The notes under the pieces are model-generated. The model ran no database searches. It was not told where the DNA came from and saw nothing but the letters and a program-made list of their open reading frames with translations. A stretch of 38,432 bases of DNA, from assembly GCA_018714855.1 (NCBI GenBank), contig DVMT01000028.1:1-38432 (forward strand), written 5' to 3'. The translations under genes and the position numbers were made by a program. Every line of letters begins with the position of its first letter. Within the stretch, counting starts at the first letter, position 1. The DNA comes from Candidatus Aphodocola excrementigallinarum. GTDB lineage: Bacteria; Bacillota_I; Bacilli_A; RF39; UBA660. Below, piece after piece: positions 1 to 38,432 of the stretch.

Positions 1-378
1 GGATATGATGATATAAGTGATTCTGATGATTCTAGTGATCAAAGTAAAATATCAGACGATACTTTAAAAACAGGTGATAATAGTACTAATTCTAATAATA
101 AAATTGAATCTGATGGTAATGATAAAAAAGATGATCAGTTAAATAAGGCTATTAATGATGTTATTGGTAATGATTCTTCTATATCTAACAATCAAAATAA
201 TGCTAACGCTAATGCAGTAGTTAATAACCAAACGTTAAATAACCAAAGTGTTAATAATGCCCCTTTAAATAATCAAAATAATGTAAATAACACATTGCCT
301 AATCAAAACGCAATTAATAATCAGATTTCTGAAAATATTATGTCAAATCCAGATGATGAAATAAATAATATGTTTTAA
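1..378 (+). CDS. C-terminal fragment of an Asn/Asp/Ser-rich low-complexity protein (5' truncated by window edge)
   Basis: Frame 1 is open from base 1 to TAA at 376-378; translates as GYDDISDSDDSSDQSK...NNQNNVNNTLPNQNAINNQ...NNMF. Confidence 0.6.
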   Translation, partial: GYDDISDSDDSSDQSKISDDTLKTGDNSTNSNNKIESDGNDKKDDQLNKAINDVIGNDSSISNNQNNANANAVVNNQTLNNQSVNNAPLNNQNNVNNTLPNQNAINNQISENIMSNPDDEINNMF

Positions 379-499
379 AAAGGCTTATAAAATAAGGCCT
401 TTTACTTTATTCTTTAAATTTGATAAAAAAATAGTGTTTAAATATGATATAATTTTGATATAATTAATTAGACTCCTTATGGAGTAAAAAGGAGGATTT

Positions 500-1327
500 A
501 TGACAATTAATAATGTATTAACGATTATAAAAGATATTATTGATGTATGTTTAGTATGGGCAGGACTATACTTTATTTTAAAGAGTATAAAAAATAATGT
601 TAAATTTACAATGTTGTTTAAGGGTATAATAATTATAATAATAATTAAACTGTTAAGCGACTTGTTTGATTTAACTGCTATTGGTCTACTTTTAGAGTAT
701 GTTGTTATGTGGGGACCACTTGCATTGGTAATTATTTTTCAACCAGAGATTCGTTCGGTATTAGAACAACTAGGTAGATCACAACTTCTTGGAAGACATA
801 AAGTTTTAACGATATCTGAAAGAGAAAGAATAGTATATGAAATAGGACTTGCTTTAGAGTACTTAAAAAAGCATCGTATTGGTGCCTTAATAGTTATTGA
901 AAGAGATAATTCTTTATCAGAATACATAGAACGTTCTAAAAAGTTATACGCTGAAATATCAAATGAATTATTAGTAGCAATATTCTTCCCTGATAATCCA
1001 CTTCATGACGGTGGTGTAATTATCCAAGGTGATAAGATAACGTCAGCGGGTGCAGTATTCCCAACAACCGTTGAAATGAAGTTTAGTAAAAGACTTGGAA
1101 CAAGGCATCGTGCTGCAATTGGTATAAGTGAGGAAACTGATGCAATAGCAATTATAGTTTCAGAAGAAACCGGAAGAATATCAATCGCTATCAATGGTGA
1201 TTTGAAATATAATTTATCAGTTGATGAAGCTAAAATGATTATACTAGATGAATTAAAGCCAAAGAAGACAGCGGAATTTGATTATGAAGTAGATGATAAA
1301 GATGAGGATGGTGAGGATAATGAGTAA
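500..1327 (+). CDS. cdaA: Diadenylate cyclase, membrane-anchored (DisA_N domain)
   Basis: N-terminal TM helices then FQPEIRSVLEQLGR, DNPLHDGGVII, RLGTRHRAAIGISEETDAIAIIVSEETGRIS, typical of CdaA; RBS aaaggagg. Confidence 0.95.
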   Translation: MTINNVLTIIKDIIDVCLVWAGLYFILKSIKNNVKFTMLFKGIIIIIIIKLLSDLFDLTAIGLLLEYVVMWGPLALVIIFQPEIRSVLEQLGRSQLLGRHKVLTISERERIVYEIGLALEYLKKHRIGALIVIERDNSLSEYIERSKKLYAEISNELLVAIFFPDNPLHDGGVIIQGDKITSAGAVFPTTVEMKFSKRLGTRHRAAIGISEETDAIAIIVSEETGRISIAINGDLKYNLSVDEAKMIILDELKPKKTAEFDYEVDDKDEDGEDNE

Positions 1328-2684
1328 GATATTTAAAGCCATTGGTCATTTGTTTAGAAAATTTGGTCATTTTATTGATAAAAAAATAATACTTCCAGTA
1401 ACTAAGTTTTTTGTTGGAATTTCAAATAAATTTAAAAATAATGGTAAAGGTTTTGAAAAAATTATAACTAAAAAGCCAGGCCTTATAATTGTTTCGTTAA
1501 TTGTTGCAATAGGTGTGTTTTTCTACGCTGACACAAGAACAACATCTTTAATTGAAACATCAGCCGAGGTTTTATATAACCAGCCAATTTCTGCAACGTA
1601 TAATGAAGAGGCTTATGTTGTAGAAGGACTACCTAAGACGGTTGACATAACTTTAATTGGTAGAAGATCTGACGTTTATTTAGCAAAGCAGTTACCTACC
1701 AATGATATAACGGTTGATTTAACTGGTTTAGAGCCAGGTGTTCATGAGGTTAATTTAAATTACAAAAAGGCATTAAGTTCGGTTGAGTATAAGCTTGATC
1801 CTTCGGTTGCAACAATCGTTATTTATGAAAAAGTATCAGAGGAAAAAGAATTAAATTATGAGGTTATAAATAAAGATAAGATAGATGCAAAACTTATGGT
1901 TGATGATGTTAAGTTAAGTACTGATCAGGTATATATAAAAGGAAAAGAAGCAACTTTAAATGAGGTTGCATCAGTAAAAGCCTTAATTGATCTTGAAAAT
2001 TTAGTAGATCCAAAAGTTGGTTCACAAGAGTTAAAAAACGTAAAACTAGTTGCATATGATAATAAGGGAAAGAAAGTTAACGTTGAAATAGTACCTTCTA
2101 ATGTTACTGCGACGGTTGAGATAACTTCTCCACAAAAAGAGGTTCCAATTAGGGTAATACCTGAAAATTATGATGATATAGTCTTTGGTAAGGCAATTAG
2201 TAATATTACAAGTGATGTTACTAACGTAACAATATACGGTAGTCAAGATAAACTAGATGACATTACTTATATTCCAGTTTATGTTGATGTAAGTGATTTA
2301 AGTGAGGATAAAAAATACTCTATTACAATAAAGAGACCAAGTGGTGTTCGTGCAATGAGTACTGATTCTGTAAATGTAACGGTTTCTTTAGGTAATGAGA
2401 CTACTAAAGAATTTGATGATATTTACCTTGAGTATGAAAATTTAGCGGACGGCTTAGTTGTTCAAGCTGTTGAACAAAACAGTACCACTGTTAAAGTAAG
2501 TGTTAAAGGTGTTCAAAATGTTCTTTCTAACATGGATCCTACAACGATAAAAGCATATGTAGATCTAGAAGGTTTAGGTGTTGGAGAACATGAGGTTCCA
2601 ATTTTAGTTGAAGGTCAAGACTTAAGAGCTAAATATTCTTCATTAACAACTAGGGTAACACTTAGAATTACTGAACAAAATTAA
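1320..2684 (+). CDS. cdaR: YbbR-domain protein, CdaA regulator
   Basis: Immediately downstream of and overlapping cdaA; single TM then repeated YbbR-like beta domains; ATG at 1320 is a better start than 1293. Confidence 0.85.
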   Translation: MSKIFKAIGHLFRKFGHFIDKKIILPVTKFFVGISNKFKNNGKGFEKIITKKPGLIIVSLIVAIGVFFYADTRTTSLIETSAEVLYNQPISATYNEEAYVVEGLPKTVDITLIGRRSDVYLAKQLPTNDITVDLTGLEPGVHEVNLNYKKALSSVEYKLDPSVATIVIYEKVSEEKELNYEVINKDKIDAKLMVDDVKLSTDQVYIKGKEATLNEVASVKALIDLENLVDPKVGSQELKNVKLVAYDNKGKKVNVEIVPSNVTATVEITSPQKEVPIRVIPENYDDIVFGKAISNITSDVTNVTIYGSQDKLDDITYIPVYVDVSDLSEDKKYSITIKRPSGVRAMSTDSVNVTVSLGNETTKEFDDIYLEYENLADGLVVQAVEQNSTTVKVSVKGVQNVLSNMDPTTIKAYVDLEGLGVGEHEVPILVEGQDLRAKYSSLTTRVTLRITEQN

Positions 2685-2703
2685 AAAATAGTATAAAATT
2701 AAG

Positions 2704-2732
2704 TTGACAAATGTACCAGTTTAAAGTAAAAT
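2704..2732 (+). promoter_or_regulatory. Promoter of rplM-rpsI: TTGACA-N17-TAAAAT
   Basis: TTGACA 2704-2709, TAAAAT 2727-2732, 17-nt spacer. Confidence 0.7.
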
Positions 2733-2739
2733 TTAAATT

Positions 2740-2803
2740 GGTACATTTTATAACCCACTTAAGTTTGTCTTGGGAAAACAAACTTACTTGAGGAAAGGAA
2801 AAT
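2740..2803 (+). ncRNA. Putative structured r-protein (L13-type) leader
   Basis: Leader between promoter and rplM with AAGTTTGT/ACAAACTT and CTTAAG/CTTGAG pairings; autoregulatory L13 leaders are known in Firmicutes. Confidence 0.4.
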
Positions 2804-2808
2804 AAAAT

Positions 2809-3237
2809 ATGACAACATTTATGGCAAATGCCGCAAACATTGAGCGTAAATGGTATGTTATTGATGCAAAAGGAAAACCATTAGGTAGAGTAGCATCTAA
2901 AGCTGCTTCTATGTTAAGAGGAAAACATAAAGCAACTTATACACCTCATGTTGATTGTGGTGATAACATAATCATTATTAACGCTAAAGAAGTAGTATTA
3001 ACGGGTGATAAGTTAAACAAAAAGATCTATTATAATCATAGTAGATATACTGGTGGATTACGTGAAAGAACAGCTAAGGAAATGCGTGAAAAATATCCAG
3101 TTGAAATGGTTGAAAGAGCTGTTAAAGGAATGCTTCCTAAAGGTAGATTAGGACGTCAAATGTATAAAAAATTATTTGTATATGAGGGTGCTGATCATAA
3201 GCATCAAGCTCAAAAACCAGAAATAGTGGAAGTTTAA
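2809..3237 (+). CDS. rplM: 50S ribosomal protein L13
   Basis: [52 protein letters not shown]. Confidence 0.97.
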
Positions 3238-3250
3238 GGAGGATATGTAA

Positions 3251-3664
3251 ATGGCTAAAACATTTATTGGTACTGGTCGTCGTAAACGTTCAATAGCACG
3301 TGTTAGAATGACTTCTGGTAAGGGAAAAATAACAATTAATGGAAGAGATGTAAATGAGTACCTTCCTTTTAAAACTTTGATTATGGATTTAACGCAACCT
3401 TTAGACGTAACTAAAACAAAAGATAAGTTTGATATTGATGTAACTGTTCACGGTGGCGGATTCTCAGGTCAAACAGGAGCAATTCGTTTAGGTATTACAA
3501 GAGCATTATTACAATATGATCAAAATACTGATCCAACATCAGATGCATCTTTTAGAAAGATTTTGAAACAAGCAGGATTTATAACTAGAGATGCAAGAAT
3601 AAAAGAACGTAAGAAATACGGTCTTAAAAAAGCACGTCGTGCACCACAATTTAGTAAACGTTAA
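3251..3664 (+). CDS. rpsI: 30S ribosomal protein S9
   Basis: [57 protein letters not shown]. Confidence 0.97.
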
Positions 3665-3673
3665 TATTGCAAT

Positions 3674-3699
3674 AAAGTCAGGTGTATCCTGGCTTTTTT
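3674..3699 (+). terminator. Rho-independent terminator after rpsI
   Basis: AAAGTCAGG-tgtat-CCTGGCTTTTTT. Confidence 0.8.
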
Positions 3700-3837
3700 A
3701 AATGTTTTAAATTTTGACATATTTTATACAATGACATATTTTATTATTTTTATAGTCCCTAAGAAAAGACATATTTTAACATTATTTAATAAACTTTTGT
3801 TGAATTATATGTTATAATTTAAAATAGGTGATGCTAG

Positions 3838-4770
3838 GTGAAAACAAAAGAGTTTAAAACCTTAGATGAACAAGTTGAAATATTAAAGAATAAAGGGTTG
3901 ACGATAAACGACGTTGATAAGACAAAGTCATTATTATTAAGAGAAAACTATTTCTTTATCAATGGATACAGACATGTATTTTTAAAAAGTGATAAACAAA
4001 GAGTTTTTATAAAAGGTTCAACTTTTGATGAGTTATATGCTGTATTTCAATTTGATAGAAGTTTTAGGAACGTTTTGTTTAAAAATTTATTAATCGTTGA
4101 AAATAATTTAAAATCAATAATATCATACAGATTGTCGAAAAAATATGGTATTAGAGAAAAGGATTATTTGAAACCCTCTAATTTCTCTCAGGACATAAAG
4201 AAGGTAAGACAGGTTAATGATGTTTTAAATAAAATTAAAAGACAGATAAAACTAAATGGAAGACAACATAGTGCAACACTGCATTACTTAAGTAATTATG
4301 GTTATGTTCCTTTATGGATACTTGTTAAACTTTTGTCTTTTGGAATGATTAATGAATTATATTCCATACTAAAACCAGAAGATAAATTATCGGTTGCTGA
4401 GTATTATAATTTGGATGTTGAAACTTTAGGCATTTATATTTCTCTTTTATCAAATTATAGAAATTTATGTGCACATGAGGACATTGTCTACGAACATCGT
4501 ACCCAAAAAGAAATACCCGATACAAGGTATCATAGGGAACTTGATATACCGATGATGAATGATGAATATATATATGGTAAGAATGATATATTTGCGGTTG
4601 TAATAATGTTAAAATACATGTTAACTGAAAGTGATTTTACTGATTTCGTAAATGAGGTTAGCTATGATCTTAGTTTACTAGATGGTAGAGTTTCTTCAGT
4701 ACCACAAAGTAAAATATTAGATAGAATGGGATTTCCAGAAAATTGGGAAGAAATATCAAAGATTAAATAA
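3838..4770 (+). CDS. Abi family protein (Abi_2/AbiD-AbiF-like)
   Basis: LLLRENYFFINGYRHVF, FDELYAVFQFDRSFRNVLF, GYVPLWILVKLLSFGMINELY and C-terminal RNLCAH (Rx4H, HEPN-like); GTG start. Confidence 0.8.
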   Translation: MKTKEFKTLDEQVEILKNKGLTINDVDKTKSLLLRENYFFINGYRHVFLKSDKQRVFIKGSTFDELYAVFQFDRSFRNVLFKNLLIVENNLKSIISYRLSKKYGIREKDYLKPSNFSQDIKKVRQVNDVLNKIKRQIKLNGRQHSATLHYLSNYGYVPLWILVKLLSFGMINELYSILKPEDKLSVAEYYNLDVETLGIYISLLSNYRNLCAHEDIVYEHRTQKEIPDTRYHRELDIPMMNDEYIYGKNDIFAVVIMLKYMLTESDFTDFVNEVSYDLSLLDGRVSSVPQSKILDRMGFPENWEEISKIK

Positions 4771-4784
4771 GGAGGCAATGGTTT

Positions 4785-5927
4785 ATGGATAAAATTGAGT
4801 TAGTGGATTCTAATAAACCAAACAAAAAAAATAATAAATTTAGCAAGAACGTAAAATTTATATTAATAATTATCATTGCTTTTGCCCTTGGAGTTGGACT
4901 TATGTACTGGTATAGTGTTACTAATCCAAAAATAATAACTAAAAACAGGACCGTATCAGAAACAAAGGTAACCGAAGAGGCAATGGAAGATGCTATTGAT
5001 AAAGTTTATGATTCTGTTTTATGCATTGAAGTTATGTCTGGTGATGGAACTGTTTTAAGTACTGGTACTGGATTTGTATATGATAAAGACGATAAATACG
5101 GCTATGTTTTAACCAATGCACACGTTGTATCAGGTGGAAGTAACATAGAGGGTGTTTTATCTAATAATAACATGGTTGAATTAACTCTATTAGGCTCTGA
5201 TACTTACACTGACTTAGCGGTACTTAGAATGGATGTCAAAGATGTTTTACAAGTTGCAAGTATTGGTTCAAGTAGTAATATAGAAATTGGTAATACCGTA
5301 TTTACAGTAGGTTCTCCAATGGGTGCAACTTATGCTGGTACCGTAACAAAAGGAATTCTATCTGGTAAAGATAGATTAATTGAAACAAGTACTTCTAATG
5401 GTCTTTCAAACGATTCTTATATTGTTAAAGTTTTACAAACAGATGCTGCAATAAGCCCTGGTAATAGTGGTGGACCTTTAGTTGATTTAGCAGGTGATGT
5501 AATAGGTATTACTTCTTTAAAACTTGTTGATGAAGAAGTAGAAGGTATGGGGTTTGCAATTCCAATTGAAGATGCAATGAACTACGTTGATTATCTAGAA
5601 CAAGGACAATCAATTCAAAGACCAGTTATGGGAGTTTCGGTAATAGATTTAACTAATCCATACGTTTTATATAGATATAATATAAACGTTCCTGATAACG
5701 TTGATAGTGGTATTTATTTAGTTGAGGTAAATAGTGGATATCCTGCAAGTGAAGCTGGATTAAGAGCAGGAGACATAGTAACTGCTATTAATGGTGAGAA
5801 AGTAACTACATCAGCCGAATTCAAATATGAATTATATAAATACTCTATTGGCGATAGTGTTGAGGTAACATACTATAGAGATGGAAAAGAAGCTAAAACA
5901 AGAGTAAAACTAGATAAAGCAAGCTAA
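4785..5927 (+). CDS. HtrA/DegP-type trypsin-like serine protease with PDZ domain
   Basis: TM anchor; TNAHVV, TDLAVLRM, ISPGNSGGPLVD; PDZ region YPASEAGLRAGDIVTAINGEKV. Confidence 0.93.
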   Translation: MDKIELVDSNKPNKKNNKFSKNVKFILIIIIAFALGVGLMYWYSVTNPKIITKNRTVSETKVTEEAMEDAIDKVYDSVLCIEVMSGDGTVLSTGTGFVYDKDDKYGYVLTNAHVVSGGSNIEGVLSNNNMVELTLLGSDTYTDLAVLRMDVKDVLQVASIGSSSNIEIGNTVFTVGSPMGATYAGTVTKGILSGKDRLIETSTSNGLSNDSYIVKVLQTDAAISPGNSGGPLVDLAGDVIGITSLKLVDEEVEGMGFAIPIEDAMNYVDYLEQGQSIQRPVMGVSVIDLTNPYVLYRYNINVPDNVDSGIYLVEVNSGYPASEAGLRAGDIVTAINGEKVTTSAEFKYELYKYSIGDSVEVTYYRDGKEAKTRVKLDKAS

Positions 5928-6002
5928 GAGAAACGATTGTTTCTCTTTTTATGTGTCATTTGTTTAAGGGCTTTCATACAATACTTTGAAGGAAGTGATA
6001 AT

Positions 6003-7394
6003 ATGGTTATAGTGGATGCTGGGCACGGTGGCACAGATCCAGGTGCATCTAGTGGTGATATAATTGAAAAAGAATATACTTTAAAGATTTCAAATTACAT
6101 GTATAACAGGTTTAAAGAGCTTGGAATACCAACGTTTATTACAAGAACAACTGATACTACTTTGAATCCAACTGATAGAATAAATACAATAACCCCTTAT
6201 GTTACAAGTAGTGATGACATAGTTATTTCTAATCACTTAAACGCCGGTGGTGGCGATGGCGCAGAGGTTGTATACGCCTTAAGAAATGATGATACTTTAG
6301 CTAAAAGTATATTAGATAATATTGAAGCAACAGGTCAAAACATAAGAAAATGGTATCAAAGAAAATTACCATCTAACTCATCAAAAGATTATTATTATAT
6401 AATAAGAAATACATCTCCAGCAGAATCTGTTTTAGTTGAGTATGCGTTTTTAGATTCTACTAAGGATGATAGAAATCAAATAAAAAATGATTGGGAAAAA
6501 TGGGCTGAGGCAGTTGTTAAAGCGGTTGCTGAATATAAAGGATATAATTATGTGGCACCAGGAGGTAACACGGTAAATGATACTTATACAGTGCAAAAGG
6601 GAGATAGCTTGTGGAGTATTGCAAAAAGGTTTAACGTTGGGGTTGATGAGATAAAAAGTGCTAATAACTTAACTTCTAATTTAATAAATGTTGGACAAAA
6701 GTTAGTGATACCAGGAGCTGCACCATCTGATCAAACAAACGTAACTTACGTGGTTCAAAAAGGAGACAGTTTATGGTCTATTGCAAATGCTAATAACACT
6801 ACGGTTGATGAAATTGCAAACCTAAATGATTTAGATACAAATACTATTTATGTAGGACAAATTCTACAAATTCCAAATTCTGGTGATTTACAGGAAAACC
6901 CAAGTTCTACCAGTGATACAGTTTATGTTGTAAAAAGTGGCGATACTTTGTATTCAATAGCACTTAGATATGATACTACGCCTAACGCAATAATTAATAA
7001 AAATAATTTAACAAGCTCAGTTTTAACTATTGGACAACAACTTATAATACCATCTGATCCTGAAAGTACTGGTGAAGATGATATAACAACTAATAACACT
7101 TATGTAGTTCAAAATGGTGATTCGTTATATTCGATTTCTAGAATGTATGGCATATCAGTAGATGATATTAAAAATGCTAATAATTTAACAAGTAACATTC
7201 TAACAATTGGTCAGGTTTTAACAATACCGACTGATGAGGTTAGTTCTAATACGTCTAATTTGTACGTAGTTCAAAAAGGGGATAGTCTTTGGAGTATTGC
7301 AAATAGATTTGGGGTTAGTATAAATCAAATTAGAATGATGAATAATTTAAACAGTGATATTTTAAATATTGGTCAAACCTTAATTATTCCATAA
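6003..7394 (+). CDS. N-acetylmuramoyl-L-alanine amidase (Amidase_3) with five LysM repeats
   Basis: VDAGHGGTDPGA, EKEYTLKIS, ISNHLNAG, VEYAFLD; five YVVQKGDSLWSIA-type LysM repeats; ATG 6003 preceded by GGAAG. Confidence 0.92.
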   Translation: MVIVDAGHGGTDPGASSGDIIEKEYTLKISNYMYNRFKELGIPTFITRTTDTTLNPTDRINTITPYVTSSDDIVISNHLNAGGGDGAEVVYALRNDDTLAKSILDNIEATGQNIRKWYQRKLPSNSSKDYYYIIRNTSPAESVLVEYAFLDSTKDDRNQIKNDWEKWAEAVVKAVAEYKGYNYVAPGGNTVNDTYTVQKGDSLWSIAKRFNVGVDEIKSANNLTSNLINVGQKLVIPGAAPSDQTNVTYVVQKGDSLWSIANANNTTVDEIANLNDLDTNTIYVGQILQIPNSGDLQENPSSTSDTVYVVKSGDTLYSIALRYDTTPNAIINKNNLTSSVLTIGQQLIIPSDPESTGEDDITTNNTYVVQNGDSLYSISRMYGISVDDIKNANNLTSNILTIGQVLTIPTDEVSSNTSNLYVVQKGDSLWSIANRFGVSINQIRMMNNLNSDILNIGQTLIIP

Positions 7395-7426
7395 AAAAAA
7401 CTTATCAAGAAAAGATAAGTTTTTTT
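7394..7426. terminator. Bidirectional terminator between convergent genes
   Basis: AAAAAACTTATC-aagaaaa-GATAAGTTTTTT. Confidence 0.8.
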
Positions 7427-7850
7427 AATGTAATTCTTTACATACACCACTAGCGGGCTCGTAAAAACAGTGATTTTTATATCTTCCTGCGTTTGCTTGA
7501 TTATACCAAGTGGCCTGGCAACTATTTCCAGAACCCGGTGCATAAAACCATAAAGCGTTGGTAGCTGGATGAAAATATTCTCCTCTTATAACTCTTTTGG
7601 CTAAGTTTTTTTCAGCAGTTGTTGAGGAACTTTGAAAAAGAGCGCTGTTTATTCCAGAAAATCCACCTGGTGATTGATATACCATATCTTCAATCGAGCG
7701 TATGTTTTTAAAATCTAGGCAGTTAGCTATCACACGGTTAATACCTACGTTACCAACCATAAGCATTCCAAGGTTTCCTTCTCCTAAGGCCTCCGCTCGC
7801 ATTAGTCTTGCAAGTAAATCAAGCTCTTTATCTGTATATTTAACAATCAT
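7425..7850 (-). CDS. SleB-like cell wall hydrolase (Hydrolase_2)
   Basis: LLARLMRAEALGEGNLGMLMVGNVGINRV..ALWFYAPGSGNSCQATWYNQANAGRYKNHCFY. Confidence 0.85.
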   Translation of the reverse strand: MIVKYTDKELDLLARLMRAEALGEGNLGMLMVGNVGINRVIANCLDFKNIRSIEDMVYQSPGGFSGINSALFQSSSTTAEKNLAKRVIRGEYFHPATNALWFYAPGSGNSCQATWYNQANAGRYKNHCFYEPASGVCKELH

Positions 7851-7890
7851 TTCGTATCACCTAATTTATTATATGCAATATAATTTATGG

Positions 7891-8091
7891 TTAATCGTTT
7901 TGTTTTTCTGTGGTAACAACTTTTTTATTATCGTCGTTATTTTTATTTTCTTCGTTATTTTTTTCTATTACTGACATAACAACCGATATTGCTAAAAAGG
8001 TAATACCTAAAATTATAAACACAACATCTCTTGTTATTCTTGATTTTAATTTCTTTTTTTTAGCTTCTTCTACTTGTTTATCAAAAGTCAT
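7891..8091 (-). CDS. Small single-TM protein, unknown function
   Basis: 66 aa; N-terminal charged, VVFIILGITFLAISVVMSVI TM; RBS-like gaggtg upstream. Confidence 0.5.
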   Translation of the reverse strand: MTFDKQVEEAKKKKLKSRITRDVVFIILGITFLAISVVMSVIEKNNEENKNNDDNKKVVTTEKQND

Positions 8092-8145
8092 GATTTCACC
8101 TCATTATTTATATAATAACATAAATAATGATTAAAAAATATTAAA

Positions 8146-9504
8146 TTAAGCTGGTACTAACAATTTTTGCCCTATTTGAAGGGTATTAGATGAAAGGTTA
8201 TTTAACTTTTTAATTTCATCAACGGTAGTGTTATAGTTGTTTGCAATAAGCCATAAGCTATCTCCTTTTTTAACCGTATACGTAGTATATTTGCTTGTTG
8301 TTGGTATGATTAATGTTTGCCCTATTTGAAGGGTGTTAGAAGATAAGTTATTGGCACTTTTTATTGCGTCTACCGTTGTGTCATAGGTGTTTGCAAGCTT
8401 CCATAAACTGTCTCCTTTTTTAACCGTGTAAGTAATTTGGTTAGCACCAGATGTTGTATTATTTCCAGGAAGTATTAACACTTGTCCGATGGATAATAAA
8501 TTAGATGATAAGTTATTTAAACGTTTTAACTCATTAACGGTAGTGTTATAATTGTTTGCAATAAGCCACAAACTATCTCCTTTTTTTACTACGTATGTGT
8601 TTTTGTTTTCGTTTGCATTTTGATCACTACTAGTTGGTAATTTTAGTACTTGCCCAATTGATAAAAGATTGGAAGACAAATTGTTAATTCTTTTTAGTTC
8701 ATCAACGGTAGTATTATATTTATTTGCAATAAGCCATAGGCTATCACCACTTTTAACCGTATAAGTATTTTGATTATCTTCATTATTATTTTCACTGTTA
8801 CTAGTTGGTAATTTTAAAAGTTGTCCTATTTGAAGGGTGTTAGATGATAAATTGTTTAACGATTTTAAATTACTTACAGTGGTGTTATACTTACTTGCAA
8901 TAGACCAAAGACTATCTCCAGACTTAACGATGTAATATCCTTCTAAGTTTTCTGGAAGATAAGTTATGTTAGCATACTCTGCGATAGCTTTTACCACTGC
9001 TTCTGCAAGAACGTTTTTGTTTTCCTTTAAAAAGTTAGCATCATCACTATTAGATATATTTCCATAATCGATTACGATTGTTTGATTGTTTTTAGTATTT
9101 CTAATTAAATAATCATCATCAAGAGCGGTATCTTCTTCGTTTCTTAACTGGTAATATTTAAGAACAGTTGCTCCTACGCTTTCTAAGTCTTCAGCTATTT
9201 CAGATGCTAACCTACTATTATTTCTAAGTGCGTACATTATCTCTATTCCAGCATCACCAGTATTTCTTAACCTATTTGAAATTACTATTATGTTATTTCC
9301 ATTTCCATATCTTTCTTTTATTATGTTTACTTTTTCTTCATCAGTTAAACTATTATTTTCACTTCTTACTAAAAAACTTTCTATTCCAAGATTATTTAAT
9401 CTATCATTTATGTATTTTGCTATATCAAAAGTATAGTCATTTTCCGTTATTCCGTTAGAAGAAAAATTATTATTTGATGCATCAACTGCAACTTTATATG
9501 CCAT
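8146..9504 (-). CDS. LysM-repeat protein with degenerate Amidase_3-like domain
   Basis: N-terminal domain is a paralog of 6003-7394 but lacks several catalytic residues; five LysM repeats. Confidence 0.85.
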   Translation of the reverse strand: MAYKVAVDASNNNFSSNGITENDYTFDIAKYINDRLNNLGIESFLVRSENNSLTDEEKVNIIKERYGNGNNIIVISNRLRNTGDAGIEIMYALRNNSRLASEIAEDLESVGATVLKYYQLRNEEDTALDDDYLIRNTKNNQTIVIDYGNISNSDDANFLKENKNVLAEAVVKAIAEYANITYLPENLEGYYIVKSGDSLWSIASKYNTTVSNLKSLNNLSSNTLQIGQLLKLPTSNSENNNEDNQNTYTVKSGDSLWLIANKYNTTVDELKRINNLSSNLLSIGQVLKLPTSSDQNANENKNTYVVKKGDSLWLIANNYNTTVNELKRLNNLSSNLLSIGQVLILPGNNTTSGANQITYTVKKGDSLWKLANTYDTTVDAIKSANNLSSNTLQIGQTLIIPTTSKYTTYTVKKGDSLWLIANNYNTTVDEIKKLNNLSSNTLQIGQKLLVPA

Positions 9505-9585
9505 AAAATCAGTCCTTTCTTAAAATAATTTTATGTAAATATTTATGAAATAAAACAAATATACATTAGTAAGGAGGTTAAAATT

Positions 9586-10281
9586 ATGTTAGCAATTGTG
9601 GCATCAGATAGGTGTTATATAAATGAATTGTTGGAAAAGCTTACTTTTTCTAAGGAGTTAAGTCCTAATAAAACGGAACTTTATAAATGTAATTATAAGG
9701 ATCATGAGTTTTTATTGTTGGTAACCGGTTATGGGAAGGTAAACATAGGAAGTTCTTTAAGATACATATGTGAAAAGTATAAAGTAAAAGCGGTACTTAC
9801 CATCGGTACTTGTGGTAGCGTAAGTGATACAAATGATATTTTTACCGCCATAATACCACATTCTTCCTTAGAGTTTGACGTTGATTTTATGCCAAATGGA
9901 TACTTGCAAGGCGTTATTCCAAAACTAAGTAAGGGTATTTATAAAACGGATGAAGATTTAAATGATTGCCTAAAAAGAGCATCAAATACTTCTGGCGTTA
10001 GCTATTCAAATGATTTAATAGCAACTTCTGATATGTTTGTTTCAAATTATAGTTTAGCAAACAGTATAAGAAGAGAGTATAATGCATCAGCGGTTGATTG
10101 TGAGTGCGGCAGCGTAGGTGAATTTTGTTTTGTAAATAACATTTCTTATGCTTGTATTAAAGTGGTTTCTAATTTTTCAAATAATAACGGGATAAAGCAG
10201 TTTAATTTATATGATGATGAATCATCTAAAATATCGCAAAGGATTACTTATAAATTCTTAAAAGAGTTTTATGAAGCATAA
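9586..10281 (+). CDS. PNP/UDP phosphorylase-family nucleosidase (MTA/SAH nucleosidase-like)
   Basis: LLVTGYGKVNIGSSLRYI, VLTIGTCGSV, DCECGSVGEFC, IKVVSNFSN. Confidence 0.75.
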   Translation: MLAIVASDRCYINELLEKLTFSKELSPNKTELYKCNYKDHEFLLLVTGYGKVNIGSSLRYICEKYKVKAVLTIGTCGSVSDTNDIFTAIIPHSSLEFDVDFMPNGYLQGVIPKLSKGIYKTDEDLNDCLKRASNTSGVSYSNDLIATSDMFVSNYSLANSIRREYNASAVDCECGSVGEFCFVNNISYACIKVVSNFSNNNGIKQFNLYDDESSKISQRITYKFLKEFYEA

Positions 10282-10318
10282 ATTTTAAAAAAACAACTAG
10301 AATAATACTGGTGATAGC

Positions 10319-10786
10319 ATGAAAAAAATAAACTGGAAAAGATTAATAATCATTATTATAATTACTTTTATAGTTGGTTCGTTTTTTAGTTTCTTTACGA
10401 TGAATAACATGGATACTTTTAAGGAACTAAAAAAGCCGATAAACGTACCAGGAGTACTTTTTCCAGTAGTATGGAGCATACTTTACTTACTTATGAGTAT
10501 ATCTTGCTATATAATAACAACTAAGGATGATAAGAATAAGGATAACGCTATTATTTGGTACGGTATCCAGCTTGTTATTAACTCACTTTGGAGTTTGATA
10601 TTCTTTGGATTTAGTGCTTATTTATTTTCGTTTATCTGGATTATTCTTCTTTTGACAATAGTTATTATTATGATTGTAAAGTTTTATAAAATAGATAAAA
10701 TGGCATCTTATTTAAACATTCCTTATGTTTTGTGGATATTATTTGCAGGATTCCTAAATTTGGGTATTTACATTTTAAACAGGTAA
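10319..10786 (+). CDS. TspO/MBR-family membrane protein
   Basis: LKKPINVPGVLFPVVWSILYLLMSIS, INSLWSLIFFG, IPYVLWILFAGFLNLGIYILN. Confidence 0.88.
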   Translation: MKKINWKRLIIIIIITFIVGSFFSFFTMNNMDTFKELKKPINVPGVLFPVVWSILYLLMSISCYIITTKDDKNKDNAIIWYGIQLVINSLWSLIFFGFSAYLFSFIWIILLLTIVIIMIVKFYKIDKMASYLNIPYVLWILFAGFLNLGIYILNR

Positions 10787-10808
10787 AAATAAATTTTATC
10801 TGTTTTTT
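10775..10808 (+). terminator. Terminator downstream of the tspO-like gene
   Basis: AAACAGgTAAAAataaaTTTTATCTGTTTTTTT. Confidence 0.7.
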
Positions 10809-10883
10809 TGTATTTTGTCTTGATTTTATCATATTCATATTATAGAATGATAAAGCACGCTAAAAAAGGAGGGTATAAAAATA

Positions 10884-11441
10884 ATGAGGAATAAAAATAA
10901 TGTTCAAGATAACAAAGATGATTTAAATGAAAAACTATCAGTTGCAGAACTTAGAATTTATGAGGGTTTTTATGATGGAAAAGACAGGTTTTTACCACTT
11001 ACAAAGATGATTGTTGTAAGAGATGATAATGATTGCAGAAACATAATAAGTGGAAGAGAATATAACGTATATCAAATGTTAGATGGTAAGTTTTATCCAT
11101 TTACAAATAATACTAGTTATGAAATGAAATTAGGAGATGTTTTCTGTTCTATTGAAAAAGATTTATCTTTAAAAGAAAACGTGTTTAATTATATGACCGA
11201 AAGTGATGATTTTTATTATTACAGACTTCCATATTTACAAGAAAGATTTGATTTGTATTCTAAATGTCAATCATCTTATGTTTCACAAAGATTAAGATAT
11301 TATCAAAGAAAAATATCTAGTGATCTTTTAAAAAGAGAAAAGGTAGATTTATTATTAGATGAGCATGTGAAATTACTAAAAGAATATGATAATAATAACA
11401 AATCTAAAGTACTTAAAATGAACGCCAAGAAAAGAAGTTAG
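10884..11441 (+). CDS. Conserved hypothetical protein
   Basis: 185-aa ORF with good RBS (aaaggagg); no family recognised. Confidence 0.7.
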   Translation: MRNKNNVQDNKDDLNEKLSVAELRIYEGFYDGKDRFLPLTKMIVVRDDNDCRNIISGREYNVYQMLDGKFYPFTNNTSYEMKLGDVFCSIEKDLSLKENVFNYMTESDDFYYYRLPYLQERFDLYSKCQSSYVSQRLRYYQRKISSDLLKREKVDLLLDEHVKLLKEYDNNNKSKVLKMNAKKRS

Positions 11442-11544
11442 GTATGGTGTTCATTTTATTTTATTAAAAATAATTAATATTTTAAAAAAAATAGTGAAAA
11501 ATAAAGCTTTTTATTATATAATATAACATCAAGAAGGTGATATT

Positions 11545-12246
11545 ATGGCTTATATTGAATTTAAAAACGTAAATAAAGTATATCAAATGGGTGAAGTAAA
11601 AATAAAAGCACTTAATAAAACCTCTTTCGATATTGAAAAAGGAGAACTTGTTGTAATACTAGGTCCCTCAGGAGCGGGAAAGACAACTTGCTTAAACATA
11701 CTAGGTGGAATGGATACAGCAACTAGTGGAACGGTGTTAGTAGATGGAAAAGACATTACTAGCTACAGTGAAAAAGATTTAATAATGTATCGTAGAAATA
11801 ACATTGGCTTTGTTTTTCAATTTTACAATTTGGTACAAAATTTAACAGCTCTTGAAAATGTTGAATTAGCAGTACAATTATGTAAGGACCATTTGGATCC
11901 TAAGACAATTCTTAATAAGGTAGGATTAAAAAACAGAATTGATAATTTTCCTTCCCAATTATCAGGAGGAGAACAACAACGTGTTGCAATCGCTCGTGCA
12001 ATTGCTAAAAACCCTAAACTTCTTTTATGTGATGAACCAACTGGAGCACTTGATTATAAAACCGGTAAACAAATATTAAAATTACTTGAAGAAACATCAA
12101 GAAAAGAACATATGACCGTAATTATAATTACTCATAACGCTGCGATAGCACCTATGGCTGATAAGATTATAAAGTTTAAAAACGGTAGTGTAAGTGATGT
12201 TATAATAAATAAAAAACCAAAAAGCATAGATGAAATAGAGTGGTAA
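11545..12246 (+). CDS. ABC transporter ATP-binding protein (MacB/LolD-type)
   Basis: [35 protein letters not shown]. Confidence 0.95.
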
Positions 12247-12248
12247 TT

Positions 12249-15200
12249 ATGAAAAATAGAATTAACACGACATGTTTTAGAGAGATAAAATCTTCTTTTA
12301 AAAGGTTTTTATCACTTCTTATAATGAGTATGCTTGGTGTTGGTGTTTTTGTTGGAATAAGTATGGCTGCACCTTGCATGATGAAATCGATAGATAAGTA
12401 TTATGATGATGCAAATTATTATGATATTAGACTTATTTCTACCCTTGGTTTTAGTGACGAATCACTAAGCGAAATAAAAGATTTAAAATCGGTTGATAAC
12501 GTTTTTGGTTCGAAGTCTAAGGACGTATTAATTAATACAAAAAAAAGTGAATCAGTTGTTAAGTTAATATCTTTAAATGATGAGGTTAATAAAGTAGAAA
12601 TAACAGATGGTAAGAAGCCTAAAGAAAATAATGAAATAGTAGTAGAAGAAGCTATGCTTGAGCGTAATGATTTAAAAATAGGGGATTATATTACTATAGA
12701 AAATGATGATAGTTTTAAAGAAACCAAGTTAAAGATCGTTGGAACTGTTAAAAGTCCTTTGTACATAAATAGTGCAAATTCATCATCTGATAGGGGAAAC
12801 ACCAACTTAGGAACTGGTAAAATAAATTATTATGCATATATTTTAGATGATAATTTTAACCTTGATTATTATACTGAGGCTTATGTTACCGTGAAGAATG
12901 CTAAAGATGAAATTACAAATTCTGATAGTTATAATGATCTTATTAATGATGCGTTAAAAGAAATTGAAAGTGTTAGAAAATCAGGACAAGATATTAGATA
13001 TGAAGAAATTTATGATGCTTTAAATAACGAGATTATAAAAAACGAAAATCAAGGATTAAATGAGTTAAATAACGCTAAACAAAAGTTAGATGGTGCAAAA
13101 CTACAGCTAGATAGTGGAAAACAAGAGTTAGATGCTACTAAAGCTTTACTCGATAATGCAAGTTATGAACTTTCTACTAATAAAGCATCACTTGATACTT
13201 TTAAGAAAGAGTTAGAAGGTTCTAATGAAGAGCTTATACAAGCTAAAAACCAAATAGATTCTGGTATAAATGAAATTAATGATAGGTTAGCACCTTATAA
13301 CATAACTTATGATGATTTATTATCACTTGATAATACTTTGTATAACGAAGATGTTACAAAACCAATCATAATTAGTTTAGTGCCAACAGATTTGGAAAAC
13401 TATGATGATGTTATAAATACCATAAATGAATTATACGCCTTAGGTTTTGATGATAAGATAATTGATTTTGTTAAAGGAAATATTACTAAAAATGAACTTA
13501 TAAATAGTATTCCATCTGATATAAATAATTATGATTTAATAGTTGGTTCTATAAATGCGTTAGCTAATTTAATGGAAAATAATTATTTTGAAGATCCTAA
13601 TAACATAGATATGATTATTAATTTAATTCCAACAAATACTCCTAATTATGAACAAATAGTTGGGGTGTTAAATCTTTATAAAGATAACATAAGTAATATA
13701 AATGATCTTATGGATGCTATAGAAAAAATAGAAAATGCTAAAAAAGAGTATGCCTCTGGTTTAGAATTATATAATAGCATGAAAAGTAAGTATGATAATG
13801 CTTATAGTCTATACATTAATTATTATAATGAGTATCAAAACGGACTTGCATCTTACAATAACGGGCTTTCAAGTTATAATAGTAATTTAAATTTATATAA
13901 TTCTAATTTGCAAGAGTATTATAACAGTAGAGCATTATTTGAAAGTGAAATTAGTGATGCTAAAAAAGAGCTAGAAAACATACCTGAATGTACTTGGTAC
14001 GTTTATGATAGGTTGGATGATAGTAATTATCAGGAGTTTATTAACGATGGTAATAGTGTTGCTAATTTATCAAAGGTATTCCCAACGATTTTCTTTGTTG
14101 TTGCTATTTTAATTAGTTTAATTTCTATGTCTAGAATGGTAGAAGATGATAGAGGGGAAATAGGAACGTTAAAATCATTGGGATTCAGTAATAGACACAT
14201 AAGAAAAAAATATATTTTATATGCTTTTCTAGCTTGCTTTTTAGGATGCATAATAGGATCAGTTCTTGGGTTCTTCTTACTTCCAAGATACATATGGAAC
14301 ATTTATAAAATTATATTTGATATACCAGTTTTTGCAATAGATTATGATTTAACTTATGTTATAATTGGATGTTTGATAGCAATAGTATGTATTTGTGGTA
14401 CTACGCTTCTAACGATAAGAAAGGTAGTAAAAGAAAAACCATCTGAACTAATGAGACCAAAAGCTCCTGCTAATGGAAAAAGAGTTCTTTTAGAAAAAAT
14501 TCCATTTATTTGGAAAAGACTAAAGTTTTCTAATAAAGTAATCGTAAGAAACATCTTTAGAGATAAAAAAAGAGTTATAATGACGATTGTTGGTATTTTG
14601 GGATGTACTGGATTAATTCTTGCAGGTTTTGGAATTAGAGATTCAATCGTTGATATTCCGACTTACCAGTATGAAAATGTATTTAATTTTGATAACATGG
14701 TTTATTTAAACGATAATGTAACTGATCAGAAAATAGATGAATTATTTAACGATAAACATATAAGAAGTACGTTAAATACAAACATAACAACAGGAACTTC
14801 AAATGGATATAGTATTAATGTTTTAACCGTTGAAAACGAAGATGGGTTAAATGGTATTCTTAGTTTGAATGATGTTAAAACCAAAGATAAAATTGATTTA
14901 GAGGATAATAAGGTAATAATATCAGATAAGTTAGCAGATTTAACTAATACTAAAGTAAATGATAAGATAACCTTTGAAGATGCAAATGGTATAAGCTATG
15001 AATTTACTGTATCTGGTATATGTGAAAATTATGTTGGGCACTATGTTTTCATGAATAAAACCACTTATGAGAACAACATTGGTAATTATAGTACGAACGT
15101 TGTGTTTGTTAAGGCATCTAACAGTAAATACGAAGATGAAATAGCAAAAAATCTATTGAATAATGATGATGTTATGACTGTTATTTCGACAGAAAGTACG

Positions 15201-15632
15201 ATAAGAACGGTTGATGATATGCTAAAGTCACTTGATAGTGTTGTTGTTCTTCTAATAGTTTTATCAGCTTGCTTATCATTTGTTGTACTATATAATTTAT
15301 CTTATATAAACATAAGTGAAAGAAAAAGAGAAATAGCAACTCTTAAGGTATTAGGATTTACTAATAAAGAAGTTGATAACTACATTAATAAAGAAACGAT
15401 TATATTAACCGTAATAGGTATAGCATTTGGACTATTATTTGGTGTTTTCTTAACTAACATAATAATTAATACGGTTGAAATAGAAATGGTAAGGTTCATT
15501 CGCCATATAAACGTTTTAAGCTTTATTGGTGCGGCGTTAATAACCATAGTATTTACTTTAATAGTAAACTTAATTACCCATTATTCACTAAAGAAAATAG
15601 ATATGATAGAATCACTAAAGAGTGTTGAATAA
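12249..15632 (+). CDS. FtsX-like ABC permease with large coiled-coil extracellular domain
   Basis: Two FtsX permease modules (MVEDDRGEIGTLKSLGFSNRHIRKKY; SERKREIATLKVLGFTNKEV); long intervening helical region; ATG 12249. Confidence 0.92.
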   Translation: MKNRINTTCFREIKSSFKRFLSLLIMSMLGVGVFVGISMAAPCMMKSIDKYYDDANYYDIRLISTLGFSDESLSEIKDLKSVDNVFGSKSKDVLINTKKSESVVKLISLNDEVNKVEITDGKKPKENNEIVVEEAMLERNDLKIGDYITIENDDSFKETKLKIVGTVKSPLYINSANSSSDRGNTNLGTGKINYYAYILDDNFNLDYYTEAYVTVKNAKDEITNSDSYNDLINDALKEIESVRKSGQDIRYEEIYDALNNEIIKNENQGLNELNNAKQKLDGAKLQLDSGKQELDATKALLDNASYELSTNKASLDTFKKELEGSNEELIQAKNQIDSGINEINDRLAPYNITYDDLLSLDNTLYNEDVTKPIIISLVPTDLENYDDVINTINELYALGFDDKIIDFVKGNITKNELINSIPSDINNYDLIVGSINALANLMENNYFEDPNNIDMIINLIPTNTPNYEQIVGVLNLYKDNISNINDLMDAIEKIENAKKEYASGLELYNSMKSKYDNAYSLYINYYNEYQNGLASYNNGLSSYNSNLNLYNSNLQEYYNSRALFESEISDAKKELENIPECTWYVYDRLDDSNYQEFINDGNSVANLSKVFPTIFFVVAILISLISMSRMVEDDRGEIGTLKSLGFSNRHIRKKYILYAFLACFLGCIIGSVLGFFLLPRYIWNIYKIIFDIPVFAIDYDLTYVIIGCLIAIVCICGTTLLTIRKVVKEKPSELMRPKAPANGKRVLLEKIPFIWKRLKFSNKVIVRNIFRDKKRVIMTIVGILGCTGLILAGFGIRDSIVDIPTYQYENVFNFDNMVYLNDNVTDQKIDELFNDKHIRSTLNTNITTGTSNGYSINVLTVENEDGLNGILSLNDVKTKDKIDLEDNKVIISDKLADLTNTKVNDKITFEDANGISYEFTVSGICENYVGHYVFMNKTTYENNIGNYSTNVVFVKASNSKYEDEIAKNLLNNDDVMTVISTESTIRTVDDMLKSLDSVVVLLIVLSACLSFVVLYNLSYINISERKREIATLKVLGFTNKEVDNYINKETIILTVIGIAFGLLFGVFLTNIIINTVEIEMVRFIRHINVLSFIGAALITIVFTLIVNLITHYSLKKIDMIESLKSVE

Positions 15633-15633
15633 T

Positions 15634-15670
15634 AAAAAATAGTACTTAATTTTTAAAGTACTATTTTTTT
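15634..15670. terminator. Bidirectional terminator
   Basis: AAAAAATAGTACTT-aattttta-AAGTACTATTTTTT. Confidence 0.8.
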
Positions 15671-16443
15671 AGTTTATAAATGGGACAGCATGGATATGTC
15701 ATGTCATCATTTTCTTTTATTGCTTTACTAGCATCGCTTAAATAAATTATATCTTTATCGCAATACTCTGATAGTTTTTTAGCAAATGTTTTTACATAGT
15801 TTTTTAAATCTTTAAATTCACCAGTTTCAATGGAATTGTACATTTCACTAAGTTCTTTATCTTGTAATACAAACTTTTTAAAATATAACTCGGTAATGAA
15901 TCTTGCTACTTCTTCATTAAAGTAAGAAATGTTATGATTAAATATTTTATTTTCATCCTTATCACTAAAACTGTAATGAATTGTATCTATTGCTCCAAAT
16001 TTTACACCATCAAACATGAAGTTTGATAACATATCATATCCTAAAATATGTTGTTTGCTAATTTCTTTAGTGTCTTCTGTAAAATCATCGATGGCTTTTA
16101 AAAGTAATGATAACGTTACCGAAAGAGGATCTATGTAATTTACTACGTAACCATTACATTTTCTCATTATAGCGCATCTTAAATCATTATCAACGTACAT
16201 TACACTTTTTGTGAAATAATAACTTTTAACATCAACATCGCTAAACCTTAATAAATCTTCTTCTTTATAGATCATTTCTTCGGGTGATTTAAAGTATAGC
16301 AGTGATTCGTCCATTAAGTCTTTTAGTATAAAACCATTACGTAAATCATATATGATGCTTTCCGATGATGCTTCTCCTATTCGTTTTGCTTTTCTTAATA
16401 AGTTATTAAATTCATTTTTACTTAATCTTGTTATTTTATCCAT
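15661..16443 (-). CDS. Hypothetical protein, possible kinase-like fold
   Basis: ORF 260 aa; weak resemblance to a lysine-hinge-catalytic layout (IIYDLRNGFILKDL .. AIMRKCNGYVV .. ILGYDMLSNFMFDGVKFGAIDTIHYSF). Confidence 0.6.
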   Translation of the reverse strand: MDKITRLSKNEFNNLLRKAKRIGEASSESIIYDLRNGFILKDLMDESLLYFKSPEEMIYKEEDLLRFSDVDVKSYYFTKSVMYVDNDLRCAIMRKCNGYVVNYIDPLSVTLSLLLKAIDDFTEDTKEISKQHILGYDMLSNFMFDGVKFGAIDTIHYSFSDKDENKIFNHNISYFNEEVARFITELYFKKFVLQDKELSEMYNSIETGEFKDLKNYVKTFAKKLSEYCDKDIIYLSDASKAIKENDDMTYPCCPIYKLKK

Positions 16444-16571
16444 GATATTCCCCTTTTGTGATGATATATTATAGCACTAATAATGTATTAGTCAACATTA
16501 AAAATGATTATGTAATAGTTAATATATAAATGCAAAACATATATAATTTTATGATAATCGATAAAAATATA

Positions 16572-16600
16572 TTGACAAATGATAATATAAATCATATAAT
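16572..16600 (+). promoter_or_regulatory. Consensus sigma-A promoter TTGACA-N17-TATAAT
   Basis: Perfect -35 (16572-16577) and -10 (16595-16600) hexamers, 17-nt spacer, 20 nt upstream of the DUF2975-like gene. Confidence 0.8.
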
Positions 16601-16619
16601 TTACTTGAGGTGAGGAAAT

Positions 16620-17072
16620 TTGAAGAAAAGTGTTATTGCAAAAGTAATATCAATTATATTAATAATTATTTTAATACTTGGTGTTATAGGATTGGTATTT
16701 TTACCAGATTTATATGATCTATTTAAGGATGCTAGTATAAAAGCATTTGATGCTCATAGTATATGGTATCGGTTAGCGTTTTACTTGTGTTACGTAATTT
16801 GTTTGTTCATCGTTTATAAACTAATTGGACTATTTAACGTTATTTATAAAAAAAGTCCGTTTAGAAAGGAAATAGAAATGTCTTTAAAAGTAATGGCGGT
16901 TATGTTTATGATTTTATTTTTGATAGTTATTATAAAATCATTTTTCATTCCAACTCTACTTTCGTTTGTGGTAGCGGTTTTATGCTTTTTAATATCTCTT
17001 AGTTTTTATTTGTTAGCGGAGGTTATAAAAGCTGCTATTTGTTATAAAAACGAAGTGGACTTAACGGTGTAG
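16620..17072 (+). CDS. DUF2975-like membrane protein
   Basis: Four TM segments; gene pairing with small HTH gene; TTG start after gaggtgagg. Confidence 0.7.
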   Translation: MKKSVIAKVISIILIIILILGVIGLVFLPDLYDLFKDASIKAFDAHSIWYRLAFYLCYVICLFIVYKLIGLFNVIYKKSPFRKEIEMSLKVMAVMFMILFLIVIIKSFFIPTLLSFVVAVLCFLISLSFYLLAEVIKAAICYKNEVDLTV

Positions 17073-17300
17073 GTGATGGGTATGATAATAGTTAATTTAG
17101 ATGTTATGATGGCAAAAAGAAAGATGTCATTAAACGAACTTAGTGAAAAAACTGGTATTACAACAACTAATCTTTCTATTTTAAAAACTAATAAAGCTAA
17201 GGCGATTAGGTTCTCTACGCTTGAAGCAATTTGTAAAGCTCTTAACTGTCAGCCTAGTGACATACTAGAGTATAAAGGTGATGAAGATGGAAGAAAGTAA
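17073..17300 (+). CDS. Small XRE/Cro-type HTH regulator
   Basis: MAKRKMSLNELSEKTGITTTNLSILKTNKAKAIRFSTLEAICKALNCQPSDILEY. Confidence 0.9.
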   Translation: MMGMIIVNLDVMMAKRKMSLNELSEKTGITTTNLSILKTNKAKAIRFSTLEAICKALNCQPSDILEYKGDEDGRK

Positions 17301-18501
17301 AATAAAAAAAGATAGCATTTTTGTTCCTTTAATATCTGCTATTTTAATAGTTATAATAGGAAGTCTAGATGTAAATTGGTACTTTAAAAACGTTTGTTTT
17401 CCTTTCTTAGCGTTATTATTATGCAGCATCATATTGGTAATGGATGATAAAGATGTTAATAAAAAAGCATACTTTATGTTAATACCAATCATTCTTATTT
17501 TGATTAGTAACGTAATTTTAGGATTTTTTGACTGTGAGATTGCACAGGTTAACATGATATTAAACCTTATTGTGTTACCAATTTTAATATCAACGTTTTT
17601 ATTCTTGTTAACCAATAAGAATTACGTGGTGTCTTTGAAAAACATTTCCTTTATGTTTAAACTTTTTCCACATCATATTTTTAAAAATTTTAAATATCTT
17701 AAAATTAGAAGCGTAAGTGGAAAAATGGGAAACGTATTAAAAGTGATCGCGGGAACCCTGATAGGACTTGTATTTTCCGTAATTATTATTCTTTTGCTTT
17801 CTAGTGCGGATGATTATTTTAGTGAGTTCATGGATAAAATACTATTTTCCTTTGACTTTAACTTAGGAAACATAATAAAGTTCGTTATATATTTTATAAT
17901 ATTATTTAGTATAGGAATAAACTTACTAAGAAATAGAAATTTAAAAATGAAGGAAACCAAGTATAAATTCATTGATAATACCATTGTTATTTCAATGTTA
18001 TCAGTGGTGAACTTCGTGTTTGTGCTATTTTTAATATCAGAAGTATCAAAGTTATGCGGAAACTTCTTACAAATACCTGATGGTTATATATACTCAAGCT
18101 ACGCAAGGGAAGGGTTTTTCCAGTTATTGTTCGTAACGTTAATAAACTTTTCTATAATACTTTATTTAATGTATAAAACAAAGAACATAGAAAAAAGTAA
18201 GTTAACTAAAAACTTGGTATTGTTATTGGTTGTATTCTCGGCATTTTTGATCTTTAACTCTTATTATAGAATGTTTTTATACATAGAACGTTTTGGATTT
18301 ACCATTTTAAGATTACAAGTAATATTATTTTTGGCCATGGAACTTATTTTGTTTATGTTAGTCGCTAAAAAAATACTAAAAGGATTAAATCATGACGGAA
18401 TAAAGTTTTTAATGGTAATGACGATTTTCTACGTTCTTAATTTATACGTTTGTAATGATTGGTTTATAGGACTAGTGAATAAATTATGGATATCGATGTA
18501 A
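17278..18501 (+). CDS. DUF4173/DUF4153-like multi-TM membrane protein
   Basis: Many TM helices; FNSYYRMFLYIERFGFTILRLQVILFL; operon with HTH/DUF2975. Confidence 0.7.
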   Translation: MMKMEESKIKKDSIFVPLISAILIVIIGSLDVNWYFKNVCFPFLALLLCSIILVMDDKDVNKKAYFMLIPIILILISNVILGFFDCEIAQVNMILNLIVLPILISTFLFLLTNKNYVVSLKNISFMFKLFPHHIFKNFKYLKIRSVSGKMGNVLKVIAGTLIGLVFSVIIILLLSSADDYFSEFMDKILFSFDFNLGNIIKFVIYFIILFSIGINLLRNRNLKMKETKYKFIDNTIVISMLSVVNFVFVLFLISEVSKLCGNFLQIPDGYIYSSYAREGFFQLLFVTLINFSIILYLMYKTKNIEKSKLTKNLVLLLVVFSAFLIFNSYYRMFLYIERFGFTILRLQVILFLAMELILFMLVAKKILKGLNHDGIKFLMVMTIFYVLNLYVCNDWFIGLVNKLWISM

Positions 18502-18971
18502 AAAAAGAGACAAAAAAACTTATTTGGATAACTTTAGGACTACTTTTTTCGGTCCCGTTCATAGTTATAACATTCGTTATAGTTTATGTCGTAATATCAG
18601 GTATAAGCAGTGTATATTCAAAAAACGCAAACGTACCTAAAGGATATTATGACTTTTATGAAGCGCTTGGTAGAAACACTAACGGTAATTACTTAGACTA
18701 TGGCAAGTATTATTATAATAGTGCATCTTCAGTTTTAAAAGATAATATTTACCAGGTTGTTAAAGAAGAAGACATAAATAAAATTAAAGATATTTTTACA
18801 AACGTTAAAGAATTAATGGAAAAAGAAAATAGAAAAAACGAATACGATTTTGATGAAGGGGTTATATCAAAAGGAGATTACTTCTATTTAAACGAACGTG
18901 GAAAACATAAATATATGATTTACTTTTTTGATATTGATAGCAACACCTTATATTATGTTAATTTAAAATAA
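18486..18971 (+). CDS. Membrane-anchored hypothetical protein
   Basis: 161 aa, one N-terminal TM, overlaps previous gene. Confidence 0.65.
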   Translation: MDIDVKKETKKLIWITLGLLFSVPFIVITFVIVYVVISGISSVYSKNANVPKGYYDFYEALGRNTNGNYLDYGKYYYNSASSVLKDNIYQVVKEEDINKIKDIFTNVKELMEKENRKNEYDFDEGVISKGDYFYLNERGKHKYMIYFFDIDSNTLYYVNLK

Positions 18972-19001
18972 AAGATAGTTTTCTTTATCTTTTATTTTTT
19001 T
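18966..19001 (+). terminator. Terminator
   Basis: AAATAAAAGATA-gttttc-TTTATCTTTTATTTTTT. Confidence 0.65.
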
Positions 19002-19056
19002 ATGCTACTTTCATTTTATTTTCATATAATATCTTAGTTAATAAAAGGAGGATAAA

Positions 19057-19983
19057 ATGAATATTATAGATAAGGAGTTTAATGAGCTAGCGGGTGTTAT
19101 AAAAAATAAATCTTTAGAGGAGGTATTTAACGATATAAAAGATGCTTTCTTTAAAATCCCACTAGAGACACAAAAGTCATTAGAAGATTATTACGCAAAC
19201 TTTGGTTACTGGGGAAAACTTAAAAGAAGTGATGAAGAATACGAAGAGTTATATAACCGTGCTAAATCACTAAAAGAGCATATAGATGATTATGTATTTA
19301 TATATGATAAACTATCTGATTATCGCTCTAAAAAGCTTTTATACGCCATTTTAAGCAACTGGTATAGGTTTGATTTCGTAACCATTGCAAGTTCGTTAGA
19401 AAAAAACTACGCACAATATTTAGATTTAGATATATTAAAACCTAGTAGTGATGAGGTAATAGTTGATTTAGGGGCATATACGGGAGATACTATGTTAAAT
19501 TATATCAATACCTTTGGAGATGATAGTTATAAGAAAATATATTGTTATGAAATAACTAAAGAAACTTTTGAAAACTTAAAAGGTAACTTAAGGAAATATG
19601 AAAACATAGAGTTTGTTAATAAAGCGACATCAGATCATGAAGGCGTGTTATACATAAATGAAAACGAAACTGGGGCATCTGCTAACACTATAGAAGAAAC
19701 TGGTGATAAAGAAGTTATAGCAACCACGATTGATAATGATATAAAAGATAAAGTAACGTTAATTAAAATGGATATAGAAGGATCTGAACAAAAAGCTTTA
19801 AAGGGATGTGAAAACCATATTAAAAACGAACATCCAAAACTATTAATATCCGTTTATCATAATCATGAAGATTTATATAAAATACCATTAATGATTAATG
19901 ATATGGATTCGTCTTATAAGTTTTATCTAAGATGTTATGGTAGTATAATCTTCCCAACGGAAATAGTTTTATTTGCAGTTTAA
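19057..19983 (+). CDS. FkbM-family methyltransferase
   Basis: VIVDLGAYTGDTMLNYI, KIYCYEITKETFENLKGNLRKY, VTLIKMDIEGSEQKALKG, HPKLLISVYH. Confidence 0.88.
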   Translation: MNIIDKEFNELAGVIKNKSLEEVFNDIKDAFFKIPLETQKSLEDYYANFGYWGKLKRSDEEYEELYNRAKSLKEHIDDYVFIYDKLSDYRSKKLLYAILSNWYRFDFVTIASSLEKNYAQYLDLDILKPSSDEVIVDLGAYTGDTMLNYINTFGDDSYKKIYCYEITKETFENLKGNLRKYENIEFVNKATSDHEGVLYINENETGASANTIEETGDKEVIATTIDNDIKDKVTLIKMDIEGSEQKALKGCENHIKNEHPKLLISVYHNHEDLYKIPLMINDMDSSYKFYLRCYGSIIFPTEIVLFAV

Positions 19984-20127
19984 ATCAGTATATTAGGAAC
20001 GTTTATGTATATATTTCACTCTAAATATTTATTGCACGAATAGCACAACAAGAAGTTGATATCATTTATATAATTATTTATAATAAATAAAATAAGAATA
20101 ATTTTAAAAAGAAATTTAAAAAAATTA

Positions 20128-20156
20128 TTGACAATATTTGTAAAATATTGTATTTT
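20128..20156 (+). promoter_or_regulatory. Promoter of the folE2-like operon: TTGACA-N17-TATTTT
   Basis: TTGACA 20128-20133, TATTTT 20151-20156, 17-nt spacer. Confidence 0.7.
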
Positions 20157-20162
20157 AAAAAC

Positions 20163-20251
20163 AATTAATCAATTTGGGTATTGTGTTTGCCCAAATGGTG
20201 GCAGTATTTTCATGGTGGCAAACACTTTTAAGTGTTTTTGCCACCTTTTTT
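20163..20251 (+). ncRNA. Structured leader / candidate riboswitch-like attenuator
   Basis: P1 TTTGGG(20173-20178)/CCCAAA(20190-20195); antiterminator GTGTTTGCC(20183-20191)/GGCAAACAC(20217-20225); terminator hairpin 20214-20245 + T6. Confidence 0.65.
20214..20251 (+). terminator. Intrinsic terminator upstream of the folE2-like gene (attenuator)
   Basis: GGTGGCAAACACT-ttta-AGTGTTTTTGCCACC followed by TTTTTT. Confidence 0.8.
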
Positions 20252-20276
20252 ATTGCCTTAATATTAGGAGGTTAAA

Positions 20277-21047
20277 ATGGAAGATGTTCATAACAATATA
20301 GAAAAAAGAAATGTGTCGATAGAAAGAGTAGGAATAAATAATTTTAGATTACCTTTTTGCTATAGGTCGTTATATGATTATAATACTATTGCATCAATAA
20401 TTTCTGGGGTATGTGTTGGCTGTAGTGAGAAAGGGGCACATTTAAGTAGAATTATTGAGGTATTAAATGAGTTGTTAGCTAACAAAATTCTTAAATTAGA
20501 AGATTTTTCTACGATAATAAAAGCTCTAGCTGATAGGATTGAAAAAAAAGATATAGAGTTAACCGTTAGTTTTCCAACATTAATAGAAACAAAATCTCCT
20601 ATTACTAATAAGATAAGCTATATTGATTCTGAGGTGGAGGTGAAAGTAATGTTAAAAAATAATACAATTTATAAAGATGTATCTTTAAAAATGAATGGTG
20701 CAATGTGTTGCCCTAGTTCTAAAAAAATTTCTAAATATGGGGCTCACAGTCAAAGATGTTTATTAAAATCTACAATAGTTGATGCAAAAGATGATTTATT
20801 GATAGAAGATGTAGCTAATATTTTGCAAAAATGCTTTAGTGCACCCGTATTTTCGGTTGTTAAAAGAGAAGATGAAAAATATATGACTGAAACTGCTTAT
20901 GAAAATCCTAAATTTTCTGAGGACTTAATTAGAGATGTATTACTTAATTTAAAAAGAAAATATAAGGATTCAGAAATAATTGCAGAAATGGAAAATTATG
21001 AATCTATACATTCGCATAATGTATATGCAAAGGGATATTTGAAATGA
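20277..21047 (+). CDS. folE2: GTP cyclohydrolase IB (FolE2-like)
   Basis: VERVGINNFRLPF, GAHLSRIIEVLNE, CCPSSKKISKYGAHSQR, VKREDEKYMTETAYENPKFSEDLIRDV, NYESIHSHNVYA match the FolE2 family. Confidence 0.88.
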   Translation: MEDVHNNIEKRNVSIERVGINNFRLPFCYRSLYDYNTIASIISGVCVGCSEKGAHLSRIIEVLNELLANKILKLEDFSTIIKALADRIEKKDIELTVSFPTLIETKSPITNKISYIDSEVEVKVMLKNNTIYKDVSLKMNGAMCCPSSKKISKYGAHSQRCLLKSTIVDAKDDLLIEDVANILQKCFSAPVFSVVKREDEKYMTETAYENPKFSEDLIRDVLLNLKRKYKDSEIIAEMENYESIHSHNVYAKGYLK

Positions 21048-21916
21048 TAAAGGTTTATGTAAAAGATTTAATTGATATGTTAAAAATCAAAGGCGATCAA
21101 TTGAATATTATAGTTTGTAAAGCGCTTATTGCTGCTATGATAAACAAAAAAATTGCATATAAAGATAGGCAAATGATAATAATTGATGAAAATGTATTTA
21201 AAACACTATGGAATATATATTTAAGTAGTCTTTGTTATTTTGATATTAATTATAATAGAAAAACAGATTTCAAACTATATTTTGAATATATCATTGATTC
21301 ATTAATGAATAATAAACAATTAACGTTTTTATCTCTTTTTTGCCCAGGGTATACTAAAGACGGGTATAAAGATAGGCTGGGTAATACAACAAAATGGAAA
21401 TTGGCAGAATTAAAAAATATCAACTCTTTTTTTCAAGAAAACGAGGTAGATAATTTAATTTATTGTTATTATTCAGATGTGTTTCTAGAAAATACAGATT
21501 ATGAAGTAAATTCAAAATGGATGATTCAAATGGATTATAACAGATATTTGTTTCACGAAGAGGCTAAAAAATATTTTGATGAAATATATGTAAAAAATGC
21601 TTCTGATTTAGAAATATTTTCGGAGGAAAAAAGTATTAGTGGGTACATTGATGATAATCTTGTCAAGAAAGTAAATCCTAGAACGTATAAATCTTTTAAA
21701 AAGTTTAATGAAAAGTTTTATAATAAATTAGGTTTTTCAAAGGAACAAATGTTATTTAGAAATGATAGGTTAATTACAATGTATAAATTGTTATCTGATT
21801 ATATTAATTCTCAGAGTAATACAATTTTTTTGCCAATGGAAAACATGTATGAGAGAGAAAATATATTTTCAGAAAATAATACATGTACAATGTATTTGAA
21901 ATTAAAAAGGAGATGA
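21044..21916 (+). CDS. Hypothetical protein in GTP-cyclohydrolase cluster
   Basis: 290-aa ORF overlapping folE2 stop (ATGA); motif FCPGYTKDGYKDRLGNTTKWKLAELK; no family recognised. Confidence 0.75.
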   Translation: MIKVYVKDLIDMLKIKGDQLNIIVCKALIAAMINKKIAYKDRQMIIIDENVFKTLWNIYLSSLCYFDINYNRKTDFKLYFEYIIDSLMNNKQLTFLSLFCPGYTKDGYKDRLGNTTKWKLAELKNINSFFQENEVDNLIYCYYSDVFLENTDYEVNSKWMIQMDYNRYLFHEEAKKYFDEIYVKNASDLEIFSEEKSISGYIDDNLVKKVNPRTYKSFKKFNEKFYNKLGFSKEQMLFRNDRLITMYKLLSDYINSQSNTIFLPMENMYERENIFSENNTCTMYLKLKRR

Positions 21917-21919
21917 AAC

Positions 21920-23446
21920 ATGAAAGATAAATATTCATTTTATTTGCAAAATAACAATAAACTATTTAATAGTGATATTCTTGTTGTTTGTTATGAAGCA
22001 GATGAGTCTGAGATAAGTGAATACAACTTAACATCAAAATCCATAATATTATTTATAAAAAGTGAAGAAATAAATTTTGCCACTTTGAATAAAGATGTTA
22101 ATTATAGAAATATTATTAAAAAAGCATTTGATAAAAAAGATGTTTTTTTAAGACTTCAATGTGAGTGTTTGTTGGGGATGTATGGAGACTCACATTGTGA
22201 TTGTGAGCAACAAAGATTAGATAGTATAAAACTCATTTCAAAACATAATGGTATATATATTCACATTCCACAAGAAGCTCAGGGCTGGGGATTGCCATAT
22301 AAAATTAAAGAACTTGAATTACAAGTATCTGGAAGAACCCAAGATGGGAAGTATATTGGCATTAAAAATAGAGATGATGCTCAAAAATTATTATTAGGTA
22401 ATGAGAAATTTCAGGATAATAGAAATTATAAAATTATATCTGATATTTTAAAGAATTTAGGTTTGAAAAAAAATAAATTTATATTATTAACTGATAGTCA
22501 AAGAAAACTAGATGATATAAAAACCACAGGATTAAATGTTATTGGTTATAAAGAATATAATAGTAATTCAATAAATGTCAATAATTTGTCTGAGTATTTA
22601 ATAAAAATATTAAATGGTACGCATGCTTTTTCGCAAGAAGTATTGGATACAATTCTATCGTTGATTATTGATAGACAATATAACGAACGAACGTTATCTA
22701 CATTAGTAAGTATTGTAAATAAGATAAAATATGATAAAAATTATTATCTTGATAATGTTTCAAAAAAGAAAATATTAAATGCTTATAATACAATAATATG
22801 TGGTGATGAGAAAGAGTATTATATTGGTGATGATAACACGATTAAGATACAAAATAATTTTTGTTGTAGAGTTAATACATCTATATTTAAAGTTATCAAA
22901 AATGTTTTAGGGAAAAATATTTTTGATAGAATTTCTTTAGAAAAACTATATTATTTTCAGAATAAATATAGTAATGAAATAGTTAAAATAAGAACAAGTA
23001 AAATTTTAGATATTAGAGATGATAATTCTGAGTTTTTCAAAGGACAACATCATGCAGAACAAAGAATAATTAACAAAGATAAAAATAAAATAATTCAAAA
23101 AGAAGTAACTGTTTCAAGTTTAAAATCATATTTTGAAAATCCTAATTATGACTATGTAAAGAGAGTTGAAATGATAACAATTATATCTGAATTTGATATG
23201 CCAGGTGTTAAGGTCTTTATAAAAAGAATACCAACAATTGATAATAGGGTTTTGGATGTATTTGGTAAGAAGAAAGATATAAAAGAATTTTTAGATAAAA
23301 TAATAAAGTCAAATCCCAAGGTCTTATTAAATAAAGTTACAGACACAAGATTTGAGGATGAGAATTTTACCGATTATAATTTGAGATTTGCAGATATTAA
23401 TGCTATAATCGAAGAAGAATTAAAGATATTTAATATATTAAAATAG
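21920..23446 (+). CDS. Divergent GTP cyclohydrolase II (RibA)-like protein with long C-terminal extension
   Basis: RLQCECLLGMYGDSHCDCEQQRLDSI, PQEAQGWGLPYKIKELELQ, DNRNYKIISDILKNLGL, FILLTDSQRKLDDI align with the RibA core; residues after ~200 unassigned. Confidence 0.8.
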   Translation: MKDKYSFYLQNNNKLFNSDILVVCYEADESEISEYNLTSKSIILFIKSEEINFATLNKDVNYRNIIKKAFDKKDVFLRLQCECLLGMYGDSHCDCEQQRLDSIKLISKHNGIYIHIPQEAQGWGLPYKIKELELQVSGRTQDGKYIGIKNRDDAQKLLLGNEKFQDNRNYKIISDILKNLGLKKNKFILLTDSQRKLDDIKTTGLNVIGYKEYNSNSINVNNLSEYLIKILNGTHAFSQEVLDTILSLIIDRQYNERTLSTLVSIVNKIKYDKNYYLDNVSKKKILNAYNTIICGDEKEYYIGDDNTIKIQNNFCCRVNTSIFKVIKNVLGKNIFDRISLEKLYYFQNKYSNEIVKIRTSKILDIRDDNSEFFKGQHHAEQRIINKDKNKIIQKEVTVSSLKSYFENPNYDYVKRVEMITIISEFDMPGVKVFIKRIPTIDNRVLDVFGKKKDIKEFLDKIIKSNPKVLLNKVTDTRFEDENFTDYNLRFADINAIIEEELKIFNILK

Positions 23447-23459
23447 AAAGAGGTGTATT

Positions 23460-24089
23460 ATGGAATACGAAGTAAGATTTTATTATCCAATTAAAGAATA
23501 TAATAATAAAATAAATCTATTAAATAAGATCTCAACTTTAAAATGTAATGGAAGAAATTATGAAAAAACATCTCAATTTAATCATCCTAGCCCTAAATAC
23601 AATTTCTATTCTAAAAAAATAGATGGGAGATTTAGAATTAGAATAACTAAGGGAAAAAATATTTCTAGGTGTATGCTAAGTTGGAAACGAAGATTACCAA
23701 TAACGCTTGAGTCTTCAATTAACAAGGAGGAAGAAATTGAGCTTACAATAAAACCTTCTGAATATGATAATTTAATGTTTATAGTCAAAAATATATTACA
23801 TATGGAGGAAGTAGAAAGCTATGAAAGGTTTAGAACTACTTTCACTAATTCAGAGGTTGAAATAGCATTGGATGAATATCCGTTTGGTTTAGCTTTGGAA
23901 ATAGAGGCCAAAACCTTTGATAATAAAGCTGAAGAAGTCGTTGATAAATACGTAGAACTTCTTAAATTGGATTATAAAGATTCATATAGACTTTCTTGGG
24001 ATGATAAATACGAAGAATTATGTAAAGAGCAAGGCAAAGAGAAGTTTAAGCATGTATTATTTGACTGTGATATGCCGGAGATAAAATAA
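23460..24089 (+). CDS. CYTH-domain protein (triphosphate tunnel / class IV adenylate cyclase superfamily)
   Basis: N-terminal MEYEVRFYYP (ExExR), RFRIRITKGKN, EIELTIKPSEYDNL, VEIALDEYPFGLALEIEAK. Confidence 0.85.
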   Translation: MEYEVRFYYPIKEYNNKINLLNKISTLKCNGRNYEKTSQFNHPSPKYNFYSKKIDGRFRIRITKGKNISRCMLSWKRRLPITLESSINKEEEIELTIKPSEYDNLMFIVKNILHMEEVESYERFRTTFTNSEVEIALDEYPFGLALEIEAKTFDNKAEEVVDKYVELLKLDYKDSYRLSWDDKYEELCKEQGKEKFKHVLFDCDMPEIK

Positions 24090-24091
24090 TC

Positions 24092-25027
24092 ATGAATCAA
24101 TTAAAAAATATAGAATTTGTTGCTAATAATAGTAAATATGTATGTATAAACCAGGAAAAAATAAAAAAGCTTGCATCTGAATTAGTTATAGATTGTCCTA
24201 AACATTTACAAAAGGGTTTATCAAATAAGCTAACGGAAAATGAAATGGTTGTTTTCATGCTCTTATGTGAATCAATTAATTTCTGTTTTTGGCCTGAAAA
24301 AAAGTGGAAGATAAAATACAAGAATAAAATTTATTATGGTTCTGTTGCTATGTTTTTATCAATGCAAAGAGCTATTGAGGAGAACAGTCATATGTTTGAT
24401 ATAGAAAACTTAAAAAAAATAACATATGATAAATTTTGTAGTATTTTTAAAACATTAGACAAACCTATTTCTCTTTTAAAAGAACGATATAAAAATTTTA
24501 GAGAAGTATCTTTAACATTACAAAAAAAGGGTAATAAGTTTTTTGATGAAATATATCGCATTAATTCTGATGTTGAATTATTAAATTATATTGTTAAAAC
24601 TTTTCCATGCTTTAATGATGTAAGCTGTTTTAAACTAAGGAAAATTAGATTTTATAAAAGAGCTACTTTGTTAGTAAGAGATTATTATACTCTTGTACCT
24701 AAAATTAGAGAGAATATAAAGAGTATATCTAATTTAACTGCGTGCGCTGATTATGTTGTTCCAAAGCTTTTAAGAGGGTTTGGAATTTTAGAATATAATA
24801 GTTCTCTTTCAAAAAAAGTGGATTCAAAAATACTACTAAGGCATAACAGTAGAATGGAAATAGAAATAAGAGCTAATATGATAATTGCTGTAGAAATGCT
24901 AAGGAAAGAACTCTTAAAAAATGATAAAGTCATTGATTCTGTCATTCTAGATAGTATTTTATGGCAATATGGAGAACACATTGGAAAATCATCTTCTCAT
25001 CATAGAACTATAACTATATTTTATTAG
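24092..25027 (+). CDS. Queuosine salvage protein / queuosine nucleosidase-like (DUF2419, Qng1-like)
   Basis: ESINFCFWPEKKWKIKYKNKIYYGSVAMFLSMQRAIEE, FYKRATLLVRD, LTACADYVVPKLLRGFGILEYNSSL, EIEIRANMIIAVEML, ILWQYGEH match DUF2419. Confidence 0.87.
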   Translation: MNQLKNIEFVANNSKYVCINQEKIKKLASELVIDCPKHLQKGLSNKLTENEMVVFMLLCESINFCFWPEKKWKIKYKNKIYYGSVAMFLSMQRAIEENSHMFDIENLKKITYDKFCSIFKTLDKPISLLKERYKNFREVSLTLQKKGNKFFDEIYRINSDVELLNYIVKTFPCFNDVSCFKLRKIRFYKRATLLVRDYYTLVPKIRENIKSISNLTACADYVVPKLLRGFGILEYNSSLSKKVDSKILLRHNSRMEIEIRANMIIAVEMLRKELLKNDKVIDSVILDSILWQYGEHIGKSSSHHRTITIFY

Positions 25028-25340
25028 TAATTATAAAATCTATGTTAATAACATCATCAAACGATATTTTAGTGTTATCTAAGTAAATGATTTTATTTAT
25101 TTTATCTATTTTTTTAACCTTGCCAATTGTTTCTATATAATTTACGTTATGATAGTGTTTTATTAATACACTATCATTTTTATTAATACTTAATATCGTT
25201 TTGTTAATATCGTTTAAGCTGTCTTCTGATAGCTCTTTTTTATTATCTTTTTGTTTTTCCTCTTTTTCAATTAACTCGTAAAATCCTTTTAAAGAATCGA
25301 ATGGTAAAAACTGTTTAGCTCTATTTAAATTACTCTGCAT
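25014..25340 (-). CDS. YolD-like protein
   Basis: RAKQFLPFDSLKGFYELIEKEEK plus OB-like tail; adjacent to Y-family polymerase. Confidence 0.75.
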   Translation of the reverse strand: MQSNLNRAKQFLPFDSLKGFYELIEKEEKQKDNKKELSEDSLNDINKTILSINKNDSVLIKHYHNVNYIETIGKVKKIDKINKIIYLDNTKISFDDVINIDFIITNKI

Positions 25341-26583
25341 TATGACCTCCTATTAGTTTGTTTCTCTTTTTCTGTGTTGCAAAATCAAGTAAGCTTATGC
25401 ATTTTAAGATGGAGTCATTTCCATACTTTTCTTTTATTTCATTTATAATATTTGAAAGTTTATTTTCTTTTTTATCTTCCTCTTCATTAGAAAACATGTT
25501 TAGCTGCTTAAATCTTCTTTTTCCTACGTTTGTGAAAAATACACTTATTCTTCTTATTTTGTACTTTGTGTTTATCACGTAATCATACTCACTTAACAGT
25601 AATTTCGTTATTTCGCTTGTGTTATTAGTTTGGTCATCTAACGTTTTAGAAACTTTAGTGCCTGGTGCTTCATCTTTAGAGTAACCTATGAAAAAACCTA
25701 CGTGATCAGTAAATAAGTTTTCTTTTGATAATCTTAAAGATAAGCTGCTAATCATTTCTGTAAGTACTACTTTAGCTTGTTTGTAGTCATAGTCTTTATC
25801 TAGTATCTGGCTGTTTGATATAGCATTTGATTTTGGTTTATATGCCTTAATTTCTTTTATGGTGCATGGTTCTATTCCTTTTGCGTGATCGATTAAGAGT
25901 TTTGCGTTTATACCAAATGTTTTATATAATACTTTTTCATTAGCGAAAGCTATATCATGCATGTTTTTTAAATGTAGTTTGTTAAGTTTATTTTCGGTTT
26001 TAACTCCTATTTGCCAAAAGTCACTTAAAGGTTCGTGATACCATAATTTCTTTTTATATTCATCTTCATTTAAGTATGCAATGTTATCTTTATTATGCTT
26101 TGCCATTATATCAAGCGCTACTTTAGCTAGATAAAGGTTGGTGCCAATTCCGCATGCTGCGGTAATACCAGTTTTTCTTTTTACATCTCCTATTATTTCT
26201 TTAGCAAGATTATAAGCACTTTTATTATATAGTTTTAAGTATGGTGTAACACATAAAAACGCCTCATCAATGGAGTACTGAAAAACGTCTATAGAGCTTA
26301 CGTATTTTAAATATATTTTATGGATTAAAACGGAATACTCCATATATCGTTTCATTCTTGGTTTAGCAATTATATATTTTATGTTTTTGGGTATTTCAAA
26401 TAATCTACATCTATTTTTAACACCTTGCATTTTTAGTTTAGGACTAACCGCAAGACATATTGCACCACGACCACGTGTTTTATCTGCAACTACTAGATTT
26501 GTCTTAAATGGATCAAGACCTCTTAATACGCATTCTACTGACGCATAAAAAGTTTTTAGATCAATGCAAAAGTAAATACTCAT
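25330..26583 (-). CDS. Y-family DNA polymerase (UvrX/DinB-like)
   Basis: IDLKTFYASVECVLRGLDPF, IDVFQYSIDEAFL, AACGIGTNLYLAKVALDIMAKH, FWQIGVKTENKLNKLHLKNMHDIA. Confidence 0.92.
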   Translation of the reverse strand: MSIYFCIDLKTFYASVECVLRGLDPFKTNLVVADKTRGRGAICLAVSPKLKMQGVKNRCRLFEIPKNIKYIIAKPRMKRYMEYSVLIHKIYLKYVSSIDVFQYSIDEAFLCVTPYLKLYNKSAYNLAKEIIGDVKRKTGITAACGIGTNLYLAKVALDIMAKHNKDNIAYLNEDEYKKKLWYHEPLSDFWQIGVKTENKLNKLHLKNMHDIAFANEKVLYKTFGINAKLLIDHAKGIEPCTIKEIKAYKPKSNAISNSQILDKDYDYKQAKVVLTEMISSLSLRLSKENLFTDHVGFFIGYSKDEAPGTKVSKTLDDQTNNTSEITKLLLSEYDYVINTKYKIRRISVFFTNVGKRRFKQLNMFSNEEEDKKENKLSNIINEIKEKYGNDSILKCISLLDFATQKKRNKLIGGHNAE

Positions 26584-26609
26584 TTTTCATCACCAACAAT
26601 ATAATAACA

Positions 26610-26623
26610 CAAACATTTGTTTG
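26610..26623. promoter_or_regulatory. Putative LexA/DinR-type box
   Basis: CAAACATTTGTTTG, 6-bp dyad arms around 2 nt, 26 bp upstream of the polymerase start; resembles CGAACATATGTTCG. Confidence 0.45.
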
Positions 26624-26788
26624 ATAGAACACTTTTTTTAAAATGGAAAAAAATGGCAATATTTTTAACTATAGTGCATTGCTATGTATAAACAATTATA
26701 TCTTAATAATGTTATAAGGTAGGTGAATAGTTGTTTTGAGATATTAATTATGTTATAATTTAACAAATAATGGTGTAAGGGTGGTAAC

Positions 26789-28960
26789 ATGATATTCAGT
26801 AATAAGAACAATAAGCTATTAAATGTGTTTGATAATATTGATAGTGATGATTGTAAATCAAAAATTAATATATTAATTGTTTTATTATTGAAATATGTGG
26901 ATTTAATTAACTACAAACCTAAAATGGTTAATAATAAAGAATATAAAAAAACATTAATACAAAATAAAGAAGCGGTAATGCTATATCTTAGATTATCATT
27001 AGATGTTTTATGTGATCATAATATAAATGAAAAAATCTTAGATAATGAAAATTTGGATTATATATGTGATTTGAAAGGAAATCTTGATTTGAAATCTTTA
27101 AAAGGAAAAAAATTACTTCTTCAGCAAATCAGAAATTCTTTTGCTCATAAAAGTGGAAAAATAATTTTTTTTGTTGAAGATGGTATTAAGAAAGTTCGAT
27201 TTGATAATAAATCATGGTTTAGTATAAAAGTAAATGTCTCTGATATAAATAAGTTGTTTGAAAAAATAGAAGTTCTTAATGAAAATAACAAGGCCCAAAA
27301 GTTGATTTCATCAGCAATTTCTTTTGTTGACAAAAATGAATTTAGTAAAATAAAAGGTGATTCAAGTATAATAATTTTATTGAACCTACTTATGTGTTAT
27401 AACAAAGAAAGTATTTTTGATGTTTTTATGCAAACTCAGACATCATTTATAGATGCTTCAAAATTTGAAATTAATTCTACTGAAAATTTAAGTCAATTTA
27501 TAGATAAAGCAAAAAAAATATTCTTTGAAAGATATAATATAACATTTCATTCAGAAAAGGATAGATTATCATATAACAATGAATGGAAAACTCTATTGGG
27601 AGATTATTCAAGCTCAATTTTTTCTCAATTAAATAATACATATAATATAGAAAATATGCCGTATGATATATATACTTGTAAGCATATTCCTGTTCCAATT
27701 TTTTTGAAGTATTTAAGGGATGCAAATTCTCATGGAAGGATAAAAATAACAGATGATTATTTTATATTTTATAATCAAGAAAAAGGTAGTAATTCAAAAC
27801 CATATTTTTTTATAAAAATACAAAAGCAAGACTTAGTTGAATTTTTGAACAAAGATTATTTTGTGGAAAGTTTAATAACTTCAATTAATGAACATAGATC
27901 TGAGTTTTCAAAAGAGTTTTATTTGCTAGAAAAATCGGAATCTGCTAATTCAATCGCAAATTATATCGACATATATAGAAATAGGATGAAAAGTATGTCA
28001 GAAATAGATGTCATTGAGTATATGTATAAAAACAATAAATTTTCTTCATATCTAATGGAATTCCCTGATCAAGTTAAAGACTTTATAGATTATAGGTTAA
28101 ATGATGGAACTTTATTATTGTCTCGTATAATTTCTTTTGAAAGTATGAAAATCAATGAATTTCAAAAAAAATTGGATAGTAATTACATTAGTGAATTTAT
28201 GTCTCGTTGTCTTAATAAAGGACAAAAATTGTATAGTAATTATATAGAAAATGGTAATGATAATTTTTTTAAAACATTATATTCCTTCGAAAGAAATTTG
28301 GATACATTTGAACCAAATATTATAATTAGTGAATTCAATGAATTGAGTAAAGATGATTCAAAAATAATATTCGAAGGTGCTGATGAAATGAAAGAAGAAT
28401 TTGAAGAAGGAAATGCATATTTAGACATTTCAGAAGAGAGTGCCAGAATTTTGGTTGAATTAGGAATGCAAACAAGTAAAAGAAGAGAAATTGATAAAAT
28501 AATGTTGGCTATAGGTTTAAGAAAAGATAAACGGGCTGATATGAATTCAACTGTTAAAGAAAAAAGATATACAATAAAAAATATTCAAAAACACGGTTCG
28601 TTGGCACATGTTTATTTAAATACATCAAAAGAAAATTTAAAACTATTTATTAAGAAAAATAGAACGGTATCAATTGCAATATGCGTTGCTTTAGCTGTTA
28701 AACTTTTAAATTTGGGTGTTGCTATATGTGGAAACAAATTAGGATTTAATATTTTTTCATTATCTCCAGAAATTTTATTGGTGAGTTTATCAAGTGCTTT
28801 AGCTTTGAATTTTTCTCTTAGATTTGCTGCTCGTACAAAAACGAAATTAGATAATGAAATATTAAAACAATCAAAAAGAGTAGAAATGTATTCAGATGAT
28901 GATATTGGAGGTGAACAGCTTGCAACTAGAAATAATGGATCAAATAACATTAGAAAATAA
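26789..28960 (+). CDS. Large hypothetical protein with two HEPN-like Rx4H motifs and C-terminal TM helices
   Basis: QIRNSFAHKSGKIIFF and YLRDANSHGRIKI; hydrophobic segments SIAICVALAVKLLNLGVAICG and ILLVSLSSALALNF. Confidence 0.75.
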   Translation: MIFSNKNNKLLNVFDNIDSDDCKSKINILIVLLLKYVDLINYKPKMVNNKEYKKTLIQNKEAVMLYLRLSLDVLCDHNINEKILDNENLDYICDLKGNLDLKSLKGKKLLLQQIRNSFAHKSGKIIFFVEDGIKKVRFDNKSWFSIKVNVSDINKLFEKIEVLNENNKAQKLISSAISFVDKNEFSKIKGDSSIIILLNLLMCYNKESIFDVFMQTQTSFIDASKFEINSTENLSQFIDKAKKIFFERYNITFHSEKDRLSYNNEWKTLLGDYSSSIFSQLNNTYNIENMPYDIYTCKHIPVPIFLKYLRDANSHGRIKITDDYFIFYNQEKGSNSKPYFFIKIQKQDLVEFLNKDYFVESLITSINEHRSEFSKEFYLLEKSESANSIANYIDIYRNRMKSMSEIDVIEYMYKNNKFSSYLMEFPDQVKDFIDYRLNDGTLLLSRIISFESMKINEFQKKLDSNYISEFMSRCLNKGQKLYSNYIENGNDNFFKTLYSFERNLDTFEPNIIISEFNELSKDDSKIIFEGADEMKEEFEEGNAYLDISEESARILVELGMQTSKRREIDKIMLAIGLRKDKRADMNSTVKEKRYTIKNIQKHGSLAHVYLNTSKENLKLFIKKNRTVSIAICVALAVKLLNLGVAICGNKLGFNIFSLSPEILLVSLSSALALNFSLRFAARTKTKLDNEILKQSKRVEMYSDDDIGGEQLATRNNGSNNIRK

Positions 28961-29165
28961 TGCAAAATACATTGTTGTAGATAATGCGAATAATAATTCT
29001 AAACAGTATTATTTACTGGTTAATGAAGATGACATAAACAATATTATGATTGCATACATAGATGGCAAAGAACTTGTGTCAATTGAAAATAGAGATGAAT
29101 TTAAAAAAATCTTAAAATGTTTTGATTCTGAAAAAATATTAAAAACATGTATATATAAAAATTGA
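28920..29165 (+). CDS. Small DUF1292-like protein
   Basis: AKYIVVDNANNNSKQYYLLVNEDDINNIMIAYIDGKELVSIENRDEFKKIL; TTG start after GGAGG, overlapping upstream gene. Confidence 0.6.
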   Translation: MQLEIMDQITLENNAKYIVVDNANNNSKQYYLLVNEDDINNIMIAYIDGKELVSIENRDEFKKILKCFDSEKILKTCIYKN

Positions 29166-29172
29166 TAAAATA

Positions 29173-29640
29173 TTGGGATTTAATAAAACTGAAGAAAAAG
29201 ATTTTGTTTGTGGTAAATTGATTCCAAAAGATACTAAAAATAAGGAAAAAGAAATGTCAAAATATACTGTGGAAAAAACTTTACAATACAAAAATTATTT
29301 AATTAATGACATAAAAAATGAAAAATTACCATTACAAAAGAGATTAGCTGACGTATTAGGTGACAATATGGAAATAGATGGTGAGAATGTAAATATAAAT
29401 GATTACTTGCTATCTAATTTGGAAGAAGATATTAAACAAAAAATAGATGATTTAGTTGATATACTAGTACAATCAAAATATGGTTCTATAACATTCTATT
29501 ATGATAATTTATTTAAACAAATTATAAATGATTATAAAAAAGATGGAACAATTAGAAAAGATAAGATTAAATTATGCATAGAAATTATGAATAATTATTA
29601 TGATGGTGTAATTGGAATAGATAATTTCTTTAATATATAA
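29173..29640 (+). CDS. Hypothetical protein (start uncertain; ATG 29254 has a better RBS)
   Basis: ORF following the two previous genes on same strand. Confidence 0.6.
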   Translation: MGFNKTEEKDFVCGKLIPKDTKNKEKEMSKYTVEKTLQYKNYLINDIKNEKLPLQKRLADVLGDNMEIDGENVNINDYLLSNLEEDIKQKIDDLVDILVQSKYGSITFYYDNLFKQIINDYKKDGTIRKDKIKLCIEIMNNYYDGVIGIDNFFNI

Positions 29641-29643
29641 GAA

Positions 29644-29675
29644 AACTAGACAATTAAATTTGTCTAGTTATTTTA
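29644..29675 (+). terminator. Terminator (copy 1 of a duplicated segment)
   Basis: AACTAGACAA-ttaaa-TTTGTCTAGTTATTTT. Confidence 0.7.
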
Positions 29676-29678
29676 ATA

Positions 29679-29724
29679 TACGGGGGAATGAGAAAATCAA
29701 ACTCCCAACACTGGTTTTGGAGAG
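29679..29724 (-). pseudogene. tRNA-Trp 3'-half remnant
   Basis: GGGGGAATGAGAAAATCAAACTCCCAACACTGGTTTTGGAGA resembles 33269-33313 of the intact tRNA-Trp. Confidence 0.7.
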
Positions 29725-29782
29725 TGGCGTTGTATAAAAAATATTTAAATATAATGTTATAATAAAATTGAAGGTGATTATT

Positions 29783-30319
29783 ATGAGTAAATTATACATT
29801 GTACGTCATGGAAAAACAGATTGGAATGAAAAAGGACTTCTTCAAGGATCTAATGATATTTTGCTTAGTGAAGAAGGTATAAAAGAGGCTAAAGAATTAG
29901 CTTTAATGCTTGATTTGAATAATATAGATATATGTATTTCATCTCCTTTAAAAAGAGCTAAACAAACGGCTAGTATTCTAACTCAAGGAAAGGTGAAAAT
30001 TATTTATGATGATTTGCTTAAAGAAAGAGGTTTTGGCTCATATGAAGGTAAAAAAATAAATCAGGACTTAATAGATAAATGCTGGGATTATAATAAAAAT
30101 GATGATTCTAACGGATTAGAAAGTATAAAAGAGTGCTTAAGAAGGGCGAGAGTATTTTTAAATAAAATAAAAAAAGAATATCCTAATAAGAATATTTTAA
30201 TAGTATCTCATTTTGCTTTTATAAAAGCACTTCATTATAATATTGTTGGTTATGATGAGAATACAGATTTTTTATCGTTTAGACCTAAAAATGCAACTTT
30301 ATATGAATATGATATTTAA
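29783..30319 (+). CDS. Histidine phosphatase family protein (phosphoglycerate mutase-like)
   Basis: LYIVRHGKTDWNEKGLLQGSNDILLSEEGIKEA, ISSPLKRAKQTA, ERGFGSYEGK, LIVSHFAFIKAL. Confidence 0.92.
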   Translation: MSKLYIVRHGKTDWNEKGLLQGSNDILLSEEGIKEAKELALMLDLNNIDICISSPLKRAKQTASILTQGKVKIIYDDLLKERGFGSYEGKKINQDLIDKCWDYNKNDDSNGLESIKECLRRARVFLNKIKKEYPNKNILIVSHFAFIKALHYNIVGYDENTDFLSFRPKNATLYEYDI

Positions 30320-30334
30320 AAGAGTTTTTAAATA

Positions 30335-30616
30335 TTACTTTTGATTATATTGTCTTCCACTTTTCATTTTATTAATTATATTTTCATCTCTATCAGTATT
30401 AATAAATAATTCGTATGGTTCTATATTTAAGGATTTTGCTATACTTTCTATTTTAGGAATAGTAGGGCAGTGCAATCCTCTTTCTACGTCTGTTATGTAT
30501 CTAGGGCTTAGCTTGCTTAACTCAGCAAGCTTTTCTTGTGAATAATTATTTACGTATCTATAATACTTTATATTAAAGATTAATAGTTCCCTTAAGTCTT
30601 TAAATTCTAATTTCAT
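30335..30616 (-). CDS. XRE-family HTH transcriptional regulator
   Basis: NIKYYRYVNNYSQEKLAELSKLSPRYITDVERGLHCPTIPKIESIAKSLNIEPYELF. Confidence 0.92.
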   Translation of the reverse strand: MKLEFKDLRELLIFNIKYYRYVNNYSQEKLAELSKLSPRYITDVERGLHCPTIPKIESIAKSLNIEPYELFINTDRDENIINKMKSGRQYNQK

Positions 30617-30644
30617 AATACTACCTCATTTACAAGTATGATAT

Positions 30645-30688
30645 TATTTACTGCAAAATATTCACATGAACTATTTACTGCAAAATAT
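30645..30688. repeat. Two perfect 17-bp direct repeats in a divergent promoter region
   Basis: TATTTACTGCAAAATAT at 30645-30661 and 30672-30688 (27-nt period). Confidence 0.9.
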
Positions 30689-30722
30689 AAAAATGTTATA
30701 CTTAAGTAAAGGAGTGATAGTA

Positions 30723-31982
30723 TTGAGTAAAAAAGAAAAAAAGAATCATAAGTTAGAACGTAGAGATAAAATATTTTTGCTTGTTGGTGCGATATTGCTT
30801 TTATTATTAATAATTGTTATATATTTTGCGTTTTTTAAGAAGAGTAATTTATCTGCTACTGATATTAGCGAGAAAATGAGTAAAGAAATTGACAGTATAG
30901 AAAGCTATAAAATGGTTGATCCAGATGAAATTGCTGGAGAAAAACATGAGTATGTAGAAAAAACCTACATTTATGATGAAGATATAGAGCATTCAAGTAA
31001 TGATTGGCTTGCTGCTTCAGCTTCTATAGAGGTTTTTAAAAATGATTCTGATGCTAAGTTAAGATATGACTATTTAAATAAGTATTATGAAGAATATGAA
31101 GAAACCTTTTCTAAAGAAGATTTTGGAGACAAAATAGTAAAAAAGATTCCAAATAAAAAATACTTATATTTAAATGGTAATGTTTTATTACAAATTAATG
31201 AAAATGCATCTAATTCAGAAATTAATGAATACAAAAACGTGCTTAAAAAGATTTTAAGAAGAAATAAATATGATAAATCTAGTTACTCAAAAAAAGAATT
31301 AGATAAAGAAAAGAAAAATAACAATAAAGAAATAGAGTCAACTATTAAAGAAGAAAAAGAAGAGTTATTAAACGATTTGAATAGTAAATTAGATAATATG
31401 CTTACAGATTTAGATAACTGTTCTGAGACAGATATGTATAAAATTCAAAGGAATGTTAAAGACTATGCTGGTGTTTCAATCATAAAAGAAAAATATGATA
31501 GTGTTATTTCTAAAATAAACACAAGAAAACAAAATAACGTTAATGATGTTAACAATAGAATTAATAATCTTTATAGTACTCTTGATTCTAATGAACTACA
31601 AAGTATAAAAGATAAAATAGAAGAGTATACTGATGAGTTTTATGAAACATATAAATCTGATTGGCAAACAAAATTGGATGATATAGAAAATAAAATAAAC
31701 GAAAAACAAAGGCAAGAAGAAATTGCCAGAAAAACAAAAACTCTTTCTAATGGCAATTATACAGTTGGTGTAGATATAGAAAGTGGTACTTATGATTTAA
31801 TTGCGGTATCTGGTGGTGGTAACGTAATTATATATGATTCATTAGGTGGATTAGAAGTAAATGAAATTATGGGTACTAGAGATTCCAGTTTTTATTCTAA
31901 AACTTATAATAATGTTTATTTAGGATCTGGTTATAAAATAGAATTAAAAAATGGAGTAACAATTAAATTTCAGGCGAAATAA
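30723..31982 (+). CDS. Membrane-anchored coiled-coil protein with C-terminal beta domain
   Basis: TM KIFLLVGAILLLLLIIVIYFAFF; coiled coil; C-terminal SNGNYTVGVDIESGTYDLIAVSGGGNVIIYD; TTG start after AAAGGAG. Confidence 0.75.
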   Translation: MSKKEKKNHKLERRDKIFLLVGAILLLLLIIVIYFAFFKKSNLSATDISEKMSKEIDSIESYKMVDPDEIAGEKHEYVEKTYIYDEDIEHSSNDWLAASASIEVFKNDSDAKLRYDYLNKYYEEYEETFSKEDFGDKIVKKIPNKKYLYLNGNVLLQINENASNSEINEYKNVLKKILRRNKYDKSSYSKKELDKEKKNNNKEIESTIKEEKEELLNDLNSKLDNMLTDLDNCSETDMYKIQRNVKDYAGVSIIKEKYDSVISKINTRKQNNVNDVNNRINNLYSTLDSNELQSIKDKIEEYTDEFYETYKSDWQTKLDDIENKINEKQRQEEIARKTKTLSNGNYTVGVDIESGTYDLIAVSGGGNVIIYDSLGGLEVNEIMGTRDSSFYSKTYNNVYLGSGYKIELKNGVTIKFQAK

Positions 31983-31998
31983 AGAAAAGAGGTAAATT

Positions 31999-32493
31999 AT
32001 GGCATTAATAAAATGTAGTGAATGCGGTAAAGAAATAAGTGATAAATCAAAAAAATGTATTCATTGTGGAAATAAAATAAAGAAGAATAAGAAGAAAATA
32101 AACGAAAATTTATTAATTATAATAATAGTAGTTGCTGTATTATTGGTATTAGGCATCATAATTGCATTAGTTACATCAGTTAAAAATAAACCGGACTTAA
32201 AAGAGGTATTTGAAAAAGTAGATTGTGATGATTATTACTGTGAATTGGCGGATGACGGAAGTTATTTGCAAATTGATACAAATCCTTATGACATTGATGA
32301 TTATACTTCTTCTGTTGCATGGGGATACGTAGAAGACGTTAATAAAGAATTAGAGTTTACTGATGCTCTTTTTCAAAGAATGGGCCAAACACGTGCGTTG
32401 GATGGTACTTTAGAAGAAGAAAATGCTGATGTTAAAGTAAGCTGGACTTATCATCCTGATAATGGATTTGAAGTTACTTATTCTTTAAAATAA
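31999..32493 (+). CDS. Zinc-ribbon membrane protein
   Basis: IKCSECGKEISDKSKKCIHCGNKIKKN then TM helix LLIIIIVVAVLLVLGIIIALV. Confidence 0.8.
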   Translation: MALIKCSECGKEISDKSKKCIHCGNKIKKNKKKINENLLIIIIVVAVLLVLGIIIALVTSVKNKPDLKEVFEKVDCDDYYCELADDGSYLQIDTNPYDIDDYTSSVAWGYVEDVNKELEFTDALFQRMGQTRALDGTLEEENADVKVSWTYHPDNGFEVTYSLK

Positions 32494-32530
32494 AATAGTT
32501 TAACAATTTATTTTGGTATGGAGCAAAACT

Positions 32531-33076
32531 ATGAGAATAAAAAAGTATTTAAAAATAATTTTTATTGTAATAATTTGCGTTATTTTCATTTCAGGTTGTA
32601 CTAGTGATGCAAATAATAATACAGATAACTTTGGTCTTCAAAGTAAAGTTATTGAGAATAATAACTCATATAACATAGAAGATTTTCCGAAAATAAAAGA
32701 ATTTGCAATTTCTTTAGAAAAAACACTTTTTGATTATCACGTTAATATTGAATCAATTAGTTTTGAATACTCTCAATACATAGAAGGAATAGCAAGAACT
32801 ATTGATATTAAAATTAATTCAGAAGATTCGATTACAGTAAAGTTTAATGATGATGAAGATTTTGAATTGATAAATTTAGACTCTGATTGTGAAGAAGAAC
32901 CAGATGCTGAGTTCGATTCGGCTAGCTCAGCACTGATAAATTTTGAATATTTTAATTTTTCAGAAGAAGAAAAATATGAAATAATAAATTTATATGATGA
33001 TGAAATTAAATTAGAAAATTATAAGGTTGAAGATGATAGAATTCTTAATATGTTTATAATTTCAAAATTAAAATAA
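32531..33076 (+). CDS. Putative lipoprotein
   Basis: MRIKKYLKIIFIVIICVIFISGCTSD lipobox; ATG 32531. Confidence 0.75.
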   Translation: MRIKKYLKIIFIVIICVIFISGCTSDANNNTDNFGLQSKVIENNNSYNIEDFPKIKEFAISLEKTLFDYHVNIESISFEYSQYIEGIARTIDIKINSEDSITVKFNDDEDFELINLDSDCEEEPDAEFDSASSALINFEYFNFSEEEKYEIINLYDDEIKLENYKVEDDRILNMFIISKLK

Positions 33077-33176
33077 AATGTTATTAATATAATAATCTTT
33101 TAATATAGCATGGAGTAGGATAATTAAATTTGGTTTTTTGTTTTTAAAAGTTTTATATACCTAAGATAAGTTTATA

Positions 33177-33203
33177 CAGAATTGGAATATAATTCCAATT
33201 CTG
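33177..33203. repeat. Perfect 12-bp inverted repeat
   Basis: CAGAATTGGAAT-ata-ATTCCAATTCTG. Confidence 0.85.
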
Positions 33204-33231
33204 CATAAAAATTGTTTATTCTTTAAAATAA

Positions 33232-33263
33232 AAACTAGACAAGTAAATTTGTCTAGTTATTTT
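33232..33263. terminator. Terminator (copy 2 of duplicated segment), adjacent to 3' end of tRNA-Trp
   Basis: AACTAGACAA-gtaaa-TTTGTCTAGTTATTTTT. Confidence 0.65.
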
Positions 33264-33268
33264 TATAA

Positions 33269-33342
33269 TGGCAGGGGATGAGAGAATCGAACTCCCAACA
33301 GTGGTTTTGGAGACCATTATTATACCATTTAACTAATCCCCT
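33269..33342 (-). tRNA. tRNA-Trp (anticodon CCA), CCA end encoded
   Basis: Reverse complement AGGGGATTAGTTAAATGGTATAATAATGGTCTCCAAAACCACTGTTGGGAGTTCGATTCTCTCATCCCCTGCCA; anticodon loop CTCCAAA. Confidence 0.92.
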
Positions 33343-33448
33343 AAATGTAGGCAAGTAAATTATAACACAAAACATTATAAATTATCAATATTTACTTTGA
33401 AAAAATACGATTTAATGATATTATCTTAGTATAGTAGTAGGAGTAGTT

Positions 33449-33982
33449 ATGAAAAAAGTAGTAAAAAGAAAATGGTCTTCCAAAACCTTTAGTAAGTTAT
33501 TTTTAATATTTTTCGTAGGCTGTATAGCAGGCTGGATATATGAGGAAATATTTTATTATGTAGCCGAAGGAATAATAGTAAATAGAGGATTTTTATATGG
33601 TCCTTATTTACCGGTATATGGATTAGGTGCACTTTTGATTTACTTATTATTAAATAGATTCAAAAAACAGCCTTTATTAGTATTTTTACTTTCATTTGTT
33701 ATTACTGGTGTAGTTGAATATTTAACAGGTCTTTGGATGTGGGAAGTCTATCATAAGCGCTGGTGGGATTATACCGGATTATTTTTAAATATTGATGGTT
33801 ATGTGTGTTTTAGGTCATTATTTACCTTTGCTATCGCTGCTTTAGCACTTATATATGTATTTGTACCATTAATTGATAAACTAATAAATAAGATGGGTAA
33901 AAAGGCTTCTTTTGCACTATCTTTAACGATTGGTATTATTATGATTATTGATTTAATACTAACTTTATTATTTAGATATTAA
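33449..33982 (+). CDS. Putative ABC-transporter type IV-like membrane protein (CmpB family)
   Basis: FFVGCIAGWIYEEIFYY..NRGFLYGPYLPVYGLGAL..VEYLTGLWMWEVYHKRWWDYTGLFLNIDGYVCFRSLF. Confidence 0.8.
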   Translation: MKKVVKRKWSSKTFSKLFLIFFVGCIAGWIYEEIFYYVAEGIIVNRGFLYGPYLPVYGLGALLIYLLLNRFKKQPLLVFLLSFVITGVVEYLTGLWMWEVYHKRWWDYTGLFLNIDGYVCFRSLFTFAIAALALIYVFVPLIDKLINKMGKKASFALSLTIGIIMIIDLILTLLFRY

Positions 33983-34033
33983 TATATATGTTAAAAATAC
34001 CACTTGTTATGAATATAATTAACTGGTGATAAA

Positions 34034-34543
34034 ATGAAAGTTAAAATAGACTTACCTTATCCAGAAGTTAAGGTAGAAGAAAAAAACACTTATTATGCTG
34101 ATCTTTTAAGCCAGGATTACGCAGGAGTGGTAAGTGAATCGACTGCTGTTATGCAATATTCATATCAACATTTTGATAAGTCTAAAGAAAACAAAGAATT
34201 TGCCGAAATAATCGCAGAAATAGCAGAAGTTGAGATGAAACACCTGGAATTGTTGGGTGAAACAATAAAGCTATTAGGAAAAGAACCCGTTTACAAGACA
34301 TGTGAATCAGAGCGTGGTGATTGTGTTTTTTGGAGTGCTAAAAATGTTAATTATAAAACAGATTTAAAAGATATGTTAAAATCTGATATTAATTCTGAAA
34401 AAGGTGCTATTAAAAATTATGAAAATCATAAAAGATTAATAAAAGATAAATATATAAAAAACATGCTTGATAGAATAATACTTGATGAGAAAAGACATTT
34501 AGAAATTTTTAATAATATTTATGATGGTTTATTTAAAAAATAA
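34034..34543 (+). CDS. Ferritin-like / rubrerythrin-type di-iron protein
   Basis: LLSQDYAGVVSESTAVMQYSYQH .. EIAEVEMKHLELLGE .. SEKGAIKNYENH .. ILDEKRHLEIF: two ExxH motifs. Confidence 0.8.
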   Translation: MKVKIDLPYPEVKVEEKNTYYADLLSQDYAGVVSESTAVMQYSYQHFDKSKENKEFAEIIAEIAEVEMKHLELLGETIKLLGKEPVYKTCESERGDCVFWSAKNVNYKTDLKDMLKSDINSEKGAIKNYENHKRLIKDKYIKNMLDRIILDEKRHLEIFNNIYDGLFKK

Positions 34544-34570
34544 CTAGATTATATTACTAGTTATTTTTTT
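34535..34570. terminator. Bidirectional terminator
   Basis: AAAAAATAACTAG-attatatta-CTAGTTATTTTTT. Confidence 0.8.
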
Positions 34571-34995
34571 ATATATTTTTCTATTTTCTTTATGCATGTA
34601 ATGCTAGGCTCTTCATCATCATAATAAAGAATACTAAAAAAATCATTGAAATCATTATTTGTTTTTGCAATATGATTAAAATTTGGTTCAAAATAATTCA
34701 TTACTATCTTGAAAAATAAAATTGATGTTCTATGATTTGCGTCATAAAATATTTGCCATAATTGCATTAAAGAAATGCATTTTGTTATACTGTATATATC
34801 AAGATGATCTTTGTTTGCGTCAAACATTTTTATTATTTCTTTTCTTAGTTTGTCTATTTCTTTTTTTCTATCTTTTCTAAGGCCATTTTTTATAAAAAGA
34901 CCATTTATTTTAATTAAGGTATTAATTGGGTTTTCAAAATCTATTTTTACGTTATTAAAATTATTATAAATTTCATAAAATTCTAAATTTTCCAT
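34561..34995 (-). CDS. Hypothetical protein with degenerate Fic-like motif
   Basis: LMQLWQIFYDANHRTSILFFKIVMNYF resembles Fic HPFxxGNGRxxR helix region. Confidence 0.45.
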   Translation of the reverse strand: MENLEFYEIYNNFNNVKIDFENPINTLIKINGLFIKNGLRKDRKKEIDKLRKEIIKMFDANKDHLDIYSITKCISLMQLWQIFYDANHRTSILFFKIVMNYFEPNFNHIAKTNNDFNDFFSILYYDDEEPSITCIKKIEKYIKK

Positions 34996-35124
34996 TGTAC
35001 TTCTTCCTTACGTATATTAGATATTATAAAACACTATAAAGTTTGTGTAAAGTTTTATGAAAACTAATAATTATTTCAAGTGTTTTTATGTTCTTTTTGA
35101 TAAAATTAAAATAGGGTGATTAGC

Positions 35125-35856
35125 ATGAATGATTTTATTTTAAACTTTGGTAAATCAGAGCTATTAATTTTACTTGCTATGTTACCAACTTTTGTAATAG
35201 GGTTTATTATTTATAAAAAAGACATAATAGAAAAAGAGCCTTTTTTATTACTTTTAAAGTTATTTTTGTTTGGTGTTTTATCAACGGGTGTTGCTCTTTT
35301 CCTAGAAATATATATGCAAAAGATATTTGCGTTTTCACAGGAAACTAATTTTTTAAGTATATTATTTAGATCTTTTATAATAATTGCGCTTTGTGAAGAA
35401 CTTATAAAGTGGCTTTTTACTTATGTTATTACATGGCGTGGTAAGAATTTTAATTATACTTATGATGCCATTGTTTACTCGGTTTTTATAGCACTTGGCT
35501 TTGCAACGATGGAAAACATAATGGTAATATTATTTAATAATGTTAGCTTATTAACTTCTTTATTAAGAGGTTTAATAACCGTTCCTGCTCATGCTTTTTT
35601 TGCAATATTATCAGGTTATTACTTAGGACTTGCAAAAAGTTATTTTGCAAGGGGTTGGAATAGGAAAGCTAAAAAAAATATTTGCTTAAGTATTATTTTA
35701 CCGATTTTAATGCATGGTTTATTTGATTTCTTATTATTTACTGATAATACAGTTTCAATTGTTTTGGTAACTATATTTATTATATATTTATATTTTTCAT
35801 CTTATGTTAAAGTTTCTGAAGCATCAAGAAAAAGTAAAAAAATAACGGAAAAGTAA
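35125..35856 (+). CDS. PrsW-family intramembrane protease-like protein
   Basis: CEELIKWLFTYV, YDAIVYSVFIALGFATMENI, VPAHAFFAILSGYYLGLAK, ILMHGLFDF. Confidence 0.88.
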   Translation: MNDFILNFGKSELLILLAMLPTFVIGFIIYKKDIIEKEPFLLLLKLFLFGVLSTGVALFLEIYMQKIFAFSQETNFLSILFRSFIIIALCEELIKWLFTYVITWRGKNFNYTYDAIVYSVFIALGFATMENIMVILFNNVSLLTSLLRGLITVPAHAFFAILSGYYLGLAKSYFARGWNRKAKKNICLSIILPILMHGLFDFLLFTDNTVSIVLVTIFIIYLYFSSYVKVSEASRKSKKITEK

Positions 35857-35875
35857 GTTTTTCGTTATTTTTATT
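35838..35875. terminator. Bidirectional terminator
   Basis: AAATAACGGAAAA-gtaag-TTTTTCGTTATTTTT. Confidence 0.75.
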
Positions 35876-36575
35876 CTTCATCAGAATCTTCATTATCGCT
35901 TTTAGATACTTTTTCGTGTTCCCATGTTATACTTACAACACCTGCATCAGTACTTATTTTATTTATTACCATTTCTACTTTACTTGGTGTGGATGTTGTC
36001 ATTATTGCTTTAAGTTTTATTTCCTCTTCTGTTATTTCACTTCTTTCTAAACTATCAAGTACTAAATCATTATTATCTATTATTTTAGCAAAGTTTGATC
36101 TTACTTTTTCTTCTTTTGCTTTTTTACAATTTATTCTTATCGTGTATCTTTCTTTTGCACTTTGTTTTACTTTGTTCATAATATACTGTGAAACTAGTCT
36201 TAATATTATGTTTGAAAGTAAGACGAATATGGTGCCTAGTGTTGCTTCAATTACTAAGCCTGATGCACAAAGTGTTCCAATTGCGGCAACACACCATAAA
36301 GTAGCAGCCGTGTTAAGCCCTTTTATTTTGCTACCGTCTCTTAATATTACGCCCGCACCTAAAAAACCAATTCCTGATACAACTTGAGCAGCTATTCTTG
36401 TTTTATCATTAACATCTATTCCATATGATAAATAAACGAATAAAAAAGCACCAATACATACTAACACATTCGTTCTTAAACCCACCATTCTATGCCTTAA
36501 TTGACGCTCAAGACCAATTAAAATACTTAAAATAAAACATATACAAAGTCTTATTATAAAAGTTGTAAGATCCAT
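35871..36575 (-). CDS. MgtC/SapB family membrane protein
   Basis: LIGLERQLRHRMVGLRTNVLVCIGAFLF, RIAAQVVSGIGFLGAGVILRDGSKIKGLNTAATLWCVAAIGTLCASG. Confidence 0.93.
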   Translation of the reverse strand: MDLTTFIIRLCICFILSILIGLERQLRHRMVGLRTNVLVCIGAFLFVYLSYGIDVNDKTRIAAQVVSGIGFLGAGVILRDGSKIKGLNTAATLWCVAAIGTLCASGLVIEATLGTIFVLLSNIILRLVSQYIMNKVKQSAKERYTIRINCKKAKEEKVRSNFAKIIDNNDLVLDSLERSEITEEEIKLKAIMTTSTPSKVEMVINKISTDAGVVSITWEHEKVSKSDNEDSDEE

Positions 36576-36650
36576 AAAAAATCACCCTTTCTAGTGGAAA
36601 CTAATTATATCATATGTTATAATTTATGTACATAGTTTGGAGATGTTAAA

Positions 36651-37676
36651 ATGAATAAAAACTTATTTTTAGAATGTAAGGATAAAATAGAAAATAAGAT
36701 AAATGAAATTCTTGATAAAGAAATGGAAAAGTATAGCGATAATGAGTTTATAAAAGAATCAATTGGTGAGCTTAAAAGGTTATCATCATCTGGAAAAAGA
36801 GTGCGTGGGTATTTAATTAAGTTGGGTGCTATGTTGTTTGGCAAGGATGATGATTCTTATTTAGATTTAGCTGCTGCCATAGAAATATTTCAAACTGCAA
36901 TACTAATTCATGATGATATTATAGATGAGGCACAGAAAAGACGTGGGATGCAAACGATTAACAGTAAGTATCCTGGACACATTGGTATTTCTAAAGCAAT
37001 ATGCATTGGAGATTTAGGATTTTTCATATCATACAGAATAATTAATAACGCAAACATAAGTAAAGAACTAAAAGAAGAGATAGTAAAAATCTATTCTAAA
37101 ACACTTCACAACACGGTAAATGGTGAGATAGTAGACGTTGAACTTCCTTTAAAATCAATTTCTTATCATAAGAGTATGAGTGAGAAAGTAATATATGACA
37201 TATACGTTAATAAAACTGCTTGGTATACGATAATAGGACCTGTTTTGATTGGGGCAGCAAGTGCGGGAGCTAAAAAAGAAGATAAAGAAAAATTAATAAA
37301 AATGGGTACTTATTTAGGAATTGCCTTTCAAATAAAAGATGATTTATTAGGTATTTATCAAGATTCTGATAAAATGGGTAAAACCTTAAATGATATAAAA
37401 GAAGGAAAACAAACGATTATTTATAAGTACGCGATTGATCATGCAAACAAAGAAGAATTAAAAGAAATTGAAAAATACTACGGTAATCCTTCGGTTACGA
37501 AAGAAGAAAGTAAAAAAATAGCCGAGCTATTTGATATGCTTGGTGCAAAGAAAAACGCAGAAGAATTAGTAAAAGAATACACTGATAGAGGAATAGAAAT
37601 AATTAATGATATGGACGTTTCTAATAAAGATGAGTTTATCACTTTTGCAGATTATCTACTAAATAGAGAAAATTAA
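36651..37676 (+). CDS. Polyprenyl synthetase
   Basis: SSSGKRVRGYLIKLGA, AILIHDDIIDEAQKRRGMQTIN, GIAFQIKDDLLGIYQDSDKMGKTLNDIKEGKQT. Confidence 0.92.
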   Translation: MNKNLFLECKDKIENKINEILDKEMEKYSDNEFIKESIGELKRLSSSGKRVRGYLIKLGAMLFGKDDDSYLDLAAAIEIFQTAILIHDDIIDEAQKRRGMQTINSKYPGHIGISKAICIGDLGFFISYRIINNANISKELKEEIVKIYSKTLHNTVNGEIVDVELPLKSISYHKSMSEKVIYDIYVNKTAWYTIIGPVLIGAASAGAKKEDKEKLIKMGTYLGIAFQIKDDLLGIYQDSDKMGKTLNDIKEGKQTIIYKYAIDHANKEELKEIEKYYGNPSVTKEESKKIAELFDMLGAKKNAEELVKEYTDRGIEIINDMDVSNKDEFITFADYLLNREN

Positions 37677-37707
37677 AAAAAATTATCAGAAGATTGATAA
37701 TTTTTTT
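37674..37707 (+). terminator. Terminator
   Basis: AAATTATCA-gaagat-TGATAATTTTTTT. Confidence 0.8.
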
Positions 37708-37814
37708 CATAAATGATTATTTTGATATGAGATTTTACACAATTATTTACTATATAAACTAAAAAAATATTAATATTTAAATTATTTTGATAAAATTAAA
37801 TTGGAGGATTATAT

Positions 37815-38432
37815 ATGAGCACAACAATTTATATTACAAGACATTCTATTCCTATGAACATGTATCCATCAATTAAAAATGGTGATGAATTTCAAACTAA
37901 AAATGAAAAGCAAATACTTTCGGTAGAAGGAGAAAAAAGAGCTGAAAAACTAAGCGAATTAGAAGAATTACAAGATGTTGATGTTGTTATATCAAGTAAC
38001 TATGTAAGAGCTATTGCAACTGCTAAATACGTAGCGAATAAAAATGATAAAGATATAATAATACATGATGATTTTGGCGAAAGAAAATTTGGTAATATTA
38101 ATTCTTATAGCGAGTTACCAGAAGATTTTTATGAACGTCAAGCAAAAGATGAAACGTATAAACCTTCGTATGGTGAATCTAGAAAAGAGGTTGCAGAAAG
38201 AATTTTTAATGCGTTAAATTATGTTTTAAATGAATATAAAAACAAAAAGATTTTTATCGCAACTCATGGTACTGCATTATCTTGTCTTTTGTCTAAAATA
38301 GCAAAAGTTGTATTTACTGATTATAAGGAATATAAAATGAATTTATATTTTAATGATAAGTTAATATTTGATGGTAATTATGATGCACCAGAATTATTTA
38401 AACTTGAATTTGATGAGAATAATAAATTAACT
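37815..38432 (+). CDS. Histidine phosphatase family protein (runs off window)
   Basis: IYITRHSIPMNMYPS..LSVEGEKRAEKLSEL..VVISSNYVRAIATAKYVAN..ATHGTALSCLLSK; GGAGG RBS. Confidence 0.85.
   Translation, partial: MSTTIYITRHSIPMNMYPSIKNGDEFQTKNEKQILSVEGEKRAEKLSELEELQDVDVVISSNYVRAIATAKYVANKNDKDIIIHDDFGERKFGNINSYSELPEDFYERQAKDETYKPSYGESRKEVAERIFNALNYVLNEYKNKKIFIATHGTALSCLLSKIAKVVFTDYKEYKMNLYFNDKLIFDGNYDAPELFKLEFDENNKLT

Follow-up and report, generated by a model that had tools for sequence, protein, structure and literature searches.

Boundaries and layout of a five-gene unit

Five plus-strand genes follow one another closely within the window (the whole stretch of 38,432 nucleotides that was analysed, from Candidatus Aphodocola excrementigallinarum), and their starts and ends agree exactly with the preliminary description. 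The first two overlap by 4 nt, and the remaining joints are gaps of 3, 13 and 2 nt. The features are listed below with the evidence for each.

19985..25038, no strand assigned: whole unit (blastn against a same-genus genome)
20128..20262, plus strand: leader (sequence, RNA fold)
20277..21047, plus strand: FolE2-like protein (PF02649)
21044..21916, plus strand: ORF2 (AlphaFold2 and Foldseek fold)
21920..23446, plus strand: RibAx, GTP-cyclohydrolase-II-like (PF00925, Foldseek, residue table)
23460..24089, plus strand: stand-alone CYTH/triphosphate tunnel enzyme (motifs, orthologues, weak Foldseek matches)
24092..25027, plus strand: Qng1/DUF2419 N-glycosidase (PF10343, 7uk3, motif table)

Using blastn of the window against L089, we found that positions 19985–25038 are absent as a single clean block from the same-genus genome G780, where about 27 nt stand in the place of the operon, between an FkbM gene and a yolD gene. 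The flanks align on both sides (18989–19984 with 7210–6214 at 90% and 25039–26661 with 6186–4564 at 95%), with no match between them. The five-gene unit has been gained or lost as one block.

The leader begins with a promoter-like TTGACA-17-TATTTT at 20128–20156, followed by hairpins, the last of which (approximately 20211–20252) is succeeded by a T run. Its predicted fold has a free energy of −40.5 kcal/mol (z = −3.9), and a Shine-Dalgarno-like AGGAGG lies 3' of the hairpin, close before the first ATG. This layout does not support the proposal of a single promoter: the TTGACA/TATTTT pair is in place, but a strong hairpin and T run separate it from the first ATG. A riboswitch was also considered and set aside, as the Rfam search of the leader matched no family.

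Families, folds and active-site residues

RibAx belongs to the PF00925 GTP_cyclohydro2 family (Pfam, E=7e-14), the match covering only residues 71–210 of 508, and its core (approximately residues 60–240) matches the GTP cyclohydrolase II (GCH II) structures 4rl4 and 2bz0 in Foldseek. The zinc cysteines C83, C93 and C95 (E. coli C54, C65 and C67) are present in 15 of 15 copies and also in a sixteenth, at locus L112. D166 and R168, equivalent to the E. coli active-site residues Asp126 and Arg128, are kept in all 15, as is Lys196, and every copy has Glu where the guanine-binding E92 lies. The resemblance to GCH II (E. coli 2bz0, H. pylori 4rl4) thus extends over the zinc cysteines, the Asp126/Arg128 and Lys154/Glu92 positions and the core fold. 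RibAx differs from it in several respects. Leu132 takes the place of E. coli Tyr105 in 15/15 copies, with Leu in L112 too; the link of Tyr105 to formate loss comes from Streptomyces GCH II. The E. coli Arg94 position carries Gln, or Lys in L112, and a C-terminal domain has been added. With 37–65 bits against curated GCH II equivalog cut-offs of 206–569, RibAx missed every cut-off. The earlier RibA-like assignment consequently stands at the level of the family, although the protein is not a canonical GCH II.

The C-terminal domain of RibAx (residues 298–464) is predicted to adopt a CYTH/triphosphate-tunnel fold, as indicated by Foldseek matches to 1yem, 2een and 7ns8. Because hhalign did not detect a sequence-level relation to the stand-alone CYTH family (E=0.05, 1% probability), this assignment is one of fold and derives from the structural match. 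The ExExK motif was not seen in the fused domain.

No direct Pfam match was obtained for the stand-alone CYTH protein of the window, but three of 12 orthologues matched PF01928, the one at L078 with 25.8 bits against a curated cut-off of 23.2. Across the 12 sequences, the ExExR, RxRxR, WKxR, ExExE, ERxR and ExE motifs are invariant, comprising residues E2, E4, R6, R57, R59, R61, K76, R78, E90, E92, E94, R123, R125, E147 and E149, and weak Foldseek matches point to TTM3 (3v85 and 5a5y). The invariant motifs and the orthologue matches support the CYTH assignment made initially. In its motif residues the protein resembles triphosphate tunnel metalloenzymes (ThTPase, TTM3, class IV adenylate cyclase); unlike these, it is divergent, mostly below Pfam detection and always near RibAx.

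The FolE2-like protein falls within PF02649 (Pfam, E=1e-58) and is a relative of 2r5r, 8g6c and 3d2o. It shares with FolE2 (GTP cyclohydrolase IB) its whole length, the His of GAHxQR and the ESIHxHxVY/F motif. In contrast, the second Cys of CPCSK is changed in all three set copies, to Ser in the window (CPSSK) and to Asn in the other two (CPNSK, CPNSK), and the score of 179.6 bits misses the NCBIfam FolE2 equivalog cut-off of 215. Family membership was thus upheld, whereas equivalence to FolE2 was not. The Qng1 protein has a clear family, as had been proposed: it matches PF10343 Q_salvage (Pfam, E=9e-61; 206 bits against a cut-off of 25) and the structure 7uk3 (4e-42), and K189 and D220, which correspond to the catalytic K199 and D231 of the Sphaerobacter enzyme, are conserved. 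The set copies form one strongly supported subclade that they share with a few solo copies. They are like the queuosine 5'-phosphate hydrolases Qng1/DUF2419 (7uk3, 7ugk) over the whole length and at the catalytic Lys/Asp positions, but differ from them in sharing an operon with GTP-opening enzymes.

ORF2, previously listed as unknown, indeed matched no Pfam family; it is, however, a conserved member of the set and belongs to an unrecognised family with a predicted class-I aminoacyl-tRNA-synthetase-like fold. In the AlphaFold2 model (pLDDT 88), the best Foldseek matches were the tyrosyl-tRNA synthetase (TyrRS) 6bqz (7e-5), PIsnA (9dhm and 9dh4, 4.8e-4) and the cyclodipeptide synthase (CDPS) 6ez3 (1e-3), and the best 13 all belong to the TyrRS/isonitrile synthase/cyclodipeptide synthase superfamily; PvcA (3e59) aligned with a TM of 0.53. 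Identity to the nearest folds is 8–16%. Any likeness to isonitrile synthases (PIsnA, PvcA) or cyclodipeptide synthases lies in the predicted fold and not in detectable sequence relation: the DIT1_PvcA and CDPS profiles matched none of 13 ORF2 members at E up to 10, and a sequence link to these enzymes was not retained.

Conserved core, distribution and host context

RibAx was found at 19 distinct loci. At all 16 that could be evaluated, which include two Patescibacteria and one Lachnospiraceae isolate, a CYTH gene adjoins the RibAx gene or lies two genes off. Given this constancy, and a unit that behaves as one insertion or deletion, the association is far beyond chance. RibAx loci differ from GCH II loci in having this CYTH partner and in lacking riboflavin neighbours. 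ORF2 or a remote relative occurs at 13 of 13 evaluable Bacilli-type loci, and Qng1 is absent from six set loci (L071, L072, L074, L077, L078 and L112). The neighbourhood survey therefore agrees with the expectation that the genes are conserved as a set, but moves its centre: the preliminary description had placed the pairing of FolE2 with RibA there, whereas the conserved core is RibA-like plus CYTH, with FolE2 and Qng1 optional.

In the two Patescibacteria and the Lachnospiraceae isolate, a creatininase-family gene stands beside RibAx and CYTH. These proteins score below every curated cut-off, their closest NCBIfam model being MftE and not ArfB. They share the superfamily of the formamide deformylases ArfB and BrbF and would supply the logical step after a formylated product; they differ from them in the best-scoring model and are not part of the window operon. 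A SIS domain gene lies beside the L071 and L072 copies and a MetK-like gene beside the L006 copy, and ordinary chromosomal genes flank many copies.

A search of 299 genomes from the family of the Lachnospiraceae isolate gave only that isolate; one core copy is in the named isolate Claveliimonas monacensis DSM 108991. Viral contigs searched with RibAx, CYTH and Qng1 patterns held no copy, plasmid and phage matches to RibAx were only distant GCH II of the canonical riboflavin type, and a plasmid search with ORF2p and the L078 CYTH gave no match. A phage or plasmid origin was not retained. The operon is rare and movable, and probably spread horizontally, in very small and probably gut-dwelling bacteria. 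In the open-access literature, we found no description of the five-gene set or of a GCH-II/CYTH cluster, and nothing relevant on triphosphate tunnel enzymes together with GTP cyclohydrolases.

Host pathways were checked through single protein families in 12 sampled genomes. FolP was not found in 11 of the 12, and PF00925 revealed no second GCH-II-like gene in any, although a lone PF00925 negative is no proof of absence, since G029 and G773 carry the set and yet gave no match. As the hosts mostly lack FolP and, wherever a genome gave a match, the sole GCH-II-like gene detected is in the set, the set feeds no folate or normal riboflavin route, in agreement with the original proposal. TGT is present in 12/12 genomes and QueA in most; tgt, as had been noted, and queA are missing from the window but are located elsewhere in the genome. 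A canonical folate, riboflavin or queuosine operon is disfavoured by this gene content and by the active-site changes.

A candidate GTP-derived pathway and its alternatives

Folates, flavins, deazaguanines and several antibiotics are all reached through routes that begin with the opening of GTP. A specialised GTP-derived pathway, as first suggested, remains the best reading given a conserved set that is neither the host folate route nor an ordinary riboflavin route. We give a probability of roughly 40% to the operon encoding a specialised pathway, spread horizontally, whose first step is ring opening of GTP or another guanine nucleotide. Since the enzyme that opens GTP and the protein that binds triphosphate stay together across distant bacteria, the product of the operon is probably a small molecule derived from GTP and not yet described. 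The core pair spans small Bacilli-type genomes, Patescibacteria and the Lachnospiraceae isolate, and neighbours of a small-molecule type (SIS domain, MetK-like) and the clean presence or absence of the block also favour such a pathway; against it, the set lacks a constant gene for a transporter, a methyltransferase or resistance, and in this it departs from most biosynthetic clusters.

For the reactions, their order and the product, we infer the following scheme. RibAx would take a guanine nucleotide, either GTP or a different one, and open its imidazole ring in a zinc-dependent reaction. Lacking the tyrosine tied to formate loss in GCH II, it would be expected to keep the formyl group, so that a formamidopyrimidine ribonucleotide, still formylated, would be its end or preferred product. 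CYTH would act on the triphosphate of the substrate, the product or the leaving group; however, with Arg128 kept, RibAx may release pyrophosphate itself, which would leave no obvious triphosphate for CYTH. In Patescibacteria and Lachnospiraceae, the creatininase-family partner would serve as a deformylase in the manner of ArfB and BrbF. BrbF, itself of the creatininase family, carries out the deformylation of the equivalent riboflavin intermediate in Sinorhizobium (PMC9478397). In small Bacilli, ORF2, whose enzyme class is suggested by its predicted fold, would modify the intermediate, perhaps with a group derived from an amino acid. Some loci would add two further reactions, cleavage between base and sugar phosphate by Qng1 and a reworking of the ring by the altered FolE2.

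It is unlikely that the set instead serves anti-phage defence or nucleotide immunity, with triggered GTP/dGTP depletion or a toxic or signalling nucleotide and CYTH as the nucleotide-processing partner. The rare, patchy, block-wise occurrence of the set would suit such a role, as would the accessory or mobile genes beside several copies: AbiE genes 3' of the set in L066, the PADLOC candidate PDC-S05, and YafQ/ParE-type toxin, integrase, ArdC and transposase genes. However, PADLOC models matched none of the five set proteins, the set encodes neither a sensor nor an effector of the nuclease or membrane-disrupting type, no copy turned up in the viral contigs searched, phages and plasmids yielded only distant riboflavin-type matches, and the flanks of many copies are ordinary chromosomal genes.

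Salvage of queuine or preQ1, in which Qng1 would supply TGT with queuine released from queuosine 5'-phosphate while the neighbouring genes act separately or aid uptake, is distinctly unlikely. Both catalytic positions of Qng1 are kept, TGT is universal in the sampled hosts, and Qng1 occurs in 32 of 196 genomes of the host's family, mostly without the set. Yet with QueA present the usual route inserts preQ1, for which queuine is no substitute unless TGT is dual-specific; moreover, six set loci lack Qng1, and the operon comes and goes as a block with four further genes.

A URC1-like variant of UTP cyclohydrolase, in which RibAx would open a pyrimidine or other nucleotide for degradation or nitrogen salvage, is very unlikely: the UTP cyclohydrolase structures 7eev and 7ej3 are among the Foldseek matches of RibAx, but sequence profiles give GCH II and not the UTP enzyme, the guanine-binding Glu is invariant, and the set has no recognisable gene for uracil phosphoribosyltransferase or DUF1688. 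That the set is a folate/riboflavin remnant, the host's only FolE and RibA merely collected together, is hardly credible despite the missing second GCH-II-like gene, as FolP is missing in 11/12 genomes (the riboflavin side being checked for GCH-II-like genes only), a same-genus genome lacks the operon, and active-site positions are changed in both RibAx and the FolE2-like protein.

Returning to the specialised GTP-derived pathway, a broader version, which we regard as tentative and rather doubtful, is that the RibA-like/CYTH core of distant phyla yields metabolites or signals that derive from GTP and form a class not yet described, with end products that vary with host-specific modules. These modules would act on a formylated ring-opened guanine nucleotide and consist of the creatininase, or of the aminoacyl-tRNA-synthetase/isonitrile-like enzyme with Qng1 and the altered FolE2. 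The set is rare, compact and mobile, its ring-opening enzyme is changed, its triphosphate-tunnel partner is obligatory, and it includes a new family of aminoacyl-tRNA-synthetase-like proteins; together these features point to a further branch of GTP-opening chemistry. If true, this would provide a testable role for a CYTH protein and for a bacterial Qng1 outside queuosine salvage, and the presence of the core in C. monacensis DSM 108991 makes direct testing possible.

Layout and occurrence of the set

The five plus-strand ORFs of the window's set (FolE2-like, ORF2, RibAx, CYTH and Qng1; block 19985–25038) lie exactly where the preliminary description placed them, joined by one 4-nt overlap and then gaps of 3, 13 and 2 nt. 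Family searches bore out its FolE2-like, GTP-cyclohydrolase-II-like (RibAx) and Qng1 (DUF2419) identities and returned no match for ORF2. Its CYTH call is supported by Pfam matches among orthologues and by the retained motif residues, which are invariant across 12 sequences; the window protein alone has no Pfam match. Between a promoter-like site and the first gene sits a strongly folded leader (20158–20262; z = −3.9), with a T run directly after its last hairpin; it has no Rfam match and is a possible attenuator.

Searching GTDB genomes with a RibAx profile yielded 17 loci which, together with the window and the Patescibacterium locus L112, make 19 distinct loci, identical contigs being counted once (L005 = L073, L006 = L070 and L053 = L068). 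The gene-neighbourhood survey proposed earlier found RibAx and CYTH in proximity in all 16 evaluable loci, that is, those whose contig continues far enough: CYTH directly adjoins RibAx in 15, and in L077 it lies two genes away and is divergent. ORF2 or its remote relative ORF2p (23–27% identity; phmmer E about 1e-7 to 1e-9) is present in 13 of 13 judgeable Bacilli-type loci.

Layouts of the set across loci
Type A: FolE2-ORF2-RibAx-CYTH, with Qng1 where judgeable; window, L006, partly L069 and L075 (both end at the contig edge)
Type B: RibAx-CYTH-Qng1-ORF2p; L005, L053, L062, L063, L065, L066, and L064 (ends at the contig edge)
Type C: RibAx-CYTH-ORF2p without Qng1; L071 and L072 (both with a SIS-domain gene in front), L074
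Distant loci: RibAx and CYTH, joined instead by a creatininase-family gene; L077 (WWE3), L112 (Patescibacteria), L078 (Claveliimonas monacensis)

The copy in L053 (4726–7855) is decaying: a frameshift close to the beginning of RibAx splits that gene, and Qng1 is shortened to 193 aa. A CYTH-Qng1 pair without RibAx alongside occurs at L038 1003–2572, its CYTH being 64% identical to that of the window. Adjoining the set, L006 encodes a MetK-like protein (8240–9022; 260 aa, far shorter than SAM synthetase) whose Pfam match is restricted to the N-terminal domain. Proteins beside the set at L006 13980–14828 and L074 7089–7781 resemble nucleoside-diphosphate-kinase-type domains by eye and have no Pfam match. 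Two genes directly follow the WWE3 RibAx (L077 9623–11796): the product of one has 391 aa and belongs to no known family, the other encodes an LPG_synthase_C (GNAT/FemAB-like) protein.

The source genome has 1.18 Mb in 65 contigs and is 94% complete; the window is contig 6. Of 194 sampled genomes of the order, 3 carry RibAx, and none of the genus's five other members in this sample does. A same-genus genome, G780, shares the flanking genes at 90–95% identity; at the block position it has about 27 nt that include a terminator-like inverted repeat. Since block 19985–25038 is missing from it as one piece, the unit was gained or lost whole. The FkbM-type methyltransferase just upstream (19057–19983) belongs to the conserved flank, outside the inserted unit.

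Residues and predicted folds

RibAx can be aligned with GCH II of E. coli and H. pylori and with one RibBA over about 140 residues. Across 15 RibAx sequences the zinc cysteines and the positions of Asp126, Arg128, Lys154 and Glu92 (E. coli numbering) are invariant, whereas Tyr105 is replaced by Leu and Arg94 by Gln in all 15; L112 likewise has Leu at the former position, and Lys at the latter. In one Streptomyces coelicolor GCH II, a Tyr-to-Met change at the Tyr105 position reportedly accompanies a formylated product. The AlphaFold2 model of RibAx (pLDDT 82) matches GCH II, and its C-terminal part matches CYTH/triphosphate-tunnel structures, a relation undetected by sequence profiles; the fused domain is thus predicted to have a CYTH fold.

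The ORF2 model (pLDDT 88) matches TyrRS, the isonitrile synthase PIsnA, CDPS and PvcA. Unlike FolE2, the FolE2-like protein has Ser or Asn in place of the second Cys of CPCSK, presumably catalytic, in 3/3 set copies. In Qng1, both the Lys and the Asp that we take to be catalytic are retained. In the Qng1 tree, a single strongly supported subclade unites the set copies with six solo copies, and the set label requires at least two changes; Qng1 was therefore probably gained or lost more than once. Of 196 genomes of the window's family, 32 have Qng1/DUF2419, for the most part without the set and in varying surroundings, even though TGT and QueA occur in the set-bearing genomes checked (see below).

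Proposed chemistry and alternatives

Everything past the gene set and its residues is what we infer from them. In the favoured reading, RibAx would open the GTP ring with the formyl group retained, CYTH would then carry out a triphosphate step, and host-specific tailoring would come last. Two enzymes of the creatininase family, BrbF and ArfB, remove the formyl group from the corresponding intermediate of the riboflavin route (PMC9478397), which lends meaning to the creatininases of the distant loci; the latter, however, score under every curated cut-off, with MftE on top.

Defence is a plausible role, given that some copies adjoin AbiE, PDC-S05, toxin, integrase or ArdC genes. Against it, PADLOC recognised none of the set proteins, and many loci have ordinary flanking genes. 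Queuine salvage would account for Qng1 but leaves the remaining genes unaccounted for. Single-family checks (TGT, QueA, FolP and GCH-II) of 12 set-bearing genomes found TGT in all 12 and QueA in 11, so Qng1 is not the sole queuosine link. FolP is missing from 11 of the 12, the Lachnospiraceae isolate being the sole carrier; the set therefore starts no normal folate route. Ten of the 12 have one GCH-II match apiece, which in the window's genome is RibAx itself. Folate or riboflavin remnants are a disfavoured explanation.

In the open-access literature, with few subscription papers and no preprints, we found neither the combination nor the RibA-CYTH core described, and likewise no account of the fused CYTH-fold domain or of the ORF2 family. 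The enzyme families of the set are already known; its product may be categorically new.
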